The notes beneath the pieces were generated by a model, which searched no databases, was not told where the DNA came from, and saw only the letters and a program-made list of their open reading frames with translations. Below are positions 1-64,000 of a stretch of 64,000 nt of DNA, piece after piece. Position 1 is the first letter of the stretch. Every line of letters begins with the position of its first letter. Location: assembly GCF_014205225.1 (NCBI RefSeq), contig NZ_JACHNB010000001.1, positions 6,181,501 through 6,245,500 of the forward strand, read 5' to 3'. This DNA comes from Actinoplanes octamycinicus (GTDB lineage Bacteria > Actinomycetota > Actinomycetes > Mycobacteriales > Micromonosporaceae). A program made the position numbers and the translations under genes.

Positions 1-161
1 CGGCGCGACTCGATGCCGCAGCGGCGGCGGATCCACTCGTCGCTCGAGTCGATCAGGGCGGCGATCGGCTCGTTGCCCACCTCGGTCCGCGGACGGTACG
101 AGGCGACGCTCAGGATGCGCGATCCGGGGTGACCGGCGCGGCGCTGCAAAGGAGTGGCCAT
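1..161 (-). CDS. 3-oxoacyl-ACP synthase III (FabH-like), N-terminal fragment
   Basis: About 53 residues from an ATG at 161 run off the left edge. The fragment reads GSRILSVASYRPRTEVGNE, then a DSSDEWIRRRCGIESR segment. This matches the N-terminus of beta-ketoacyl-ACP synthase III (FabH/KASIII), where a GSYxP motif is followed by a TSDEWIxxRxGI motif. Such enzymes condense acyl-CoA with malonyl-ACP in fatty-acid or polyketide initiation. The catalytic Cys-His-Asn residues lie outside the window, so activity and subtype (housekeeping or biosynthetic cluster) cannot be judged. The Thr before SDEW in typical FabH is Ser here. Confidence 0.75.
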   Translation of the reverse strand, partial: MATPLQRRAGHPGSRILSVASYRPRTEVGNEPIAALIDSSDEWIRRRCGIESR

Positions 162-239
162 GACGAGCAATCCAAGCATGCCCGCCTGGGTGCCCTCCGA
201 TTTTCAAGTTCCCCGCCGGTAACCAGGCCGCGGGGCCGG

Positions 240-575
240 CTATCGGCCGGTGAAAATGATGTCGTTGCCGTCCGGATCGGTCACCGTGAGGACGCGTGAG
301 GCGGTCACCTCCCGGATGCCGGCGTGATCGATGCCGTCCCGCGTCAGGCGGTCCGCGAGACCGTCGAGGTCGGACTCGTCGAGGACCATCGTCGAGCGTC
401 CGGCACGCTCGGCGTCCGCCCACACCTGCACCCCGAACGTCGGTGCGAGGTGCCATTCGACCAGGCCCTCCATCGGGCGGGCGTCGACACCCCGGCCGAA
501 GAGCTTCGTGTACCACCGCATGGCGGATTCGAGGTCGACGACGGTCATCTGGGCGAGGAGTCGAGTCGCAGCCAT
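240..575 (-). CDS. VOC/glyoxalase-like protein
   Basis: This 111-residue single-module protein has the glyoxalase/bleomycin-resistance/dioxygenase (VOC) fold pattern. An opening beta strand and helix (MTVVDLESAMRWYTKLFG) is followed by a central strand region, and the C-terminus reads LTVTDPDGNDIIFTGR, the usual VOC ending of D-P-x-G-N followed by a strand. Family members bind a metal or small ligand across paired beta-alpha-beta-beta-beta units, so one module of this size would act as a homodimer. The substrate cannot be assigned. No operon partner is visible; the 153 bases to the next gene contain nothing I recognise. Confidence 0.75.
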   Translation of the reverse strand: MAATRLLAQMTVVDLESAMRWYTKLFGRGVDARPMEGLVEWHLAPTFGVQVWADAERAGRSTMVLDESDLDGLADRLTRDGIDHAGIREVTASRVLTVTDPDGNDIIFTGR

Positions 576-728
576 ACAGCGGGTTTACCCAGCGACCCGC
601 CGTCATGCACCGGGCCGCTCGATCGTTGACTGTGGCGCAACGATGGTTGCCCGAGCTGATCTTGATCGTTCAGTGGCGCTCGCCGAGAGTAGTTCCTGTC
701 AACACGATCACGGCAAAGGGATACCAAC

Positions 729-848
729 GTGACGAACCGGAAGAAGGTCGCCGATGGCGCCGTGAGCGCCCCCGAGCAGTGGACCTTCCCGCCCATGACC
801 CTGCCGCAGGCCGGGCTGGTCCACCCGCACTACCGGATCGGGGCGTGA
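729..848 (+). CDS. Possible 39-residue protein upstream of the DUF4287 gene
   Basis: A GTG at 729 is preceded at a suitable distance by an AAAGGG Shine-Dalgarno-like stretch. It opens a 39-residue frame beginning VTNRKKVADGAVSAPEQW and ending four bases before the DUF4287 start, so the two would be co-transcribed. No known domain is visible. The ribosome site and spacing are the only support; it could be a leader peptide or chance. Confidence 0.4.
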   Translation: MTNRKKVADGAVSAPEQWTFPPMTLPQAGLVHPHYRIGA

Positions 849-852
849 CGCG

Positions 853-1143
853 ATGTCCTTCCAGGCCTACCTCGACGCGGTCGAGGACAAGACCGGCAAG
901 ACCCCGCGCGTCCTGGTGGACGAGGCCAGGCAGCGCGGGTACGACGCCGCCGACGTGAAGGCCGGCGTGATCGTCGCCTGGCTCGCCGAGGAGTACGGCG
1001 TCGGCCGCGGGCACGCCATGGCCCTGGTCCACGTGATCAAGAAGGGCCCGCGGATCAGCGCCAGGCACGTCGGTACGACCGGCGCCCACCGCGATGCCAC
1101 CGACCTGTTGTGGCTGGACGGCAAGGCGACCAGGCCGGTGTGA
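853..1143 (+). CDS. DUF4287 domain protein
   Basis: This 96-residue protein starts MSFQAYLDAVEDKTGKTPRV, the characteristic opening of DUF4287: a helix with K-T-G-K-T-P, then a second helical half containing KAGVIVAWLAEEYGVGRGHAMALVHVIKKGP. The family consists of small cytoplasmic helical proteins of unknown function, common in actinobacteria. The length is close to a single-domain member and the domain fills the chain. The ATG start is fixed by family similarity; the upstream ribosome site is weak, which fits coupling to the small frame ending at 848. Confidence 0.75.
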   Translation: MSFQAYLDAVEDKTGKTPRVLVDEARQRGYDAADVKAGVIVAWLAEEYGVGRGHAMALVHVIKKGPRISARHVGTTGAHRDATDLLWLDGKATRPV

Positions 1144-1272
1144 CCGCCGGCGCCGCCACATGGGTCTTCGTGGCGGCGCTCGGGCTCGGGATCGTCGTGG
1201 CGATCACCCCGCCCGTACCGAAGCGGGTCCCGGAATGCTCAGTCGTGCCGGAAGCCGTCCGATTGTGCGGGT

Positions 1273-3576
1273 GTGGCATCGGTGAGGGTGGTACCGGCGC
1301 GCGGGCGAGGCTGGCTTCGAGCCGGGTTCGCCCTGGGCCTCGTGCTGCTGATCGCCCAGTTCGTCGCGATCCTGCCGGGGGCACGCGCCTGGATGGACCG
1401 GCACGCCGGGATGCACGACGTCCTGCAGGACGCCATCTACGTGCTGGCCGCGGTGCTGGTCGCGGCCCGGGCGGCACGGGTGCGCCGGGACCGCGGCGCC
1501 TGGCTGCTGATGGCCGCCGGGCTGGGCTGCTACGCCGCCGGCACGGTCTACTGGGTGGCGGTGCTGGCCCGGATGAACCCGCCGCCGTACCCGTCGGCCG
1601 CCGACGTCATGTGGCTGGCCTACTACCCGTTCGCCTACGCCGCGCTGCTGCGCCTGCTGCGAGCCCGGCGCGGCCGGATCAGCGCGCCGATGTGGCTGGA
1701 CGGCCTGATCGCCTCGGCCTGCGCGGCGGCGCTCGCGTCGGTGGTCTTCCTGTCCGGTTTCACCGGGTTCTCCGCCGGCTCGGTGCCGGCCGTGCTGGTC
1801 AGCGTGGCCTACCCGATCGCCGACATCGTGCTGGCCGGTCTGCTGCTCGGCGCGTGGGCGCTCAGCGGCTGGCACACCGAGCCGCTGTGGATCCTGCTGC
1901 TGGCCGGGATGGGGATCAACACGGTCGCCAACGGCATCCACATGTTCGACACCGCGCACGGCAGTTACACCCCGGGCGGCTGGACCGACGCGCTGTGGTC
2001 GGTCGCGCTGGCCGTCATCGTCGCGGCCGCCTGGCAGCCGCGGCGGCGGCCTTCGGCCCGCCCGCCGGCCCGGGCACTGGTGGGCGTGGCGCTTCCGGCC
2101 GTGCTGGCTTGCGCGGCGATGGCCCTTTTGCTGTACGGCAGCCTGCGCAACGCCGTGGTCCCGCACACCAGCAGCCTGCTCGCGGCGGCCGCGATCACCG
2201 CGGCGATCGTCCGGATGCTGCTGACCGTGCGGGCGGTGGAGTCGCTCACCGACGCCCGCCGGCAGGCCCGTACCGACGATCTGACCGAACTGCCGAACCG
2301 CCGCCTGTTCCAGGAGCGGCTCGATCTGGTCCTGCGCCGGCGCGACCCGCGGGAACCGGTGGCGGTGGCGATCGTCGACCTGGACCGGTTCAAGGAGATC
2401 AACGACAGTTTCGGGCATCACCTCGGCGACCAGCTGCTGCAGCTGGTCGCCGCCCGGCTGAGCGAGGCGTTCGGCGGCGCCGGCCTGCTGGCCCGGCTCG
2501 GCGGTGACGAGTTCGGCGTGCTGCTGCCGGACGCGGACGTGGACCGGGCCCGGGAGGTGATGACCGACCTGCTCACCGCGCTGCGGCACCCGTTCGACCT
2601 GGAACAGGTGACGCTGCACATCGACGCCAGCATCGGCCTGGCCGTCTTCCCCGACCACGGCGCCGACCGGAGTACGCTGCTGCGGCACGCCGACAACGCG
2701 ATGTACACCGCCAAGAGTGAGCACAGCGGCCTGAGCCTGGCCAACGCCGGCGCCGACGACGACATCGGCCGGCGGCGGCTGACCACGCTGGAGGAGCTGC
2801 GCACCGGTCTCGACAACGGCGAGCTGGTGCTGCACTACCAGCCGCAGCTGGACCTCGGGTGCGGGACGGTGGCCGGGGTGGAGGCGCTGGTCCGATGGAA
2901 CCATCCGACCCGCGGCCTGGTCTATCCGGACGGCTTCCTGGCGCTCGCCGAGCACGCCGGACTGATCGGCCGGCTCACCATGCAGGTGCTGGACATGGCG
3001 GTCGAGCAGTGCCGCGCCTGGCGGGACGCCGGTCTCGACCTGACCGTGGCGGTCAACCTGTCCACCTCCAACCTGCACGACCCGACCCTGCCGGCCTACA
3101 TCGCCGCCACCTTGACCCGGCACGGGGTGCCGCCGGCCGCGCTGCACCTGGAGGTGACCGAGGAGATCCTGATGCGCGACGCCGCCCGGGCGACCGAGAC
3201 CCTCGCCCAGTTGCGCGCGATGGGCATCCGGCTGGCCGTCGACGACTACGGCACCGGCTACTCCAGCCTGGCCTACCTGCACGCGCTGCCGGTCGACGAC
3301 CTGAAACTGGACCGCGCGTTCGTCGGCCACTGCGACACCGACCCGCGCAGCGCGGCGATCGTGAAGAGCACCGTGGAGCTGGCCCACAACCTGGGGATGC
3401 GGCTGATCGCCGAAGGGGTGGAGAACGAGGCGGTCCTGGACCGGCTGCGGCGGTGGGACTGCGATCTGGTGCAGGGCTATCACCTGAGCCGGCCGCAGGC
3501 GCCGGAGCGGTTGACGCCGTGGCTGCTGGAGCGCCAGGAGTCCGCCACCACAGCCGACATCGCCGGTCGCGCCTGA
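1273..3576 (+). CDS. Membrane GGDEF/EAL composite protein (cyclic-di-GMP turnover)
   Basis: This 767-residue protein makes and/or degrades cyclic-di-GMP. Residues about 15-320 are a multi-helix membrane sensor region resembling the integral domain seen in other actinobacterial GGDEF proteins. A diguanylate cyclase domain follows (about 330-490) with an intact GGDEF motif at 410-414, then an EAL phosphodiesterase domain (about 510-755). The EAL motif is at 537-539, DDYGTGYSSL begins near 657, and a conserved Glu lies in AEGVE near 713, so both active sites look intact. I recognise no separate ligand-binding PAS or GAF domain. The start is GTG; in-frame GTGs at 1282 and 1288 are alternatives. 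The gene appears monocistronic, 26 bases before the next start. Confidence 0.9.
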   Translation: MASVRVVPARGRGWLRAGFALGLVLLIAQFVAILPGARAWMDRHAGMHDVLQDAIYVLAAVLVAARAARVRRDRGAWLLMAAGLGCYAAGTVYWVAVLARMNPPPYPSAADVMWLAYYPFAYAALLRLLRARRGRISAPMWLDGLIASACAAALASVVFLSGFTGFSAGSVPAVLVSVAYPIADIVLAGLLLGAWALSGWHTEPLWILLLAGMGINTVANGIHMFDTAHGSYTPGGWTDALWSVALAVIVAAAWQPRRRPSARPPARALVGVALPAVLACAAMALLLYGSLRNAVVPHTSSLLAAAAITAAIVRMLLTVRAVESLTDARRQARTDDLTELPNRRLFQERLDLVLRRRDPREPVAVAIVDLDRFKEINDSFGHHLGDQLLQLVAARLSEAFGGAGLLARLGGDEFGVLLPDADVDRAREVMTDLLTALRHPFDLEQVTLHIDASIGLAVFPDHGADRSTLLRHADNAMYTAKSEHSGLSLANAGADDDIGRRRLTTLEELRTGLDNGELVLHYQPQLDLGCGTVAGVEALVRWNHPTRGLVYPDGFLALAEHAGLIGRLTMQVLDMAVEQCRAWRDAGLDLTVAVNLSTSNLHDPTLPAYIAATLTRHGVPPAALHLEVTEEILMRDAARATETLAQLRAMGIRLAVDDYGTGYSSLAYLHALPVDDLKLDRAFVGHCDTDPRSAAIVKSTVELAHNLGMRLIAEGVENEAVLDRLRRWDCDLVQGYHLSRPQAPERLTPWLLERQESATTADIAGRA

Positions 3577-3602
3577 GCGCTGGGGACGCTGAGCCTGGCA
3601 GG

Positions 3603-5108
3603 ATGGCGTCCGTGCCCGGACTGCGCGTAGTCGACTACGACCCGGCATGGCCGGACCTGGCCGTCGCCGCCATCACGGAGCTCGAGCGGGCGTTGCCGGA
3701 TGTCCTGGTGGCGATCGAGCACATCGGGTCGACCGCGGTGCCGGGGCTGGCCGCCAAGCCGATCATCGACTTGATGGCCGCGGTGCCCGACCTGGGCATC
3801 GTGCACCAGCGCGAGGAGACCTTGGCGGGCCTGGGCTATCGCCGTCATGTCAACGGCATGGTCGACCGGCTGCTGTACGTGCGGGCCACGGACGGTGACC
3901 GTACGCATATCCTGCACGTCGTCACGGTGGAGAGCTGGCCGACCCGCAACCAGCGGATGCTGCGTGACCACCTGCGCGCGCATCCGGATGACGCCCAGCG
4001 GTACGCGCGCCTGAAGCGGGAACTGGCAGCCGGCGGCATCGCCCCCGGTGAGTACGCGCGAGCCAAGACCGGACTCATCCAGGAGCTGACCGACCGGGCC
4101 CGCGCCGCACGCGGGCTGCCGCCGGTGCCGGTCTGGGAGAAGACGGGGGCGCGTGCCGAGCGCGACGGACGGGGTGCTGGCTGGTTCTGCGGTGACCTGC
4201 ACGTACACACGCGGTGTTCACACGCCGGTGAGCTGACGCCGGCCCAGGTGGCTGCCGCGGCCCGCGAGGCCGGCCTCGACTTCCTCGCCGTCACCGAGCA
4301 CAACAACGCCGACAGCCACGGTGCGTGGGAGCCGCTCGCCGGTGACGATCTCCTGGTCATCCTCGGGCAGGAAGTGGTCACCGCGTCGGGACACTGGCTG
4401 GCGCTCGGCCTCGACCGCGGCCAGGTCATCGATTGGCGCCACGATCACCGTGACGGCGTGGACCGGGTGCGTCGGGCCGGTGGCCTGTGCGTGGTGGCGC
4501 ATCCGCACGCGCCCTATCCGTCCGGGACGTTCGAGTATCCCGTCGAGCGGTTCGACGCGGTGGAGGTGTGGAACGGCCGGTGGACGTCGGACCTGCCGTG
4601 GAACGCCGACAACGAGGCGGCGCTGGCCGACTGGGGCCGGGACCTGGCAGCCGCCGTCCGTCGTGGCCGGTGGCAGCCGGCGATCGGCGACAGCGACGCT
4701 CACCTGCACGGCCAGCTCGGCACGCCGCAGACCGTCGTGCTGGCCGGGGAGTTGAGCGCCGACGCGGTGCTCGCCGGTGTGCGTGCCGGGCGCTGCTGGG
4801 TCGCCGAGTCGGCCGACGTCCGGCTCTCCTTCACGGCACGTGCCGGTGACCGCGGCGCCGGGATCGGCGAGGTGCTGGACACCGGTGGTGAGGCCGTCGC
4901 GGCCGCGGTGCAGGTCAGCGGGGTGCCGTCCGGCACGGTCACCTTCCACACCGATCGTGGTGTGCCGCACCGGCACATCCTGCCGGGTACGGGATCGGGC
5001 TCGGCCGACTGGCTCACCAGCGCCGGGGAGTCGGCGTTCGTACGCATCGAGGTGCGCCATCCGTCCGGCCGGATGGCGGCGCTGACGAACCCCATCATCC
5101 TGATCTAG
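3603..5108 (+). CDS. GrpB-family domain fused to a PHP (CehA/McbA-like) metallohydrolase
   Basis: Residues 1 to about 170 match the GrpB/UPF0157 family: VVDYDPAWPD, then IEHIGSTAVPGLAAKPIIDLM, a nucleotidyltransferase-fold signature (G-S-T-A-V-P-G-L with K-P-I-I-D). From about residue 195 a PHP domain begins with GDLHVHTRCSHAGE (the HxH metal ligands are near 200 and 202), followed by LAVTEHNN, VVAHPHAPYPSG and GDSDAHLHGQLG, as in CehA/McbA-type metallohydrolases. The C-terminal 100 residues look beta-rich. The ATG at 3603 has AGG right against it; a GTG at 3612 has AGGATGG at better spacing and may be the true start. The gene overlaps the convergent CtaG-like gene by 14 bases. The substrate is unknown. 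Confidence 0.8.
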   Translation: MASVPGLRVVDYDPAWPDLAVAAITELERALPDVLVAIEHIGSTAVPGLAAKPIIDLMAAVPDLGIVHQREETLAGLGYRRHVNGMVDRLLYVRATDGDRTHILHVVTVESWPTRNQRMLRDHLRAHPDDAQRYARLKRELAAGGIAPGEYARAKTGLIQELTDRARAARGLPPVPVWEKTGARAERDGRGAGWFCGDLHVHTRCSHAGELTPAQVAAAAREAGLDFLAVTEHNNADSHGAWEPLAGDDLLVILGQEVVTASGHWLALGLDRGQVIDWRHDHRDGVDRVRRAGGLCVVAHPHAPYPSGTFEYPVERFDAVEVWNGRWTSDLPWNADNEAALADWGRDLAAAVRRGRWQPAIGDSDAHLHGQLGTPQTVVLAGELSADAVLAGVRAGRCWVAESADVRLSFTARAGDRGAGIGEVLDTGGEAVAAAVQVSGVPSGTVTFHTDRGVPHRHILPGTGSGSADWLTSAGESAFVRIEVRHPSGRMAALTNPIILI

Positions 5109-5916
5109 GGAGGGCCTCCCCGTCAGCGCCGATGTCCTTGGGGAGTCGCCACAGCGGACGGACCGGTCGGCTGGCCGGGACGCGAGGTCCCCGGCGGGCC
5201 GGGCCGGTGGCGTCGTACCACTGGCGGCAGAAGACGGCGATCAGGGCCAGGTCGACCAGGTCGCCGCCGTAATACATCAGCTCGGCGCCGGCCTGGGCGT
5301 CGGCGGCGGGGACACCGGCGGGCGGGTGGCCGTACAGGAACTTGGCCAGAATGCCGTGCGCGGCCAGGAAAGCGATCAGAATGATCGCGCGGACCGGCCG
5401 GGCCGGGCGGCGCGGATCCGGGTCGACGCCGACCATCGCGGCGGTGAACAGGTAGCCGGCGGCGACGATGTGGACGTGCACGGCGGTCCGCAGCCAGTCG
5501 TGTCCGGCCATCGCCGGGTAGAGGTCCGTGGTGTAGAGCAGCCACAGGCCACCGGCATTCAGCGTCGCGGCGGTGAGCGGATGGGTGAGCACGTGCACCG
5601 GGCCGCTGCGGAGCACCCGGGCCAGCGTCCGAGCCCGGCGGACCGGCAGCGCCCGCAGGGCCAGCGTGACCGGCGCGGCGAGCACCAGCAGCAGCGGCGC
5701 GGCCATCCCGAGCAGCAGGTGCCCGGTCATGTGCCCGGCCAGATCGTGGTGGGCGTGGCCGGCCGCCGGTCGCAGCGTGGCGGCCGCGGCGAGCACCAGC
5801 CCGGCGGCCCAGTAGACGACGCGCCGGCCGGGCCACCAGCCGCCGCGACGATGCACCGTGACCACCCCGGCCGCGTAGCCGGCGGCCGCGGCCAGCAGCG
5901 CCAGGCCGGAGACCAT
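5095..5916 (-). CDS. CtaG-like cytochrome c oxidase assembly membrane protein
   Basis: This 273-residue polytopic protein resembles the actinobacterial CtaG (caa3-type oxidase assembly) family. It has about seven hydrophobic segments and conserved histidines within membrane regions (AGHAHHDLAGHMTGHLLLGMAAPLLL and VHVHIVAAGYLF). The family is thought to help assemble or supply copper to cytochrome c oxidase. The ATG at 5916 overlaps the TGA of the upstream DUF2243 gene (TGATG), which implies translational coupling; a GTG one codon earlier is possible. The DUF2243-CtaG pairing recurs in actinobacteria, supporting a joint membrane or respiratory role. No copper-chaperone gene adjoins. Confidence 0.82.
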   Translation of the reverse strand: MVSGLALLAAAAGYAAGVVTVHRRGGWWPGRRVVYWAAGLVLAAAATLRPAAGHAHHDLAGHMTGHLLLGMAAPLLLVLAAPVTLALRALPVRRARTLARVLRSGPVHVLTHPLTAATLNAGGLWLLYTTDLYPAMAGHDWLRTAVHVHIVAAGYLFTAAMVGVDPDPRRPARPVRAIILIAFLAAHGILAKFLYGHPPAGVPAADAQAGAELMYYGGDLVDLALIAVFCRQWYDATGPARRGPRVPASRPVRPLWRLPKDIGADGEALPRSG

Positions 5917-6356
5917 CACCCGGCGCGGCCGCGGGACCGGGCCAGCAGCACGGCCCCCGCGACGATCATGACGGCGGCGAGGATGTTCCAGGTCCAGTCG
6001 TAGGGGGTGACGTCGACGTCGTACCGGATCTGGTGCAGTCGCATGACCTTGTGCTGCAGCGTGCCGTCGTAGAGCTGGAAACCGCCGGCGCCGACCAGCA
6101 GGCCACCCCACCACGGCGTCGCGCGGAAGGCCGCCCGGCGGCGCAGGTCGGCCAGCAGGAACAGTGCGGCGACGGTGGCGAACCAGCTGACCGCGTGGAA
6201 CACGCCGTCGGAGACCAGGCCCGCCGCGGGCGTCGACTTGTCGTAGAAGTGGTGCCAGTGCAGCAGCTGGTGGAAGACCGTCTCGTCGACGAAACCGGCC
6301 ACCCCCACCCCGAGCAGCACCCCGGACACCACGTTGCGGGCTGGCGCGGACGACAT
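5916..6356 (-). CDS. DUF2243 membrane protein
   Basis: This 146-residue protein has four predicted membrane helices. Its DETVFHQLLHWHHFYDKSTP segment, followed by GLVSDGVFHAVSW, is the hallmark of DUF2243. The histidines at helix edges suggest metal or heme contact, but the family function is unknown. It is the first gene of a two-gene operon, with its stop overlapping the start of the CtaG-like gene. The start MSSAPARNVVSG is chosen because the first helix begins directly after it. Confidence 0.85.
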   Translation of the reverse strand: MSSAPARNVVSGVLLGVGVAGFVDETVFHQLLHWHHFYDKSTPAAGLVSDGVFHAVSWFATVAALFLLADLRRRAAFRATPWWGGLLVGAGGFQLYDGTLQHKVMRLHQIRYDVDVTPYDWTWNILAAVMIVAGAVLLARSRGRAG

Positions 6357-6418
6357 TCAAGACCTCTTCCGGTACGGGGAAAGCTGGCGAGTTCCCCGGT
6401 CCGGAGCGGCTAAACGGA

Positions 6419-6748
6419 TCAGCAGTCGTACCGGTGCAGCACCGCGCCGGGCACCCGCCGGCAGCCGCAGAGGTCCAATGTCTTGGCGACCGCGGGCGAA
6501 CAGTGCAGGTGCAGGGTGATCCCGGCGGCGAGGGCCGCGGCGGCCACCCGCAGCAGCGCCCGTACCCCGGGCGCGCCGAGGAAGGTGACCGCCCGGCAGT
6601 CCAGCTCGGTGACCGGGTGGGCCAGCGCGGCGATCAGGCGGGTCTCGATCATCGCGGCATTGGCCAGATCTATCTCACCGGCCAGCGCGAGGTGCCCGTC
6701 CGATGTGGTCAGTTCGCAGCAGAGGAGTAGCTCGGTGTGACGCCACAC
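6419..6748 (-). CDS. STAS-domain protein (anti-sigma antagonist-like), degenerate phospho-site
   Basis: From a GTG at 6748 preceded by a strong AAAGGAGGT eight bases away, this encodes 109 residues with a STAS fold: LALAGEIDLANAAMIETRL, then LDCRAVTFLGAPGVRALLRV. STAS antagonists free sigma factors by binding RsbW-type anti-sigma kinases. The loop that normally reads F-x-D-S-x-G is FLGAPG here, so the phosphorylatable Ser and the preceding Asp are absent, and phospho-control by the usual route is unlikely. It is rich in Cys and His near the C-terminus. It lies 91 bases downstream of the STAS-HATPase gene and is transcribed in the same direction, so the two could be a unit. Confidence 0.82.
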   Translation of the reverse strand: MWRHTELLLCCELTTSDGHLALAGEIDLANAAMIETRLIAALAHPVTELDCRAVTFLGAPGVRALLRVAAAALAAGITLHLHCSPAVAKTLDLCGCRRVPGAVLHRYDC

Positions 6749-6839
6749 GAACGTGACCTCCTTTCGGCGGGTCCTTAATGTCAGCTTTAGTCGGGCGGTG
6801 GCCAATCCGCCATCGGCTGAGTGGCCGGAGTGACGGCCG

Positions 6840-7673
6840 TCAGGGCGGCGGTTGCCGGATGGTCGCCCAGACGACCTTGCCGGTGCGGGTCGGCAGGGCG
6901 CCCCACGTCCAGGCGGCCTGCCCGACCACGTGCAGGCCGACCCCGCGCAGGGTCAGGGCGCCGTCGGGCAGCGTGTCGCCGTCGTGCACCGGGCGCGGCA
7001 GCTCGGGACTCCGGTCGTAGACGGCCAGATGCAGATAGTGCTGGTGCGGGGACTTGCCCCGCTGCTGCGGGCCGAGCCGGGTGACCACCAGGTCGACGGT
7101 GGTGCCGGCGTGCTCGGCCGCGTTGGTGACCAGCTCGGACGCGACCAGCCGGGCGTACGGGAGCAGCGGTTCCAGAGCCCACTCACGGCACGCCGCGGTG
7201 ACGAGTTCCCGGGCCACCGCCGCCGAGGCCGGGTCCGGCGCGAGCATCGCCCGGACCTGTTCGGTGCGCGGCCGGCTGATGGCCAGGGCGTGCCGGGCCT
7301 GGTCCAGGTCGAGGTAGACGGGCAGCCCCCGGTCGCCGTCGGGCCGGCCCAGCCGGACCGCCAGCGGGGTGCCGGGGCGCAGGCAGACCGCCACCGGCAC
7401 GGGTGGCTGCATCCGGGAACCGTGCGCCTGCACGGTGTGCCACAGCGCCGCGCTGCGCGCGTCCGGATCATCGAGGTACGACAGGTCCAGCAGCAGGCCG
7501 GTGGGATGCTCGGCAAGGCACTCCTGCCAGGTCTGGTCCGCCTGCTCCCACAGCCGGTGGTCCCAGGTGCCGGTGACGGCGAGTTCGACGATCGCGGTGC
7601 GTTCGTCCTTGACCGCCGTGATGGGACTACCCGGGAGGGCGTCGCCGGGTTGAGATGTGGAATCCGCGCTCAT
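6840..7673 (-). CDS. STAS-like plus HATPase_c regulator (RsbW-type anti-sigma kinase fold)
   Basis: This protein has 277 residues. The N-terminal half (about 15-120) resembles a STAS domain (TAIVELAVTGTWDHRLWEQA, then GLLLDLSYLDDPDARS). The C-terminal half is a GHKL ATPase of the RsbW/SpoIIAB kind with the N-box ELVTNAAEHAG near residues 180-190 and a late LRGVGLHVVGQ glycine motif. Such proteins bind ATP, and some phosphorylate STAS partners or hold sigma factors. Fusion of a STAS-like half to the kinase is a recurring actinobacterial layout. The ATG at 7673 follows GAAAAGG at good spacing. The next gene downstream is a lone STAS protein, a plausible partner. Confidence 0.8.
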   Translation of the reverse strand: MSADSTSQPGDALPGSPITAVKDERTAIVELAVTGTWDHRLWEQADQTWQECLAEHPTGLLLDLSYLDDPDARSAALWHTVQAHGSRMQPPVPVAVCLRPGTPLAVRLGRPDGDRGLPVYLDLDQARHALAISRPRTEQVRAMLAPDPASAAVARELVTAACREWALEPLLPYARLVASELVTNAAEHAGTTVDLVVTRLGPQQRGKSPHQHYLHLAVYDRSPELPRPVHDGDTLPDGALTLRGVGLHVVGQAAWTWGALPTRTGKVVWATIRQPPP

Positions 7674-8183
7674 GTCGGTACCTTTTCGGCCGCACCGGCA
7701 CGGGGTGCCGGTCGCACGACGGCAGCAGAGCTGCCGAGTGGCTTGATCGGATCTTGTCCCCGCTTCGCCGGACGGCATTTTCGTGGCACGGTGAAGTGCC
7801 GGCCCTCGCTGCTGAAGGTCGCAGCTCACTCTACGGCGGCACTGCCCCGGCCGTCACCACCTAGCGTCACCGTCCTCAGGGCAAATCAAGCCGATGCCGG
7901 AGACATTCTTGAGAAATGGGCCACCCCGGGTCGCATTTCGATCACATTCCGTTAATCACCTCGCCACAACCTTGGGTGAAGCCGCCCGCGCCGGCATCCG
8001 GTCCAGGCGTTGTCCCCGGTGGCATCCGCGGCGGCCTGCCGGTTCGCGGCGCCGGCATGACAGATGTCAGGTGGTGGGCTGACTTCACTCACGGTCAGCT
8101 GATGACAGCGCTCACTGGGTTGATCTTCGTCCGGCGACCAGGCTTGTCGATGACAGCGCGACCCGTTTATCGCAGGAGGAACG
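7674..8183. other. 510-base intergenic region between divergent genes
   Basis: This region holds the upstream signals of the STAS-HATPase gene (leftward) and the exported-protein gene (rightward). I see no convincing ORF. Near the rightward gene there is an imperfect dyad TGACAGATGTCA at 8058-8069 and a direct repeat GATGACAGCGC about 49 bases apart (near 8101 and 8150), either of which could be an operator. The rightward gene has a clear AGGAGG ribosome site. No confident -35/-10 pair is called. Confidence 0.5.
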
Positions 8184-8732
8184 ATGACACATCGGCAACG
8201 GCTCTCCATGCTCGTCGTGATGGTGATCGCGGCGCTCGGCCTCAGCTTCGCGGGCGCCGGCGTGGCGAGCGCCGCCCCGAGCGCCCCGGCGGCCCCGCCG
8301 CCGGTGACCGCCCTCGCCACACCGATCACCGGTACGGCCGCCGACGGCGGCTCCTTCGCCGGCACCTTCACCCCGTCCCGATTCACCACGCAGGGCGGGA
8401 AACTGCTGGCCACCGGCGTGCTCGCCGGCACCGTCACCGACGCGTCCGGGGCCACGGTGGGCACGGTCGAGCGGACCGTCAGCCTGCCGGTCACCGTCGC
8501 GGCCGCGACCTGCCAGGTGCTGAACCTGGTGCTCGGGCCGCTGCACCTGGACCTGCTCGGCCTGGTCGTCGACCTGAACCAGGTGCACCTGCTGATCACC
8601 GCGGTCCAGGCGCCCGGCAACCTGCTCGGCAATCTGCTGTGCGCCATCACCCATCTGCTCGACGGCACCCCCACCGCGGGTGGCCTGGCCGCGCTGCTCA
8701 ATGCCATCCTGGCCCTGCTGGGCCAGCTCTGA
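8184..8732 (+). CDS. Exported hydrophobic protein of unknown function
   Basis: This encodes 182 residues with a clear Sec signal peptide (MTHRQRLSMLVVMVIAALGL, cleavage after ASA near residue 30). A beta-rich stretch with ITGTAADGGSFAGTFTPSRF follows, and then an unusually Leu-rich C-terminal half (LNLVLGPLHLDLLGLVVDLN) with two Cys that could form a disulfide. This pattern, a short ABC-like strand region followed by L-x-L-G-L-V-V-D-L-N, recurs in actinomycete secreted hypothetical proteins, but no function is known to me. An AGGAGG six bases before the ATG fixes the start. A hairpin terminator follows. Confidence 0.7.
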   Translation: MTHRQRLSMLVVMVIAALGLSFAGAGVASAAPSAPAAPPPVTALATPITGTAADGGSFAGTFTPSRFTTQGGKLLATGVLAGTVTDASGATVGTVERTVSLPVTVAAATCQVLNLVLGPLHLDLLGLVVDLNQVHLLITAVQAPGNLLGNLLCAITHLLDGTPTAGGLAALLNAILALLGQL

Positions 8733-8759
8733 CTCGATCGACCATGAGCCACAACGGCC

Positions 8760-8793
8760 GCCGCAGCCGCACCCCGCCAGGTGCGGCTGCGGC
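8760..8793 (+). terminator. Hairpin terminator after the exported-protein gene
   Basis: A perfect 14-bp stem (8760-8773 with 8780-8793) with a six-base loop lies 28 bases after the stop at 8732. There is no U-tract, as is usual in high-GC actinobacteria. Confidence 0.75.
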
Positions 8794-8880
8794 CCGTCCC
8801 GTGACAACGTCAGGCGCAGTTGGGGCCCGTCCCGTGGCATCGTCGGGCGCAGTTGGGGCCTGTCCCGCGACGGTCTCAGG
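8791..8880. repeat. 33-base tandem repeat, about 2.7 copies
   Basis: Units begin at 8791, 8824 and 8857. The first two (starting GGCCCGTCCCGTG) differ at only a few positions, and the third is cut to about 24 bases with more changes. The array sits between convergent genes and ends inside the stop region of the LuxR-type gene. It does not look like coding sequence. Confidence 0.8.
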
Positions 8881-9484
8881 CCAGCCAGCCGGCGCTCTCG
8901 GCCAGGCGGACCGCTTCCAGGCGGTTGCGCGCGCCGGTCTTGCGCAGGATCGCCGAGATGTAGTTGCGCACGGTGCCGGGGCTCAGGTGGAGCTCGGCGG
9001 CGACCTCGGTGGACGGCACGCCGGACGCGGCCACGGTCAGCACGTTCAGCTCGCGCGGCGACAGCGGGCTGCGCGGAGCGGTCACCATCGCCACAGCCAG
9101 GGTCGCGTCGACGACGCGTTCACCCCGGGCCAGCCGGCGGATGCCGCGGACCAGCTCGCACGGAGCGGCCTGGGTGCTGACGACGCCGTCGACCCGCAGG
9201 CCCAGCGTCCGGTTGAGCAGCACCGACTCGTCCGGGCCGGCCAGCGCCAGGGTGGCACAGCGCGGATGCTCGGCGGCGAACCGAGCCATGGTCGCCAGGC
9301 CGTCGCCGGCCAGCAGCGCGATGTTGACCACGGCGACGTCGGGCGACACCGCGCGGGCCATGTCCAGCGCCGGATCGAGGGTGCCCAGGTCGGCGACCAC
9401 GTCAAGGTCGTCCTCCTGGGCCAGCGTCGCGGCGAGGGCGCCGCGCAGCAGGGTCAACGGTTCGACGAGCAGAATGCGGATCAC
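8876..9484 (-). CDS. NarL/LuxR-type response regulator with atypical receiver
   Basis: This encodes 202 residues from a GTG at 9484 with GGGAGG upstream. An N-terminal receiver-like domain (1 to about 120) is followed by a LuxR helix-turn-helix (about 140-200: LSPRELNVLTVAASGVPSTEVA, then LHLSPGTVRNYISAILRKTG). In the receiver the first strand ends VEP rather than the usual acidic pair, and the phosphoacceptor position reads VVNIALL, with Asn in place of Asp. It should therefore not be phosphorylated normally and may respond to a ligand or a protein partner. No cognate histidine kinase lies nearby. The next gene upstream in the same direction is a large repeat protein. Confidence 0.85.
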   Translation of the reverse strand: MIRILLVEPLTLLRGALAATLAQEDDLDVVADLGTLDPALDMARAVSPDVAVVNIALLAGDGLATMARFAAEHPRCATLALAGPDESVLLNRTLGLRVDGVVSTQAAPCELVRGIRRLARGERVVDATLAVAMVTAPRSPLSPRELNVLTVAASGVPSTEVAAELHLSPGTVRNYISAILRKTGARNRLEAVRLAESAGWLA

Positions 9485-9564
9485 GATGGCCTCCCAGCCG
9501 GGGAAGAAGCTTCGGGATGGCCGGCTTGGTGCCGGCCGGATTCCGGGTCCCTGCGGGAGGTCGG

Positions 9565-11355
9565 TCAGCGGGGCGGGCCCGCGTGGCGGACGGTGCGTCC
9601 GCGGGGGAGGAGCTGGGTGGCACGTTGCTGCCCGGTGGCGGTCAGCTCGGGCCGCCACGTCGTTGAGACGGTGGCGGTCGCGGGTGCGGGGTTGCCGCCG
9701 GCGTCGCGGGCCTGTCCCGTCGGCGCCGGGTGGCCGGCCGGTTGTCGCGGCGGGGCCGGGTGCGGGGTGGCGGGTCGGGCCGGTGCCGACGGTTGTCCGG
9801 TCACCCCGGCCAGCGGTGTCCGGGGGAGTCCGGAGATCTGGGCTGCGGCATACTGCGGCAACGGAATGCTGAACGTCGCCACGATCAGGGTGGCCGGCGG
9901 GGCCGGGCGGGGCAGCTCACCGGGCAGCACCTGCGGAGCGGGCAGCTCAATGTGGGACAGGCCAAGCATTTCCGGCGGGGCGGGTAGCTCGATCTGGGGC
10001 AGGCCAAGCATTTCCGGCGGAGCGGGTAGCTCGATCTGCGATAGGCCAAGCATTTCCACCAGAGTGGGCAGCTCGGTCTGGGGCGGGTCGAGCAGTGTCG
10101 GCAGAGTGGGCAGGTCGATTCCGGGCAGGCTGGGCAGCTCCGGCGGACTGGGCGGCTGGATCGTGGGCAGCCCGATTCGGGGTAGCCCGGGCAGCTCCAG
10201 CGCGCTGGGCAGCTGGATCGCGGGCAGCTCGATGTGGCGCAGCTCCGGCGGGCTGGGCGGCTGGATCGCGGGTAGCTCGATGTGGCGCAGCTCCGGCGGG
10301 CTGGGCAGGTGGATTGCGGGCAGCTCGATCTGGGGCAGCTCCGGCATCTCGCGCGTCGCGGGCAACTGGATCCTTGACCGGCCAACCAGGTCCGGCGATG
10401 TGGGCAGGTTGCCCTGCGAAAGGTCGGGCAGGGTGTTCGGTTGCCGGGCGACAGTAGTTCGGGCGAGGCTGCGGGTGGTGCGGACAGTGTCCTCGTCGAT
10501 CCCGGACACGAGCGGCGTCGTCGTGCCGTGCACCTGCCGGAAAGTCTCGTCGGTGTCGGCCCGCACCTGTCGAAGGATGTCGTTCCCCTTGGCCTGCACC
10601 TGCCGGATGGTGTCGCTGGCCTTTGTTTTCGCCGGTCGGACGGGCGTGCTTGTCGCAGCTTGTGCCTGTCGGACGGGTGTGCTTGTCGCAGCGTGTGCCT
10701 GTCGGACGGGTGTGCCTGTCGCTGGGTGTGCCTGTCGTGTTGCGCCGCTCGCCTTGGCATGTCCCTTCCGGACGGGATCGCTTGTCGCGGCATGCACCTG
10801 TCGGACGGTCTCGCTCGCTCGGAGCCGCGGCGTCTGGATCTCCCGCGAGGCCGGGGGCGCCGAGGCGTGACGCTTCGTCGTCGCGGCGACCTTCGGCGAG
10901 TGGACCTTCGCTGTCTTGATCAGCCGCTGGCTCTTCGGCGGGTGGGCCTTCGGAAGGGATGCGGCCGGCTTCGAAGCCTTGGCGGCGGCTGCCTTGTTCC
11001 TGGCCGAGTCGACCTTGCTCTTGGGCGACTCCTTGCCCTTGGGCGACTCGGCCCTGCTCTTGACTGGGTCCTTGCCCTTGAGCGAGCCGACCTTGGTCTT
11101 GGCCGAGTCGCTGCTCGTGACCCGGTCCACTTTGCTCTTGGCTGAGCCCTTGGTCTTGGCCGAGTCGAGCCGGGCTGTCGTGGCGATCTTGCCCAGCGGT
11201 TGATCGTCCGGGCCGGTATCTGCACGCGCCGCGTGATCGAAGGCGGCCAGCGCGAGGTAGGCCGTGATGGCTGCGCCGAGCAGCACCAGCAGACGGACAA
11301 CGCGCCGAGTCGCCTCGGGCGGGTGGTCCTCTCCTCGCGCAGCTCCGCTTCGCAT
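9565..11355 (-). CDS. Membrane-anchored or secreted low-complexity repeat protein
   Basis: This encodes 596 residues with no recognisable enzyme domain. A basic N-terminus leads into a hydrophobic segment (about 20-40) ending AARADTG, either a signal peptide or an anchor. Three repeat regions follow. The first is a Lys/Ser region (about 60-150) with SAKTK, SPKGK and SPKSK words. The second is a region of degenerate 10-12-residue units such as ATSTPVRQAQA. The third is a long Pro/Leu region (about 320-490) of units such as LPAPPEMLGLPQIE and LPSPPELRHIE. The tail is Pro/Ala-rich. The composition suggests an extended wall-spanning or surface protein, possibly binding polyanions through the Lys-rich part. 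The reading frame is open over 1.8 kb with consistent GC3 bias. Confidence 0.65.
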   Translation of the reverse strand: MRSGAARGEDHPPEATRRVVRLLVLLGAAITAYLALAAFDHAARADTGPDDQPLGKIATTARLDSAKTKGSAKSKVDRVTSSDSAKTKVGSLKGKDPVKSRAESPKGKESPKSKVDSARNKAAAAKASKPAASLPKAHPPKSQRLIKTAKVHSPKVAATTKRHASAPPASREIQTPRLRASETVRQVHAATSDPVRKGHAKASGATRQAHPATGTPVRQAHAATSTPVRQAQAATSTPVRPAKTKASDTIRQVQAKGNDILRQVRADTDETFRQVHGTTTPLVSGIDEDTVRTTRSLARTTVARQPNTLPDLSQGNLPTSPDLVGRSRIQLPATREMPELPQIELPAIHLPSPPELRHIELPAIQPPSPPELRHIELPAIQLPSALELPGLPRIGLPTIQPPSPPELPSLPGIDLPTLPTLLDPPQTELPTLVEMLGLSQIELPAPPEMLGLPQIELPAPPEMLGLSHIELPAPQVLPGELPRPAPPATLIVATFSIPLPQYAAAQISGLPRTPLAGVTGQPSAPARPATPHPAPPRQPAGHPAPTGQARDAGGNPAPATATVSTTWRPELTATGQQRATQLLPRGRTVRHAGPPR

Positions 11356-12070
11356 CCCGGAAGACTTACCCGGCCCAAACGCACTGACACTTGTCGATCT
11401 CTAAGCGGTGGGCTTCATCACCGCGGGACGTGCCATCGCTTTGCCCGGCGGGCGGCATCCGCCGCCCTCTTCGACTGGTGGGTGGCGTCGGCCGCCTGCT
11501 TCGCCCGGCGGGGGTATGGGAGCTCCATTTCGCCCGGCGGCGGCATCGGCCTTGCGCTGCCTCGTAGCGGCCGATGCGAACCGCTACGCACCGGCTGGAT
11601 CCGGCTACCGGGCGTTTTCATTCGAGCGTTGCCCTCAGAAGGTGAACGACGCACCGGCGGTGTGTTTCGAAGTGGGCGGCAGCGGCAAGACTCTCTCTCA
11701 TACACCGCCTGGGTGTGTGCGGCAGACGATCCCCGCGCCCGGTCGCGACACGGATGGCCCCCTCGCATGGGGGCCATCGTCGTGTCCGGCGCAGTAATGA
11801 CGAGTAGGACCGCCGCTGGCAGCGAACCGGTCAGCCACTGGCCTCGGGCGTGCGGTTCCCCATCTCCATCAGCACTGCTCGACTCCTCGACCACGTCGGC
11901 GTGCATAGCCGCGTCGAGCGTGTCGAAGACCCGCCTTCTGCGGTGATCAGCGATTCGCCGGCCAGGTGGATTCCGATCGCCTGGCTTGGTGGGATTCGGT
12001 CGGTGAATCACGCCGCTTGGTGGAACCTGGCCCGCGGCGGCCGCGTCCGAACCACTGTCGACGCGGCGAA
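11356..12070. other. 715-base region without a supported gene
   Basis: Several frames are open because of high GC, including a 197-residue leftward frame (11418-12011), but none shows a recognisable domain, a good ribosome site or clean codon bias. The left part has three imperfect copies of a CGCCCGGCGG-containing motif (near 11444, 11503 and 11540). A strong hairpin lies at 11746-11788. The right end contains the upstream region of the lipoprotein gene. Confidence 0.45.
11746..11788. terminator. Strong isolated hairpin
   Basis: The inner stem is a perfect 10-bp match, GATGGCCCCC (11753-11762) with GGGGGCCATC (11769-11778), with a six-base loop. Outer bases CGACACG (11746-11752) can pair with 11781-11788 across a two-base bulge. 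It lies between genes with no obvious transcript ending there, so it could be a terminator or part of a small RNA. Confidence 0.5.
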
Positions 12071-12082
12071 GTGGGGGTTCGG

Positions 12083-12739
12083 GTGAGCGGTCGTGTGCTG
12101 GCTGCGGTACTGGTGGCGGCGCTTGCGTGCGGCGGCTGCGATGGCCGGGCGGTCGAGCCGGACGATCCGCAGCCGGTGGGGGACGGACCGGAGGTTCGGT
12201 TCAGCGCGTCGGTCGAGGTGGGGGAGAGGGCGGTCCACGTCCGGTATGAGCTGACCAACACCTCCGGCGAGCCGCTCACCGTGTTCAACCGGGTGCCGTC
12301 CTACACGCCGTCCGGGGGTCTGGACACGCCGGATCCGGGCGCGGTGTACGTGGTGGGCTCCACCCTGGACGGACGGGTGCAGATCGCCAAGCGCGTTTTC
12401 CCGCGCCCGGACACCGACCGGATGACCTGGGCGATGACGCCGCGGGTCGCCGCCACCGTCGTCGCGGCGGGCGTTTCGGTCGGCGAGGAGTTCGATGTGC
12501 CGCTGCCGCTGACCCGGCGCCATCCGTACGGTGAAGACTTCGGCGACGGCCCGATCGCTCTGCCGGACCCGGTGCGGGACGTGGTGTTCTGCCTGGGCGT
12601 AGCCCGGCAGGCGGAGGTGGCGCGGTATGCCGGACCGGTGGACGGTCCCAGCCCCGTCGCCGACGAGATCAGCCTGCCGCATCTGAGCATCGTCACGGAC
12701 CGGCAACACCTGTCATGTTCCGCACCGGCCCGGCTCTGA
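12083..12739 (+). CDS. Putative secreted lipoprotein
   Basis: This encodes about 218 residues from a GTG at 12083; an in-frame GTG at 12071 is the alternative. The N-terminus VSGRVLAAVLVAALACGGC is a short lipoprotein-type signal with Cys for lipidation, though the residue three before the first Cys is Ala, so the lipobox is not ideal. The mature part reads RFSASVEVGERAVHVRYELTNT, a beta-sandwich opening typical of extracellular Ig-like proteins. No enzyme motif is visible. The gene faces the anti-sigma-like gene, with a hairpin between them. Confidence 0.6.
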   Translation: MSGRVLAAVLVAALACGGCDGRAVEPDDPQPVGDGPEVRFSASVEVGERAVHVRYELTNTSGEPLTVFNRVPSYTPSGGLDTPDPGAVYVVGSTLDGRVQIAKRVFPRPDTDRMTWAMTPRVAATVVAAGVSVGEEFDVPLPLTRRHPYGEDFGDGPIALPDPVRDVVFCLGVARQAEVARYAGPVDGPSPVADEISLPHLSIVTDRQHLSCSAPARL

Positions 12740-12764
12740 CCGGTTCGCCGAGTCACGTCTGCCG

Positions 12765-12790
12765 GGCCGGTCCCTGGCCGAGGACCGGCC
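12765..12790. terminator. Bidirectional hairpin between convergent genes
   Basis: A perfect 9-bp stem GGCCGGTCC/GGACCGGCC with an eight-base loop is placed between the stops at 12739 (rightward) and 12862 (leftward). Confidence 0.6.
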
Positions 12791-12861
12791 GATGACCACG
12801 GCGGTGGCGCCGTGGAGCGGGTCGTCGAGGTTCCGGCAATGCTTCACGCGGAGTCCGGAGG

Positions 12862-13320
12862 TCAGCGCGGGGTGGGCGGGATGGTTGCGGCCGGCTTGGA
12901 CGCGGACGGGGTTGCGTCCGCGATGGAGGACGAGCTGGGGGAGGCGGCCGGGGCGGTGCTCGGCCGGGCGGTCGGGGACGGCGAGGTGGTGCGGGTGGCT
13001 GGGGAGGTGGCGGGCGCGGCCGGGGAGGTGGTGCGGGCGGCCGGGGACGTGGACGGCGAGTGCTCGACCGATGGGGCGGGGGACGGCGGCGACGCGGGTG
13101 GGGTGGGGGCCGGGTCGGTGGGGCGGAGCACGGCGAAGGCGGTGATGGTGACGGCCGCGGCGGCGACGCCGGCGGTCAGGGGGAGCCACCAGCGGGCCGG
13201 CGCGCTCGGGCGGGCGGTGCGGGACGGGGCCGGCTCGTGGCGCAGGTCGCGGCTGGTGACGGCGGCGGCTCGGGCGGACAGCGCGCCGCGCAGGCGTTGT
13301 TCCAGGTCGGTGTCGGTCAT
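12862..13320 (-). CDS. Membrane partner of the ECF sigma factor (anti-sigma-like)
   Basis: This encodes 152 residues: a short cytoplasmic N-terminus (MTDTDLEQRLRGALSARAAA), one transmembrane helix (about 44-64) and a long Pro/Ser/Thr/Ala-rich extracytoplasmic tail. Its ATG overlaps the sigma gene stop by four bases (ATGA), the usual sign of a sigma/anti-sigma pair. There is no zinc-binding HxxxCxxC motif of the ZAS type, so the anti-sigma role is inferred from position, topology and the tight coupling. The tail resembles a wall-spanning stalk. A similar arrangement recurs at 59992-61342. Confidence 0.65.
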   Translation of the reverse strand: MTDTDLEQRLRGALSARAAAVTSRDLRHEPAPSRTARPSAPARWWLPLTAGVAAAAVTITAFAVLRPTDPAPTPPASPPSPAPSVEHSPSTSPAARTTSPAAPATSPATRTTSPSPTARPSTAPAASPSSSSIADATPSASKPAATIPPTPR

Positions 13321-13886
13321 CTCTCCCCCAGCTGGGCGCGTAGCAGCGTCAGGGCGCGGTGCGCGGTCGACTTGACGGTTCCGGTGGTGATCCGCAGCGT
13401 GCCGGCGATCTCCCGCTCGGACAGGCCGGACCAGTAGCGCAGGACGACGACCTGCCGCTGCCGGGTGGTGAGCCGGCCCAGCGCCCGGATCACCTCGCGG
13501 TCGCCGGCGCCGAGCAGCGCCTCCTCCTCGGCGGCCGGGGCGGGCTCCGGGCGCGGTGGCAGGTAGGCCCGGGCGATCCGGCGCCGGCGCAGCGCTGACC
13601 TGGCCGCGTTCATCACGGCGGACACCAGGTAGGCGTGCGGGTCGTCGACGGCGTCCAGCGCGGCGCCGTGCCGGCGGTAGAGCCGGGCGAAGACGTCCTG
13701 GACGATGTCCTCCGCGGTGGGCAGGTCGTCGACCATCAGGACGGCCAGCCGGACCAGCGGCAGGCGGCGCTCCCGGAACAGGTCGTCGATCGCGGGCGCC
13801 GCGGCCGCTGCCGTCGCGACCGGCCCGGAGAGTGCCCTCCGGGTCCAGCGCAGCAGCGACGTGGGCATCGGCAGCACAAAGATCAC
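13317..13886 (-). CDS. ECF RNA polymerase sigma factor (SigE-like family)
   Basis: This encodes 189 residues from a GTG at 13886 with GAGG seven bases upstream; an ATG at 13868 is the alternative. Region 2 reads MVDDLPTAEDIVQDVFARLYRR. Region 4 reads LTTRQRQVVVLRYWSGLSER, then LRITTGTVKSTAHRALTLLR, a helix-turn-helix for the -35 element. It directs RNA polymerase to a regulon likely concerned with the envelope, given the membrane partner that follows. The stop overlaps the next start. The upstream gene (13966-14391) encodes a secreted Pro/Ala/Thr-rich protein and is separated by a hairpin. Confidence 0.88.
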   Translation of the reverse strand: MIFVLPMPTSLLRWTRRALSGPVATAAAAAPAIDDLFRERRLPLVRLAVLMVDDLPTAEDIVQDVFARLYRRHGAALDAVDDPHAYLVSAVMNAARSALRRRRIARAYLPPRPEPAPAAEEEALLGAGDREVIRALGRLTTRQRQVVVLRYWSGLSEREIAGTLRITTGTVKSTAHRALTLLRAQLGER

Positions 13887-13929
13887 CAAGGGCCTCGCAG
13901 GGGGTTCGGGGATGGTGGGCGGACCGGCG

Positions 13930-13959
13930 GCGCGCCGGCCGGGGGAGCGGCCGGCGCGC
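13930..13959 (-). terminator. Hairpin after the Pro/Ala/Thr-rich secreted gene
   Basis: A perfect 12-bp GC stem (13930-13941 with 13948-13959) with loop GGGGAG lies directly beyond the stop at 13966 on the minus strand. Confidence 0.65.
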
Positions 13960-13965
13960 GGGACC

Positions 13966-14391
13966 TCAGGAAGTGCTCGGGGTGGGGGCCGCGGTCGCCG
14001 GCCGGGAGGCGGAGGGCGTCGGTGCGATGGTCGGTTTGCGGCCAGCGGGGGACGTGGCAGGTGCGGCGGTCGGTTTGTACCTCGACGGGGACGGCGCGGC
14101 GGTCGGCTTGTGCCTCGACGCCGACGGGGACGGTACGGCGGTCGGTTCGTACGCGGAAGCCGTCGGTGCCGGGCTGGCCGCCGGGTCGTACGCGGAAGCC
14201 GTGGGTGTCGGTGTGATGGCCGCGGCCGGTGAGGTGGCAGCGGTCGCCACCGGGGATGCGACCGGCGACGTGGTCGCGGCCGGCGCCGGAGCCGTGTCGT
14301 CGGCGAAGGCGGCCGCAGCGGAGACCCCGCCGATGGCGACGACGGCCACGGCTCCGGCGGCGATCGCGAGGGTCCGGGTGGTTCTGTGCAT
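13966..14391 (-). CDS. Secreted Pro/Ala/Thr/Ser-rich repeat protein
   Basis: This encodes 141 residues. The start MHRTTRTLAIAAGAVAVVAIGG is preceded by TGGAGC at good distance and forms a signal peptide ending near AFADD. The rest is low-complexity with imperfect units such as PTASAYDPAA, PTASAYEPTA and SRYKPTAAP. It contains spaced Lys/Arg but no Cys. It is probably an exported wall-associated or glycosylated stalk protein; no enzyme function is apparent. It lies just upstream of the ECF sigma gene on the same strand but is separated from it by a hairpin. Confidence 0.6.
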   Translation of the reverse strand: MHRTTRTLAIAAGAVAVVAIGGVSAAAAFADDTAPAPAATTSPVASPVATAATSPAAAITPTPTASAYDPAASPAPTASAYEPTAVPSPSASRHKPTAAPSPSRYKPTAAPATSPAGRKPTIAPTPSASRPATAAPTPSTS

Positions 14392-14457
14392 CTCAAGCTC
14401 CAGCACTGTCGGTCGGTGCACTGTCGCCTGGGAGGACGCCCGAGCCCGGAAAAGGTT

Positions 14458-14495
14458 GGCGGTCCCGCTGTGACCTGCGCCACAGCGGGACCGCC
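14458..14495 (-). terminator. Hairpin after the oxidoreductase gene
   Basis: A perfect 15-bp stem (14458-14472 with 14481-14495) with an eight-base loop begins 15 bases beyond the minus-strand stop at 14511. Confidence 0.8.
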
Positions 14496-14510
14496 AGGTG
14501 GACTCGCACC

Positions 14511-15293
14511 TTATCTCTCGCGCACGTGCAGGCCGAAACCGTGGCGTCCGGGCAGTTCCAAGCCCTCCTTCAAGCGCAGCGACGGGATCTCGTAGTCACC
14601 GAAGTTCTGCCGCCGGAAGGCGATCGGGGTGGCGGTCTCCAGGGACAGGAGCCGTTCCGTCCACCTCTTCGCGGCGTCCTCGAACTCGCCGTCGGTGATC
14701 CGGTCGGTGCCGTAGAGCACGAACGGCGGGAGGACGTCCAGGCCCGGGTAGTAGAGGATCCCGTGGTGGATCGGGAACAGCAGGTCCTCGATCGGGCCGT
14801 TGATCCCGCGGTCGGTGTAGTGCGACTCCGGGCCGCCGACGGTGACCGAGAGGATCGCCCGCCGCCCGTGCAGGGTGCCCTCGCCGAAACGGTCGCCGTA
14901 GTGGGTCTCGTCGTGGACGCCGACGCCGTACCCGAAATGGAAGGAGAAGACCCGGTCCACCCAGCCTTTCAGGATGGCCGGCATGGTGTACCACCACATC
15001 GGGAACTGGAAGATCACGGTGTCGGCCCAGAGCAGCTTCTCCTGCTCGGCCCGGACGTCCGCGGTGAGCGTCCCGGCGTCGAACGCCGCACCGGAACTCG
15101 GGATCACCCGCAGCGGGCTGGTGGCGTGCTCGCCGAAGTCGGCGGCGTCGACCGCGGCTTTCCAGTTCATCGCGTACAGGTCGCTGACCCGCACCTCGTG
15201 GCCGGCGGCTTCCAGCGTCGCGACGGCGAGGTCCTTCAGCGAGCCGTTCAGCGACCGGGGCTCGGGGTGGGCGTAGACGATCAACGTTTTCAT
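14511..15293 (-). CDS. NAD(P)H-dependent flavodoxin-fold oxidoreductase
   Basis: This 260-residue protein of the NQO/MdaB-type flavodoxin-2 family opens MKTLIVYAHPEPRSLNGSL (FMN/FAD phosphate loop). It continues with TVIFQFPMWWYTMPAILKGWVDRVF, the flavin/quinone pocket signature, and VTVGGPESHYTDRG. Such enzymes reduce quinones or nitro/azo compounds by two electrons using NAD(P)H. It is transcribed divergently from an XRE-type regulator 118 bases away, a frequent arrangement in which the regulator senses the substrate. Its length is typical of the family. Confidence 0.88.
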   Translation of the reverse strand: MKTLIVYAHPEPRSLNGSLKDLAVATLEAAGHEVRVSDLYAMNWKAAVDAADFGEHATSPLRVIPSSGAAFDAGTLTADVRAEQEKLLWADTVIFQFPMWWYTMPAILKGWVDRVFSFHFGYGVGVHDETHYGDRFGEGTLHGRRAILSVTVGGPESHYTDRGINGPIEDLLFPIHHGILYYPGLDVLPPFVLYGTDRITDGEFEDAAKRWTERLLSLETATPIAFRRQNFGDYEIPSLRLKEGLELPGRHGFGLHVRER

Positions 15294-15411
15294 GCCACCG
15301 ATGCTCGGCCGCGGTGGCCGCGTCGTTCAGGGGCGCTTCGTCCGTCGGACCGGACTTCCTGGTACCGGCAGGACCACCCGCGCGGCGGCCGCCCCGGCGA
15401 TACTGGGAGCC

Positions 15412-16263
15412 ATGGACGATCTTGCGGGCTTCCTGCGGACCCGGCGCTCCCGGGTCGATCCGTCCGCCGCCGGCATCCCGGCCGACAGCCGCCGCCGCGT
15501 CGAGGGGCTGCGGCGCGAGGAGGTCGCGCTGCTATCCGGCGTCAGCGTCGACTATTACGTACGCCTGGAGCAGGGCCGTGCCACCCAGCCCTCGGAACAG
15601 GTGCTGGACGCGCTCGCCCGGGTCCTCGGGCTCGACGAGACCGAGCGGGACCACCTCCACCGGCTGGCCTCGCAACGCCGCCGCCGGGCCAAGTCGCCGA
15701 GCGGCCGCCTGCGCCCGGAGCTGCTGCGCGTGCTCGACCTGGTGATCGGCGCGCCGGCCCTGATCATGGACCACCGGCTGGACGTGGTCGGCGGCAACCG
15801 GCTCGCCGGGCTGCTCTACGGCCGGCCGATCCCGGGGCTGAACACCGCCCGGCACATCTTCCTGGAGGAGACCGAGCGGGGCCTTTACGCGGACTGGGAG
15901 AAGTGCACGCTCGACGTGGTCGGGCACCTGCGCCTGGCCGCCGGGAAGTATCCCGACGATCCCCGGCTGGCCTCGCTGATCGGCGAGCTGGCGATGGGCA
16001 GCGAGCGGTTCCGCCGGTTGTGGGCGCGGGCGGACGTGCGGGCCCGGGCGCACGGGCGGAAGGCGTACCGGCATCCGCTGGTCGGGCTGCTGGAACTGCA
16101 CCAGGAGAACTTCGCCCTGCCGGACGAATCCGGTCTGGAACTGATCGTCCTGTCGGCTGCTCCCGGGAGCCCGACCGAGGATGCCCTGCGGTTGCTCGGC
16201 ACGCTCGGCAGCGACCGGGAGCCCGCGGGTGACGGCCTGCCGGCCGACCGGGTCAGCGGATGA
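15412..16263 (+). CDS. XRE-family regulator with MmyB-like ligand domain
   Basis: This encodes 283 residues. The N-terminal helix-turn-helix (about 10-75) contains LRREEVALLSGVSVDYYVRLEQGRATQPSEQVLDAL. The remainder matches the MmyB-like ligand-binding (PAS-like) region: LIMDHRLDVVGGNRLAGLLYG, then a GELAMGSERFRRLWARADV segment and HPLVGLLELHQENFALP. This family is common in actinobacteria and usually sits divergent to an oxidoreductase or dehydrogenase, as here, where it probably controls the flavodoxin-fold enzyme from the shared 118-base region. Confidence 0.88.
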   Translation: MDDLAGFLRTRRSRVDPSAAGIPADSRRRVEGLRREEVALLSGVSVDYYVRLEQGRATQPSEQVLDALARVLGLDETERDHLHRLASQRRRRAKSPSGRLRPELLRVLDLVIGAPALIMDHRLDVVGGNRLAGLLYGRPIPGLNTARHIFLEETERGLYADWEKCTLDVVGHLRLAAGKYPDDPRLASLIGELAMGSERFRRLWARADVRARAHGRKAYRHPLVGLLELHQENFALPDESGLELIVLSAAPGSPTEDALRLLGTLGSDREPAGDGLPADRVSG

Positions 16264-16312
16264 CGCGACGCCGGCGGGCGCGCTGCCGGCCGGTCCCTTC
16301 CTGACCGGCGCG

Positions 16313-16339
16313 GGAGGCCGCCCTCGTGGGGCGGCCTCC
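16313..16339. terminator. Bidirectional hairpin terminator
   Basis: A perfect 11-bp stem GGAGGCCGCCC/GGGCGGCCTCC with a five-base loop lies between the convergent stops at 16263 and 16352. Confidence 0.8.
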
Positions 16340-16351
16340 GGTGGCCGGATC

Positions 16352-17524
16352 TCAGGAGCCGGTGTAGAGCAGCCGGTTCGGGGAGCCGCTGCCGGGGCTG
16401 GTGACCACACCGGTGGTGGCGGCGTTCACGATCGCCGCGTTCACCGTGGTGACCGAGGCTCCCGGGTGGGCGGACAGGTAGAGCGCCACCGCACCGGCGA
16501 CGTGCGGCGCCGCGAACGACGTGCCGCTGCCGGTGTACGTCGCGGTGTTGCTGGTCCGCCAGGCCGAGGTGATCGAGACGCCGGGTGCGAACAGGTCCAG
16601 CACCGAGCCGTAGTTGGACCAGGAAGCCCTGGTGTCGGCGCTGTCGGTGGCGCCGACGGTGAGGGCCTCGGTCACCCGGGCCGGGGAACTGCCGCTCGCG
16701 TTCACCCCGGAGTTGCCGGCCGCGATGGCGTACGGGATTCCGGCGCTGATCGACCGCCGGACCGCGGCGTCCAGGGTGCTGCTGGTGCCGCCGCCCAGGC
16801 TGAGGTTGGCGACCGAGCGGCCGGGGGTGGCGTTGGCGGTCACCCAGTCGATGCCGGCGATCACCCCGGCGGTGGTGCCGGACCCGTTGTTGTCCAGGAC
16901 GCGGACGCCGACGACGTTCGCGGTCTTGGCGACCCCGTACGTGGTGCCGGCCGCGACCCCGGCGACGAACGTGCCGTGCCCGTTGCCGTCCTGCGCGACG
17001 GTGTCCCCGTCGACGGCGTCGTAGCCGTACGAGGCCCGGCCGCCGAAGTCCTGGTGGGTCACGGTGATGCCGGTGTCGACGACGTAGACGGTGACCCCGG
17101 TGCTCGGGCCGTACACGAAAGTGTTGTTGAGCGGGCGGGTCCGCTGGTCGATGCGGTCCAGGCCCCAGGGTGCGCCGGTCTGGGTGCCGGCGATCCGCAC
17201 CGTCTGGTCGGCCTCGACCGCGGCGACCGCGGGGTCGGCGGCGAGCCGGGCGGCCTGCGCGGCGCTCAGCTTCGCGGTCCAGCCCTCCACGGCGTGACCG
17301 AAGACGCGGGAGACGGTGCCGCCGTACCGCCGGGTGATCCGGTCGGCGCGGGAGCGGTCGGCCTCGCCGCTCTTGAGCACCACGACGTAGGAGCCGCCGA
17401 TCGCGGTGGCGCTGTCCGCGTAGAGCACCGTTCCGGTGGCGGGGGCGGCGAAGGCCGGCGTCGTGAGGGAGAGGGCGAGGGCGGTGCCGGCCAGGATCGC
17501 GGCACTACGGGTGGCGGGTCGCAT
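16352..17524 (-). CDS. Secreted subtilisin-like serine protease (S8) with I9 propeptide
   Basis: This encodes 390 residues: a signal peptide (1 to about 27), an inhibitor-I9-type propeptide (about 40-110: YVVVLKSGEADRSRADRI), then a peptidase S8 domain. The triad is visible as Asp150 in YVVDTGI, His183 in GNGHGTFVAG and Ser336 in GTSFAAPHVAGA; the oxyanion Asn is in AAGNSGVNASG. The His loop has Phe where most family members have His (GHGTHVAG), as in some proteinase-K-like enzymes. There is no extra C-terminal domain. It is probably an extracellular scavenging protease that matures by autocleavage. Confidence 0.93.
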   Translation of the reverse strand: MRPATRSAAILAGTALALSLTTPAFAAPATGTVLYADSATAIGGSYVVVLKSGEADRSRADRITRRYGGTVSRVFGHAVEGWTAKLSAAQAARLAADPAVAAVEADQTVRIAGTQTGAPWGLDRIDQRTRPLNNTFVYGPSTGVTVYVVDTGITVTHQDFGGRASYGYDAVDGDTVAQDGNGHGTFVAGVAAGTTYGVAKTANVVGVRVLDNNGSGTTAGVIAGIDWVTANATPGRSVANLSLGGGTSSTLDAAVRRSISAGIPYAIAAGNSGVNASGSSPARVTEALTVGATDSADTRASWSNYGSVLDLFAPGVSITSAWRTSNTATYTGSGTSFAAPHVAGAVALYLSAHPGASVTTVNAAIVNAATTGVVTSPGSGSPNRLLYTGS

Positions 17525-17695
17525 GGTTTCCTCCGTGGTCGCGGCGCCCCGGTCGAGCGCCTGGCGATGACGGTAGGAGGAAACTTTTGATAGATGATCA
17601 ACGATACATAAGCGTGTTGGTAACGACTTTTGTCGATGATTTCACCCGTTCGGGCGGATAGCCTGGCCGGGTGCCGTGCGGCTACCGTCACACCT

Positions 17696-18712
17696 GTGGA
17701 AGCCGCCGAACGGGGACGCGGCGAGAGCGGAGTGCGCCGCCTGACACTGCGCTCGCGCAACGTCGACGAGGTCCGGGCCTTCGGCGGACGGCACTTCTAT
17801 CCGCGTGAGTTCCTGCACCCGCTGCAGCGATCTGGAGCGCTCGACGCCCGGTTCAGCGTCATGAGCCTCGGCGACGTGACGATCGGGGACGTCAGCTACG
17901 GCGCGGACGTCAGCTACGGCGCGGACGTCACGCTCGGCTACGCGAACCCGGATGCCTACCAGGCCGGTGTCCCGGTTGCCGGGCACCTGGACGCGCGGCA
18001 GGGCGGCCGGACCATCGTCGGCGCCGGCGGCCAGGCGCCGCTGTTCCGGGTCGGTGAGGACGTCGTGCTGCGCCGGTGGAGCGCCGACTGCCGCCAGCTC
18101 GGCGTGAAGATCGCCCGGCACGCCCTCGACCGGCAGCTCGACGCGCTGCTCGACGGCGCCGGGCAGCGGCCCCTCGAACTGCCCGCCCAGCTCGACATCA
18201 CCAGCGGCCTGGGCCACAGCTGGGCGGCGCTGATCCGGTTCATCGCAGCCGAGCGGGACAACCCGGGCGGGCTGCTCGACCACGCGATCATCGTGACCAG
18301 CCTGCAGGAGAGCGTGACCATCGGCCTGCTGCTGGCCACCGACCATCCGCACCGCGCCATGCTGCTGCGCCCGGCGGCGGCCTACCGCCCGGCGCCCGCG
18401 CGGCGCGCGATGGAGGCGATCCACGCCCACCCGGAGCGGCCGTTCACCATCGCCGAGCTGGCCCGCCTCGCCGGCGTCAGCGTGCGCACGCTGCAGGCTT
18501 CCTTCCATCGGTACGTCGGGTGCAGCCCGATGGCGTACCTGCGCCAGACCCGCCTCGACCACGTGCACGCCGAGCTGCTCCGGGCCGACCCCGCCGAACG
18601 TACCGTCAGTGCTGTCGCGCACCGGTGGGGCTTCACCCACCTGGGCCGGTTCGCTGCCGCCTACCGCACCCGGTTCGGCGCGTCGCCGAGCGACACCCTG
18701 CACCGGCCATGA
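17696..18712 (+). CDS. AraC-family transcriptional regulator
   Basis: This encodes about 338 residues from a GTG at 17696; an ATG at 17630 and other GTGs are possible. An N-terminal AraC-binding-like sensor domain (FGGRHFYPREFLHPL, then VPVAGHLDARQGG) is followed by a central helical part and a double helix-turn-helix at the end: IAELARLAGVSVRTLQASFHRY, then TVSAVAHRWGFTHLGRFAAAYRTRFG. The ligand is unknown. Near residue 65 the SYGADV segment occurs twice in tandem because of an 18-base duplication. The stop overlaps a short downstream frame (ATGA). It lies divergent to the subtilase, with about 170 bases between starts. Confidence 0.87.
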   Translation: MEAAERGRGESGVRRLTLRSRNVDEVRAFGGRHFYPREFLHPLQRSGALDARFSVMSLGDVTIGDVSYGADVSYGADVTLGYANPDAYQAGVPVAGHLDARQGGRTIVGAGGQAPLFRVGEDVVLRRWSADCRQLGVKIARHALDRQLDALLDGAGQRPLELPAQLDITSGLGHSWAALIRFIAAERDNPGGLLDHAIIVTSLQESVTIGLLLATDHPHRAMLLRPAAAYRPAPARRAMEAIHAHPERPFTIAELARLAGVSVRTLQASFHRYVGCSPMAYLRQTRLDHVHAELLRADPAERTVSAVAHRWGFTHLGRFAAAYRTRFGASPSDTLHRP

Positions 18713-18819
18713 CCAGCCGCCTCAGCCGGCGGGCGGCCACCTGGCTCCACCCCGACCGCGCCGGCGGGCTGCCACCGGGTGAGCCCGACCTGGAGCCGTG
18801 GGAGTGCGAACTGTTCTAG
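18709..18819 (+). CDS. Possible 36-residue protein coupled to the AraC gene
   Basis: The ATG at 18709 overlaps the stop of the AraC-type regulator by four bases. The frame reads MTSRLSRRAATWLHPDRAGG and ends in an acidic PDLEPWECELF tail. No domain is recognised. The overlap is the only support, and a chance frame cannot be excluded. Confidence 0.35.
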   Translation: MTSRLSRRAATWLHPDRAGGLPPGEPDLEPWECELF

Positions 18820-18830
18820 CCTTTCGTCAT

Positions 18831-19493
18831 GTGAGCGCGGATCCCGTCAAGCCCGCGGAGGTCCCGGTGGAGAGCAAACGCGCGCTGGTGGTGATCCTGG
18901 TTGCGGCAGTCGCCGTCGCGGTGGGGATTGTCATCGCGACGTGGAATGGTGAGAAGCCGCAGTCCGGCGAGGCTGCGTTCGCGCCGCCCGGGGACGAGCT
19001 GGACCTGGCAAAGATGCGCCCGTATGGCTGGTCGGGATCGAAGTCGGTGGGTACGCGATTCACCGACGGGCTCAACTACCTGCAGATCTCGCCGAACATC
19101 GCCGGACCGATCAGGATCGTCTCGGTCGCGCCGCTGCTGGACAACAACGAGACCTTACGTGTCGTCGGAGTGCTGGCCCGGGTCGTGCCGGATATGCTCC
19201 CCGCAGGTCATCAATCAGGATGGTTTCAGCAGGACGACGGGTTTCCGCCGGCGAGCCGTGACAACTCCGGTGGCCGTGACCCGCGCGACTTGGTGGTCGA
19301 CAATGCCGGACACGGCGACGATGTGGCTGTCGAATTCCAGATCGGGTTCGATGTGGTCGGCAATGGCAAGTCGAACAAGGTCGGTGTCGCAGTCGTCTAT
19401 CAGTACGAGGGGAAGACGAGGCGCTTCGTCATCCCCAGCCACTTGTCGATCTGCGCGCCCGCCTCGGTGACGTGCGCACCGGCAGACGAGTGA
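18831..19493 (+). CDS. Single-pass membrane protein of unknown function
   Basis: This encodes 220 residues from a GTG at 18831 (VSADPVKPAEVPVESKRALV); an earlier in-frame ATG at 18798 would overlap the small frame. One transmembrane helix (about 19-37: LVVILVAAVAVAVGIVIATW) is followed by an extracytoplasmic domain with LDLAKMRPYGWSGSKS and RFVIPSHLSICAP and a Cys pair near the end. I recognise no family. It is convergent with the Ser/Thr kinase gene, 61 bases between stops. Confidence 0.6.
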   Translation: MSADPVKPAEVPVESKRALVVILVAAVAVAVGIVIATWNGEKPQSGEAAFAPPGDELDLAKMRPYGWSGSKSVGTRFTDGLNYLQISPNIAGPIRIVSVAPLLDNNETLRVVGVLARVVPDMLPAGHQSGWFQQDDGFPPASRDNSGGRDPRDLVVDNAGHGDDVAVEFQIGFDVVGNGKSNKVGVAVVYQYEGKTRRFVIPSHLSICAPASVTCAPADE

Positions 19494-19554
19494 TCAGCAG
19501 CGGAGCCGAGCGCCAGCCCTCCGGCAGGAGTTTCGCCGGAACAGCGCGGGTGGG

Positions 19555-21102
19555 TCAGCTTGCCGACGGACTGGGCAGCGGGCCGCGGTCCACGAAACTG
19601 AACGTGTAGATCGGGTCGCCGTCCCCGACCTCCTGGACGTAGAACGCCTTGCCGTCCCACAGCAGATAACCGCTGGAGTCGTTGTAGATGTAGTACGCCG
19701 GCCGCCCGTGGTCGTCCTTCTCCTCGGCGGGGATCAGCTCGAACTGCGTTCCCCGCCCGGTGAAGCATTCCGACTGGGTCAGTTTCGCCGACTCCTCGGT
19801 GAGCCGGACACCGAGGCACACCGGACGGTCGGGGGTCGACGCGGCCAGGGACTGGAACAGGAAGTCGACGCCGGCCGGGATCAGCGCGAACTCGGACTTC
19901 TTCCCGGTGCCGTCCCCGGCCTCGATCTCGGTGGAGTGCGACTCCATCGCCAGGTCCTTGTTGAGCTGGACGGAGTGGATCAGGGTCTTGCGTTTGCCGT
20001 TCCGGATGGCCTGCAGTTTCTCCAGCGGTGACAGCGACCGGGCGGACGGTTTCGGCGCCGGCCGGCTCGACACGGCACCGCCCGGGGACGGCTGGCCGGC
20101 GGCGGCACTGCTGGGAGAGGTCACGCCGGTGGCTGTCGCGTTGTCATCGCGCAGATTGCGGATCGCCAGCCCCGTGCCGGTCGCGGCGAGCACGGCGATC
20201 GCAGTGGCGAGCACGGGGACCGTACGCCTGCGCTTGGCCCTGACCGGAACCGACGGGAGCTCCGGGGTCACCGGACGTGGCGCCTCGCCCGCCAACAGCA
20301 GATCCAGCAGCTGGCGGGCGGTCGGCCGGGCCTCCGGGTCCTTCGCCAGTGTCCATTCGACCGCGCGGCGCAGCGACTCCGGCACCCCGGTCAGATCCGG
20401 CTCGCCGGTGAGGATGCGCATCGCCGTCCCGGCGGCCGAGTCGGCGGCGAACGGGCTCCGGCCGGTCGCCGCGAACACCACCACGGCGCCCCAGGCGAAG
20501 ATGTCAGCGGCCGGGGTGACCGGCCGCCCGTCGACCGGATCGAACCGTTCCGGCGCCATGTACGACACCGTGCCGACCATCTGATCGGTGCGGGTGTGCT
20601 GGCTGGTGGCCTCGAACGCCCGCGCGATCCCGAAGTCGATCACCTTGATGCCGCCGCGCGCGAACAGCACGTTGCCCGGTTTCAGATCCCGGTGGATCAC
20701 CTCGGCGCCGTGGATCGCGGTCAGCGCCGTGGCGATCCCGACGGCGACACCCTGCAGCGCCGCCCCGGACAGCGGCCCCCGCTCCCGCACCTCGACCGCC
20801 AGGCTCGGCCCGTCGACGTACTCCACCACCAGGTACGGCGGCTCATGATCGGGATCGGCGTCCAGCACCTCGGCGGTCGAGAACGACGGCACCTGCTTGG
20901 CCCGGTTCACCTCACTGCGGAACCGGCCCCGGAACTCCGTCTCGTGCGCGAACTCCGGCCGCACCATCTTGATCGCGACGAGGCGCCCGCCGTCCGTGTC
21001 CCGGCCCAGGTAGACCGTGCCCATGCCGCCTTCACCGAGCCGTCCGACCAGCTCGTACCGGCCGAGCCTGGCCGGGTCACTCGGGCGCAGCGGCATGCTC
21101 AT
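19555..21102 (-). CDS. Membrane Ser/Thr protein kinase (PknB-like) with extracellular domain
   Basis: This encodes 515 residues. The kinase domain (about 14-270) has the P-loop GEGGMGTVYLG, the AIKMV lysine, HRDLKPGN (Asp139 catalytic), IDFGIAR and APERFDP, all intact. A transmembrane helix follows (about 290-312). The extracytoplasmic region begins with a Ser/Pro-rich linker and then a domain (about 360-510) containing VCLGVRLTEESAKLTQSECF and YYIYNDSSGYLLWDGKAFYV, not the PASTA repeats of PknB; it may be a ricin-like or novel sensor fold. It probably relays envelope signals by phosphorylation. Confidence 0.9.
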   Translation of the reverse strand: MSMPLRPSDPARLGRYELVGRLGEGGMGTVYLGRDTDGGRLVAIKMVRPEFAHETEFRGRFRSEVNRAKQVPSFSTAEVLDADPDHEPPYLVVEYVDGPSLAVEVRERGPLSGAALQGVAVGIATALTAIHGAEVIHRDLKPGNVLFARGGIKVIDFGIARAFEATSQHTRTDQMVGTVSYMAPERFDPVDGRPVTPAADIFAWGAVVVFAATGRSPFAADSAAGTAMRILTGEPDLTGVPESLRRAVEWTLAKDPEARPTARQLLDLLLAGEAPRPVTPELPSVPVRAKRRRTVPVLATAIAVLAATGTGLAIRNLRDDNATATGVTSPSSAAAGQPSPGGAVSSRPAPKPSARSLSPLEKLQAIRNGKRKTLIHSVQLNKDLAMESHSTEIEAGDGTGKKSEFALIPAGVDFLFQSLAASTPDRPVCLGVRLTEESAKLTQSECFTGRGTQFELIPAEEKDDHGRPAYYIYNDSSGYLLWDGKAFYVQEVGDGDPIYTFSFVDRGPLPSPSAS

Positions 21103-21192
21103 CTCGGATCCGTCCCCCTCGGCTCTCGCGCCCCGGGAGTCTACCCACGCGGATCATCACCCGCCGGTGCCCGGTCCGCCCGGGAACCGGCC

Positions 21193-22326
21193 TCAGCAGC
21201 GCAGGCCCTCGCGCAGCTCGCGGACCAGGGAGGCGACAACTGCTTTGAGGCTGCCGTCGTTGACCGCCGCGACCTGCAGCTGCCGCTGGTAGCTCGCCCC
21301 GCGGTCCACGATGTCCCGCACCGCCTCCAGTTCCGCCGCGCACCCGAGCGCCTCCGCGATCGGTTCCAGGGTCGGTAACAGCTGGTCGAGGTCCTTGGTG
21401 ACGAGCCGTTCGTCGCCGGCCGCGTTCTGGATGATGATCGCGTCCAGGCCGTAGCGTGCGGCCCGCCACTTGTTCTCCCGGACGAACCAGGGCTGCATCC
21501 GGGGGACGGTGCGGCCGGCGTCGATCTCCCGGGAGAAGTGCTCGACCAGGCACTGGGTCAGCGCGGCGAGCGCGCCGATCTCGTCGGCGCTGGAGATGCC
21601 GTCGAAGGTGCGGATCTCGATGGTGCCCCAGCGCGGCGACGGGCGGATGTCCCAGCGCAGCTCGTTGAGTTCCTCGATCACGCCGGTGTGCTTGAGGTCG
21701 GCGACCATCGTCTCGAACTGTTTCCACCTGGCGAACTGCGGTGGCAGCCCGGCGGTCGGCAGCTGCTGGAACATCAGCGCCCGGTTGGAGGCGTACCCGG
21801 TGGTCTCCCCGGCCCAGAACGGGCTCGACGCGCTGAGCGCCTGGAAGTGCGGGAGGTAGGTGAGCAGGCCGTCGATGATCGGGAAGACCTTGTTGCGGTT
21901 CTCCACCGCGACGTGCACGTGCACGCCCCAGATCATCATCTGCCGGCCCCACCAGCGGGTCCGGTCGATCAGCGTGTCGTAGCGTGGCTTGCCCGGCGTG
22001 ACCTGCTGCTGGAACCACTGGCTGAACGGGTGGGTGCCGGCCGACATCAGGTCGACGCCCATCGGCTCGGCCACCGTGCCGGCCCGCTCCACCAGCCGGG
22101 TCAGGTCGGCGACCGCGTCCCGCACCCGGTGGTGCGGCGCGCTGACCACCTCGATGGTGTTGGTGAGCAGCTCGGTCGTCACGTGCGGGAACCCGTCGGC
22201 GGCGCCGATCCGGGAGATCAGCTCCGGCGCGGCGGGCGCCAGCTCCCCGCTGCGCCGGTCGACACAGGCGATCTCCCACTCGATCCCTAGACGCGATCGC
22301 TGCGATGACGAGAAGTCGATCTTCAT
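21193..22326 (-). CDS. Carboxylate-amine ligase, GCS2 family (glutamate-cysteine ligase-like, YbdK type)
   Basis: This 377-residue protein has GCS2 hallmarks: LGIEWEIACVD (Mg/ATP Glu), TTELLTNTIEVVS, SAGTHPFSQW, WGVHVHVAVENR and GTIEIRTFDG. The family ligates an amine or amino acid to glutamate using ATP. E. coli YbdK has weak glutamate-cysteine ligase activity, and actinobacterial members include EgtA of the ergothioneine pathway. No ergothioneine or mycothiol gene is adjacent here, so the true substrate is uncertain. Length and motifs look complete. Confidence 0.88.
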   Translation of the reverse strand: MKIDFSSSQRSRLGIEWEIACVDRRSGELAPAAPELISRIGAADGFPHVTTELLTNTIEVVSAPHHRVRDAVADLTRLVERAGTVAEPMGVDLMSAGTHPFSQWFQQQVTPGKPRYDTLIDRTRWWGRQMMIWGVHVHVAVENRNKVFPIIDGLLTYLPHFQALSASSPFWAGETTGYASNRALMFQQLPTAGLPPQFARWKQFETMVADLKHTGVIEELNELRWDIRPSPRWGTIEIRTFDGISSADEIGALAALTQCLVEHFSREIDAGRTVPRMQPWFVRENKWRAARYGLDAIIIQNAAGDERLVTKDLDQLLPTLEPIAEALGCAAELEAVRDIVDRGASYQRQLQVAAVNDGSLKAVVASLVRELREGLRC

Positions 22327-22477
22327 ATCGGGACTCTTTCGGCCGGGGCCGTTCCCGTCATGTTATATCGATGAATCCGATCAGTCCGGCATTCCCGCAT
22401 ACCGGAGGCGACCCAGAGCCCATTCACAGATCAACACCAGGATTCGCGTACGCCGAGGAGCCCGGTCTTCGCCCTCG

Positions 22478-22733
22478 CTAGGAGGTGACCCCGCGATCGA
22501 GCAGCTCACTGTGGTGTGCAACGTCGTGGAGTCGCGCGCCGGGCGCCGCGAGGTCCCCGTCGAGGAAGGCCGCCGGCAGCGTCCGGCCACCGATGTCCCG
22601 TAGCGCGGTGCGCCAGCCTCTTCCCGCTGCCCGAAGTGGCGGAGCAGGCGGCGGACGAAGTCCGGGTCGGGTGGGGTGACTTGCGCACCGTCGCGCCGAT
22701 CCGCACGACGTCGCTGACGAAACCGCCCGTGCC
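22478..22733 (-). pseudogene. Frameshifted remnant of a phosphotransferase-family gene
   Basis: Directly after the CheB-like stop the minus strand reads GTGGFVSDVVRIGATVRK in one frame, then PDPDFVRRLLRHFGQREEAG in the next, then TALRDIGGRTLPAAFLDGDL in the third, ending at a stop at 22478. Joined, these resemble the N-lobe of aminoglycoside phosphotransferase-like proteins (G-x-V-S-D-V-V-R-V-G-D-T-V-R-K, then V-x-x-L-L-R-H-L). At least two frameshifts and loss of the whole catalytic C-lobe point to a decayed gene. The similarity is judged from memory only. Confidence 0.5.
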
Positions 22734-23732
22734 TCAGGCCGGGCGCTGGTCGGCGGCGGATTCGTTGTCCAGGATGGTGGTGCGGATCAGTTCGGCGTCG
22801 CGGCCGACCCGGTCGGACTCGTCGCGGTAGGTGTGGCAGGCCTGCTCGTCGCCGGCGCGTTCGGCGTTCGCGGCCAGGTTCCGCAGCATGGTGACCTTCT
22901 CCTGCATGGCGCTGACCGCGGTCCACAACGCCGTCTCGATGCTGTGGTCGGTGGCGGCGACGAAGGTCTGCGGCGACCAGGAGTGGCCGACGTGGCAGGC
23001 GTAGTGGACGGCCTGGCCGGTGCGGATCTCGTACATGCCGCCGCCGCAGTCGGGGCAGCTCAAGGCGATCGGCTTGCTCGGCACCGCACCCTCCGTGTGA
23101 CCCTCGGCGATCATGTCGGTCTCCCAGACCAGCGCGGGGTCCGGCTGGCCGGCGTCGCCGACCGGCCGGCCCGCCATCTCCGCGATCAACCTGGCCAGCC
23201 CGGCGGCCGGCGCCGTGACGGCGGAGGGGACCGCCGACAGCGCCGCCGCCGGCATGCCCGGGAACCGGGCCTCATCCGGGTCCTGGACCAGTGCCGCTCC
23301 ACCGTGCTGGGCGATGGCGGCCAGTCCGGCGGCGCCGTCGTCCAGGCTGCCGGACAGCACGACACCGGCGACCCGGGGACCGCACCATCGGGCGGCGGCC
23401 CGGAACAGCGCGTCCGCCGCGGGCCGGGCCCGGTTCTCCCGCGGTCCCGCGGTGAGCCGCAGGATGCTGTCGTCGTCGATGATCAGATGCCGGTCCGGCA
23501 CCGCGACGTACACGTGGCCGTTACGGGCCGGCTCGCCGTCGACCGCGGCGCTCACCGGCAGGGCGCAGTCCTTGCTCAGCATCTGCGCGAGCGTGCTGCG
23601 GGCACCGGGTGCCAGATGGGTGACCACCAGGACCTTTGCCGGCAGGTCGGTCGGCAGCCGGGCCAGCAGGGTGCGCAGCGCGGCATGCGCACCGGCGGAG
23701 CCACCCATCACGATCACGTCGCGCCGCTCCAT
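22734..23732 (-). CDS. CheB-type methylesterase domain without receiver, with Cys-rich C-terminus
   Basis: This encodes 332 residues. Residues 5 to about 185 match the CheB methylesterase: GGSAGAH with Ser12, VVTHLAP with His39, and GSLDDGAAG with Asp132. The N-terminal receiver of chemotaxis CheB is absent. The C-terminal part (about 215-330) has a zinc-ribbon-like CPDCGGGMYEIRTG and a HYACHVGHSW segment, then a long helical region (SAMQEKVTMLRNLAANAERA). Such solo CheB proteins occur in non-motile actinobacteria, where the substrate is unknown. No che or flagellar genes are near. Confidence 0.85.
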   Translation of the reverse strand: MERRDVIVMGGSAGAHAALRTLLARLPTDLPAKVLVVTHLAPGARSTLAQMLSKDCALPVSAAVDGEPARNGHVYVAVPDRHLIIDDDSILRLTAGPRENRARPAADALFRAAARWCGPRVAGVVLSGSLDDGAAGLAAIAQHGGAALVQDPDEARFPGMPAAALSAVPSAVTAPAAGLARLIAEMAGRPVGDAGQPDPALVWETDMIAEGHTEGAVPSKPIALSCPDCGGGMYEIRTGQAVHYACHVGHSWSPQTFVAATDHSIETALWTAVSAMQEKVTMLRNLAANAERAGDEQACHTYRDESDRVGRDAELIRTTILDNESAADQRPA

Positions 23733-23880
23733 CTGCCTCCGCTCGCCCGGGGGATCCCGTCCCGGCGCGCATTCCCGGATCCCCGCCGGTCAACCCGGAA
23801 GGGCCGGGTGAATGCCGGAGAGGTGCCCGGGCGGTCACCGGCATCGGTTTAGCCGGCGGCGTCCGGGGCAGCCACCGGGC

Positions 23881-24030
23881 ATGGAACCCATCGGTGACCC
23901 TGACGAGGAGACCGGCGACTTCGCCGAGGAGCACGAACTGACCGAGGTCACGCCGGAGGACGGCGACGACGGCGAGACGGAGAGCCCGGCGCGCTGGTCC
24001 GGCCGCCTGGAGCAGGACGGTTTGCCGTAA
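23881..24030 (+). CDS. Possible small acidic protein (49 residues)
   Basis: An ATG at 23881 opens MEPIGDPDEETGDFAEEHEL, an Asp/Glu-rich chain ending ARWSGRLEQDGLP. The acidic composition, unlike what random GC-rich frames give, argues for a real gene. There is no clear ribosome site and no known family. It sits between two leftward genes. Confidence 0.4.
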   Translation: MEPIGDPDEETGDFAEEHELTEVTPEDGDDGETESPARWSGRLEQDGLP

Positions 24031-24054
24031 CGGTGGTGGGTGGCTGGGTGCCGG

Positions 24055-24792
24055 TCAGAGCTGACGCAGGACGGCGTCCGCCTCGGCGCTCAGTGTGGTG
24101 TGGTGCTCGGCGGCGCGCTCGTACAGCATCGTGTAGGCGGCGTCGCGGTTGCTGACGCCGTGCTCGGTGAGCGCCTGGACCGCGCGCCGGACGATGGTGC
24201 GGATGGCCAGCGCCTGGGCGTACCCGGTGAGCAACTCGGCGGCTCCCGGGTCGGACACCGGGGGAGGGTCGATGCTCAGGGACAGCTCCCGGCTGGTCGA
24301 GTACAGGTGGGCGACGGCGGTGATCAGCGGTTCCATCGTGGCGCTGTCCCGGCCGTACAGGTTGAGCGCGGCGATCGTCGTGCCGCGGCCGTCGTGGAGC
24401 GGCACCGAGACGGTCGCCCGCAGCCCCAGGGCGGGCGCCACCACGTGGAAGCCGGGCCAGTCCATCGTGGTGCCGGTGTCCGGCACGCCGACCGGTTCGC
24501 CGGTCTCCAGGGCCTGCAGGCACGGACCGGCCCGGTCCGCGATCTGCGCCTCGTCGACCGCTGCCGCGATGTCGCTGCTGGCCGCGACGATGGTGTACTC
24601 GTCGCCCTCCAGCGTGGTGACCGAGGCGTAGTCCGCGGCGGCGACCCGGTCGACGGCGAGCGCGGCGATCATTTTCAGCCGGGCTTCGATGCCGGACACG
24701 TGCCCCGGGGTCTCGGCCAGGGCGACGATCGCGTCCGCCAGCGGGCCGTGCTGGGCCGGCCAGACCTGCTCGGGATGCCTCGGTGTCGCCAT
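24055..24792 (-). CDS. GAF-ANTAR regulator
   Basis: This encodes 245 residues. The GAF domain (about 35-165) has YASVTTLEGDEYTIVAASSD, CLQALETGEPVGVPD and VSVPLHDGRGTTIAALNLYG. The C-terminal about 60 residues form an ANTAR-like three-helix bundle (ALAIRTIVRRAVQALTEHGV, then AYTMLYERAAEHH). ANTAR proteins bind dual hexaloop RNA motifs to antiterminate, and the GAF part would sense a small molecule or redox state. The Ala-Arg pattern is looser than in typical ANTAR domains. Its upstream region holds a CTTGCAG dyad shared with the divergent secreted-protein genes. Confidence 0.8.
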   Translation of the reverse strand: MATPRHPEQVWPAQHGPLADAIVALAETPGHVSGIEARLKMIAALAVDRVAAADYASVTTLEGDEYTIVAASSDIAAAVDEAQIADRAGPCLQALETGEPVGVPDTGTTMDWPGFHVVAPALGLRATVSVPLHDGRGTTIAALNLYGRDSATMEPLITAVAHLYSTSRELSLSIDPPPVSDPGAAELLTGYAQALAIRTIVRRAVQALTEHGVSNRDAAYTMLYERAAEHHTTLSAEADAVLRQL

Positions 24793-24862
24793 CGATCGCC
24801 CTTCGTCGCGGTGCGTGTTGCCGGCGGGTACCCGATAGATGACGGCGTACGCGATCCGGACT

Positions 24863-24878
24863 CTGCAAGTTCTTGCAG
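24863..24878. promoter_or_regulatory. CTTGCAG dyad operator
   Basis: CTGCAAGTTCTTGCAG is a perfect 7-bp dyad with a two-base centre, about 70 bases upstream of the GAF-ANTAR start. A third CTTGCAG lies at 25044-25050, and the 15-mer GACTCTGCAAGTTCT (24859-24873) is repeated in inverted form at 25040-25054. CTTGCAG heptamers are the described target of the streptomycete LacI-type maltose regulator MalR/Reg1. Assigning that factor here is inference. Confidence 0.6.
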
Positions 24879-25024
24879 ATTTTTCTTTCGTGCCCTCACA
24901 GGAAAGGGCGTGATGGGGCCCACATTGCTCCTCGATGACTCATTTGAACGGCCCGGACCTCGGTCGAACCGCTTAAATTGGTCACATTCTGACTAAGGAT
25001 GATTACGCCGAGCAATGACGTGAC

Positions 25025-25053
25025 TTGACCGGCTCTGAAAGAACTTGCAGAGT
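25025..25053 (+). promoter_or_regulatory. Candidate promoter of the DUF6209-like gene overlapped by CTTGCAG
   Basis: TTGACC (25025-25030) and CAGAGT (25048-25053) are spaced by 17 bases, about 60 bases before the start at 25113. The CTTGCAG heptamer at 25044-25050 covers the -10 region, where a repressor would block polymerase. The -10 match is weak. Confidence 0.4.
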
Positions 25054-25112
25054 CTGGTGTGGCGTCGCGGGGAGCGCGGCGCCTCCACCGCGATCTGCGA
25101 GAAGGAAAAGCG

Positions 25113-25937
25113 ATGCAACGCACCCCTGGGAACACCCTGAGACGGCCGACCCTGGCAGCTGCCGCCCGCATCCTCGTCCTGAGCACGGCCGCGCTGCTCG
25201 CCCTGGCCACACCGGCCGCCGCGGCCACCACCGCCGGCACGCCCGTGCTGCGCTTCGCCGCCGACGGCACCGACCGGGTCGACGGGACCCTGGAGGCCGG
25301 CCGGTCCGTCCTGGTCGACTACGACCTGGCGCGGCTCGCGCAGTGCCGCAACCAGTACGCCGGCGGCGACGCCTGGGCGATCGGCGTCTACTACCGGATC
25401 GACGGCGGCCCGATCGCCACCCAGCCGGTCAGCCGGCTCGACGAGAACCGGCACAACGTCAAGGCGCCGGTCCCCATCGACCTGCCGCTCGGCGCGCACG
25501 ACCTGGAGCTGTGGTTCCACGCCGGCGACCGGGCCGGCTGCAGCGAATACGACTCCCGCTCGGGCGCGAACTACCACTACGCGATCGAGCAGCCGGCCGT
25601 CGCCACCTTCCGCGCCGACTGGTCCGAATCGGTCAGCGGCCCGATCCGCGCCGGGCACGGCCTGGCCATCCGGTACGACCTCGCCCGCCTCCCGCAGTGC
25701 CGCGAGACCTACAACGGCATGCCCGCCTGGCGCATCGACGTCCACTACCGCTTCGACGGCGGCCCGGTCCAGTCCCAGGCGCTGACCGGCAGCAGTGGCG
25801 AACCGGTCCCGGCGACCGTCGACGTCGCACCCGGGAGCCGGCGGATCGAGCTCTGGTTCCAGGTCACCGGCCAGCGCAGCGGCTGCACCGCCTACGACTC
25901 CGACTTCGGCGCCAACTACGCGTACGCCGTCGCCTGA
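25113..25937 (+). CDS. Secreted protein with two DUF6209-like repeats
   Basis: This encodes 274 residues from an ATG preceded by GAAGGA. A signal peptide (1 to about 38, ending TPAAAATTA) is followed by two homologous halves. Half one has VLVDYDLARLAQCRNQYAGG, IGVYYRIDGGPI and LELWFHAGDRAGCSEYDS. Half two has LAIRYDLARLPQCRETYNG, IDVHYRFDGGPV and IELWFQVTGQRSGCTAYDS. Each carries a Cys pair and a beta-rich pattern that I associate with DUF6209. The function is unknown; it is probably an extracellular beta-sandwich. It is followed 21 bases later by another secreted repeat protein, likely one operon. Confidence 0.75.
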   Translation: MQRTPGNTLRRPTLAAAARILVLSTAALLALATPAAAATTAGTPVLRFAADGTDRVDGTLEAGRSVLVDYDLARLAQCRNQYAGGDAWAIGVYYRIDGGPIATQPVSRLDENRHNVKAPVPIDLPLGAHDLELWFHAGDRAGCSEYDSRSGANYHYAIEQPAVATFRADWSESVSGPIRAGHGLAIRYDLARLPQCRETYNGMPAWRIDVHYRFDGGPVQSQALTGSSGEPVPATVDVAPGSRRIELWFQVTGQRSGCTAYDSDFGANYAYAVA

Positions 25938-25958
25938 TACACCGGAAGGAACCTCACC

Positions 25959-26507
25959 ATGCGCACCCTCGTCCGACTGTTGTTCACCCTGCTGCTCGGC
26001 GCCGCCGCCGTGCTGGCCGTCACCGCCGCGCCCGCGTCGGCGTCACCGTTGCCGCCCCGGGAGCTGGGCGCCCCGAATCTGACCGGGTACTGCCAGGCGC
26101 AGGGTCACTCCGGCGCGTCGTTGTCCGGTGACACCGCCTACGACTGGCACTGCCGCACCGCGGACGGCCGGGACACCGACATCGCCCTCGACGCGGCCTG
26201 CCGCTGGACCTACGGCACCGACCTGGCGGTCGACCGGATCGGCGACTTCCACCAGCCGCGGAGCATCGTCTGCTGGCGGGTCCGCTCGGACATCGTGGCG
26301 CCCGACTTCGACCGGTACTGCCGGAGCCTGGGTGCGGACGGCGCGGCGCTGACCGGCGCCACCGTCTACGACTGGCAGTGCACCTCCGGCGGCTCACGGT
26401 CCGCGATCGACGTGCTGGCCGCCTGCCGGGAGACCACTTTCGGGTACGCCACCGTCGACCGGTTCGCCGACTTCCACGACGCCCGTTCCTGGCAGTGCCG
26501 GGTGTGA
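25959..26507 (+). CDS. Secreted Cys-rich protein with two tandem domains
   Basis: This encodes 182 residues from an ATG preceded by GGAAGGAACC. A signal peptide (1 to about 28) is followed by two roughly 65-residue copies sharing a pattern: YC near the start, a YDW-x-C tetrad, an AC pair, an R-x-x-DF motif and a final W-x-C. Copy one has TAYDWHC and DRIGDFH; copy two has TVYDWQC and DRFADFH. Four Cys per copy suggest two disulfides each. The unit is known to me only from actinomycete secreted hypothetical proteins. It ends 13 bases before a strong terminator. Confidence 0.7.
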   Translation: MRTLVRLLFTLLLGAAAVLAVTAAPASASPLPPRELGAPNLTGYCQAQGHSGASLSGDTAYDWHCRTADGRDTDIALDAACRWTYGTDLAVDRIGDFHQPRSIVCWRVRSDIVAPDFDRYCRSLGADGAALTGATVYDWQCTSGGSRSAIDVLAACRETTFGYATVDRFADFHDARSWQCRV

Positions 26508-26519
26508 CAGCGGACTGAG

Positions 26520-26556
26520 GCTTCGGTACGGCGGGCGCTCCCCGCCGTACCGAAGC
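26520..26556 (+). terminator. Strong hairpin terminator
   Basis: A 16-bp perfect stem (26520-26535 with 26541-26556) with loop CGCTC follows the stop at 26507. It can also serve the leftward gene ending at 26587. Confidence 0.9.
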
Positions 26557-26586
26557 TGTGTCGCCGGACCGCCCGGACCCATCGGC

Positions 26587-27423
26587 TCACCCCGCCAACC
26601 GCGGGGTTTCGGTGTTCGCGGCCTCGAACCGGCGCCGTGCGCCCGTCCGGCCCGGACGGATGTCGGGGGTCTGCGGCGGGAGCCGGATGTCAGGTGTCTG
26701 CGGTGGCGGCAGGAGGTCAGGTGTCTGCGCTGGCAGCAGGATCTCGGGTGTCTGCAGTGGGAGCAGGAGGTCAGGTGTCTGCCGTGGGAGCGGCACCTCA
26801 GCGATCTCCACCGTCATCTGGTCGCGCAGCGATCCGTGCAGGGTGGCGGCCAGCCCGGTGAGCCGCTCGATCTCGGCGAGGATGGCGGCCCGCTCGTCGG
26901 AGAGCCGGCTGATCGCCTGGTGGTGGCGGGCCCGGGCGTCGCTGTCGATGGTCGAGGCGAGCAACTGCGCCTCGACGGCGATCTTGTCGGCCTTCGCCCG
27001 GGCGGCATCGACCAGCGCGTCGGCCTCGCGCTCGGCGTCGCGGACGTGCGAGTCGGCGAACCGCTGCGCCAAGGTGACGAACGGTGAGGTGCCGGCCCGC
27101 GCCGCCGCCTCGCGGGCCTGACGCAGCGCGGCCTCGGTCTCCCGGGCCTGCTGCTCGGTGTGGGCCAGCTCGATCCGGTGCTGCTCCAGCCGCGCCACCA
27201 GGTCCTCGGCCGACGGCCTGCTGTGGCGCAACTGCTCGCGCATGTCCCGGTTCTCGGTCTGCAGGCGGGTGAACTCCCGCTCCACCTCGGTCAGGAATGC
27301 GTCGACCGCGTCGCCGTCGTAGCTTCGCCGCCGAGAGGGCGCGGGGCGGAAAACCGCGTCGCGGATCCGCGAGGAGGTAAATAAAGCTTTCTTTTCATTC
27401 GGGTCGGTGCTGGAACTCGTCAT
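26587..27423 (-). CDS. DivIVA-like coiled-coil protein with QTPD repeat tail
   Basis: This encodes 278 residues from ATG 27423 (a GTG at 27477 is the alternative). The N-terminus has FTSSRIRDAVFRPAPSRRRS, then YDGDAVDAFLTEVEREFTRL, a DivIVA-type crossed-helix start that in Wag31-like proteins binds curved membrane. A long coiled coil follows (about 75-210). The C-terminal about 60 residues hold five to six copies of a nine-residue LPxQTPDxx unit. DivIVA proteins organise polar growth in actinobacteria; this looks like an accessory paralogue rather than the essential one. There is no cell-division operon nearby. Confidence 0.75.
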   Translation of the reverse strand: MTSSSTDPNEKKALFTSSRIRDAVFRPAPSRRRSYDGDAVDAFLTEVEREFTRLQTENRDMREQLRHSRPSAEDLVARLEQHRIELAHTEQQARETEAALRQAREAAARAGTSPFVTLAQRFADSHVRDAEREADALVDAARAKADKIAVEAQLLASTIDSDARARHHQAISRLSDERAAILAEIERLTGLAATLHGSLRDQMTVEIAEVPLPRQTPDLLLPLQTPEILLPAQTPDLLPPPQTPDIRLPPQTPDIRPGRTGARRRFEAANTETPRLAG

Positions 27424-27700
27424 AGCGGTGGCACCGTCTGCAAAATGGTCACCATTCCCCGATCGTGCGGCTGTCACCTGGCACTACGCGGTGGCCGGAC
27501 GGTCGGATCAACCGACCCTTTCTTAATCGACCTACCTTGGTGTGATCGCTCACATCGCAGCTATCGACGTTGATGGAATAGTGGCGGACCGCGGTCGGAT
27601 GATGGATATCTCACTTTGACGGTTCTCCGGCCATGTGCATTAATCAAGGCCCTCTCCGCCGAGACACCGATCTGGGGCCGACCTTGTTCGAGTACGCATC

Positions 27701-28342
27701 GTGACGCCCGCCGGCGATCCACCGCCCCGGCCGCGCCTGCGCGCCGGCCGATGGGTGCCCGACATGTCCGGACGACCCCGCCCGCTGTCGCGGCGCCGGC
27801 GTCGCCTGATCGTCGCCGGCGTCCTCGGCGCCTCCTCCGCGCTGGCCGCCGCGGTGCTGCTGCTGCAGCCGCGGATCCAGCTGGTCACGTCCTTCGCCGG
27901 CGTGACCCTGCCGCCCGCGACCCACCCCGGCCGGCTCCCCACCTACTCGTTCGCCCCGTCGCCGGCCGCACCGGCCAGTGGCACCGCCACCCGGCAGCGG
28001 CAGTCCCCGCCGCATCGCACCTCCACCACCTCGCCGCCGGCCAGCACCGGACCGGTGCCGGTCCAGGTCACCGTCCTTTCGGCCCGCAGCGAGGGCCGGG
28101 TGCGGTCGCTGGACGACGAGCGGAGCACCGAGATCCAGTTCGTCAACGACCGGGACGAGCCGGTCGTCATCTACTGGCTCGACTACCGCGGGACCCGGGA
28201 GCGGTACGCCGTGCTCGGCAGCGGGAAGACGCGCCAGCAGCCGACCTTCGTCAGCCACCCGTGGGTGATCACCGACCTCACCGGGCGCGCCCTGACCATC
28301 TTCCTGCCCGCCAGCCGGCCCGCCCGGGCGACCATCACCTGA
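27701..28342 (+). CDS. Membrane-anchored protein with VHL-beta-like domain
   Basis: This encodes 213 residues from a GTG at 27701 (an ATG at 27764 is possible). A basic N-terminus, one transmembrane helix (about 36-56) and a Pro/Ser/Thr linker lead to a C-terminal beta domain (about 140-210): TEIQFVNDRDEPVVIYWLDY, RGTRERYAVLGSGKTRQQPT, then HPWVITDLTGRALTIFLP. That pattern (F-x-N, V-x-W-L-D-Y-x-G, Y-x-x-L, Q-x-T-F-x-x-H-P-W) matches the von Hippel-Lindau beta domain. Human VHL uses this fold to bind hydroxyproline; what the bacterial domain binds outside the cell is unknown. Confidence 0.72.
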   Translation: MTPAGDPPPRPRLRAGRWVPDMSGRPRPLSRRRRRLIVAGVLGASSALAAAVLLLQPRIQLVTSFAGVTLPPATHPGRLPTYSFAPSPAAPASGTATRQRQSPPHRTSTTSPPASTGPVPVQVTVLSARSEGRVRSLDDERSTEIQFVNDRDEPVVIYWLDYRGTRERYAVLGSGKTRQQPTFVSHPWVITDLTGRALTIFLPASRPARATIT

Positions 28343-28345
28343 TCC

Positions 28346-29098
28346 TCAGCGGGCGCCGTCGACCGGCCGCACCTCGGCGAGCCGCCGCTTCGCGTAGTCG
28401 TCGTCCCAGCAGACCGCGGCCTCCCAGGCGGCCGACGCCTGAGAGGCGATGTCGTAGGCGTCGTCGTCGAGGCCGGCGGCATTGCCGGGCAGCGCCAGGT
28501 CCAGGTCCGGGACGTCGGCGTGCGACTCGTCCCAGTCGATCAGCGCCACCCGGGCCGCGGTGATCCGGACGTTGCGCGGGTTCGGGTCGCCGTGCACCAC
28601 GCAGGCCGGGCGTCCGGCGAGCCGGGCCCACGCCGCGCGGCACCGCGCCACGCCCTCCGGAGGCATCGCGCCCAGGTCGATCCGCGTCCCGGTCTCCGCT
28701 CGCAGCAGGTCGGCCGACGAGCGCCAGCCCGGGCGCTGCGGCCAGCCCCGGGTCACCTCGTGCAGCCGGCGCAGGGTGCCGGCCACCCGCCGCCAGTCGG
28801 CCGGGGTCTCGGGCGGCCCGCCCGCCAGATAGGTCATCACCACCAGGCCGTCGGTGAACAACCGGCCGTCCGTCGTGGGGATCGGCACCGGCACGGTCAG
28901 GCCGGCCCGGTCGAGATGCCGCAGCAGGCCGGTCTCCCAGGCGAGATCGGCGTCGCTGCGGGTGCCCAGCCGGGCGACCGCGAGCTGCCCGTTCACCCGC
29001 ACTCGCCAGACGTCGTTGGCGACACCGCCGGAGAGCGGCTCGATCCGGGCGGCGTCGTCACCCCACCGCTTCAGCGCCTCCCACCCCTCGGGCTTCAC
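28346..29098 (-). CDS. Aminoglycoside phosphotransferase-like kinase
   Basis: This encodes 250 residues. The start is a GTG at 29098 overlapping the TGA of the upstream AraC gene (GTGA), so translation is coupled. The N-lobe reads LSGGVANDVWRVRVNGQLAVARLG. The catalytic loop reads CVVHGDPNPRNVRI (Asp in HGD) and the metal site IDWDESHADVPDLDLA. This APH/choline-kinase fold phosphorylates small hydroxylated substrates. The substrate is unknown and resistance should not be assumed. The AraC partner presumably controls it. Confidence 0.87.
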   Translation of the reverse strand: MKPEGWEALKRWGDDAARIEPLSGGVANDVWRVRVNGQLAVARLGTRSDADLAWETGLLRHLDRAGLTVPVPIPTTDGRLFTDGLVVMTYLAGGPPETPADWRRVAGTLRRLHEVTRGWPQRPGWRSSADLLRAETGTRIDLGAMPPEGVARCRAAWARLAGRPACVVHGDPNPRNVRITAARVALIDWDESHADVPDLDLALPGNAAGLDDDAYDIASQASAAWEAAVCWDDDYAKRRLAEVRPVDGAR

Positions 29099-29871
29099 TG
29101 CGCTCGGACGTACTGCGCGGGCGGCACGCCGACCATGGCGGCGAAGTCGCGGGTCAGGTGGGCCTGGTCGCTGTAGCCCAGCTCGGCGGCGAGGGCGCCG
29201 AGGTCGAGGCGGGTACCGGCGGCGGCCCGGGCGGCCGCCTCGTGCAGGCGGTGGCGGCGGATCACCCACTTCGGGCTCACCCCGACGTAGGTGGCGAACA
29301 GCCGCTGGAGCTGGCGCATGGTGAGGTCGAAGGCGTCGGCCAGGTCGTCGACGCGGGTGATGCCGGGCTCGGCCGCGGTGCGGGCCACGACGGTGGCGGC
29401 CAGCTCCGCTGCCGGATCCGGCTCGTCGGGGGCCCGGGCGGCGAGGAAGTCGTTCATCGCGGTCACGGCGGCCTCGTCGTCGGCGGCGAGGATCGCGTCG
29501 GCGAGCGCCTGGCCGGGCGTACCGAAGATGTCCTCGATGGCGAGGAAGCGGCCGGTGATCGACGAGACCGGCGCGCGCAGGAAGGGATGGAAACCGCCGG
29601 GGTGGAAGCGCACGCCGAAGACACGGCCGGCGTCGTGCAGGGTCTCGGTGAAGCGTCCGCGCGGCACGCCGGCGACGCGGCACCGGCCGGGCTTGAAGGT
29701 CATGTTGACCGCCGGGTACGGCAGCACCTGCTGCTCGTAGGGTGCCTGGCCGCGCAGGTCCCAGGTGACGGTCCAGTAGTGCGCCACGAACGGCCGCAGC
29801 GCCGGGGCGGCGGCGGGTGCGCCGAACCGGAACTTCTGCTGGCCCGCACGGGGATGGAGAATCGCCGGCAC
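29095..29871 (-). CDS. AraC-family regulator with DUF6597-like sensor
   Basis: This encodes 258 residues. The N-terminal sensor (about 20-125: LRPFVAHYWTVTWDLRGQAP, FGVRFHPGGFHPFL) resembles the DUF6597 domain found in AraC proteins that pair with DinB, phosphotransferase or dihydrofolate reductase-like genes. The double helix-turn-helix at the end has VDDLADAFDLTMRQLQRLFATYVGVSPKWVI, split over its two helices, and LGALAAELGYSDQAHLTRDF. It is co-translated with the phosphotransferase. A second regulator of this class is encoded at 39392-40231. Confidence 0.87.
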   Translation of the reverse strand: MPAILHPRAGQQKFRFGAPAAAPALRPFVAHYWTVTWDLRGQAPYEQQVLPYPAVNMTFKPGRCRVAGVPRGRFTETLHDAGRVFGVRFHPGGFHPFLRAPVSSITGRFLAIEDIFGTPGQALADAILAADDEAAVTAMNDFLAARAPDEPDPAAELAATVVARTAAEPGITRVDDLADAFDLTMRQLQRLFATYVGVSPKWVIRRHRLHEAAARAAAGTRLDLGALAAELGYSDQAHLTRDFAAMVGVPPAQYVRAQ

Positions 29872-29947
29872 GGACGAAGGCTAACCGAGTCGCGGCCCGT
29901 CGTGTTTGTTCAAGACCGCCCGGCGCTCGTGTCCTAGCCTGCCCTTC

Positions 29948-30517
29948 ATGCAGCTCAACACTCTCCTGGACCGGTCCATCATCGACGCGGCGGCCGTCGT
30001 GCACGGCGTCGAGCCGGACCAGCTCGACGGCCCGACCCCGTGCGCCGAGTGGGATGTGCGGGCGCTGACCAACCATCTCCTGCAGGTGACGTCGGCGCTG
30101 CACCTGGCCGGCGTGCGGCGGTCCGTGCCCGAGGACGTGTGGGCGCGTGACCTGATCGGCGAGGGGTGGGCGGAGCGCTTCGACGACGAGGGCCGGGCCG
30201 CCGCGGCCGCGTGGGGGCGGGCGGGCGCGTGGGACGGCACGGTGGTGATGGCCGGGGCGGCGGTGCCGGCCCCGATGATCGCCATGATGTTCGTCAGTGA
30301 CCTGGCGATTCACGGGTGGGACCTGGCCCGGGCGACCGGGCAGGACTACCGGTGCGACGACCAGGTGGCCGAGGCGACGCACCGGTTCCTCACCGACATG
30401 GGCGAGCAGGGCCGCCAGATGGGCATCTACGCCGCACCGGTGGACGTCGCCGGCCACGCCGCCGCCTTCGAGCGGGCCCTGGCGCTCAGCGGCCGCGACC
30501 CGCGCTGGAGCCGCTGA
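29948..30517 (+). CDS. DinB/maleylpyruvate isomerase-like metal-binding protein (TIGR03086 type)
   Basis: This encodes 189 residues. It opens MQLNTLLDRSIIDAAAVVHG and contains LDGPTPCAEWDVRALTNHLL, the helical metal-binding signature of the mycothiol-dependent maleylpyruvate isomerase/DinB superfamily (a His in the first NHLL motif). DLAIHGWDLARATGQDY provides the later HxWDLA motif of TIGR03086 proteins. It may be a mycothiol-dependent enzyme, but the reaction is unknown. The start is the ATG at 29948, and the AraC gene is divergent from it. Confidence 0.85.
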   Translation: MQLNTLLDRSIIDAAAVVHGVEPDQLDGPTPCAEWDVRALTNHLLQVTSALHLAGVRRSVPEDVWARDLIGEGWAERFDDEGRAAAAAWGRAGAWDGTVVMAGAAVPAPMIAMMFVSDLAIHGWDLARATGQDYRCDDQVAEATHRFLTDMGEQGRQMGIYAAPVDVAGHAAAFERALALSGRDPRWSR

Positions 30518-30890
30518 GCGCTGTCCCGCCGGTCCGAGCGTCGTCCTGCCGAGAACAGTGCGCCCGGTCTTCAGTCCCCTTCGATCTGCGACCGGCGAGG
30601 ACCGCCGGCGGATCGTCGTGCAGCGGCCTCCAGCCCAGGTCCTGGTGCGCGCGGGCGGAGCTGAGCCGCTGGTCGAGCGCGAACGCGTCGGCGATCGGGC
30701 CCATCTGCTCGCGGGCCCGCTCGAGGGTGATCGAGATCGTGGACCCGTCGCCGAGCACGTCGGCGACCTCGCGGGCGGTCGGCCCGACGCCACCCGCGCC
30801 CAGGTGCACCGTGCCGGCGCGGGCATTCAACGCGGCCGCGTACAAGGTGGCGACGTCGTCGACGTGGACACTGCCTTCACGCTCAGCTTG
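30486..30890 (-). pseudogene. C-terminal remnant of an SDR/NAD-dependent epimerase
   Basis: The frame after an in-frame stop at 30891 reads GSVHVDDVATLYAAALNARA, then TAREVADVLGDG, REQMGPIADAFALDQRLSSA and DLGWRPLHDDP. This is the last third of atypical SDR epimerase/dehydratase proteins (VHVDD, G-W-x-P close to the end). The Rossmann GxxGxxG half and the catalytic YxxxK are missing, so it cannot be functional. The reading then runs into the adjacent convergent gene. It suggests truncation by a deletion or insertion at about 30890. Confidence 0.65.
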
Positions 30891-31043
30891 TCATTTAACC
30901 CGTGCGGCGGGGTTTTGTGCCTTCTTGTGGTGGGTCGGCCGTTGATGGGCCTGGCCGGTGACCAGGATGAGTCCCAGGTCGTGGCGGATAGCAGACTGTC
31001 GGTTGCGGAACCGCGCGGACGTCCGGGACCAGGGTGGCTGGGT
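30891..31043 (-). other. Short minus-strand frame, possible transposase tail
   Basis: A 50-residue frame ending exactly at the epimerase remnant reads RFRNRQSAIRHDLGLILVTG, then THHKKAQNPAARVK and a stop. The basic, natural-looking composition and its place at the truncation point suggest the C-terminal end of a decayed mobile-element protein. No catalytic motif is present and I cannot name the family. Confidence 0.25.
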
Positions 31044-31047
31044 TTAG

Positions 31048-31362
31048 GTGCACGCGCTGGTGAGAGGCGTTGCCGTCGATGCCCTGTGCGGACCACAGGT
31101 CTCAGTGGCCGGCACGCCATTGGTCGGCAGGACGCCATCGGCGCTGGAGCAGTGGTTGATCGATCGTGCCGAGACGAGGCCGCTTGAGACCGAACTGGTC
31201 TATATGAGCGCGGGCGTGCCCGGCTCGGAGTCTTTAGGCGTAACCATCAATGTGCAACGGGACGGCGACCGGCTCTTGACTCGGCCGGTCTTCTACCCCA
31301 CCGAGGCGCTTGATGATCTATCCCACTGGCTGCCGGAAGATGCCTGGGTTATCCACGATTGA
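31048..31362 (+). CDS. Hypothetical protein, possibly an immunity-type protein
   Basis: This encodes 104 residues from a GTG at 31048. TPSALEQWLIDRAETRPLET, LVYMSAGVPGSESLGVTINV and RPVFYPTEALDDLSHWLPED give a compact alpha/beta pattern with no enzyme motif. Base composition is somewhat lower in GC than its neighbours. Together with the next gene (SUKH-like), the truncated epimerase and the lack of a toxin gene, it may be an orphan immunity protein of a polymorphic toxin system. That is inference. Confidence 0.5.
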   Translation: MHALVRGVAVDALCGPQVSVAGTPLVGRTPSALEQWLIDRAETRPLETELVYMSAGVPGSESLGVTINVQRDGDRLLTRPVFYPTEALDDLSHWLPEDAWVIHD

Positions 31363-31554
31363 CTCGAAGATTCACAGCGCTTCGAACATCCGCTTCTGCC
31401 GCTGTCCGCGCTCGGACCTGTCGCCGCTGGCGCGCCCGGCGGTCGGCTGTGACGCCCCGGCACCTTGTCGTGCCGATGAGCGGATGTTCCGCGGCGATCA
31501 GTGCCGCACTGCGCTGCTTGTGACGGTGGACCGGGGCCGGCAAGATCATTCGGT

Positions 31555-32328
31555 GTGGGTTTTCTCGACCGGTATCTCAGTGGCGATCGTGAGCGGGTAT
31601 GGGCGGAACTGCGAGCACTCGGGCTGATCGAGCGTGGCCATGCACAGTACGACGATGCCCGTGCCGTCGCTGCGGAGACGATGCGGCGGGTACGTGGAAA
31701 CGTCGAGATGGTGCGGACACGCCTGATCGACGCTGGGTATGAGCTGGTGGCGCAGGGCCGGGCTCACGTGCCGCCGGCTGCGGACGCCAGTGCACAACTG
31801 GACGCGTTCGAACGGAAGCATGGGTCGTTGCCGTTGTCTCTGCGGGCGTTCTACGAGTTCGTGGGCACGGTGAACTTCATGCAGTCGGCGAACCAGTTAG
31901 TCCAGTGGCATAAGCGGGAGGATGCACCCGAGCCGGTTGCCGAGGTCAGCTACGCCGGGGAGTACGACCCCTTGGTCGTCCAGTCTTTGCACCACGAGGA
32001 CGCGGAGTGGGATGACAGGCGGCGCAAGCATGCCTGGTACCTGGCTCCGGACGAGTGCCATAAGGCCAACTACAGCGGCGGCATGAACTATCACGTCCTA
32101 CTGCCCGACAACGGTGCCGACTTCCGGATCTACGGGATCTGTAACGAGGAGGACCGGTTCGGTGACTGGTTTGTCGACTACCTCCGGGAGACGTTCCGTG
32201 GCGGCGGCTTCCGCGGCGGCATCGCGATCGACGAGGACGAGGTTGTCGGGCGGGAACTTCCAGATCTCGCGTTCACCCGCCAGCTCGCCGTGGGACTTGA
32301 GGAGATCGGCGACGAGCGAAACGCCTGA
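31555..32328 (+). CDS. SMI1/KNR4 (SUKH)-like protein
   Basis: This encodes 257 residues from a GTG at 31555. After a helical N-terminus, LDAFERKHGSLPLSLRAFYE, then FVGTVNF, matches the SUKH pattern (helix with FE, LP, then an F-x-x-x-x-G loop). Later segments include AWYLAPDECHKANYSGGMNY and FVDYLRETFRGGGF. SUKH proteins are frequent immunity proteins against contact-dependent or polymorphic toxins. No toxin is next to it, so its role could also be domesticated. Codon use is less GC-biased than in flanking genes, suggesting acquisition. Confidence 0.6.
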   Translation: MGFLDRYLSGDRERVWAELRALGLIERGHAQYDDARAVAAETMRRVRGNVEMVRTRLIDAGYELVAQGRAHVPPAADASAQLDAFERKHGSLPLSLRAFYEFVGTVNFMQSANQLVQWHKREDAPEPVAEVSYAGEYDPLVVQSLHHEDAEWDDRRRKHAWYLAPDECHKANYSGGMNYHVLLPDNGADFRIYGICNEEDRFGDWFVDYLRETFRGGGFRGGIAIDEDEVVGRELPDLAFTRQLAVGLEEIGDERNA

Positions 32329-32712
32329 GGGATGATCACCCTTCGGTACGCTACGGCGGGGTTCGTCGACATCCGGATCTAGCCGCGATCAGGGCGTCGA
32401 TCCGAGTTCTGGGCGCGGCTGCCACGGTTGCCGTCGGACGCTCGGGTCATGATGGCGAGTGCTGACGAGGTCGGTGGCCGGTCGACCGATGCTGGTGCAG
32501 GCCGGTCTGTCGCTGGTCAAGACATTGGTCTGCCGATGAGCGGATGCGACCGTGGCCGAACGGACGTGCCAGTCTCCTTACGACTTTGCTTACGTGTTGG
32601 TGACCAGAACTCGCAGGGTCCGGCCGCTGAACGCCGGCCCGAGACGGTGCTGTGCGGTGGCGCGGCGAAGACTGCCAACGCCTGGACTGCCGCATACAAG
32701 GGAGGCACCAGG
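32329..32712. other. 384-base region without a supported gene
   Basis: No frame here has a domain or good start signal. It contains a copy of the 16-mer TGCCGATGAGCGGATG (32531-32546) also present at 31471-31486, perhaps a trace of local duplication or a lost element. GC content is slightly lower than average. The end provides the GGAGG ribosome site of the next gene. Confidence 0.4.
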
Positions 32713-32961
32713 ATGGACCAGTGGGGCCGACTGGAGAACGACAACCGCCGCCGGATCGAGCAGCAGCGCGCGGACCAGGCCGACTACATTCGCCGTTACG
32801 GCGGGATGGAGATGCCGGACGTCCCGAAGCTGCCCGACCCACCGCCCACCAAGGCGCGGGCCGTGGTCGGCGCGATCACCTTGCTGGGCCTGAACCTGAT
32901 GGTGTTCGTACTCTGCGGGGCCAGTGTCTACGTGTTCTTCGCTCGCATGCCCCACCCCTGA
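32713..32961 (+). CDS. Small single-pass membrane protein
   Basis: This encodes 82 residues. The start MDQWGRLENDNRRRIEQQRA has GGAGG seven bases upstream. A charged helical N-terminus and a Pro-rich segment (VPKLPDPPP) precede one transmembrane helix (about 53-75). The family is not known. It is followed by a 14-bp hairpin terminator facing the GH16 gene. Confidence 0.6.
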   Translation: MDQWGRLENDNRRRIEQQRADQADYIRRYGGMEMPDVPKLPDPPPTKARAVVGAITLLGLNLMVFVLCGASVYVFFARMPHP

Positions 32962-33041
32962 CCCGGCGCCTGTCCCGCTCAGCGGCGCGCGAAGCCGGCT
33001 GAGCCCGGCCACGGTCCTGGCCGCCATAGGAGATGCCGCAC

Positions 33042-33072
33042 CTCGGCCGGTCCTGCGGCAGGACCGGCCGAG
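33042..33072. terminator. Bidirectional hairpin terminator
   Basis: A perfect 14-bp stem CTCGGCCGGTCCTG/CAGGACCGGCCGAG with a three-base loop lies nine bases beyond the GH16 stop (33081, minus) and after the small membrane gene (32961, plus). Confidence 0.85.
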
Positions 33073-33080
33073 CCACCCGG

Positions 33081-33854
33081 TCAGTACCTGGTGTACTTCA
33101 CCCAGTCGTAGCCGGCGGTCAGCCGGCGGCCCGGGTAGGTGAACGGCTGCAGCCAGCTGTCGACGCCGATGCCCGGCCAGAGATTCATCATGATCCGCTG
33201 TGGGTGGGTGGGCAGCGGGCCGCGCGAGCCGTTCTCCTGGTGGACCAGGCGGCCGTCGACGAACCAGTTGATGGTGCCGCCGTTCCACCACTCGAACGCG
33301 TAGTCGTGGTAGCCGGCCGCGGCGTCGAAGCCCAGGTTGATCAGGCGCTCGTGGCCGCCGACCCCGTTGGTGAAGTAGTTGACCTGCATCTGGGTGGTGT
33401 TCTTGCCGAGGATCTCCACGTCGATCTCGTCCCACGGCTGGCCGTCGCTGGGCCCGGTGTAGGTGAAGAACGAGGTCACCGTGCCGGGATTCTTGACCGC
33501 CTTGAGCCGCGCCTCGAACCGGCCGTAGGAGTACAGGTCGGTGGTGCGGTACTCGCCGGAGGCGTACGGCTTCCCGGCGCAGCCGCCCGGACAGGTCTGG
33601 GTGTCCAGGTTGAGGCTCATCGCCCCGCCGCCGAAGGTGACGTGGTCGGCGCGCCAGCCGACGTTGAACATGCTGCCGTTGCTGTAGCCGTCGGCCTTGT
33701 ACCAGCGGCCGGTGTCGAAGCCGTTGAAGTTGTCGGTGAAGCTCGGGCCGATGGCGGCCTGGGCCGGCACGGCGCCGGGGCCGGTCAGCGCGGCGGCGAT
33801 GCCGAGGGCGGCGGCGGTCAGCGCCCGGCGGGCACGGGAACGGGTGATCAGCAC
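33081..33854 (-). CDS. Secreted GH16 family glucanase
   Basis: This encodes 257 residues from a GTG at 33854 with GGAGA upstream. The signal peptide ends near PAQAAIG. The domain shows the GH16 catalytic motif DEIDVEILG with Glu143 (nucleophile), Asp145 and Glu147 (acid/base). YGRFEARLKAVKNPGTVTSF, FEWWNGGTINWFVDGRLVHQ and MMNLWPG are also family signatures of lichenase/xyloglucanase-like beta-jelly rolls. The size is that of a single catalytic domain without a binding module. The promoter at 33933-33960 and operator at 33912-33925 put it under the nearby LacI repressor, probably with the GH26 gene. Confidence 0.92.
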   Translation of the reverse strand: MLITRSRARRALTAAALGIAAALTGPGAVPAQAAIGPSFTDNFNGFDTGRWYKADGYSNGSMFNVGWRADHVTFGGGAMSLNLDTQTCPGGCAGKPYASGEYRTTDLYSYGRFEARLKAVKNPGTVTSFFTYTGPSDGQPWDEIDVEILGKNTTQMQVNYFTNGVGGHERLINLGFDAAAGYHDYAFEWWNGGTINWFVDGRLVHQENGSRGPLPTHPQRIMMNLWPGIGVDSWLQPFTYPGRRLTAGYDWVKYTRY

Positions 33855-33911
33855 AGTCGTCTCCGGGGGATGTCGGTCGTGCTCGATGGGCAGGGGGAGT
33901 GGGCCCAAGTC

Positions 33912-33925
33912 TGGAAGCGCTTCCA
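33912..33925. promoter_or_regulatory. LacI-type operator of the GH16 gene
   Basis: TGGAAGCGCTTCCA is a perfect 14-base palindrome with the central CG of LacI-family operators. It sits 7 bases downstream of the -10 of the GH16 promoter, covering the expected transcription start. The same 12-base core occurs at 34023-34034. Confidence 0.85.
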
Positions 33926-33932
33926 AATGGAG

Positions 33933-33960
33933 TGTGTAACCCGCCGTTAACGATTGTCAA
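33933..33960 (-). promoter_or_regulatory. Promoter of the GH16 gene
   Basis: On the minus strand, TTGACA (33960-33955) and TACACA (33938-33933) are separated by 16 bases, a good vegetative-type promoter. The operator lies just downstream. Confidence 0.65.
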
Positions 33961-33987
33961 TGACCATCTCGGCGAGCGTTCCACGGC

Positions 33988-34016
33988 TTTACATAGATCG
34001 CCGTCGGTCGTACCTT
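33988..34016 (+). promoter_or_regulatory. Promoter of the GH26 gene
   Basis: TTTACA (33988-33993) and TACCTT (34011-34016) are separated by exactly 17 bases. The operator at 34023-34034 begins six bases after the -10. Confidence 0.7.
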
Positions 34017-34022
34017 GTGGCC

Positions 34023-34034
34023 GGAAGCGCTTCC
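34023..34034. promoter_or_regulatory. LacI-type operator of the GH26 gene
   Basis: GGAAGCGCTTCC is a perfect 12-base palindrome at the expected start of transcription of the GH26 gene. It is identical in its core to the operator at 33912-33925. Confidence 0.85.
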
Positions 34035-34052
34035 AATCCGTAGGGAGTCAAC

Positions 34053-35075
34053 ATGCGCAGACGAGTACTGCTGGGCGCGGCGGCAGCCGCGGCGACGCTG
34101 GTGGTGTCCGACACCGGCACCGCGCACGCCGCACCCGCCGGCACCCGCTTCCTGGGCGTCTTCCGGGAGGGGGAGCCAACGGCGATCGCCGCCGAGACGC
34201 GCACCCGGTACGCCGTCACCCCGGCCAGCGTGATGTGGTTCGACAGCTGGGCCAGCGGCCGCCCGTTCCCGGTGGCCGAGGCCAAGGCGCTCTGGCGGCG
34301 CGGCATCATGCCGCACTACACGTGGGAGCCGTGGAACACCGCGCTCGGCCCCGCCGACCCGGCGCAGATCCACCTGCGGGACATCCTCGACGGCGCCTGG
34401 GACGGCTACCTCACGGCGCGGGCCCGGGAGTTCGCCGCCGTCCGGCTGCCGATCCTGGTCCGCTGGGGACACGAGTTCAACGGCAACTGGTACCCGTGGG
34501 GCATCGCCAACAACGATCAAGACCCTTCGCTGTACGTCCGGGCGTACCGGCACGTCCACGACCTGGTGGAGGCGAGCGGGGCGCGCAACGTGCAGTGGGT
34601 GTGGGCGTTCAACAACGGCTCCGCACCGGACGAGCCGTACAACGACCCGGCCGCCGCGTACCCGGGCGACGGCTACGTCGACTGGGTCGGCATCGACGGG
34701 TACAACTGGGGATTCGGGCCGTCCTGGGATCCGGCCGGTGACCACTGGACCGGCTTCGACGAGACGTTCGCTGCCGCGTACGCGAAGGCTCGGGTCATCG
34801 CGCCGAAGCGGCCGGTGATGCTCGGCGAGTTCGCGTCCAGCGAGGACGGCGGCGACAAGGCGCAATGGCTGCGGGACATGGACGCGAGGCTGCGCTCGGG
34901 CGCCTACCCGGACCTGAAGCTGCTCACCTACTTCGACCTGACCAAGGAGGAGCCCTGGTCGCCGGACTCGTCGCCGGCCGCTCTCGCCGCGTTCACCTCC
35001 TGGGTGCACCGCCGCTACCTGACCGGGCACGGCCACGAGCTGGCCCGGGTGGCCGCCCGGTACGCCTGCTCCTGA
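34053..35075 (+). CDS. Secreted GH26-like beta-mannanase/glycosidase
   Basis: This encodes 340 residues with a twin-Arg-like signal (MRRRVLLGAAAAAATLVVSD). A TIM-barrel GH26 pattern follows: VMWFDSWASGRPFP, VRWGHEFNGNWYPWG with acid/base Glu141, WVGIDGYNWG, and MLGEFASSED with nucleophile Glu259. GH26 enzymes are mostly endo-beta-mannanases, some beta-1,3-xylanase or glucanase, so the substrate is uncertain. There is no carbohydrate-binding module. TAGGGAG upstream fixes the ATG. The gene is divergent from GH16 with mirrored promoters and operators, so both are probably induced by the same sugar. Confidence 0.88.
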   Translation: MRRRVLLGAAAAAATLVVSDTGTAHAAPAGTRFLGVFREGEPTAIAAETRTRYAVTPASVMWFDSWASGRPFPVAEAKALWRRGIMPHYTWEPWNTALGPADPAQIHLRDILDGAWDGYLTARAREFAAVRLPILVRWGHEFNGNWYPWGIANNDQDPSLYVRAYRHVHDLVEASGARNVQWVWAFNNGSAPDEPYNDPAAAYPGDGYVDWVGIDGYNWGFGPSWDPAGDHWTGFDETFAAAYAKARVIAPKRPVMLGEFASSEDGGDKAQWLRDMDARLRSGAYPDLKLLTYFDLTKEEPWSPDSSPAALAAFTSWVHRRYLTGHGHELARVAARYACS

Positions 35076-35120
35076 CCCGCGGTCGCGGAAGGTCGCCGGT
35101 GGCGGACAGCCTTGCCGGGG

Positions 35121-36134
35121 TCAGGCGGACTCCCGGACCACCAGCCTCGTCGGCAGGATGAACGACTCCGGCTGCGCGCCGTCCAGCAGGTCGACCAGCA
35201 TCCGGGCGGCCTCCCGGCCCAGCGCCTGCACCGGCTGGTGGACGGTGGTGAGCTTCGGGTCGGTGTGCACCGCGACCGGCAGGTCGTCGAAGCCGGCCAC
35301 CGCCACGTCACCGGGCACCGTGCGGCCGGACTCGCGCAGCACCCGCAGGGCGCCGGCTGCCATGTTGTCGTTCGCGGCGACCACGGCGTCCAGGTCCGGG
35401 TGCCTGCTCAGCAGCGCGCGCATCGCCCCGGCGCCGCCGTCCTCCAGGAAGTCGCCGGGCTCGACCGCGTACGGTTCGAGCCCGGCCAGCAGCAGCGCCT
35501 CGGCGTAACCGCGCCGGCGCTCCCGGCCGACCGCGGTGTCCTCCGGCCCGGTGATCATGGCGATCCGGCGGCGCCCGGCGCGCAGCAGGTGCTCGGTCAC
35601 CGCCCGCGACCCGCCGGCGTTGTCCACGTCGACGTAGAACGGCGGCGTCCCGTGCATCGGCAGCCCGACGAAGACGGTCGGCACCCCGGACTGGGCGGCG
35701 ATGTCGATCAGCGGGTCGTCGCCGCGCATCGCCACCAGCATCACCCCGTCGGCGCCGCGGGTCTGCAGGAACGCCTTCAGCCGCTGCCGGCCGTGCACCG
35801 GCGTGGCCAGGCTGAGCATCAGATGGAGGTCGGTCTTCTCCAGCGCCGCCGACGCGCCGACGATGATCTGCGCGAAGAACGGGTCGCCGAACACCTCCGG
35901 CCCCTCCCCGGAGACGGCCAGGACCACCACCCCGGTCTGCTGGGTGACCAGGGCGCGCGCCGCCCGGTTCGGGGTGTAGCCGAGCTCGCGGATCGCTTTC
36001 TCGACGGCTTCGCGCTTGGCGCGGCTCACGTGCGGCCCGTTGTTGACCACACGGGACACCACGGTGCGCGACACACCGGCCCGCTCAGCCACCTCGTCCA
36101 GCGTCGGCGGCCGCGACCGCCCCGGTGACGGCAT
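35121..36134 (-). CDS. LacI-family transcriptional repressor
   Basis: This encodes 337 residues. The N-terminal helix-turn-helix with hinge reads TLDEVAERAGVSRTVVSRVV, then GYTPNRAARALVTQQTGVV. The periplasmic-binding-like core includes ITGPEDTAVGRERRRGYAEAL and FDDLPVAVHTDPKLTTVHQP. It probably binds the two GGAAGCGCTTCC palindromes of the adjacent GH16/GH26 region and is released by an oligosaccharide. Upstream of its own start an imperfect AAACGGTTT dyad (36171-36179) might serve autoregulation. It is convergent with the GH26 gene. Confidence 0.92.
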   Translation of the reverse strand: MPSPGRSRPPTLDEVAERAGVSRTVVSRVVNNGPHVSRAKREAVEKAIRELGYTPNRAARALVTQQTGVVVLAVSGEGPEVFGDPFFAQIIVGASAALEKTDLHLMLSLATPVHGRQRLKAFLQTRGADGVMLVAMRGDDPLIDIAAQSGVPTVFVGLPMHGTPPFYVDVDNAGGSRAVTEHLLRAGRRRIAMITGPEDTAVGRERRRGYAEALLLAGLEPYAVEPGDFLEDGGAGAMRALLSRHPDLDAVVAANDNMAAGALRVLRESGRTVPGDVAVAGFDDLPVAVHTDPKLTTVHQPVQALGREAARMLVDLLDGAQPESFILPTRLVVRESA

Positions 36135-36219
36135 GGCGTGGTCCCCTCGGTCGAGCCGATCACCAGGGGGAAACGGTTTGCCGACCTGGCTCCGGGCGAT
36201 CCTAGCCGACCGGGCCGGA

Positions 36220-36248
36220 GGCGGGGCGCCGGAAGCCGGCGCCCCGCC
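36220..36248 (-). terminator. Hairpin after the BTRD1 gene
   Basis: A perfect 13-bp stem (36220-36232 with 36236-36248) with loop AAG begins nine bases beyond the minus-strand stop at 36257. Confidence 0.85.
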
Positions 36249-36256
36249 CGGCGTGC

Positions 36257-37834
36257 CTATTCCACCCAGGGGCGGGGCTGGTTGACGATCTCGGCGCGCA
36301 GGAACACGTCGTACTTGCCCTCGCCCTTGCCGTCGATCCAGAACTTGTGGGTGTAGGGCTCGTTCGTGCCCGGCACCATGCCCTGGACCGGCGGCTGAGC
36401 GTAGCCCTTGGCGAACAGCGTCTCGCCGTGCTCGCCGACGTAGTCGTCGGCCAGGCCGAGGCCCTCGACCAGACCGCCGGCGATCAGGCTGCCGATCGGG
36501 CCGCCGACCACCATGCCGGCGATGGCGGCCGCCGGGGTGAGCCCGCTGCCCGGTGCGGCGGCGCTGGCCATGTCGTAGATCGCGGCGCCCTGGGCGGCGG
36601 CCGCGGCGGCCTTCTGCATGGCCGCGTCGACCTTCTTGCGGGCCTCCGACGGGGAGCCCTCGTCGTTCTCCATCACCGCCACGTGCAGCGCGCTGGTGAC
36701 CACCGGCTGGAAGTCGGTGACCACGGCCGGCGTGGACCGCACGTCGTTCTTGTCCACGTCGCTGAACTTGAACATCTGGGTGGCCGAGCGGCCCAGCCCG
36801 CCCCAGGAGACGATGAAGTACGGCTCGTCGCTGCCGGACAGCTCGCTGGACTCGCCCCAGCACTGGAAGCCGAGGAACCAGATCCGCAGGTGCTGGTCGA
36901 TGATGATCTCCGGGTCGCCGGACGCGCCGGCGGTGATGTGCCCGCCGGTCATCTGCCAGCGGCCGGTCCCGGCGGTCACGCTCACCGCCCCGGTCGGCAG
37001 GCCCAGCTTGCTGGTCACGCCGCCGGTACGCTCGTACGCTTCGAGCGCCTTGCGGGCCACGACGTCGCTGCGGTTCACCATCGCGGTCAGCGACTGCAGC
37101 CGCCAGCCCTGCTGCCACAGCTCGTCGTAGCGTTTGCGGTACTGCTCGTAGGTCGCCCCGTAGAGCTGGAACTCGCCGGTGCTGGCTGGCCGCCAGACCG
37201 CGGTGTAGCGGGTGTGCCCGCCGACCACGTACGGCTGCAGCAGCTTCAGGCGCCAGCCCTGCTTCCACAGCTCGTCGTACTTCGCCCGGTACGTCTCGTA
37301 GCTGACGTCGTACATCTGGATCTCGCCGTCGGTCGACGGCCGCCACACCGCGGTGTAGCGGACCTGGTCGCCGGGCAGCACGAACGGCTGCAGCGCCTTG
37401 AGCCGCCAGCCCTGCTTCCACAGTTCGTCGTACTTCTTGCGGAAGTCGGCGTAGGTCCACCCGTACACCTGGGTCTCGCCCTCGGTGGACGGCTGCCAGA
37501 CCGCGGTGTAGCGGACCTGGCCGCCGACCACGTACGGCTGGATCAGCTTCAGCCGCCAGCCCTGCTTCCACAGCTCGTCGTACTTGGCGCGGAACGTCTC
37601 GTAGGGCACGTCGTACAGCTGGATCTCGCCCTCGGTGGACTGCCGCCAGACCGCGGTGTAGCGGACCTGGTCGCCGGAGAGCACGAACGGCTGCAGCGAC
37701 TTGAGCCGCCAGCCCTGCTTCCAGAGCTCGTCGTACTTCTTGCGGTAGTCGGCGTAGGTCCACCCGTAGACCTGGATCTCGCCCTCGGTGGAGGGCCGCC
37801 AGACCGCCGAATACCGGATCTCGTCGTTCGCCAT
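36257..37834 (-). CDS. Five-repeat BTRD1 (polyglycine-hydrolase-like) protein with unknown C-terminal domain
   Basis: This encodes 525 residues from ATG 37834 with GGGAGA upstream. Residues 4 to about 235 are five tandem copies of a roughly 45-residue unit (RYTAVWRPSTEGEIQVYGWT, then KKYDELWKQGWRLKSLQPFV), which matches the Bacterial Tandem Repeat Domain 1 family also seen in polyglycine hydrolases. A linker with an LGLPTG word follows. The C-terminal about 230 residues include IWFLGFQCWGES, an Ala-rich helical stretch and a glycine-rich hydrophobic hairpin (AAAIAGMVVGGPIGSLIAGG). There is no signal peptide and no serine-peptidase domain like that of polyglycine hydrolases. The role is unknown; the hydrophobic hairpin hints at membrane contact. 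Confidence 0.75.
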   Translation of the reverse strand: MANDEIRYSAVWRPSTEGEIQVYGWTYADYRKKYDELWKQGWRLKSLQPFVLSGDQVRYTAVWRQSTEGEIQLYDVPYETFRAKYDELWKQGWRLKLIQPYVVGGQVRYTAVWQPSTEGETQVYGWTYADFRKKYDELWKQGWRLKALQPFVLPGDQVRYTAVWRPSTDGEIQMYDVSYETYRAKYDELWKQGWRLKLLQPYVVGGHTRYTAVWRPASTGEFQLYGATYEQYRKRYDELWQQGWRLQSLTAMVNRSDVVARKALEAYERTGGVTSKLGLPTGAVSVTAGTGRWQMTGGHITAGASGDPEIIIDQHLRIWFLGFQCWGESSELSGSDEPYFIVSWGGLGRSATQMFKFSDVDKNDVRSTPAVVTDFQPVVTSALHVAVMENDEGSPSEARKKVDAAMQKAAAAAAQGAAIYDMASAAAPGSGLTPAAAIAGMVVGGPIGSLIAGGLVEGLGLADDYVGEHGETLFAKGYAQPPVQGMVPGTNEPYTHKFWIDGKGEGKYDVFLRAEIVNQPRPWVE

Positions 37835-37990
37835 CTCGGTCTTTTCTCCCACTTCGTCCCGGTGTTGCTGACCCACTCAGGGCACCATCCGGGCCGGGGG
37901 AGCGGCCATACGCAGTTATGCGCATCCCCGTCAGCGCGAGCGTCCGGCGGCCGACAGTTCCGGCGCCGCCACGGCGGTGCAATCAGAGGG

Positions 37991-38743
37991 GTGAACACAC
38001 CTTCGGCCACTGACCTGCGGCGCGTTCTCGACCTGGTCCACGACCTGGACGACGGCCCGGAGAACGAACTGGCCCGGATGGGCGCCATCCTGGGCAGCGA
38101 CATGACCACGCTGAGCACCGTCGACCACGTCGAGGGCCGGCTGGTCGCCGCCCGCAGCACCCCGGACGAGTCGAACTTCATCCGGGTCCCGTCGTTCCAC
38201 CGCGTCTTCACCCTGCACCCGGGCTTCGCCGCGTTCCGGGCCGGCGCCCTGCGCCCCGGCACCTCGACCGCCTGGTCCGACGTGACGAATCTGCGCGAGC
38301 TGCGGCGCAACCCGCTCTACACCGACTTCTTCGCCCCACGCGGCACCCGTGACCAGTTGCTCTGCGTGTTCCGGCTGAACCGCCGGGAGGGCCACCTGCT
38401 GTCCTTCAACCGGTCCCGGCGCGGCTGGACCGGCCGGGACCGCGCGGTGGTCGAGCTGATCTCCGCCCACCTGGCCCGCGCCCTGGCCCGCCGCGCCGAA
38501 CTGACCCGGCTGCGCCGCGCCCTGACCCGCCGCGACACCCTGGACGCGGCGGCGGACCGGCTGGCCGCGCTGACCCCGCGCGAGCGCGAGATCGTCGAGG
38601 AGCTGGGCCGCGGCGCCTCGGACCGGGACATCGCCCGCGCCCTGGGCATCCGGGAACGCACCGTGCACAAGCATCTGGAGCAGGCGTACCGCAAGCTCGG
38701 CGTCAACTCCCGCACCCAGGCCGCGGCCCTGCTCCACGACTGA
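37991..38743 (+). CDS. LuxR-type regulator with N-terminal sensor domain
   Basis: This encodes 250 residues from a GTG at 37991. The N-terminal about 175 residues look like a GAF/PAS-type sensor (GSDMTTLSTVDHVEGRLVAA, DQLLCVFRLNRREGHLLSFN). The C-terminal LuxR helix-turn-helix reads LTPREREIVEELGRGASDRD, then LGIRERTVHKHLEQAYRKLG. There is no receiver phosphorylation site. It is divergent from the BTRD1 gene (157 bases between starts), so it may control it. It is convergent with the DHFR-like gene, with only two bases between stops. Confidence 0.87.
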   Translation: MNTPSATDLRRVLDLVHDLDDGPENELARMGAILGSDMTTLSTVDHVEGRLVAARSTPDESNFIRVPSFHRVFTLHPGFAAFRAGALRPGTSTAWSDVTNLRELRRNPLYTDFFAPRGTRDQLLCVFRLNRREGHLLSFNRSRRGWTGRDRAVVELISAHLARALARRAELTRLRRALTRRDTLDAAADRLAALTPREREIVEELGRGASDRDIARALGIRERTVHKHLEQAYRKLGVNSRTQAAALLHD

Positions 38744-38745
38744 CG

Positions 38746-39327
38746 TCAGCGGCGCACCCGATAGCGCAGGTGCAGCACCCGGTTCCCCGGCACGACCAGG
38801 TCCGGGCCGTCCAGCAGGTGCTGCGCGTCGACGGAGCCGAAGTACCGCTTGCCGGAGCCGAGCACGACGGGGGCGACGTCCATGCGGACCTCGTCGACAA
38901 ACCCCGCGGCGAGCGCCTGGCCGCCGACATCGCCGGCAGCGAATTCGACGGTACGCCCGCCCGCGAGCTCCCGCGCCTTGGCCACCGCCGCCTCGATGCC
39001 GTCGACGAAGTGGAACGGCGCCCGGGGGTCCCAGCCCTCCGGCGCACCCCGGTGACTCACCACGACCACATGGTCGATCCCGCTCGGCGGCGTCCCGTCC
39101 CAGCCGTCGGTGATGTCGAACGAGCGGCGGCCGGCGATGGTCACCCCGATCTCGTCCCAGTAGGGCCGGACGTAGTCGTACGACGCCCGCGACACCTTCA
39201 GCACGCCGCTGTCGTCCAACGGCACGTCACCGCTGACCAGCCACTCGAAGATCGGACCGGGATCGTCGTTCTCGCCCGCGATGAAACCGTCCACCGAGAC
39301 CGACGCGTTCATGACCACTTTCCCCAC
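38746..39327 (-). CDS. Dihydrofolate reductase-like protein (RibD C-terminal type)
   Basis: This encodes 193 residues. It has MGKVVMNASVSVDGFIAGEN, IGVTIAGRRSFDITDGWDGT, DHVVVVSHRG and VGGQALAAGFVDEVRMDVAP, all typical of the RibD C-terminal/YyaP DHFR-like NADPH-reductase family. Members of this stand-alone subgroup have no confirmed substrate. It is probably co-transcribed with the AraC gene upstream (64 bases apart, same strand), an association seen in related genomes. Confidence 0.88.
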   Translation of the reverse strand: MGKVVMNASVSVDGFIAGENDDPGPIFEWLVSGDVPLDDSGVLKVSRASYDYVRPYWDEIGVTIAGRRSFDITDGWDGTPPSGIDHVVVVSHRGAPEGWDPRAPFHFVDGIEAAVAKARELAGGRTVEFAAGDVGGQALAAGFVDEVRMDVAPVVLGSGKRYFGSVDAQHLLDGPDLVVPGNRVLHLRYRVRR

Positions 39328-39391
39328 GGATTCCTCCTCTGCTCGCCGGTCCCCAGTCTGGTGCGGCGCGAGCTGCCGTTCTTGTACGAAA

Positions 39392-40231
39392 TCAATCGGC
39401 GGGGAGCGGCCAGCCCTCCAGGGCGTGGCCGGGATGATCGCGCAGGAATCGCCGCCGGACCTCCACGTACCGGGTCGGCGTGAGGCCGGTGAACTCGCGG
39501 AACTCGCGGACGAAGTGGGCCTGGTCGAAGTAGCCCGCGCCGGCGGCGACGTCTCGCCAGTCGATCGGGGCGGTGACGTCGAGCGCCAGCACGGTGAAGC
39601 TGAAGCGGTAGCTGCGAGCCAGCCGTTTCGGCGTGACCCCGACCACGGCCTTGAACCGCTTCGCCAGGTACGTGCTGCTGGCGCGGGCCGCCACCCCGAT
39701 GTCGCTGATCGGCACCGTCCCGCCGCTCGCCGCGACCGCGCTGCTCAGTTCGCGGACCAGGTCGAGGCCGTCGATCACCCGCAGCCGCCGGACCAGTTCC
39801 TCCTGGAGCACCGTCAGCATGTCGTCCGGAGCGTCGGCCGAGGTCAACCGGTGTCGCAGCGCGGCGGCAGCGGGCCGGCCCCAGATCTGTTCCACGGTCG
39901 CCGGCCGGTCGCACAACTCGGCCGCGGGCATCGGCAGGAACGGCGCCAGGCCCCACGGCTTGAAGTGCACGCCCACCGACCGGGTCGGGGTCGGGTAGCT
40001 GAACTCCCAGGCACGCGTGGGCGTGGCGACCGCGCAGCCGTCGGCGTGGCCGGCGGCGTCGTCGGCGGTGCCCGCGCGGATGAGGAAGGGCGCACCCAGG
40101 TTGACGATCAGCAAAGGGGCGGGCGCCGCCGGCAGCAGCAACCGGGAGTACGGCGGGACGCCCTCCAGGTAGTAGAGGTCGTCGATCAGCCCGTCCAGCG
40201 GCGGCCCGGGCGCCCTGGCCACATACTTCAC
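39392..40231 (-). CDS. AraC-family regulator with DUF6597-like sensor
   Basis: This encodes 279 residues from a GTG at 40231 (VKYVARAPGPPLDGLIDDLY), chosen because related proteins begin M-K-Y-V; earlier ATGs at 40264 and 40252 exist. The sensor half contains LLIVNLGAPFLIRAG and VGVHFKPWGLAPFLPMP. The helix-turn-helix half has VPISDIGVAARASSTYLAKRF and WRDVAAGAGYFDQAHFVREF. It sits upstream of the DHFR-like gene and divergent from the spore-photoproduct-lyase-like gene. Confidence 0.85.
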   Translation of the reverse strand: MKYVARAPGPPLDGLIDDLYYLEGVPPYSRLLLPAAPAPLLIVNLGAPFLIRAGTADDAAGHADGCAVATPTRAWEFSYPTPTRSVGVHFKPWGLAPFLPMPAAELCDRPATVEQIWGRPAAAALRHRLTSADAPDDMLTVLQEELVRRLRVIDGLDLVRELSSAVAASGGTVPISDIGVAARASSTYLAKRFKAVVGVTPKRLARSYRFSFTVLALDVTAPIDWRDVAAGAGYFDQAHFVREFREFTGLTPTRYVEVRRRFLRDHPGHALEGWPLPAD

Positions 40232-40302
40232 GCCGCCATCATCGCCGACAGCCATCCGGTCCACGGCCGGTAGAGGCCGGCGTCCCGGGGTATGTCGCCG
40301 GG

Positions 40303-41487
40303 GTGACGCTCAACCCGGTCGACGTGACCGTTCCGCTGGCGCCCGGCGGGCCCGCCGCGCCGCACAGCGCCAGCGGGGAGATGGTGGCCCTGCACGACCT
40401 CGACGGGGTGGCGCCGCCGGCGCAGGCGGCCCGGCGGTGGATCCCGAAGCGGGTGGTGGCGACGCCGGCCGCCTACGACCATGCGCACGGGCAGCGGATC
40501 ATGGCGTTGCTGGCGGCGCGTGGGATCGAGGTGGAGCGGCTGCGCGGGAACCGGCTGACCGGGCTGCGCGGGGAGAGCGACCGGGCGACCTACGCGCGGG
40601 CGAAGTCGACGATGGCGATCGTGGTGAGCCCGCCGTCGCGGCGCAAGCTGCAGCCGATCGCGCCGAGCGCGGACTGGCGGTTCGACCTGGCCGAAGGCTG
40701 CCCGGCGCACTGCCAGTACTGCTATCTGGCCGGGTCGCTGTCCGGGCCGCCGGTGACCCGGGTCTACGCCGACCTGGACGACATCCTGGCCGGGCTGGGC
40801 GACTACGTGGGCCGGGGGACGATCACCAGCCGCCGGGAGCACCGGCGTGACGAGGGCACCACCTTCGAGGCGTCCTGCTACACCGATCCGCTGGCGCTCG
40901 ACCATCTGACCGGCAGCTGGCGGCGGGCGGTCGAGCACTTCGGCGCGTGGGACGCGCCGGTGCAGTTGCGCTGGACGACCAAGTTCGACGATGTCGGGCC
41001 GTTCGTCGGGCTCGCCCACCACGGGCGGACCCGGGTCCGGTTGAGCGTCAACTGCCGGCCGGTGACCACCCGGGTCGAGGGCGGCACGAGCCGTCTCGAG
41101 GACCGGCTCGCGGCGCTGCGGCGGCTCGCGCTGGACGGCTATCCGGTCGGGCTCACCATCGCGCCGATCATCGCGGTGCCGGACTGGCGGGCGCACTACG
41201 GGGAGCTGCTCGATGACGTTGCCGGGGTGCTGCGGGGCGTACCGGACATCGATCTGACCGCTGAGCTGATCACGCATCGCTTCACGCCGGGCAGCAAGGA
41301 GGTGCTGCTGGGCTGGTATCCGCGGACGAAGCTGGAGATGGACGAGGAGTCCCGCAGCCGGAAGCACGGCAAATTCGGCGCGGTCAAATACGTCTACCCG
41401 CCGGAGACGATGGCCGGGCTGCGGACCTGGTTCCACGAGCAGATCGCCGCCCGCCTGCCGGCGTGCCGCATCCTCTACTGGACCTGA
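40303..41487 (+). CDS. Spore photoproduct lyase-like radical SAM protein
   Basis: This encodes 394 residues from a GTG at 40303. The radical SAM cluster motif C-x3-C-x2-C is at Cys133, Cys137 and Cys140 (EGCPAHCQYCYLAGS), with the YL after the third Cys as in SplB. ASCYTDPLALDHLTGSW, LRWTTKFDDVGPFVGLAHHG and AELITHRFTPGSKEVLLGWY are family segments. SplB repairs the 5-thyminyl-dihydrothymine photoproduct in spore DNA using S-adenosylmethionine. The catalytic Cys141 of Bacillus SplB is Tyr or Leu here, as in other actinobacterial members, so repair activity needs testing. A spore-forming host is consistent. Confidence 0.8.
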   Translation: MTLNPVDVTVPLAPGGPAAPHSASGEMVALHDLDGVAPPAQAARRWIPKRVVATPAAYDHAHGQRIMALLAARGIEVERLRGNRLTGLRGESDRATYARAKSTMAIVVSPPSRRKLQPIAPSADWRFDLAEGCPAHCQYCYLAGSLSGPPVTRVYADLDDILAGLGDYVGRGTITSRREHRRDEGTTFEASCYTDPLALDHLTGSWRRAVEHFGAWDAPVQLRWTTKFDDVGPFVGLAHHGRTRVRLSVNCRPVTTRVEGGTSRLEDRLAALRRLALDGYPVGLTIAPIIAVPDWRAHYGELLDDVAGVLRGVPDIDLTAELITHRFTPGSKEVLLGWYPRTKLEMDEESRSRKHGKFGAVKYVYPPETMAGLRTWFHEQIAARLPACRILYWT

Positions 41488-41596
41488 ATACGCACGGCCT
41501 CAACACGTGGCGTTCTGATTCGGCCATGATCCCGAGGGATGTCGATCCATTGTCCGCGGTGGAGCAGGAGCTCGACTCCACAGAAGCCGCCGGTCT

Positions 41597-41698
41597 CTAC
41601 TTTCGCCGTCCCGCCCTGCCCACAGCCACCACCACGCCGACAATCAGCACCACAATGATCAGGCAGAAGAGCAGATGCCACGGTTTGATCGCGCCCAT
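41597..41698 (-). CDS. 33-residue single-pass membrane microprotein
   Basis: ATG 41698 opens MGAIKPWHLLFCLIIVVLIV, continuing GVVVAVGRAGRRK. This is one transmembrane helix with a basic tail, the form of the small membrane peptides encoded widely in actinomycetes. The run of hydrophobic codons is unlikely by chance in this GC range. The rest of 41488-41867 holds nothing else I can support, apart from the GGAGGG ribosome site of the next operon. Confidence 0.5.
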   Translation of the reverse strand: MGAIKPWHLLFCLIIVVLIVGVVVAVGRAGRRK

Positions 41699-41867
41699 AT
41701 CGGCAGACCATACCGCGCACCGTCGAGGCAAGGCTTCCTTTGGCCAGCCCCACCGCCCAACGGCAGGAGACTGCGCACGGAAAAGGGGCACGGCCGGGTA
41801 GGGCCCCTCGCGCCGCGGCGGCGGTGAGGGCTACCCTCGGAGTGAGGGCCGGAGGGAGTGCCCAGCT

Positions 41868-42674
41868 ATGTCCTTATCGCCTGGCTTCGGGTCGAGCGAG
41901 CCGACCGAGTACCTGTTCCCGGCAAGTCCCGACGCGCTGTATGACATCCGGGTCTACGTGACCCGGCTGGCCCGGGAGGCCGGTTTCACCGACCGCGAGC
42001 GGGAGCGGATCGTCCTGGTCACCCACGAACTGGCGGCCAACGCGGTCGAGCACAGCGCCACCGAGGTGGTCTGCGTGCGGTGGGAGGACACCGGCCAGGG
42101 CGTGTGGATCACCGTGTCCGACGACGGCGTCTTCGAGGGCGGTGGCGGCAACGGCGACCGCGGGCGTGGCCTGCGGATCGTGCTCAGCCTGGCCGACGAG
42201 GTCACCATCCGGCCGGGCCGGCGCGGCGGGCAGGGCACCGCGGTCCGCCTGCGGGTGCCGGTCAGCGCCGGGCGGACCGCCCCGGCAGTCAGTGACCCGG
42301 CGCCGCGCCGGGTGCTGCTCGTCGACGGTGACCGGTTCGCCGCGCGGTCGTTGTCCGCGTTCCTCGAGGCCGAGGGCTTCCCGACGGTGGTGGCGGCCGA
42401 GTCGGCGGAGGCCGGCCGTGCGGTGGCCGCGGAGCCACCACAGTTGGCGATCATCGATCTGATGACCTCGCACGGGCTGACCGTCCAGCTCTGCGACGAC
42501 CTCACCCGAACAGGAGTCCCGGTCTTGGCCATGTCGATCCTCGCCCCGCCGCGGGACCTGCGGTGCAGCCGTTTCCTGCGCAAACCGGTGCATCCTCTGG
42601 AGGTGTTGGCCATGGTGCGACAGCTGACCGAGCCGTCCGCCGCGGGCGCCGCCGCCGAGGTGCCCGGTGCCTGA
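41868..42674 (+). CDS. HATPase (RsbW-like) fused to a response-regulator receiver
   Basis: This encodes 268 residues. Residues about 15-132 form a GHKL ATPase of the anti-sigma type: N-box THELAANAVEHS (Glu54, Asn58), VSDDGVF, then GDRGRGLRIV. Residues about 144-258 form a CheY-like receiver: RRVLLVDGD, phosphoacceptor Asp197 in IIDLM, Ser in AMSIL and Lys in RKPVHP, so it looks phosphorylatable. This joins a partner-switch kinase to a two-component input. GGAGGGAG upstream of the ATG is strong. The stop overlaps the KaiC-like gene by eight bases; first gene of a three-gene operon. Confidence 0.85.
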   Translation: MSLSPGFGSSEPTEYLFPASPDALYDIRVYVTRLAREAGFTDRERERIVLVTHELAANAVEHSATEVVCVRWEDTGQGVWITVSDDGVFEGGGGNGDRGRGLRIVLSLADEVTIRPGRRGGQGTAVRLRVPVSAGRTAPAVSDPAPRRVLLVDGDRFAARSLSAFLEAEGFPTVVAAESAEAGRAVAAEPPQLAIIDLMTSHGLTVQLCDDLTRTGVPVLAMSILAPPRDLRCSRFLRKPVHPLEVLAMVRQLTEPSAAGAAAEVPGA

Positions 42675-44049
42675 GCGGCGACTGACGAGCGGGCAGGACA
42701 GGTTCGACGCGATCCTCGGTGGTGGGCTGATCGACCCGTCCATCGCCTTGATCGCCGGCCTGCCGGGGAGCGGCAAGACGGTCCTGGCGCAGCAGTACGC
42801 GTTCGCCAATGGAACCGACGAGCGCCCGGCGATCTATCTGAGCACCGTCGCGGAGCCGCTGAGCAAGATTCTGTATTTCGGCGAGGCGCTGTCCTTCTTC
42901 GACCCGGACCGGGTCGGCCGGTCGGTGCTCTTCGAGGACCTCGGCGGTCAGATCGACGACAACGGGTTGGTCGGCGCGTTGCGCCGGATCAGTGGCCTGG
43001 TCGAGCGGCAGCCGTGCTCGGTGCTGATCATCGACAGTTTCCGGGCGTTGCGCTATCGGGCGGCCGGCGAGCGGGAGTTCGAGGGCTTCGTCCACCAGCT
43101 GGCCGGTCAGCTGGCCGCGAGCGGCACGATGGCGCTGTGGCTCGGTGAGTACCGGCGTGACGAGCTGGAGGGCTGCCCGGAGTTCGCGGTCGCCGACGCC
43201 GCCGTCCTGCTCGCCACCGAGGACGCCGGGCAGCGCGACAGCCGGGCCCTACGGGTGCTCAAGCTGCGCGGCAGCGACTTCCGCTCCGGCGCGCACGCCT
43301 ACCGCATCGAGAACTCCGGCATCCGGGTCTTCCCCCGGCTCAGCGACGTCGACGCCGGGGCGTACGAGCTGGGCGAGCGCCGGACCACGTCGGGTATCGC
43401 CGCGCTGGACATGCTGGTCGGCGAGGGCTACTGGCCCGGCTCGGCGACCCTGGTGATCGGCCCGTCCGGATCCGGTAAGACGGTGATGGGCCTGCAGTTC
43501 GTCTACGGCGGGGCGAAATTGGGCGAGCCCGGGGTCTACGCCTCGATGCAGGAGAACCGGGTCCAGCTCACCCGGATGATCAACGGATTCGGCTGGGGCC
43601 TCGACGATCACGGCGCGGTGCTGCGCTGCGACTCGCCGAACGACATCTACATCGACCAGTGGTATTACGACCTGCTCGACACGATCAAGGCAGCCGGCGC
43701 GCGCCGGCTGGTGATCGACAGCCTGGGTGACCTCGCCGCCGCCTGCCCGGACGAGAAACGTTTCCGCGAGTTCGTCTACGCCCTGCTCAACCACTGCTCG
43801 CGGGCGGGGATCAGCGTGCTGCTGACCTTCGAGTCGGCCGAACTGTACGGCCACACCAGTCTGTCCGAACGCGGTGTCTCGCACCTCTCCGACAACGTGA
43901 TCCTGCTCCAGTACGTCCGCAACGACGTCAAGGTCGGGCGGGCGCTGACCGTGCTGAAGACACGGGCCAGCCAGCACGTCCCGCAGTCCCACGAGTTCGA
44001 GATCACCCACGATGGCATCGACATCAAAGCCGCCCTCGACACCGTTTGA
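42667..44049 (+). CDS. Double-domain KaiC-like ATPase
   Basis: This encodes 460 residues from a GTG at 42667. It has two RecA-like KaiC domains. The first has Walker A GLPGSGKT (31-38), STVAEPLSK and Walker B SVLIIDSF. The second has GPSGSGKT (265-272), SMQENRVQ and RRLVIDSL. The sensory KaiC family forms hexamers that act as ATP-driven signalling platforms. Near the ATP gamma-phosphate each domain has one Glu where clock KaiC has an EE pair. I see no KaiA or KaiB gene, so this is not a circadian set. Coupling with a HATPase-receiver and a STAS gene suggests a signalling ATPase in a partner-switch module. Confidence 0.9.
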   Translation: MPERRLTSGQDRFDAILGGGLIDPSIALIAGLPGSGKTVLAQQYAFANGTDERPAIYLSTVAEPLSKILYFGEALSFFDPDRVGRSVLFEDLGGQIDDNGLVGALRRISGLVERQPCSVLIIDSFRALRYRAAGEREFEGFVHQLAGQLAASGTMALWLGEYRRDELEGCPEFAVADAAVLLATEDAGQRDSRALRVLKLRGSDFRSGAHAYRIENSGIRVFPRLSDVDAGAYELGERRTTSGIAALDMLVGEGYWPGSATLVIGPSGSGKTVMGLQFVYGGAKLGEPGVYASMQENRVQLTRMINGFGWGLDDHGAVLRCDSPNDIYIDQWYYDLLDTIKAAGARRLVIDSLGDLAAACPDEKRFREFVYALLNHCSRAGISVLLTFESAELYGHTSLSERGVSHLSDNVILLQYVRNDVKVGRALTVLKTRASQHVPQSHEFEITHDGIDIKAALDTV

Positions 44050-44350
44050 GGTTCGCCGGGACCTTCGGGACCCGTACACCGTGCACCTCATCGGCGAGCT
44101 GGACCTGGCCACCCGCGACATCCTCGCGGAGGCCCTCGGCGATGCCGCGCGTCCGGGCCACGACCTGATCCTCGACTGCACCGACCTCGACTTCATCGAC
44201 GCGGCCGCGATCGCCGTGCTGGTGTGCACGGCACACGGCCTCGGCGCGGGACAGCTGCGGCTGACGCACCTGCGAGCCGGCCTGGCCGACATCTTCGACC
44301 TGCTCAAACTCCCCGAGACCGTGCCGAACTTCCACCACGAGATCGGGTGA
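44012..44350 (+). CDS. STAS-domain protein, KaiC operon partner
   Basis: This encodes 112 residues. TVHLIGELDLATRDILAEAL, then DLILDCTDLDFIDAAAIAVL, shows an anti-sigma antagonist fold. The loop that should carry the phosphorylatable Ser (D-S-x-G) is DAAA, so classic phospho-switching is lost and binding to the HATPase would be controlled another way. The ATG lies 38 bases inside the end of the KaiC gene, in another frame, which makes co-translation likely. No better-placed start is visible after the KaiC stop. Confidence 0.82.
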   Translation: MASTSKPPSTPFEVRRDLRDPYTVHLIGELDLATRDILAEALGDAARPGHDLILDCTDLDFIDAAAIAVLVCTAHGLGAGQLRLTHLRAGLADIFDLLKLPETVPNFHHEIG

Positions 44351-44401
44351 CCGGTACGCCGTGTCCCGATCCGCCGGGTGGGGGAGCGGCGCGGCGCGCT
44401 A

Positions 44402-44851
44402 TCACCGGCCGAAGTCCGCGGGTACCTGAACGGCCTTCGCCCGGAACGCCGTGTCCAGCACGTCGCCGTCGATCAGGCCGTCGACATTGTCGTCGGTCGG
44501 CCACGACTCGGAGGGCTCGCCGTTCCGGCTGCGACGCAGCGTCTCCGCCATGAGGTCGGCGGCTGCGGAGAGCTCGAAGTAGCGCAGGGCGTTGATCGCG
44601 CGCTCGATGCGGAACGGCTCGTTGACCTCCAGGGCGAAGCCGAGGCCGCCACCCATCACGGAGCCGTGGACCCGCAGCAGGCCGGCGAGGTGTTCCACAC
44701 CCGGGGGTGTGCCGTCCGGAACGTCCCCGTCCGCGCCGTAGTCACAGGCGTCGTTCCACAGCAGGTCGAGGTCATCCAGCACGGCGCCACCGAGATCGAG
44801 CGTTGGCGACGGCGCGGCGTCGGGGTCGCTGGTGGCTCCGGACTCTGCCAT
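44402..44851 (-). CDS. Hypothetical protein, DMP19/DUF4375-like
   Basis: This encodes 149 residues. An acidic start leads to VHGSVMGGGLGFALEVNEPF, then RIERAINALRYFELSAAADL, a pattern like the DUF4375/DMP19 family, in which a nearly empty N-x-G-F loop precedes an A-x-x-x-I-G-A-x-x-A helix. The C-terminus reads DGLIDGDVLDTAFRAKAVQV. The function is unknown; similarity to an immunity-type protein is possible. It is transcribed opposite to the flanking operons. Confidence 0.5.
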   Translation of the reverse strand: MAESGATSDPDAAPSPTLDLGGAVLDDLDLLWNDACDYGADGDVPDGTPPGVEHLAGLLRVHGSVMGGGLGFALEVNEPFRIERAINALRYFELSAAADLMAETLRRSRNGEPSESWPTDDNVDGLIDGDVLDTAFRAKAVQVPADFGR

Positions 44852-45036
44852 GCGGGCTGCCTCCTCAAGACGGGTGCCGCGCCGAAGCTACAAGATCATC
44901 GCGGTGGGGTCGAGAGCGGGCGGATCGCGCGCGGCTGGTCGTACCGAAATCGGGTTTGTGGTCGTGGGCGGGGTCGCCGTCGATGGGGCGGATCGGCCAG
45001 ACTGGGTCCGCCGCCATCCAGCGATCGAGGGGAATC

Positions 45037-45846
45037 ATGGATCCAGCGAGCACTCAGTACGCCATGCCCGAGCGCCGTGACGTGGCGGACCAGCCGACCG
45101 CACTGCGGTTGTCCGGTCTGCACAAGCAGTTCGGCGCGAACGTCGCGGTGAACCGGGTCGATCTCGTGGTGCCGCCGGGCTCCTTCTTCGGGCTGGTCGG
45201 GCCGAACGGGGCGGGCAAGACGACCTCGCTGTCGATGGCGGTCGGGTTGCTGCGGCCCGACGCCGGCCGGTCGCAGGTGTACGGCGTCGACGTGTGGTCG
45301 GCTCCCGGGGAGGCGAAGTCCCTGATGGGGGTGCTCCCCGACGGACTGTCGATGCCGGAGCGGCTGACCGGGCGCGAGCTGCTCACCTATCTCGGGCGGC
45401 TGCGCGGCATCGAGGCCGGCGTGCTGGCCGGCCGGGTCCAGGAGCTGCTCGACGTGATGGAGCTCGGCGCGGCCGAGCGGACGCTGGTGGTGGACTACTC
45501 GACCGGCATGCGCAAGAAGATCGGGCTGGCGACGGCGCTGCTGCACGGGCCGCGGCTGCTGGTGCTGGACGAGCCGTTCGAGGCGGTGGACCCGGTGTCC
45601 GCGGCGGCGTTGAAGGGGATCCTGAACTCGTTCGTGGCCGCCGGCGGTTCGGTGGTGCTGTCCAGCCACGTGATGCCGCTGGTCGAGCAGCTGTGCGACA
45701 CCGTGGCGGTGATGGCCCGCGGCCGGGTCGTCGCGGCCGGCCCGATCAACGAGGTGCGCGGCAACCGCACGCTGGAGCAGGCGTTCGTGGAGCTGGTCGA
45801 CGGCGGCGAGCACACCCGCAAGGGGCTGTCGTGGCTGGCGTCCTGA
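45037..45846 (+). CDS. ABC transporter ATP-binding protein
   Basis: This encodes 269 residues from an ATG preceded by GAGGGGA. It has Walker A GPNGAGKT (55-62), a degenerate signature YSTGMRKKIGLA, Walker B LLVLDEP and the switch LSSHV. The S-T-G-M form of the signature is typical of ABC-2 type exporters of the CcmA/DrrA-like class. It lacks the second nucleotide domain, so it would pair as a dimer with the downstream permease, whose start overlaps its end by 16 bases. The substrate is unknown. Confidence 0.92.
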   Translation: MDPASTQYAMPERRDVADQPTALRLSGLHKQFGANVAVNRVDLVVPPGSFFGLVGPNGAGKTTSLSMAVGLLRPDAGRSQVYGVDVWSAPGEAKSLMGVLPDGLSMPERLTGRELLTYLGRLRGIEAGVLAGRVQELLDVMELGAAERTLVVDYSTGMRKKIGLATALLHGPRLLVLDEPFEAVDPVSAAALKGILNSFVAAGGSVVLSSHVMPLVEQLCDTVAVMARGRVVAAGPINEVRGNRTLEQAFVELVDGGEHTRKGLSWLAS

Positions 45847-47702
45847 TCCGGATGAAGCTGGCGGTCATCAGGAACTCGATGACCGGCAGCCGGGCCGCGT
45901 GGATGCTGATCGGCGCCGTCTTCGGGCTCCTGCTGGCGGCGGCCACCGTGTGGCTCACCTTCCTCGACCTGTCCGGCGAGCGGGTGCTCGGCGACCTGCT
46001 GGCGTGCGTGTTCCTGATGTGGACGCTCGGCTGGCTGATCGGCCCGGTCTGGGGCGGCTCGGCGGTGCTGCGCGCCGACCATTTCACCCTGCTGCCGGTG
46101 CCGCGGCGCAAGCTCGCCCTGGGGCTGCTCGGTGCGGCGTTCGTCGGGATCACCACCGCGGTGACCGCGCTCGGGTTCGCCGCGCTGGTCACCTACGGGG
46201 CGCGGCAGGGCCTGGCCGCGGCGCTGGTCGCGGTGCCGTCGGCGGTGCTGCAGCTGGTGTTCGTGGTGCTGCTCTCCCGGGTGGCGTACGCGCTGTTCGG
46301 CATGGTGGCGGCGTCGCGGGTGGGCGCGGCGATCACCGGGCTGCTGTTCGCGGCGATGCTCGTGCTGGTCCAGTCCGGCTGGATGATCGCCGTCGCGATC
46401 AGGTACTCCGACATCCTCGACACCGGATTCTCCGCCACGACCAGCGGCACGCTGCGGGCGATCCCGTCGAGCTGGGGGATCGTGGCGGTGGACGCCGCCG
46501 CCCGCGGCGACTGGCTGCTCGCCGGCGCCGCGCCGGTCGGGCTGGTCGTGCTGTGCGGGTTGCTGCTGCTCGCCTGGTCGCGTGAGCTGGACACGTCGCG
46601 CCGGGCCCGGGTCACCATCGGCGGCAGCGCCGGCCAGGCTCCCCGAGCGTCCGGCCTGTTCCGCGGGCCGACCGGCGCCGTCGTCGGCAAGGAGCTGCGG
46701 ACCTGGCGGCGTGACCCGCTGCGGATCACCACCGCCACCGTGCCGGTCTTCTGGGCGCTGGGCACGGTGCTGCTGCCGCTGACCTTCGACTCCCGGATCC
46801 TGCTGCCGTGGGCCGGTCCGGCGCTGGCCCTGTTCGCGATCACCTCGGCCGGCAACCTGTACAGCCAGGACGGCACCGCGCTCTGGCAGACGCTGACCGT
46901 CGGCGCCGAGCGCCCCGACGTCCGAGGCCGGCAGTGGGCCTACCTGATCGTCTTCGCGCCTCTCGCGCTCCTGCTGAGCGTCGGTTTCACCTGGTGGAGC
47001 GGCTACACCTGGGCCTGGCCCTGGGTCGCTGCGAGCGTGCCGGCGCTGCTCGGCGGCGGCGCCGGCCTCGTCGTGTACGCGTCGGTGTTCGCCATGGTCC
47101 CCGGCCCGGACGCGCACCAGCGGCCGAGCAACCCGCTGGAGCGCGCCGACACCACCGGCCAGTCCCACGTGCTGTTCTGGGTGGGCCTGCTGCCCGCCGT
47201 GCCCCCGCTCGCGGTGGTGTACCTCGGCCCGCGCCTCGATCAGCCCTGGCTGAGCTGGGCGGGCCTGCCGGTCGGTGTGGCGATCGGCGCCCTGGCCGGC
47301 CGCCTGCTCGGCGCCTCGGCGGTCAGGCGGCTCGCCGCCGAGGGGCCCGACATGCTGCACACCATGCGGACCGGCCGGCCCGCCGTGGCGCCGGCCGCCG
47401 CCGATCCGGCGCAGGCCCGGAAGGACGGCTGGATCGCGGGCCTGTGCTGGAGTTTCGGAGCGATCCTGCTGATCCCGCAGGGCATCCTGCCGCTGGTCTT
47501 CATGCTCACCGGGGTCGAGGCCAAGTCGTGGTTCCTGGCGCTGTACGTGCCGGAGCGCTTCAGCGTTCCGGTCGCGGTCGTCAGCGTCCTGGGCGGGATC
47601 GCGCTGTTCGCCAAGGCCATCATGGTGCAGGTCAACGGCCGGGCCGGTGGCTCGCAGGGCGGACCGGCGCCGGCCGTCGATCGCGACCTCGAATCCGTCT
47701 GA
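45831..47702 (+). CDS. ABC-2-type membrane permease
   Basis: This encodes 623 residues from a GTG at 45831 (VAGVLIRMKLAVIRNSMTGS); ATG 45852 is possible. It has about twelve hydrophobic helices in two halves joined by a cytoplasmic loop with VTIGGSAGQAPRASGLFRGP. The size is that of a fused double permease, so the complex would contain one permease and two ATPases. A conserved coupling region lies in LIRMKLAVIRNS. The substrate may be a lipid, drug or peptide; nothing adjacent narrows it. Confidence 0.85.
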   Translation: MAGVLIRMKLAVIRNSMTGSRAAWMLIGAVFGLLLAAATVWLTFLDLSGERVLGDLLACVFLMWTLGWLIGPVWGGSAVLRADHFTLLPVPRRKLALGLLGAAFVGITTAVTALGFAALVTYGARQGLAAALVAVPSAVLQLVFVVLLSRVAYALFGMVAASRVGAAITGLLFAAMLVLVQSGWMIAVAIRYSDILDTGFSATTSGTLRAIPSSWGIVAVDAAARGDWLLAGAAPVGLVVLCGLLLLAWSRELDTSRRARVTIGGSAGQAPRASGLFRGPTGAVVGKELRTWRRDPLRITTATVPVFWALGTVLLPLTFDSRILLPWAGPALALFAITSAGNLYSQDGTALWQTLTVGAERPDVRGRQWAYLIVFAPLALLLSVGFTWWSGYTWAWPWVAASVPALLGGGAGLVVYASVFAMVPGPDAHQRPSNPLERADTTGQSHVLFWVGLLPAVPPLAVVYLGPRLDQPWLSWAGLPVGVAIGALAGRLLGASAVRRLAAEGPDMLHTMRTGRPAVAPAAADPAQARKDGWIAGLCWSFGAILLIPQGILPLVFMLTGVEAKSWFLALYVPERFSVPVAVVSVLGGIALFAKAIMVQVNGRAGGSQGGPAPAVDRDLESV

Positions 47703-47740
47703 CCGGGTGTCGGCGTGGCGCCCCGCGAGCGGGGGCAGCC

Positions 47741-48343
47741 TCACACCAGGCCGGTGCAGACCGCCTTGACCGGCGCGGCCAACCCGGAGTCGCCGCAGTC
47801 GGTGCCGGCCGAGGCTCGCCCGAAGACCTTCCACACGCCCTTGTCGGAGTGCAGGAACAGCTGGCTGCCGCCGGGGATCTCGGCGTCGCCCTGACCGACC
47901 GCGAGCAGCCGGGCGAAGCCGTTGCGGCAGCCGAGCACCTCGGTCCGCGCCGGCACCGTGGCGCCGAGTGCGGGTGCGGCCGCTTCCAGCAGTGCGGGCG
48001 GCCGGCACGCCGGGTCGCTGTCCGCCGTGGCCGGCAGCGCGGCGGGCCGGGCGGTACCGGCGGGCTCCGCCGGTTTGGCGGTTTTGGTGGACTGCCGTTC
48101 CTTGGTCGCCGGCGGCTTCTTTTCGCCGGCGGCCTGCGTCTGCTGGCCCGGCTGCGCACTCTGGCCGGCCTGCGGACCCGGACCCGGGCTCGCGGCTGCG
48201 CTGGGGGTCACCGCGGGAACGGCGTCGCCGCCGCCCGCCGCCGCGACCGGCGCGCCGGCCGGCTCGTCGTCTGCGCATCCCGCGGCTGAGAACACCAGCG
48301 CGGCCGTCACGGCCAGCAGCCCACCGACGCGTCGGATCGTCAT
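47741..48343 (-). CDS. Secreted lipoprotein
   Basis: This encodes 200 residues. The signal MTIRRVGGLLAVTAALVFSA ends in a lipobox-like AAGC; a Pro/Gln/Lys-rich linker (about 35-90) follows. The C-terminal domain contains LPATADSDPACRPPALLEAA, LGCRNGFARLLAVGQGD and GSQLFLHSDKGVWKVFGRAS with four Cys. No family is known to me; it is probably surface-exposed. It lies 101 bases downstream of the AfsR-type regulator and could be under its control. Confidence 0.68.
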   Translation of the reverse strand: MTIRRVGGLLAVTAALVFSAAGCADDEPAGAPVAAAGGGDAVPAVTPSAAASPGPGPQAGQSAQPGQQTQAAGEKKPPATKERQSTKTAKPAEPAGTARPAALPATADSDPACRPPALLEAAAPALGATVPARTEVLGCRNGFARLLAVGQGDAEIPGGSQLFLHSDKGVWKVFGRASAGTDCGDSGLAAPVKAVCTGLV

Positions 48344-48444
48344 CGTCTTCCCTCTCGTCCGTGGCCCGGGGCACGAGGTCGGGCACGGTTCCGACGCTAG
48401 GCAGCGGATCTCCAGCGGATCTGAACCAAATCTGGACGCGCTGG

Positions 48445-50328
48445 TCAGGCGGCCGCCGCGAGCTCCCGGAAGGAGCCGAACCGCAGTTCGTCCTCCGGAT
48501 GCAGCTGCGCCTGCTCGTAGGCGAACAGGCGGACCAGGTCGTGCATGCGGTAGCGCAGCGACTGGCCGGTCGGCTCGGTCACCACCGTCACCAGCCGGGC
48601 GTCGGCCAGCTGCTCCAGCTGCTCCTCCACGACGTCGTGCGGGCCCCCGATCAGCCCGGTCGCCATCCTGCTGGAGAAGTCGGTCACCCCGAGCAGGCCC
48701 AGCAGCCGGAACGTCCGCCGGGCCGGGTTGTCGAGCCCCGCGTAGCTGACCGCGACGCTGACGCGGACGGCGAGTCCGTCCGCGGTCATCTCGTCGAGCC
48801 GGTTCGACTCGTCGCGCATCCGGTCGGCGAGGTGCGCGATCCGCCGGTGTGGCCGGGCCGCGATCCGGGCGCCGACGATGCGCAGGGCGAGCGGCAGGCC
48901 GGCGCACATCCTGATCAGGCCGGCCACCGCTTCCGGCTCGGCGGCGCTGCGTTCGGCGCCGACGATGCGTTCCAGCAACGTCCGGGAGCCGGCGTCGTCG
49001 AGCAGGGGCACCTCGATGCACTCGGCACCCGGGATGGTCGTCATCCGCACGCGGCTCGAGACGATCAGCGCGGAGCCGGTGCCGCCCGGTACCAGCGGTC
49101 GTACCTGTCCCGCGTGCCTGGCCGAGTCCAGGACCAGCAGGATCCGCCGCCCGCTGAGCGCGGACCGGTACTCGCCGAGCTTGTCCTCCACCGTCCGCAG
49201 CCGCCGCACGCTGGGCACCCCCAGCGCCCGCAAGGCCCGGTCCAACGCGTCGCTGGAGTCGCCGTGCCGGTCGCCGAGGCTCACGAAGATCTGCCCGTCC
49301 GGATAGCACTCGCGCAGCAGATAGCCGAGACGCACGCTGACCGCCGTCTTGCCCACCCCGCCGGGGCCGGACAGGATGACCACCGGTCCGGCCGTTCCGC
49401 TGAGCCGCTGGCTGCCCGGCTGCAGCGCGCTGAGCGCCCGGGAGATCTCGGGTTCGCAGCCGACGTGGTCCGGCAGGTCGGCCGGGAGCTGGCAGCCCGG
49501 GGCGCCCGGCGACGGCGGACGCCTCGGCGCGGCCGGTGGCACCGGGTCGGCGGGCGGCGGGGTCTCGGCGCGCACCGCGGGGTGCAGTTCGCCGCGCAGG
49601 ATGCCGCGATGCAGTTCCTGCAGGTCGGCGCCCGGGTCGATGCCCAGTTCCTCGGCCAGCAGCGCCCTGGTCCGCGCGTACAGCTCGAGTGACTCCGCCC
49701 GGCGGCCGCTGAGGGCCAGAGCCCGCATGCGGCGCTGGACCACCGGCTCGGCCAGCGGGTCGCGGTGCAGCGTGGCGGCGAGGCGGTCGGCGACCCGCCC
49801 GGGGTGGCCCCGCTCGATCTCGCTGTCGGCCCAGGCGATCAGCACCTGGACGAGGTCCTGGCGCAAGCCCTCGCGCACCCGCTCCGCCCAGCCGCCGGGC
49901 AGGCCGTTGAGCGGGTCGCCGGCCCAGAGGTCGAGGGCTTCCCGCAGGAGCCGTGACCGGTCCGGATGGTCGGCGGGGAGGCCGTACGCCCGCTCCGCCA
50001 GGCGGCGCAGCCGCTGGAGATCGAAGCGGTCCGGGTCGGCGGAGAGGACGTAGCCGGCGTGGCCGCGACCCACCGTGATCGGTGTTGCCGCGTCGGTCCG
50101 GGCCGCGGCGAGGACGCGCCGCAACCGGGTGAGGTACGTGTACAGCGCGCCCCGGGCATCCCCGGGCGGCTCGTCGTCCCAGACGCGGTCGACCAGAGTC
50201 TCGATGGAGACGCTGTGTCCCAGGTCGACGGCGAGCGCGGCGAAGACGAGCCGTTGCTTCGGCGGCCCCAGGTCCACGGACCGGCCGTCCACCATCACCT
50301 GTAAGTCGCCGAGTAATCGAAGTTCCAC
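48445..50328 (-). CDS. AfsR/SARP-family transcriptional regulator
   Basis: This encodes 627 residues from a GTG at 50328 with GGGGG upstream. An OmpR-like winged helix (VELRLLGDLQVMVDGRSVDL, then PPKQRLVFAALAV) is followed by a bacterial transcriptional activation domain (about 95-240: DRFDLQRLRRLAERAYGLPA, LALSGRRAESLELYARTRAL). An NB-ARC ATPase comes next: GPGGVGKTAVSVRLGYLLRE (P-loop) and RRILLVLDSARHAGQVRPLV (Walker B). There is no TPR tail. Typical of regulators of secondary metabolism or morphology, but no biosynthetic cluster is visible in the window. Confidence 0.9.
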   Translation of the reverse strand: MELRLLGDLQVMVDGRSVDLGPPKQRLVFAALAVDLGHSVSIETLVDRVWDDEPPGDARGALYTYLTRLRRVLAAARTDAATPITVGRGHAGYVLSADPDRFDLQRLRRLAERAYGLPADHPDRSRLLREALDLWAGDPLNGLPGGWAERVREGLRQDLVQVLIAWADSEIERGHPGRVADRLAATLHRDPLAEPVVQRRMRALALSGRRAESLELYARTRALLAEELGIDPGADLQELHRGILRGELHPAVRAETPPPADPVPPAAPRRPPSPGAPGCQLPADLPDHVGCEPEISRALSALQPGSQRLSGTAGPVVILSGPGGVGKTAVSVRLGYLLRECYPDGQIFVSLGDRHGDSSDALDRALRALGVPSVRRLRTVEDKLGEYRSALSGRRILLVLDSARHAGQVRPLVPGGTGSALIVSSRVRMTTIPGAECIEVPLLDDAGSRTLLERIVGAERSAAEPEAVAGLIRMCAGLPLALRIVGARIAARPHRRIAHLADRMRDESNRLDEMTADGLAVRVSVAVSYAGLDNPARRTFRLLGLLGVTDFSSRMATGLIGGPHDVVEEQLEQLADARLVTVVTEPTGQSLRYRMHDLVRLFAYEQAQLHPEDELRFGSFRELAAAA

Positions 50329-50514
50329 GGTGAAACCCCCGCGTCCGTAGCCCCGTCCGGACATTCCAGAAATCGTTCAGATTCGCTACCGAGTCCGCTC
50401 GGGACAGTTTCCCGGCAATCCCTGGAACCTTTAGCGGACGTTACTGGCGGCTTCGACAGACGCCAATGCCTGCTGATGGAAATAGGGGTCTCGTCGTCAC
50501 AGCAGGAGTCCACT

Positions 50515-52107
50515 GTGAAAGGACCGTCCGTGCAGCGAAATTCTCGACGCTCCGTCATCCGCCGATCGACCGCCGCGGTGATCACCTCGGCGGTGGCCGC
50601 CGGCAGCCTGGTGAGTCTGTCCCCGGCACCCGCGCAGGCATCGTCGATCGACGGCCCGATCGGCCGGAGCGAAATCCTGTCCCGCGCCCAGAACTGGGTG
50701 GACCGGGGCATCACCTACACCCAGACCGGCACCTGGGCCAGCGACGCGGACGGTGACAAGACCTATCGCCGGGACTGCTCCGGGCTGGTGTCGATGGCCT
50801 GGCACCTGAGCAACAGCTACGTCACCGGTGATTTCCAGGGCAGCAACTCGCGGTGGAGCACGCTCGGCAGCATCGACGACTTCCAGGCCGGCGACGCGAT
50901 GGTGCGGACCGGTCACATGGAGCTGTTCGCGTACTGGGCCGACAAGGGCGACCACAGCAAGGGCGCCTACGTCTACTCCTTCAACAGCGACGGCGAGACG
51001 GTGCAGAACCCGACCGCGCGGTCGAACGAGGGAAACCTCGGGTTCAACAGCGTCTCCGACCTGCGGTCCTACAAGCCGATCCGGCGCACCGGCCTGACCG
51101 GCGGGGTCAGCGGGGAGAAGATGGCGCCGGCGCTGGCCTACGACGACGGTGACGGCACCCAGACGATCTACCGCTGGCGGTCGAACACCAGCAGCTTCAG
51201 CCACACCACCGATTACCAGGGCGAGGGTACGTTCCGGCTGTCCAACGTCGGCGACCGCGTCGCGTCCGGTGACGTGGACGGTGACGGCACCGATGACGTC
51301 GTGATGGCCTACCAGGATGCCGAGGGCACGTTCGGCTTCTACGTCTTCGACGGTGGCCTGACTTCTCGTGGCCGCTGGTACACCTCCGGCGCGTTCAACC
51401 TTTCCGCGGTCGGCGGTCGATTGGTCGTCGCGGACTTCACCGGTGACGGCAAGGCGGAGCCGGCGCTGGTCCGGGACAACGGTGACGGTACCCAGAGCAT
51501 CTACCGCTGGACGTCCACGGGCAGCAGTTTCGCCCGCACCACCGACTATGTCGGTACCGGGTCGTTCCGACTGTCCAATGTGGGCAACCGGGTGGCAGCC
51601 GGTGACGTCGACGGTGATGGCAAGGCCGACATCGTGATGGCCTACCAGAACGCGGACAACACGTTCAGCTACTACGTGTGGAAGTCCGGGCTCAGCAGCC
51701 AGGGCGCCTGGTACACGTCCGGTTCGTTCAACCTCGACACCGTCGACGGGCGGATGGTCGTCGCGGACTTCACCGGTGACGGCAAGGCGGAGCCCGCGCT
51801 GGTCCGTGACGACGGTGACGGGACGCAGAGCATCTACCGCTGGACGTCGACGGGCAGTGGCTTCTCCCGTACCACCGACTACGTCGGCACCGGAACCTTC
51901 CGGCTGTCCAACGTCGGCGACCGGGTGGCCGCCGGTGACGTCGACGGTGATGCCAAGGCGGACATCGTGATGGCCTACCAGAACGCCGACAACACGTTCA
52001 GCTACTACGTCTGGAAGTCCGGCCTGACCAGCGAAGGCGTCTGGTACACGTCCGGCTCCTACTCCCTCGACCGGGTCGGCGGCCGCATGGTCCTCGGCAC
52101 CTGGTAG
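50515..52107 (+). CDS. Secreted NlpC/P60-like hydrolase with FG-GAP repeat region
   Basis: This encodes 530 residues from a GTG at 50515 with AGCAGGAG upstream. After a signal peptide, the N-terminal domain (about 40-200) shows a C40-type cell-wall peptidase: Cys in RRDCSGLVSMAWHL and His in VRTGHMELFAYW. The C-terminal about 330 residues are three 111-residue FG-GAP/VCBS-like units with SGDVDGDGTDDVVMAY and VVADFTGDGKAEPALVRD; Asp-rich loops suggest Ca2+ binding and a propeller-type scaffold. Probably cuts peptidoglycan peptides. Nucleotides 51123-52107 are almost identical to the end of the next gene. Confidence 0.85.
   Translation: MKGPSVQRNSRRSVIRRSTAAVITSAVAAGSLVSLSPAPAQASSIDGPIGRSEILSRAQNWVDRGITYTQTGTWASDADGDKTYRRDCSGLVSMAWHLSNSYVTGDFQGSNSRWSTLGSIDDFQAGDAMVRTGHMELFAYWADKGDHSKGAYVYSFNSDGETVQNPTARSNEGNLGFNSVSDLRSYKPIRRTGLTGGVSGEKMAPALAYDDGDGTQTIYRWRSNTSSFSHTTDYQGEGTFRLSNVGDRVASGDVDGDGTDDVVMAYQDAEGTFGFYVFDGGLTSRGRWYTSGAFNLSAVGGRLVVADFTGDGKAEPALVRDNGDGTQSIYRWTSTGSSFARTTDYVGTGSFRLSNVGNRVAAGDVDGDGKADIVMAYQNADNTFSYYVWKSGLSSQGAWYTSGSFNLDTVDGRMVVADFTGDGKAEPALVRDDGDGTQSIYRWTSTGSGFSRTTDYVGTGTFRLSNVGDRVAAGDVDGDAKADIVMAYQNADNTFSYYVWKSGLTSEGVWYTSGSYSLDRVGGRMVLGTW
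51123..52107 (+). repeat. 985-base direct repeat, copy 1 (partner 52939-53923)
   Basis: The two copies are separated by exactly 1816 bases from start to start with no insertion or deletion. By eye about 20 bases differ, most of them synonymous and concentrated in the first two-thirds; the last roughly 290 bases appear identical. Each copy covers the FG-GAP region of one secreted hydrolase. Confidence 0.9.
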
Positions 52108-52133
52108 CCCACCGCGCCGACCCCCCTCGCCTC

Positions 52134-52164
52134 GCCCGTCCGGCGCAGCTGGCGCCGGACGGGC
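52134..52164 (+). terminator. Hairpin terminator
   Basis: A perfect 13-bp stem (52134-52146 with 52152-52164) with loop AGCTG lies 27 bases after the stop at 52107 and before the GH25 gene. Confidence 0.8.
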
Positions 52165-52192
52165 ACCCCCCTCGCCACAGACAGGAAGCGCC

Positions 52193-53923
52193 GTGCGCAC
52201 CGTACCGTGGATCGCTCGAACAGCCGCTCTGATCACGCTGCCCCTGATCGCCATGCTGACCCCCGCCTCGGCCGACGCCGCTCCGACCGGCTACTCGGTG
52301 ACCGGCATCGACGTGTCGCACTACCAGGGCACCATCAACTGGTCGTCGGTCGCTGACGCGGGGACCGACTTCGCGTACGCCAAGGCGACCGAAGGCACGA
52401 ACTACACCGACCCGACCTACAGCGCCAACCGGACCGGCGCCCGCGCCAACAGCATCTACTTCGGCGCGTACCACTTCGCCCGGCCCGACCAGGGCGACCC
52501 GCGCGGCCAGGCGGACCGCCTGGTCAACACCAGCCAGTACAGCAGTGACGGCCGAACCCTGCCGCCGATGCTCGACATCGAGTGGGCGTCCGGGCAGGCG
52601 ACCTGCTTCGGCCTGTCGACGAGCTCGATGGTGTCCTGGATCAGCCAATTCCTCGACCAGGTCCGGGTCCGCACCGGCCAGAAGGCGATGATCTACACCA
52701 ACCCCAACTGGTGGAATCCGTGCACCGGCAACACCACTGCCTTCGGCAGTTACCCCCTCTTCCATTCCCGGTACGCCGACACGCCGGGCGCCCTGCCGTC
52801 CGGCTGGTCGCAGTTCACCCTCTGGCAGTACACGTCGAGCGGCAGCGTTCCCGGAGTGTCCGGCGGCGTGGACCGCGACGTCTTCAACGGCACACTGGCC
52901 CAGCTGCGCGCCCTCTGCAACGGCGGATCGGGGAACAAGGCGCCGGCCCTGGCCTACGACAACGGTGACGGCACCCAGACGATCTACCGCTGGCGATCCA
53001 ACGGCAGCGGCTTCAGCCACACCACCGATTACCAGGGCGAGGGTACGTTCCGGCTGTCCAACGTCGGCGACCGCGTCGCGTCCGGTGACGTGGACGGTGA
53101 CGGCACCGATGACGTCGTGATGGCCTACCAGGATGCCGAGGGCACGTTCGGCTTATACGTCTTCGACGGTGGCCTGACTTCTCGTGGCCGCTGGTACACC
53201 TCCGGCGCGTTCAACCTTTCCGCGGTCGGCGGTCGATTGGTCGTCGCGGACTTCACCGGTGACGGCAAGGCGGAGCCGGCGCTGGTCCGGGACAACGGTG
53301 ACGGTACCCAGAGCATCTACCGCTGGACGTCCACGGGCAGCAGCTTCGCCCGCACCACCGACTATGTCGGTACCGGGTCGTTCCGGCTGTCCAATGTGGG
53401 CAACCGGGTGGCAGCCGGTGACGTCGACGGCGATGGCAAAGCCGACATCGTGATGGCCTACCAGAACGCGGACAACACGTTCAGCTACTACGTATGGAAG
53501 TCCGGGCTCAGCAGCCAGGGCGCCTGGTACACGTCCGGTTCGTTCAACCTCGACACCGTCGACGGCCGGATGGTCGTCGCCGACTTCACCGGTGACGGCA
53601 AGGCCGAGCCTGCGCTGGTCCGTGACGACGGCGACGGAACCCAGAGCATCTACCGCTGGACGTCGACGGGCAGTGGCTTCTCCCGTACCACCGACTACGT
53701 CGGCACCGGAACCTTCCGGCTGTCCAACGTCGGCGACCGGGTGGCCGCCGGTGACGTCGACGGTGATGCCAAGGCGGACATCGTGATGGCCTACCAGAAC
53801 GCCGACAACACGTTCAGCTACTACGTCTGGAAGTCCGGCCTGACCAGCGAAGGCGTCTGGTACACGTCCGGCTCCTACTCCCTCGACCGGGTCGGCGGCC
53901 GCATGGTCCTCGGCACCTGGTGA
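52193..53923 (+). CDS. Secreted GH25 muramidase with FG-GAP repeat region
   Basis: This encodes 576 residues from a GTG at 52193 with AGGAAG upstream. A signal peptide (1 to about 32) is followed by a GH25 lysozyme domain (about 37-235): GYSVTGIDVSHYQGTINWSS with catalytic Asp, FAYAKATEGTNYTDPTYSAN, LPPMLDIEWASG with the Asp/Glu pair, and FTLWQYTSSGSVPGVSGGVD. It hydrolyses the glycan strand of peptidoglycan. The C-terminal region repeats the three 111-residue FG-GAP units of the preceding gene with few changes (for example Leu for Phe in LYVFDGG). The pair would attack both bonds of the wall, which suggests roles in growth, sporulation or predation. Confidence 0.93.
   Translation: MRTVPWIARTAALITLPLIAMLTPASADAAPTGYSVTGIDVSHYQGTINWSSVADAGTDFAYAKATEGTNYTDPTYSANRTGARANSIYFGAYHFARPDQGDPRGQADRLVNTSQYSSDGRTLPPMLDIEWASGQATCFGLSTSSMVSWISQFLDQVRVRTGQKAMIYTNPNWWNPCTGNTTAFGSYPLFHSRYADTPGALPSGWSQFTLWQYTSSGSVPGVSGGVDRDVFNGTLAQLRALCNGGSGNKAPALAYDNGDGTQTIYRWRSNGSGFSHTTDYQGEGTFRLSNVGDRVASGDVDGDGTDDVVMAYQDAEGTFGLYVFDGGLTSRGRWYTSGAFNLSAVGGRLVVADFTGDGKAEPALVRDNGDGTQSIYRWTSTGSSFARTTDYVGTGSFRLSNVGNRVAAGDVDGDGKADIVMAYQNADNTFSYYVWKSGLSSQGAWYTSGSFNLDTVDGRMVVADFTGDGKAEPALVRDDGDGTQSIYRWTSTGSGFSRTTDYVGTGTFRLSNVGDRVAAGDVDGDAKADIVMAYQNADNTFSYYVWKSGLTSEGVWYTSGSYSLDRVGGRMVLGTW
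52939..53923 (+). repeat. 985-base direct repeat, copy 2 (partner 51123-52107)
   Basis: This is the second copy of the FG-GAP coding block, colinear with copy 1. Each copy also contains two and a bit internal 333-base units. Confidence 0.9.
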
Positions 53924-53936
53924 CCTGACAGCCCTC

Positions 53937-53966
53937 GGAGCGCTCGGGCCCCGGCCCGAGCGCTCC
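53937..53966. terminator. Hairpin terminator
   Basis: A 14-bp palindromic stem GGAGCGCTCGGGCC/GGCCCGAGCGCTCC with a two-base centre (a slightly larger loop in practice) lies between convergent stops at 53923 and 53986. Confidence 0.8.
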
Positions 53967-53985
53967 CGGCGTTCTTCAGCGCCGG

Positions 53986-55242
53986 TCAGTTGTCGTCGGC
54001 GGTCAGCGGGAAACGGCCGGCGAACGGGTCGGGCAGCGCCGGCCACCGGTCCGACCCGGCCGCGAGCTCGGCGTCGGTGAGCAGGCAGGAGTCCAGCAGC
54101 TCGGTGATCGCGGCGTGGTCCAGGCGCAGACCGATCAGGGCGAGCACGGTGCGCCGGTCGCCGTAGTACGGGTCCCAGGTCAGGTCGGCGGCCAGGCGCC
54201 GCTGGTCGCTGGTCGCGGTCCAGCGGTCGACGGGCAGGGCGGCCAGCCAGTAGCCGAGGCTGCCCATGCTGATGCCGCCGCCGGCGGACTCGAAGCCGAC
54301 GACCGTGTCGGGCTGGCTGGCGATCCACAGGTGGCCGCGGCCGCGCAGCGCGTCGCCGGTCAGGGTCTCCAGGCAGTCGTGCAGTCGTTGCGGGTGGAAC
54401 GGTCGCCGGGTCTCGAACAGGATCGAGCCCACCCCGTCCGGGTTCGGATCGTGCAGGGCGATCGGCCAGCCTTCCAGGGCGCGCCCGAGCATGCCGGGTC
54501 GCTGCGGGTCGTGCCGCCCGGTCCGGCGGACCAGGGTGGCCAGGCCGGTGCAGTCCAGACTGGTGGTGGTGCCGGTCGGCACCTGCACGGCCCACGGCAC
54601 GAGCCGGTGCACGAGGGTGCCGAGCCGGCTCAACTCCAGCGGGTCGGTGCCCGGCCGGCTCCAGAGGATCACCGTGTCGCAGAACTCGACCTGGTGCGCG
54701 ACCACCTCGGCGACCGTCCGGTGATCGTCGTCGGCGGCGTGCAGCTCGCGGTCGCGCAGGTCGTCGGTGCTCGCCAGGTCGTCGAGGAAGCGGTCGGCGT
54801 CGACCACCGTGACGTAGGAGTCGAAGCGGACCGCGGCGGTGACCGGCTCACCGTCGACCAGGCTGTGCGCGCAGGCGGTGGCGACCGCTTCGGGCTCGAT
54901 CGCCGGTGGCAGGACCAGCAGCAGGTCACGGTCCGGCCGGGTGCGGGCGAGCCGGACCAGGGTGGGCAGCACGTCCTCGCGCAGGGTGCAGGCCACGCAG
55001 CCGTGCACCAGCTCGACGGTGCTCTGCTCGATCAGCTCGGTGGCCGAGCGCACCGTGCGGTGCACGACGCCGTCGCGGATCCGGGTGACGTCATGGCTGA
55101 TCGCCACGAGTCGCTCGTCGGCGATCAGGACGGCGCGGGCGGCCGCCTGCACGGCGTCGGGGGAGAACCCGGACAGCACCGTGACGGCCGGGCGATGATC
55201 GGCGGCTACCGGTGCGGCGGAGGTGCTCGGATCAATGCTCAC
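53986..55242 (-). CDS. CobW-like protein lacking the P-loop (zinc-limitation associated)
   Basis: This encodes 418 residues from a GTG at 55242. It keeps the CobW/COG0523 layout: TVLSGFSPDAVQAAARAVLI at the start, ELVHGCVACTLREDVLPTL (the metal motif, GCxCC in others, is GCVAC here) and a C-terminal CobW_C domain (FETRRPFHPQRLHDCLETLT). The Walker A GxxGxGKT is replaced by GFSPDAVQAA, so GTP binding by the normal route is lost. Location opposite zinc-independent ribosomal proteins with a Zur-like box between them indicates a role in zinc starvation. Confidence 0.85.
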   Translation of the reverse strand: MSIDPSTSAAPVAADHRPAVTVLSGFSPDAVQAAARAVLIADERLVAISHDVTRIRDGVVHRTVRSATELIEQSTVELVHGCVACTLREDVLPTLVRLARTRPDRDLLLVLPPAIEPEAVATACAHSLVDGEPVTAAVRFDSYVTVVDADRFLDDLASTDDLRDRELHAADDDHRTVAEVVAHQVEFCDTVILWSRPGTDPLELSRLGTLVHRLVPWAVQVPTGTTTSLDCTGLATLVRRTGRHDPQRPGMLGRALEGWPIALHDPNPDGVGSILFETRRPFHPQRLHDCLETLTGDALRGRGHLWIASQPDTVVGFESAGGGISMGSLGYWLAALPVDRWTATSDQRRLAADLTWDPYYGDRRTVLALIGLRLDHAAITELLDSCLLTDAELAAGSDRWPALPDPFAGRFPLTADDN

Positions 55243-55255
55243 ACCCCCATCTTGT

Positions 55256-55270
55256 TGGAAATGGTTTTCA
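55256..55270. promoter_or_regulatory. Zur-like operator
   Basis: TGGAAATGGTTTTCA differs at two positions from the actinobacterial Zur consensus TGAAAATGATTTTCA. It lies between the divergent starts of the CobW-like gene (55242) and the L28 gene (55286). A -10-like TAAAGT (55274-55279) places transcription of the L28 gene about at its ATG, i.e. leaderless. Confidence 0.7.
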
Positions 55271-55285
55271 TTGTAAAGTCGGCGC

Positions 55286-55519
55286 ATGCCCTTCATCTGT
55301 GACGTGACCGGCGCCCAGCCGACCTTCGGCAACGCCGTGTCCTTCTCGCACCGCCGCACCCGGCGCCGCTGGAACCCGAATGTCCAGCGCCGGCGCTTCC
55401 GCCTGACGGACGGTTCGACGGTGCGCCTGACCGTCAGCACCACGGGTCTGAAGATCATCGACAGGGACGGCATCGACGCGGTGATGGCCCGCGTCCGCGC
55501 CCGGAAGGCGACCCGCTGA
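55286..55519 (+). CDS. rpmB: 50S ribosomal protein L28, alternative form
   Basis: This encodes 77 residues: [20 protein letters not shown], then [19 protein letters not shown], clear L28 signatures. The zinc forms carry CDVCG near the start and a second Cys pair; here the motif is CDVTG and later Cys are missing, so the protein cannot hold the usual zinc site. Such C-minus paralogues replace the zinc form in starvation. No Shine-Dalgarno sequence is obvious; with the -10 at 55274-55279 the mRNA is probably leaderless. Overlaps rpmG by one base (TGATG). Confidence 0.9.
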
Positions 55520-55686
55520 TGGCCAAGAGCACCGACCTCCGGCCCGTCATCAAGCTGCGCAGCACCGCCGGGACCGGCTACGCCTACGTCACCCGCAAGA
55601 ACCGCCGCACCAGCCCCGATCGGCTCGTGCTGCGCAAATACGATCCGATCGAGCGCCGGCACGTCGACTTCCGGGAGGACCGCTGA
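55519..55686 (+). CDS. rpmG: 50S ribosomal protein L33, zinc-independent form
   Basis: This encodes 55 residues starting [20 protein letters not shown]. It continues with [20 protein letters not shown] and ends DFREDR, which is L33. All four zinc-binding Cys of the C-plus form are absent. Its ATG overlaps the L28 stop (TGATG), so both are translated together. In other actinobacteria the rpmB-rpmG pair is repressed by Zur, consistent with the box upstream. Confidence 0.9.
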
Positions 55687-55752
55687 TCTACCGCCGCGGC
55701 CGCACCGTCCCGGTCGCGGTCTCCTGCGGCGCGCTGTGCGGCACCTGGTGGT

Positions 55753-55944
55753 CTACCGGGCGGCGACCGTCTGCAAGGTGTCGACCCGGGCCTCCACCAG
55801 GTCGCCGCAGGAGGGGCAGTTGCCCGAGGCGAACAGGCGTTTCACCCCGCGACCGAGGTCCTTCGGGTAGACGTCCATGACGGCCACCCGGTCGGTGCGG
55901 CACGGCAGGCAGGTCAGATAGCCGGAGATCGTTCGTTGGCTCAT
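55753..55944 (-). CDS. Small zinc-ribbon protein
   Basis: This encodes about 63 residues from ATG 55944 (MSQRTISGYLTCLPCRTDRV; an earlier in-frame start at 55986 exists). Two CxxC knuckles (CLPC and CPSC, about 30 residues apart) indicate a four-Cys zinc ribbon, with VMDVYPKDLGRGVKRLFASG between them. The function is unknown. Its neighbourhood to the zinc-sparing genes may be chance or may mark a metal-responsive protein. Confidence 0.6.
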   Translation of the reverse strand: MSQRTISGYLTCLPCRTDRVAVMDVYPKDLGRGVKRLFASGNCPSCGDLVEARVDTLQTVAAR

Positions 55945-56018
55945 GCCGCCGATCAGAACCCGATCGATCGCGCGTCCTACGGACATCCTGTCCGACCGGA
56001 GCGGCTCCTATCGATCTC

Positions 56019-57059
56019 TCACAACCATCCGGCGCGGCGGAGCAGCCAGTAGAGGACGGTGACGCCGAGCAGGATCGACAGCATGGCGCCGGCGTAGCCG
56101 TGCCGCCAGGCCAGTTCCGGCATGATCGCGAAGTTCATGCCGTAGACGCCGCCGACCACGGTGGGGACCGCGGCGATCGCGGCCCACGAGGCGATCTTGC
56201 GCATGTCGTTGTTCTGGTCGACGGTCACCTGGGTTAGGCGGGCCTGCAGCAGCGCGTTGACCACCTCGTCGAAGCCGATCACCTGCTCCATGACGGCGGT
56301 GTGCTGGTCGGCGACGTCCTGGAAATAGCTGCGGATGCCTCGGGGCGGGCCGGTGAGCCGCTTGTCGAGCAGGGCGAGCATCGCCCGGTGCAGCGGGACC
56401 ACGGCCGCCTTGAACCGCATCAGCTGGCGCTTGAGCTGGTAGAGCTGCTCCACCGAGACCGGGGTGCCGGCCGCGAAGACGGCCGCCTCGGTCAGGTCGA
56501 GGTCGGCCTGCATGGCGGCCGCGATGTCGGCGTAGGCGTCGACGAGGTGATCCAGGAGGGCGTGCACGACCGACCACGGGCCCCGGGCCAGCAGTTCCGG
56601 CTCCGTACTGAGGCGGGCGCGCAGCGCGCCGAACTCCATCACGCTGCCCTGGCCGACCGTGACGACGAAGTGCGGGCCGACGAAGACCCGGACGAAACCG
56701 GCCGTGATCCGTTCGCGGTCGTCGTACCGGGCGGCGCGGACGACGAGGAACGCGACCTCCTCGTACCGCTCGAATTTGATCCGTTGCTCGCGGTGCAGCA
56801 CGTCCTCGACCGCCAGCGGGTGCAGGCCGAAGATGCCGGCGACGCGGGTGAGCGCGGCCTCGGTCGGCTCGTGCATGCCGAGCCAGACGAACCCGCCGTC
56901 GTGCTCCCGGGCCCGCTCGTGCAACTGCCGCAGGTCCGCGGCCGAGCCCGGACTCTGCACGGTGACACCGTCGACCACCAGGTCACATCCGACGATCCCG
57001 GTGTGGTCGGCCCGTCGCTGACCGGGCGGAGGCGCTTGCCGGGCACGCCGGACGTCCAA
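56019..57059 (-). CDS. corA: CorA-family magnesium/cobalt channel
   Basis: This encodes 346 residues if it starts at the TTG at 57059, which has GGGAGG eight bases upstream; a GTG at 57068 is possible. The N-terminal alpha/beta funnel (FVWLGMHEPTEAALTRVAGI, LAVEDVLHREQRIKFERYEE) and long stalk helices lead to two transmembrane helices at the end with the signature YGMNF (GGVYGMNFAIMPEL). A pentameric Mg2+ uptake channel. The length suits the family. It is divergent from the AI-2E-type exporter. Confidence 0.9.
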   Translation of the reverse strand: MDVRRARQAPPPGQRRADHTGIVGCDLVVDGVTVQSPGSAADLRQLHERAREHDGGFVWLGMHEPTEAALTRVAGIFGLHPLAVEDVLHREQRIKFERYEEVAFLVVRAARYDDRERITAGFVRVFVGPHFVVTVGQGSVMEFGALRARLSTEPELLARGPWSVVHALLDHLVDAYADIAAAMQADLDLTEAAVFAAGTPVSVEQLYQLKRQLMRFKAAVVPLHRAMLALLDKRLTGPPRGIRSYFQDVADQHTAVMEQVIGFDEVVNALLQARLTQVTVDQNNDMRKIASWAAIAAVPTVVGGVYGMNFAIMPELAWRHGYAGAMLSILLGVTVLYWLLRRAGWL

Positions 57060-57159
57060 GATTGCCACCTCCCGGTCGCAGCCTACTGCGACCCGGAGCG
57101 GGGTGCGGTCCGGCGGTGATCCGCTGTTTGTCCTGGTGAACGGCGGGTACGCCGTGATC

Positions 57160-58386
57160 ATGGCGGAAACGAGCGATGGCGTGCTGGCGCGCCGCACACT
57201 GGTGGTCCTCGGGGTCACCCTGGCTGTATTGGCGACGCTGTTCCTCGCTCAGGAGACGCGGCGCGTGCTCACCTGGATCGTGATCGCCGCGTTCTTCGCC
57301 GTGGCGCTGCATCCGGCGGTCAACTGGATGACCCGCAAAGTCACCTTCTGCAAGCGCTGGCTGGCGACGCTGCTGGTGTTCACCACCGCCGTCGTCCTGC
57401 TGGCCGGCCTGGTCACCCTGTTCGTGGTGCCGCTGGCCCGGCAGGGCAGCCAGGTGATCACCGACTTTCCCAAGATCGTCGAGGACGCCCGCAACGGGCG
57501 CGGTCCGGCCGGGCCGCTGCTGGAACGATTCCACGTGGTGGAGTACGCGCAGCACAACGCGGGCAAGTTCCGGGAGTACGCCACCGGGCTCGGTGCCCCG
57601 ACGCTGATGTTCGTGCGCTCGATCGCCACCGGCATCGCCGGGCTTGTGACGATCTTCGTACTGTCCTATCTGATGGTGCTGGAAGCCCCGAAGATCGTGG
57701 ACGGGTTCCTCGCCCTGTTCGAGCCGCGACGGGCCGAGCACATCCGCCGGGTGGGTCACGACTGCGCCAAGACGATCACCGGGTACATCACTGGCAACCT
57801 GCTGATCAGTGTCATCTGCGGCGCCCTCACCTTCGGCGTGCTCGCTGTCATGGGTGTGCCGTACGCCGGTCTGATCGCGCTGTTCGTCGGCCTGGCCGAC
57901 CTCATCCCGCTGGTCGGCGCCACGCTGGGCGCGGTGATCGCCACCGTCGCGGCGTTCGTCGAGTCGACCACCGCGGGGATCGTCGTGCTGGTGTTCTTCG
58001 TGCTCTACCAGCAGCTGGAGAACCATCTCCTGCAGCCGATGATCTTCGCGCGGACGGTGAAGCTGAACCCGCTGACGGTGCTCATCGCGATCCTGCTGGC
58101 GGTGGAACTGGCCGGCATCCTCGGCGCGCTGCTGGCCATTCCGGTGGCCGGCATCCTGCAGATCATCGCCCGCGACGTCTGGGACACCCGTCGCGGCCGT
58201 CCGAAGGCCACACCGACCGTCGGGGAGGAGCGGATCCCCGTGTCGGCCGCGCACGACGCCGACAGCGACGCGGCACATCGCTCGGCGGCCGCCGACGTGC
58301 GCGCGGCCTACGTCGCGGGTGCCGGCGCCGGGCAGCTGCCGACCGCCGAGTCGCCGATGCGTGCCGCGGACGCCGGACGCCGGTAG
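57160..58386 (+). CDS. AI-2E family (TqsA/YdiK-like) transporter
   Basis: This encodes 408 residues with about eight membrane helices. Family features include LFLAQETRRVLTWIVIAAFF, VGLADLIPLVGATLGAVIAT (the conserved P-L-V-G loop) and YQQLENHLLQPMIFARTVKL. The family includes exporters of autoinducer-2 in enterobacteria and Na+/H+ or other exchangers elsewhere; the substrate is unknown here. The C-terminal about 70 residues are hydrophilic and disordered. ATG 57160 is chosen; a GTG two codons earlier is possible. Confidence 0.87.
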   Translation: MAETSDGVLARRTLVVLGVTLAVLATLFLAQETRRVLTWIVIAAFFAVALHPAVNWMTRKVTFCKRWLATLLVFTTAVVLLAGLVTLFVVPLARQGSQVITDFPKIVEDARNGRGPAGPLLERFHVVEYAQHNAGKFREYATGLGAPTLMFVRSIATGIAGLVTIFVLSYLMVLEAPKIVDGFLALFEPRRAEHIRRVGHDCAKTITGYITGNLLISVICGALTFGVLAVMGVPYAGLIALFVGLADLIPLVGATLGAVIATVAAFVESTTAGIVVLVFFVLYQQLENHLLQPMIFARTVKLNPLTVLIAILLAVELAGILGALLAIPVAGILQIIARDVWDTRRGRPKATPTVGEERIPVSAAHDADSDAAHRSAAADVRAAYVAGAGAGQLPTAESPMRAADAGRR

Positions 58387-58546
58387 CCAGCGACCGCTGT
58401 CCGGCGGGCGCCGGGGATGCGCTCGAACGGGACTGCCATCCTGGCCGTCGACGGCGATCCGCTCACCGATCTGGTCGCTCTGACCGCGTCCGCGCGGTGT
58501 TCGCCAGGGGCCTCGAGGTGGCCTGAGGCAACAGCTGTGGTCTCGC

Positions 58547-58586
58547 GCGCGAGGTCCGCCCGCCCGCCAGCGGGCGGACCTCGCGC
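58547..58586. terminator. Bidirectional hairpin terminator
   Basis: A perfect 16-bp stem (58547-58562 with 58571-58586) with a short loop lies between the convergent stops at 58386 and 58615. The base next to the loop also pairs. Confidence 0.88.
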
Positions 58587-58614
58587 ATCCTGGGGGAGGG
58601 AGAGGAAAGTCGGA

Positions 58615-59835
58615 TCAGTTCACGCCGGCGTCCAGGACCACCTCGCCGCCGGTGGCGACGGTGAACCAGGCGGTGTGCCCGAGGTTGGTCCAGCCGCCGG
58701 TGTCGTTCCAGTGGTCGGCCAGGTCCGAATCCGGGGAGTCGATGAATTCGTACGGATTCCGCACCTGGAACTCGACGCGGTAGGCGCCGGCCCGCACGTA
58801 CGCCCGGTAGGTCCCGTCGGCCTCGACCGTGGCGGCGTATCCGGGCTCGCCGGCAGTCTCCGGCAGCACGGTGACGGCTTCGATGCCGGTCGGCGGGCCG
58901 GATTCCCCGGCGTCCCGGACGCCGTTGTAGTTGGCGTCGAACCACACCGTGCCGCGCACCACGGCACCGGCGATCACGGCGACCGAGGTGCGGGCCGTGT
59001 TGTTGGCCAGTGTGGTCTCCGGAACGGTCGTGGAGACGGTCGCGGTCAGCGCCGAGCTGTCCCCGGGCGCCAGGCCGGTCAGGGTCGCGGCGAAGGTGAC
59101 CGGCTCGCTGACCTGGCCGGGCAGCAGCGGCGCGTGTGAGCAGCGCCAGCCGGCCGAGCCGTCGGTCGCGCCGTCGCCGGACGTGCACTCCCAGCCGTCC
59201 GACCACGGCTCCGCACCGGTCATCCCGGCCGGGACCGCGGCGACCACGGTGAGGTCGCCGGACACCACGTTGCCGCTGTTGCGCACGGTTGTCGTCAGCC
59301 GGGCCTGCTCGCCGGGCAGCAACTCCTGCGCGGTGCCGGCGGGGTCGACCGCGAGGTCCGCGACGCCGGCGACGTAGCCGATCACCGCCCGGGCGCTGTT
59401 GTCGGCGGTCGACGACTCGGGGCCGCCGGAGACGGTCGCGGTGACGGTGCCCGTGTCACCCGCGGTGCCCGCCGGCAGCACGAGCGGCAGCCGCAACGTC
59501 GGGGCGACCGTCGCGGCGGCCAGCGGGGTGTGGCCGCAGGTCGCCGCGGGCAGGTCGCAGGTCCAGCCCGCCGGGACGGTCGCTCCGTCGGTGGCGAACT
59601 CGGCGCCGGCCGGGAGCGCGAACCGGACCACGGCGCTCTGGGCGGCCCGGGAGCCGTCGTTGCGCAGGTCGACGGTCAGCGTCGTCCCGCCACCGGGCGC
59701 CGGGACCGAGGCCGGGTCGGCGGTCATGGTGAGAACGAGGTTCGCCCGGGCCGGTGCCGCGCCGGCCGGTGCCGCGGGGAGCAGGATACCGAGGAGCGCC
59801 AGCGCGCCGGCCAGGCTCAGGTTTCGCAACATCAC
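58615..59835 (-). CDS. Secreted DUF11 plus SdrD-B-like surface protein
   Basis: This encodes 406 residues. The signal peptide is 1 to about 27. Two or three DUF11/CARDB-like beta domains follow: TLTVDLRNDGSRAAQSAVVR, ARLTTTVRNSGNVVSGDLTV and TAEPS-like strands, each ending with an N-x-A-R motif (ADNSARAVI, ANNTARTSV). The last about 120 residues resemble the SdrD B-like repeat: GTVWFDANYNGVRDAGESGP and YRVEFQVRNPYEFIDSP. No sortase motif is seen, so it is probably released or held non-covalently. Proteins of this layout serve as surface stalks. Confidence 0.82.
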   Translation of the reverse strand: MMLRNLSLAGALALLGILLPAAPAGAAPARANLVLTMTADPASVPAPGGGTTLTVDLRNDGSRAAQSAVVRFALPAGAEFATDGATVPAGWTCDLPAATCGHTPLAAATVAPTLRLPLVLPAGTAGDTGTVTATVSGGPESSTADNSARAVIGYVAGVADLAVDPAGTAQELLPGEQARLTTTVRNSGNVVSGDLTVVAAVPAGMTGAEPWSDGWECTSGDGATDGSAGWRCSHAPLLPGQVSEPVTFAATLTGLAPGDSSALTATVSTTVPETTLANNTARTSVAVIAGAVVRGTVWFDANYNGVRDAGESGPPTGIEAVTVLPETAGEPGYAATVEADGTYRAYVRAGAYRVEFQVRNPYEFIDSPDSDLADHWNDTGGWTNLGHTAWFTVATGGEVVLDAGVN

Positions 59836-59991
59836 GCCTCTGAGGTCGTCGGACGGGGGATCGTCGAAGTCCCCGCGTCGAAGAGCGCCGGGGGTCCGTC
59901 CGGCGTTACACCCGGGGTCGCGTGATCACTTGCCGAGGCGGTCGGCGGCCCGTGTACCGTGTGCAGCCCTGTCGATCGGGGGAGCCGTACC

Positions 59992-60573
59992 TTGTTAGCA
60001 GACGACGATCTCGGCGGCGCGCTGACCGCCGCCCGCGAGGGCGACGAGACCGCGTTCGCCATCCTCTGGTGTGCCCTGCAACCAGCGGTTCTGCGCTATC
60101 TGCGGGTGGTGGTCGGCGACCCCGCCGAGGACGTCGCCTCGGAGACGTGGCTGCAGGTCGCCCGGGATCTGCGCGGCTTCCGCGGGGAGATCGGCGACTT
60201 CCGCGGCTGGCTGTTCCGGATCGCCCGGCACCGCGGCATCGACCACCTGCGCCGGACCGGGCGCCGCCGCGAGGACCCGGTCGAGGTCGTCGACCAGGGC
60301 GTGCTCGCCCCGGACGCCGCCGCCCAGACCGAGGAGGCGCTGAGCACCGGCTGGGCGCTGTCGCTGATCGCCACCCTCCCGCGAGACCAGGCCGAGTCCG
60401 TCATGCTGCGCGTCGTCGCCGGTCTCGACGTCGCCACCACCGCGAAAGTGCTCGGCAAGCGCACCGGCGCGGTCCGCATCGCCACCATGCGGGGCCTGCG
60501 CCGCCTCGCCGCCCATCCCGAGGTCACGGCCCGCAACGAGAAGAAGGCCACCGGCGTGGCCGAGGAGGTGTAA
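59992..60573 (+). CDS. ECF RNA polymerase sigma factor
   Basis: This encodes 193 residues from a TTG at 59992 with GGGGGAG seven bases upstream; a GTG at 59959 is the alternative. Region 2 reads VASETWLQVARDLRGFRGEI, then DFRGWLFRIARHRGIDHLRR. Region 4 reads LPRDQAESVMLRVVAGLDVA, then LGKRTGAVRIATMRGLRRLA. It heads an operon of four genes ending with a polysaccharide enzyme, so it likely controls envelope functions and its own operon. Confidence 0.88.
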   Translation: MLADDDLGGALTAAREGDETAFAILWCALQPAVLRYLRVVVGDPAEDVASETWLQVARDLRGFRGEIGDFRGWLFRIARHRGIDHLRRTGRRREDPVEVVDQGVLAPDAAAQTEEALSTGWALSLIATLPRDQAESVMLRVVAGLDVATTAKVLGKRTGAVRIATMRGLRRLAAHPEVTARNEKKATGVAEEV

Positions 60574-60577
60574 CGGG

Positions 60578-61342
60578 ATGCGACCGATCAGCGCTCTCCG
60601 TCGTGCAATGCGTGTTCGGCGAACCCATCCGATCGACCTCGACCAGACCGAGCGGTGGGCCACCGGCGAGCAGCCCGGCCCTGACCACCAGGGCCTGGCC
60701 GACCTGCTGGCCGCCGCCAAGGCCCCCGCCACCCCGGGGGAACTGGCCGGCCGGCAGGCCGCGATGGCCGCTTTCACCGCCGTACGCGACGGTGCCCAGG
60801 CATCAGGGGAGGGACACCGTGTCCGGACGTCACGGACCAGAAGGGCGCTGGTCGTGAACCTCGCGGCCGGGGTCGTGCTGGTCGCCGCGGGCGGGACCGC
60901 GGTGGCGGCCCGGAGCGGTGTGCTGCCCGACGCCGCCCAGGAACGCGCGCACGAGCTGTTCTCCGGGCTGGGTGTGCCGGCGCCGCAGACCAGTTCGAGC
61001 GCGCCGTCGCCCGTACCGTCAAGCAAGCCGTCCCGGACCACCAGCGTGCCGTCACCGGCGCCGGCCACCTCGCCCACCGCGGTCGTGCCCGCCGGATGGT
61101 GCCGGGCCTGGGCGGCCGCGCCGCGGGCCAGCAACGCGCCCTGGCGCCGGAAGCTGGTCGAGGCGGCCGGCTCGGAGGCGGCGATCCCGGCCTACTGCGC
61201 CGCCCTGGGCACCACCACGACGTCCCCTGCCGCGTCCCCGGCGACGCCCAGCACCAGCGCCCCGGGCAAGTCCGGGCACAGCCGCAAACCACAGGGCAAA
61301 CCGAGCAGTCTGCCCACGCCGAGTCACCCCGGGAAGAAGTAG
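60578..61342 (+). CDS. Membrane protein, probable anti-sigma partner
   Basis: This encodes 254 residues starting five bases after the sigma stop. The cytoplasmic N-terminal about 90 residues (ERWATGEQPGPDHQGLADLL, GELAGRQAAMAAFTAVRDGA) precede one transmembrane helix (about 90-110) and a Pro/Ser/Thr-rich outer region with two Cys (WCRAWAAAP and AYCAALG). This follows the sigma/anti-sigma plan, but no zinc anti-sigma motif is visible, so the role is inferred. The parallel with 12862-13886 suggests a repeated module. Confidence 0.65.
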   Translation: MRPISALRRAMRVRRTHPIDLDQTERWATGEQPGPDHQGLADLLAAAKAPATPGELAGRQAAMAAFTAVRDGAQASGEGHRVRTSRTRRALVVNLAAGVVLVAAGGTAVAARSGVLPDAAQERAHELFSGLGVPAPQTSSSAPSPVPSSKPSRTTSVPSPAPATSPTAVVPAGWCRAWAAAPRASNAPWRRKLVEAAGSEAAIPAYCAALGTTTTSPAASPATPSTSAPGKSGHSRKPQGKPSSLPTPSHPGKK

Positions 61343-61741
61343 TTGATCACTGATCCGGTCTTCGTCGATCGCAGCGGCCGGCGCCGCCGCCTCGTCATGG
61401 CCGCCGGCGCCACCGGCGGCCTGGTCCTGCTCCTCGCCGTCGCCACGCTGCTGGCCGGGCTCACCGGCGCCGGACCGTCGGCGGTGCCCGGCTGGCCGGC
61501 TCCGGCCGCCACCCGGGCCAAGGCCCAGCCGTCACCGTCCCCGTCCCCGTCCCCGTCGCGCTCGCCGCGGGTGGTCACCAGCACCCGCAAGCAGACGACG
61601 CCCGGCTCGGTCCGGACCAGCACACCGCCGCCGGCGGCGACCACCGGCGCGGCGGTCACGCCGAGCCCGGCCACGGCCGCGACCAGCAGGCCGGCCAACC
61701 GCGGCCGCAAACCCAGCAGCCGTCCGTCCCGGAGCAAGTGA
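61343..61741 (+). CDS. Small membrane protein with Pro/Ser/Thr-rich tail
   Basis: This encodes 132 residues if it starts at the TTG at 61343, which directly follows the previous stop. MITDPVFVDRSGRRRRLVMA (with TTG read as Met) leads into one transmembrane helix (about 20-42), then a low-complexity tail of Pro, Ser, Thr, Arg and Lys (PSPSPSPSPSRSP). It may tether to the wall like the preceding protein. The start is uncertain and no family is known. Confidence 0.55.
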   Translation: MITDPVFVDRSGRRRRLVMAAGATGGLVLLLAVATLLAGLTGAGPSAVPGWPAPAATRAKAQPSPSPSPSPSRSPRVVTSTRKQTTPGSVRTSTPPPAATTGAAVTPSPATAATSRPANRGRKPSSRPSRSK

Positions 61742-61744
61742 CCC

Positions 61745-63865
61745 ATGGGTAAACGAGCTCTGCGCCGCGAACCGCGCGCGCACTGGGCGCTGCTGCTGCT
61801 CGCGATGCTGGTCCTCTTCGCCGGGCTGTGCCTCAACGGCTACGTGACCGGCACCGGCGCCGAGGGCACGCACGTCCCGGTCGAGGGCGCGCCCGGCCCG
61901 GCCGCCGCGACCGAGGGCGCCGCCGTGCAGCGGCTGGAACCGGACGGCACCGTCACCAGCCGGGCGCTGCCCGCGAAGACGATCGCCCTGACCTTCGACG
62001 ACGGCCCGGACCCGGCCTGGACGCCCGGCATCCTCGAGGTCCTCGCCCGGCACCGGGCGCACGCCACGTTCTTCCAGGTCGGCTCGCAGATCAACCGCTA
62101 CCCGGAGATCACCCGGCAGGTCGTCGACGGCGGCCACGAAGTCGGGCTGCACACCTTCACGCACGTCGCCGCCGGGACCGTGCCGGCCTGGCAGCTGGAA
62201 GCCGAACTCAAACTCACCGCGAACGCGCTGGCCGCGGCCGGTGGCCCGCGGGCGACGCTGCTGCGGCTGCCCTACTCGGCGACCCCGCGGGCGCAGTCCG
62301 CCGCCGAATACGACGCCTGGCGCCGCAGCGCCCCCGGCTACCTGCAGGTCCTCACCGACCACGACACCGAGGACTGGCGGCGCCCGGGGGTGCCGGCCAT
62401 CGTCGCCGCGATCAAGCCCGGCATCGTGATGCTGCACGACAGCGGCGGGGACCGGGCGCAGACGATCGCCGCGCTGGAGCAGGCGATCCCCAAGTTGCAG
62501 GCGAAGGGATACCGGTTCGTCACGGTCTCCGAGGCGCTGCGGCTGCCCCCGCCGGCGGCCGCCGACCCGGCTCAGCGGTGGCGCGGGCTGATCCTCCGGA
62601 TCGCCCAGGACACCGCCGCGTGGCTGGCCCGGACGCTGACCGTCCTGATGACCGTGGCCGCCGCGATCGGCCTCCTGCGGCTGCTGATCCAGCTGGTCAC
62701 CGCCCGGATCCACTGGCGCCGGGCGCGTGCCCGGCACGAGCGGCCGCTGGCGTACCTCGGCCTGGTCAGCGTGGTGGTGCCGGCCTACAACGAGGCGGCC
62801 AACATCGAGGCGACCGTGCGGTCGCTGATCGGCAACGACTACCCGGACATCGAGGTGATCGTCGTCGACGACGGATCCAGCGACGACACCGCCGGCATCG
62901 TCGAACGCCTCGGGCTGCCGCGGGTCACGGTGATCCGGCAGCCCAACGCCGGCAAGCCGGCCGCCCTCAACACCGGTATCCGGTACGCCGGCGGGGACAT
63001 CCTGGTCCTGGTCGACGGGGACACGGTCTTCGCGCCGGACGCCCTCGGCCGGCTGGTCCAGCCGCTGACCGACCCGGAGATCGGCGCGGTGTCCGGCAAC
63101 ACGAAGGTCGCCAACCGGACCGGGCTGCTCGGCCGCTGGCAGCACCTGGAGTACGTGATCGGCTTCAACCTGGACCGCCGGATGTTCGAGATCGCCCGGT
63201 GCATGCCGACCGTGCCGGGCGCGATCGGCGCGTTCCGCCGCGCGGCGATCCAGGACGCGGGCGGCGTCTCGGCGCAGACGCTGGCCGAGGACACCGACTT
63301 CACCATGGCGGTCCTGCGGGCCGGCTGGCACGTCGTCTACGAGCCGGCCGCGGTCGCCTGGACCGAGGCCCCGGCCACCGTCCGGCAGCTGTGGCGGCAG
63401 CGCTACCGCTGGTGCTACGGCACGATGCAGGCGATGTGGAAGCACCGCGACACGGTGTTCCAGCGCGGCCCGGCCGGTCACCTCGGCCGCCGCGGCATCG
63501 GATACCTGCTGCTCTTCCAGGTGCTGCTGCCGCTGACCGCGCCGATGATCGACGTGTACGGGGTCTACGGTCTGCTCTTCCTGCATCCGGTCAAGGTGGC
63601 CGCGGTGTGGGCGGGCTTCACCGCGGCGCAGGTGGCGACCGCGGCGCTCGCGCTGCGGATGGACGGCGAACGGTACGGGCCGCTGTGGACGCTGCCGTTG
63701 CAGCAGGTCGTCTACCGCCAGCTGATGTACCTGGTGGTCATCCAGTCGACGATCATGGCGCTGGTCGGCGGCCGGTTGCGCTGGCACCGGATGGTCCGGA
63801 TCGGCGCCGCGCAGCAGTACGCGGCAGCGGCTCCCCGGGAGGCCGATGCCGCCCGACCACGGTGA
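61745..63865 (+). CDS. Bifunctional polysaccharide deacetylase / family 2 glycosyltransferase
   Basis: This encodes 706 residues, starting three bases after the previous stop. One N-terminal membrane helix precedes a NodB deacetylase domain (about 75-265): IALTFDDGPDPAWTP and HEVGLHTFTH (metal Asp and His residues), then VMLHDSGGD. A membrane helix follows (about 300-320), then a GT2 domain (about 335-570): SVVVPAYNEAANIEATVRSL, VVDDGSSDDT, DGD and the processive QRYRWCYG motif. Three to four C-terminal helices complete it. It resembles enzymes that synthesise and de-N-acetylate an exopolysaccharide such as poly-N-acetylglucosamine. Last complete gene of the ECF operon. Confidence 0.9.
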   Translation: MGKRALRREPRAHWALLLLAMLVLFAGLCLNGYVTGTGAEGTHVPVEGAPGPAAATEGAAVQRLEPDGTVTSRALPAKTIALTFDDGPDPAWTPGILEVLARHRAHATFFQVGSQINRYPEITRQVVDGGHEVGLHTFTHVAAGTVPAWQLEAELKLTANALAAAGGPRATLLRLPYSATPRAQSAAEYDAWRRSAPGYLQVLTDHDTEDWRRPGVPAIVAAIKPGIVMLHDSGGDRAQTIAALEQAIPKLQAKGYRFVTVSEALRLPPPAAADPAQRWRGLILRIAQDTAAWLARTLTVLMTVAAAIGLLRLLIQLVTARIHWRRARARHERPLAYLGLVSVVVPAYNEAANIEATVRSLIGNDYPDIEVIVVDDGSSDDTAGIVERLGLPRVTVIRQPNAGKPAALNTGIRYAGGDILVLVDGDTVFAPDALGRLVQPLTDPEIGAVSGNTKVANRTGLLGRWQHLEYVIGFNLDRRMFEIARCMPTVPGAIGAFRRAAIQDAGGVSAQTLAEDTDFTMAVLRAGWHVVYEPAAVAWTEAPATVRQLWRQRYRWCYGTMQAMWKHRDTVFQRGPAGHLGRRGIGYLLLFQVLLPLTAPMIDVYGVYGLLFLHPVKVAAVWAGFTAAQVATAALALRMDGERYGPLWTLPLQQVVYRQLMYLVVIQSTIMALVGGRLRWHRMVRIGAAQQYAAAAPREADAARPR

Positions 63866-63985
63866 TGCCGCTGACCGCGTACGCCTCGCCGGTCTTCTCG
63901 GTGTTGCCGGTCGACGCCGCCCGACGGCCACTGCTGAGAGGCGGGCGCTCCGGTCAGCGCGGGATCATGGGCGGAGGACGAACGA

Positions 63986-64000
63986 TTGTTGAACGGTCGA
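63986..64000 (+). CDS. Possible start of the next gene (cut by window end)
   Basis: A TTG at 63986 follows GGAGGA at seven bases, a good initiation context (an in-frame TTG is at 63989). Only five codons remain in the window. Alternatively a frame open from an ATG at 63865, overlapping the stop of the glycosyltransferase gene (TGATG), continues to the edge. Neither can be assigned a product. Confidence 0.25.

Follow-up and report, generated by a model that had tools for sequence, protein, structure and literature searches.

The operon and its surroundings

Three genes lie in succession on the forward strand of the window, that is, of the whole 64,000-nucleotide stretch of DNA that was analysed. 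The first (41868..42674, +), an ORF with Pfam matches that was aligned with its relatives, encodes a HATPase-receiver protein of 268 aa. The second (42667..44049, +) encodes a double-domain KaiC-like ATPase of 460 aa, recognized by Pfam, by alignment and by both its Walker A motifs. The third (44012..44350, +), delimited by ORF, Pfam, alignment and start codon, encodes a STAS-domain protein of 112 aa whose partner-switch loop reads DAAA. These coordinates, and the overlaps of 8 nt and then 38 nt between the three rightward genes, reproduce those of the original prediction.

Pfam places HATPase_c_2 at residues 17–129 of the first protein (E 1.3e-14), and both the alignment and the structural matches of an AlphaFold model identify an RsbW/SpoIIAB-type domain there (41916..42254, +). 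Response_reg follows at residues 149–245 (E 2.3e-5) with a score of 24.9 bits, less than the cut-off of 30.2; alignment, profile and model together delimit an atypical receiver domain at residues 149–253 (42312..42626, +). The KaiC family PF06745 matches the second protein in two stretches (211.6 bits). In the third, Pfam finds STAS PF01740 (E 7.8e-11), the domain of SpoIIAA and RsbV. Upstream of the operon, a possible promoter −10 element, TACCCT (41832..41837, +), is tentatively assigned from an alignment of the upstream DNA read by eye, in which a similar TANNNT hexamer precedes several of the relatives.

What else belongs to the operon? On its 5' side, on the same strand, lies a gene for a spore-photoproduct-lyase family protein (40303–41487); on its 3' side, on the opposite strand, lies a gene of 149 aa that weakly matches DMP19. 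When the 30–56 kb stretch of the window was compared with nine relative loci, nothing matched beyond the three operon genes, apart from antisense or out-of-frame ORFs lying on those same genes. Since the flanks match none of the nine relatives, the lyase gene and the downstream gene were dropped as operon members. Among the relatives themselves, two Pseudonocardia loci have more genes in common, and one gene is common to loci L040 and L044, at different distances.

The original prediction saw neither a KaiB nor a sigma gene next to the operon. No KaiB match was found anywhere in the genome, by a search in which control genomes, that of S. elongatus included, did match. Sigma70_r3 has 16 matches in the whole genome and none inside the window, and as to sigma factors of that kind the observation holds too.

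Distribution of the cassette

Is this gene order confined to close relatives? The HATPase-receiver and kaiC genes, with the STAS gene in eight of ten cases, were found in the window and at nine further loci, in three actinobacterial families: Micromonosporaceae, Streptosporangiaceae and Pseudonocardiaceae. The order thus extends beyond close relatives, as far as a Lentzea cassette whose KaiC is 44% identical, and the refuting outcome that the original prediction had named for gene order did not occur. It is nevertheless rare. Of the 21 relatives listed for the HATPase-receiver, 17, counting the window's own, match over at least 90% of the query. At a threshold of E 1e-20, 394 genomes of the class yielded three, again with that of the window. 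In a comparison of 40 genomes, made up of the window's own, 23 from the same genus and 16 from the same order, the KaiC that ranks second has 39% identity with that of the window.

In a tree of the KaiC proteins the Streptosporangiaceae rows are nested inside the Micromonosporaceae rows. This nesting and the unrelated flanks suggest that the cassette may have spread horizontally. Plasmid carriage was considered and rejected: the HATPase-receiver has no match in 72,556 plasmid records, and the KaiC matches there, in 286 records, are every one less than 60% identical.

Does the STAS gene really begin inside kaiC? The database cluster of the window's STAS protein gives its length as 89 aa, and at that length the 38-nt overlap (44012..44049, +) would vanish. 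Yet all eight STAS-bearing cassettes, Lentzea included, have an ATG placed exactly 38 nt upstream of where kaiC ends. It arises from a GAT Asp codon with GGC or GGA after it, and in both cassettes that lack the STAS gene the same position is occupied by GAC. Among the other Asp codons of the ten kaiC genes, GAT accounts for 33 of 288; these genes are kin and their rows not independent, and we give the pattern without a probability. The pattern supports the 112-aa start and the overlap, both of which look real.

The HATPase domain

The HATPase was examined in an alignment of 19 sequences: the window's protein, 16 relatives at 52–79% identity and two at 40–41%. Glu54, Asn58, Asp85-x-Gly87 and Gly101 are invariant throughout, and the Glu/Asn pair and the D-x-G are likewise kept in 10/10 HATPase cassettes. 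The 14 best solved-structure matches of the AlphaFold model are chains of SpoIIAB, RsbW and UsfX. The domain thus has the GHKL fold, the N-box Glu/Asn and the G1 box of an anti-sigma kinase, and its earlier assignment as an RsbW-type HATPase with Glu54 and Asn58 is confirmed. The model has a mean pLDDT of 76.7 and a pTM of 0.48; because of the latter, its arrangement of domains is not trusted. A Pfam scan found no PP2C domain in the protein, which is therefore not of the CrsR/HsbR type.

The KaiC-like protein

None of the 93 KaiC rows has lost either Walker A lysine (37 and 271 in the window) or the K-x-R pairs. With its two PF06745 stretches the protein is indeed a double-domain KaiC with intact Walker A motifs, as had been proposed. 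All ten HATPase-type KaiCs retain, in each domain, the second of the two catalytic Glu residues. The first is Ala in CI in 10/10 (mapped by motif), and in CII it is Gln in nine and Ala in one; the window's own pairs are Ala-Glu in CI (again motif-mapped) and Gln-Glu in CII. At the positions of S431 and T432 the window has Ser405 and His406. Ser at the former is found in 10/10 HATPase-type KaiCs, and T432 is replaced by His in nine and by Ser in one. From these residues we consider ATP hydrolysis likely and clock-type dual autophosphorylation not likely.

Might the operon be a reduced circadian-type timer? The two KaiC domains, their Walker motifs and the Ser that corresponds to S431 would fit such a timer. 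On the other hand, the genome is without a KaiB match, and T432 and the leading catalytic Glu of both pairs are lost. The alignment sets residue 456 of the 460 against KaiC residue 482, so that the protein ends at about KaiC 486 and lacks the region of the KaiA-binding A-loop and tail, which lie at about 488–519. Both NCBIfam clock equivalogs score below their cut-offs (TIGR02655, 147.4 against 546.25 bits; NF006799, 204.5 against 408). On the absence of KaiB, the A-loop region and the catalytic residues we rejected a clock identity, and a timer of this type appears highly improbable.

A receiver–KaiC pair with varying effector domains

Genome contigs were scanned with the KaiC alignment, and the best 80 of 298 loci were examined. 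Of these 80, 63 are at least 41% identical, and two of the 63 are cut by contig ends, leaving 61 assessable. Each of them has a receiver gene abutting kaiC. The domain preceding the receiver in these 61 is MerR in 44, HATPase in nine, GAF-ANTAR in three and HATPase-MerR in one; none was detected in four, two of which (L060 and L063) begin at a contig end. In the GAF-ANTAR type the ANTAR matches fall just below the Pfam cut-off, GAF passes in one of two proteins scanned, and the receiver was found by our own profile, not by Pfam above cut-off. Among the 17 loci of the same best 80 that are less than 41% identical, five have an abutting receiver and 12 have none.

Within the window's genus, the receiver abuts kaiC in 12 of 13 fetched regions, that of the window genome's second KaiC included; further matches lie outside the fetched regions (the second of genome G022 and two of G008). 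The window genome's third KaiC has no abutting receiver, nor does the short locus L022 of G008. A second draw from the phylum gave an abutting receiver at 13/13 loci (L166–L178), several of which look like species of the first set and are probably shared with it; one match of like score, in G452, has no locus. The more distant double KaiCs (L021–L023, L179–L183, L186 and L189) have no abutting receiver. Since these distant proteins mostly lack one, the pairing is, to judge from the genomes compared, a trait of this KaiC family and not of KaiCs at large. The receiver–KaiC pair is thus the wider core, which the original prediction had missed, and the HATPase is one of several putative effectors.

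How are the effector types related? A KaiC tree of 79 rows requires 7 changes of architecture, against 30.7 in shuffles. The HATPase and GAF-ANTAR types fall into one clade with 100/100 support, which sits inside the MerR types if the root lies outside them; the tree is drawn at the midpoint. Lentzea stands apart weakly, and a single clade of HATPase types is not rejected (p-AU 0.273). Locus L078 (Nitriliruptorales), where a single protein combines HATPase, MerR and receiver, is placed elsewhere in the tree.

MerR loci also have STAS genes nearby: 18/42 within 700 nt upstream, mostly divergent, against 2/39 downstream. In 1.4-kb bins further off the counts are 1/31 upstream and 0/36 downstream. 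We considered these STAS genes as noise and, given the upstream enrichment, rejected that explanation. Our search of the literature, confined to top-ranked matches and covering few subscription papers, found no report of such operons.

The receiver

In the window the receiver's acidic pair is Asp153-Gly154, and Asp197, Ser223 and Lys239 are present, the last three invariant in the 19 aligned sequences. All ten HATPase-receivers have Asp-Gly at the acidic pair and then Asp, Ser and Lys. In the MerR type the acidic pair is Glu-Arg in 28/45 receivers and Glu occupies the phospho-Asp position in 8/45, and Arg takes the place of Lys in 2/3 of the GAF-ANTAR type. The stand-alone KaiC-linked receivers of the window's genus have a complete DD/D/S-T/K site (n = 12). 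According to the part of Bourret et al. 2025 available to us (PMC12632262), a pseudo-receiver is one in which any one of DD, D, T or K is missing; as read from its sequence, the window's receiver is a pseudo-receiver under this definition because its second acidic residue is Gly. Of the earlier description, a receiver with phosphoacceptor Asp197, the invariant Asp stands; the domain is not a standard receiver.

A second peculiarity lies between β4 and β5. In CheY the switch Thr/Ser and the conserved Lys are 22 residues apart. The spacing in the window is 16, and among 79 KaiC-linked receivers 77 fall in the range 15–19, with one at 20 and another at 22; in the second phylum draw it is 15–19 in 12 of 13 and 20 in the other. 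How unusual is this? The 30 best-scoring of the 150 receivers listed in the window genome all have a spacing of 22. Among 20 hand-picked receivers of lower rank, the spacing is 22 in 16; values of 20, 21 and 23 occur once each, and one receiver is unanchored. Finally, 31 unlinked receivers from the flanks, each of more than 95 residues by our own profile, comprise 19 with a spacing of 22, five with 24, two with 20, single cases of 17, 21 and 23, and two unanchored. A spacing of 19 or less thus occurs in 1/78 of the anchored controls pooled. In other Actinomycetota a single-domain KaiC is followed by a receiver with a spacing of 23 (9 receivers); these pairs were tried as the same pairing, set apart and left uncounted.

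The AlphaFold model of the window protein has no helix α4 between β4 and β5. In receivers the α4 face normally serves dimerization and output. We conclude that the KaiC-linked receivers are, by their alignments, a distinct class with a shortened β4–β5 stretch. Because the shortening occurs with every effector type and KaiC is the constant element, it points to one shared binding role, with KaiC as the partner.

Could a sensor kinase gate the operon? In the original prediction an RsbW-type switch would be controlled by a sensor kinase that phosphorylates Asp197, with KaiC as a second input. The invariant Asp197, Ser223 and Lys239 and the complete sites of the genus's stand-alone receivers speak for this, as do a gene for a probable histidine kinase (a 528-aa HATPase protein) that precedes the L041 cassette by 61 nt, HATPase genes a short way downstream of KaiC in L100 and L113, and the precedent of CrsR and HsbR, the latter fed by a phosphorelay (PMC6482189, available part). 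Against it stand the Gly that makes pseudo-receivers of all ten HATPase-receivers (PMC12632262, available part), the missing helix α4, and the other nine cassettes, which have no further HATPase gene within 700 nt by a profile derived from RsbW-type HATPases, which sensor kinases may escape. The Glu-Arg and Glu substitutions of the MerR types tell in the same direction. Two-component gating appears weakened by these observations, and we regard the model built on it as unlikely.

The STAS protein

RsbV and SpoIIAA carry a Ser in the STAS domain. In the window the loop reads D-A-A, with Ala-Ala where a D-S-S/T loop would offer a phosphorylatable Ser, as the original prediction had recognized. 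The first Ser is absent from 7/8 STAS-bearing cassettes and Ser is at neither place in 6/8. The window and loci L039, L041 and L046 have A-A at this site, and so do six database proteins, including two from the Planobispora species of the loci; L040 has A-S, L043 G-R and L045 V-R. Lentzea (L098) keeps S-S, with Gly for Asp. The further claim, that switching does not proceed through a STAS Ser, agrees with the loss of the first Ser in most members but has to be tempered by Lentzea and by the second Ser of L040.

In 8/10 HATPase cassettes kaiC is followed by a STAS gene that overlaps it on the same strand (there is none in L042 and L044); such a gene was seen in 0/69 other rows with an abutting receiver, three of which have less than 420 nt downstream. 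Might the HATPase instead act on KaiC, as its kinase or regulator or as a plain ATPase cofactor, with a structural STAS protein and no sigma factor? The two cassettes without STAS, the prevailing lack of Ser, the window's lack of a Sigma70_r3 gene and the invariant Ser at the S431 position of the ten HATPase-type KaiCs are all consistent with this. However, the nearest folds of the HATPase are partner-switch anti-sigma kinases, the overlapping STAS gene is seen with the HATPase type only, and the sister lineages carry domains of gene expression. We consider such a role rather improbable.

A possible mechanism

What, then, might the operon do? With a probability of about 50%, we propose a KaiC-driven RsbW-type partner switch in which the receiver would serve as an adaptor that docks on KaiC. 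The KaiC homologue, probably a hexameric ATPase, would provide the signal in its nucleotide state. The C-terminal receiver would dock on KaiC and read it, rather than, or more than, accept phosphate from a sensor kinase. The output would lie with the fused HATPase, as anti-sigma factor or kinase of the RsbW/SpoIIAB type, and its availability would change as KaiC, depending on its nucleotide, bound or released the HATPase-receiver. The co-translated STAS protein would bind the HATPase as its antagonist. In most members, where the STAS protein has no target Ser, the kinase would not switch it off, and switching would have to come from KaiC and the receiver. The final target would presumably be an alternative sigma factor whose gene lies elsewhere. 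We count in favour the constant pairing of receiver gene and kaiC among the closer relatives with its varying partner domain, the shortened receiver class, the conserved residues and anti-sigma-kinase fold of the HATPase, the overlapping STAS gene with its conserved start, the match of window and nine relatives in these three genes alone, and the KaiC-receiver fusions of Methanosarcinaceae (PMC5847659).

Genes that share an operon do not necessarily encode proteins that bind each other. We count against a KaiC-driven switch the two cassettes of ten that lack STAS, the S-S of Lentzea, the Ser of L040, the complete sites in the genus's stand-alone receivers, the retention of Asp197, Ser223 and Lys239, the distant KaiCs mostly without a receiver, and the window's lack of Sigma70_r3.

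A broader reading, tentative and held at rather less than even odds, is that a large non-cyanobacterial family of double KaiCs, chiefly of Actinomycetota and Chloroflexota, signals by way of a single conserved interface, a dedicated class of short receiver with a reduced α4 region that docks on the ring and carries an exchangeable effector; the window would hold the sigma-switch version. If so, MerR would serve for DNA, ANTAR for RNA and the RsbW-type HATPase for sigma switching. A constant receiver with a varying output domain suggests a common route from KaiC-like machines to gene expression. The gene order offers a candidate output route, a testable interface between KaiC and the short receiver, and natural swaps for comparison. 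The activation of pseudo-receivers is called a mystery in the available part of PMC12632262; an adaptor that reads KaiC would offer a mechanism for them.

Comparison with known systems

The pairs RsbW/RsbV, SpoIIAB/SpoIIAA and UsfX/RsfB resemble the window in HATPase fold, catalytic residues and STAS partner, and differ from it in having neither a receiver fusion nor a KaiC. CrsR of Shewanella and HsbR of Pseudomonas are receiver-PP2C-HATPase partner-switch proteins which, with CrsA and HsbA, form switches linked to RpoS; HsbR receives its input from a phosphorelay, and Ser56 is the residue at which HsbA is phosphorylated (PMC6482189, available part). Like the window's protein they unite a receiver with an RsbW-type kinase/anti-sigma domain and have a paired anti-sigma antagonist; unlike it they contain PP2C, and the available part of that source mentions no KaiC (PMC6482189).

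The cyanobacterial KaiABC clock has a double-domain KaiC in common with the window, where, by contrast, there is no KaiB match and no A-loop region, and T432 and the first catalytic Glu are lost. Archaeal KaiC hubs and the KaiC-receiver fusions from six genera of Methanosarcinaceae tie a KaiC ATPase to a receiver, as in the window, but they are archaeal and a single polypeptide, and the available text states no partner-switch module (PMC5847659).

Two kinds of operon share the core. Those with MerR-receiver and KaiC, chiefly of Actinomycetota and Chloroflexota, have the abutting pair, the short receiver and the double KaiC of the window, with a DNA-binding output and a STAS gene that is mostly divergent. 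Those with GAF-ANTAR-receiver and KaiC, in Kutzneria and Amycolatopsis, belong to the window's own 100/100 KaiC clade and have an atypical short receiver; they differ in that no STAS gene was seen with them and in their output, likely an RNA-binding antiterminator.

Genes surrounding the cassette

What accompanies the cassette of HATPase-receiver, double-KaiC and STAS genes? Just 5′ of it in the window lies the gene for a radical SAM protein of the spore-photoproduct-lyase family (40303–41487); it was not found next to the cassette in nine relatives compared. The window also carries tandem repeats, one of period about 153/303 (37088–37807), where both strands carry ORFs, and others of period 333 (51142–52206 and 52958–53912), which we take to read like VCBS/FG-GAP-type repeats.

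At L041, one of the ten loci with a HATPase cassette, a further HATPase protein (4582–6168 of that locus) is encoded 61 nt 5′ of the HATPase-receiver gene. It reads like a histidine kinase and is a possible input to the L041 cassette.

HATPase proteins precede KaiC elsewhere. In a Nitriliruptorales bacterium (L078, 5920–7011) HATPase, MerR and receiver domains are joined in one protein 5′ of KaiC, the G1 box of the HATPase being degenerate. At L178, from a second draw on the phylum, an ORF of 499 aa, open at the locus edge (2–1501), lies immediately 5′ of KaiC; with its HATPase followed by a receiver, it looks like a hybrid kinase.

Other KaiC–receiver pairings

The window's genome contains two additional double KaiCs (in the stretches 7213500–7224500 and 7310000–7321000 of contig C1). 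One is adjoined by a stand-alone receiver of the short kind (switch Ser/Thr-to-Lys spacing 15–19) with a canonical phosphorylation site; the other has no abutting receiver.

In other Actinomycetota a single-domain KaiC is followed by a receiver gene (L184, L185, L187, L188, L190–L194). At these loci the gap between ORF ends is 0–5 nt, and the receivers, of 130–133 aa, have a spacing of 23 and an identical switch stretch. The single-domain KaiC with its spacing-23 receiver is a second kind of KaiC–receiver pairing.
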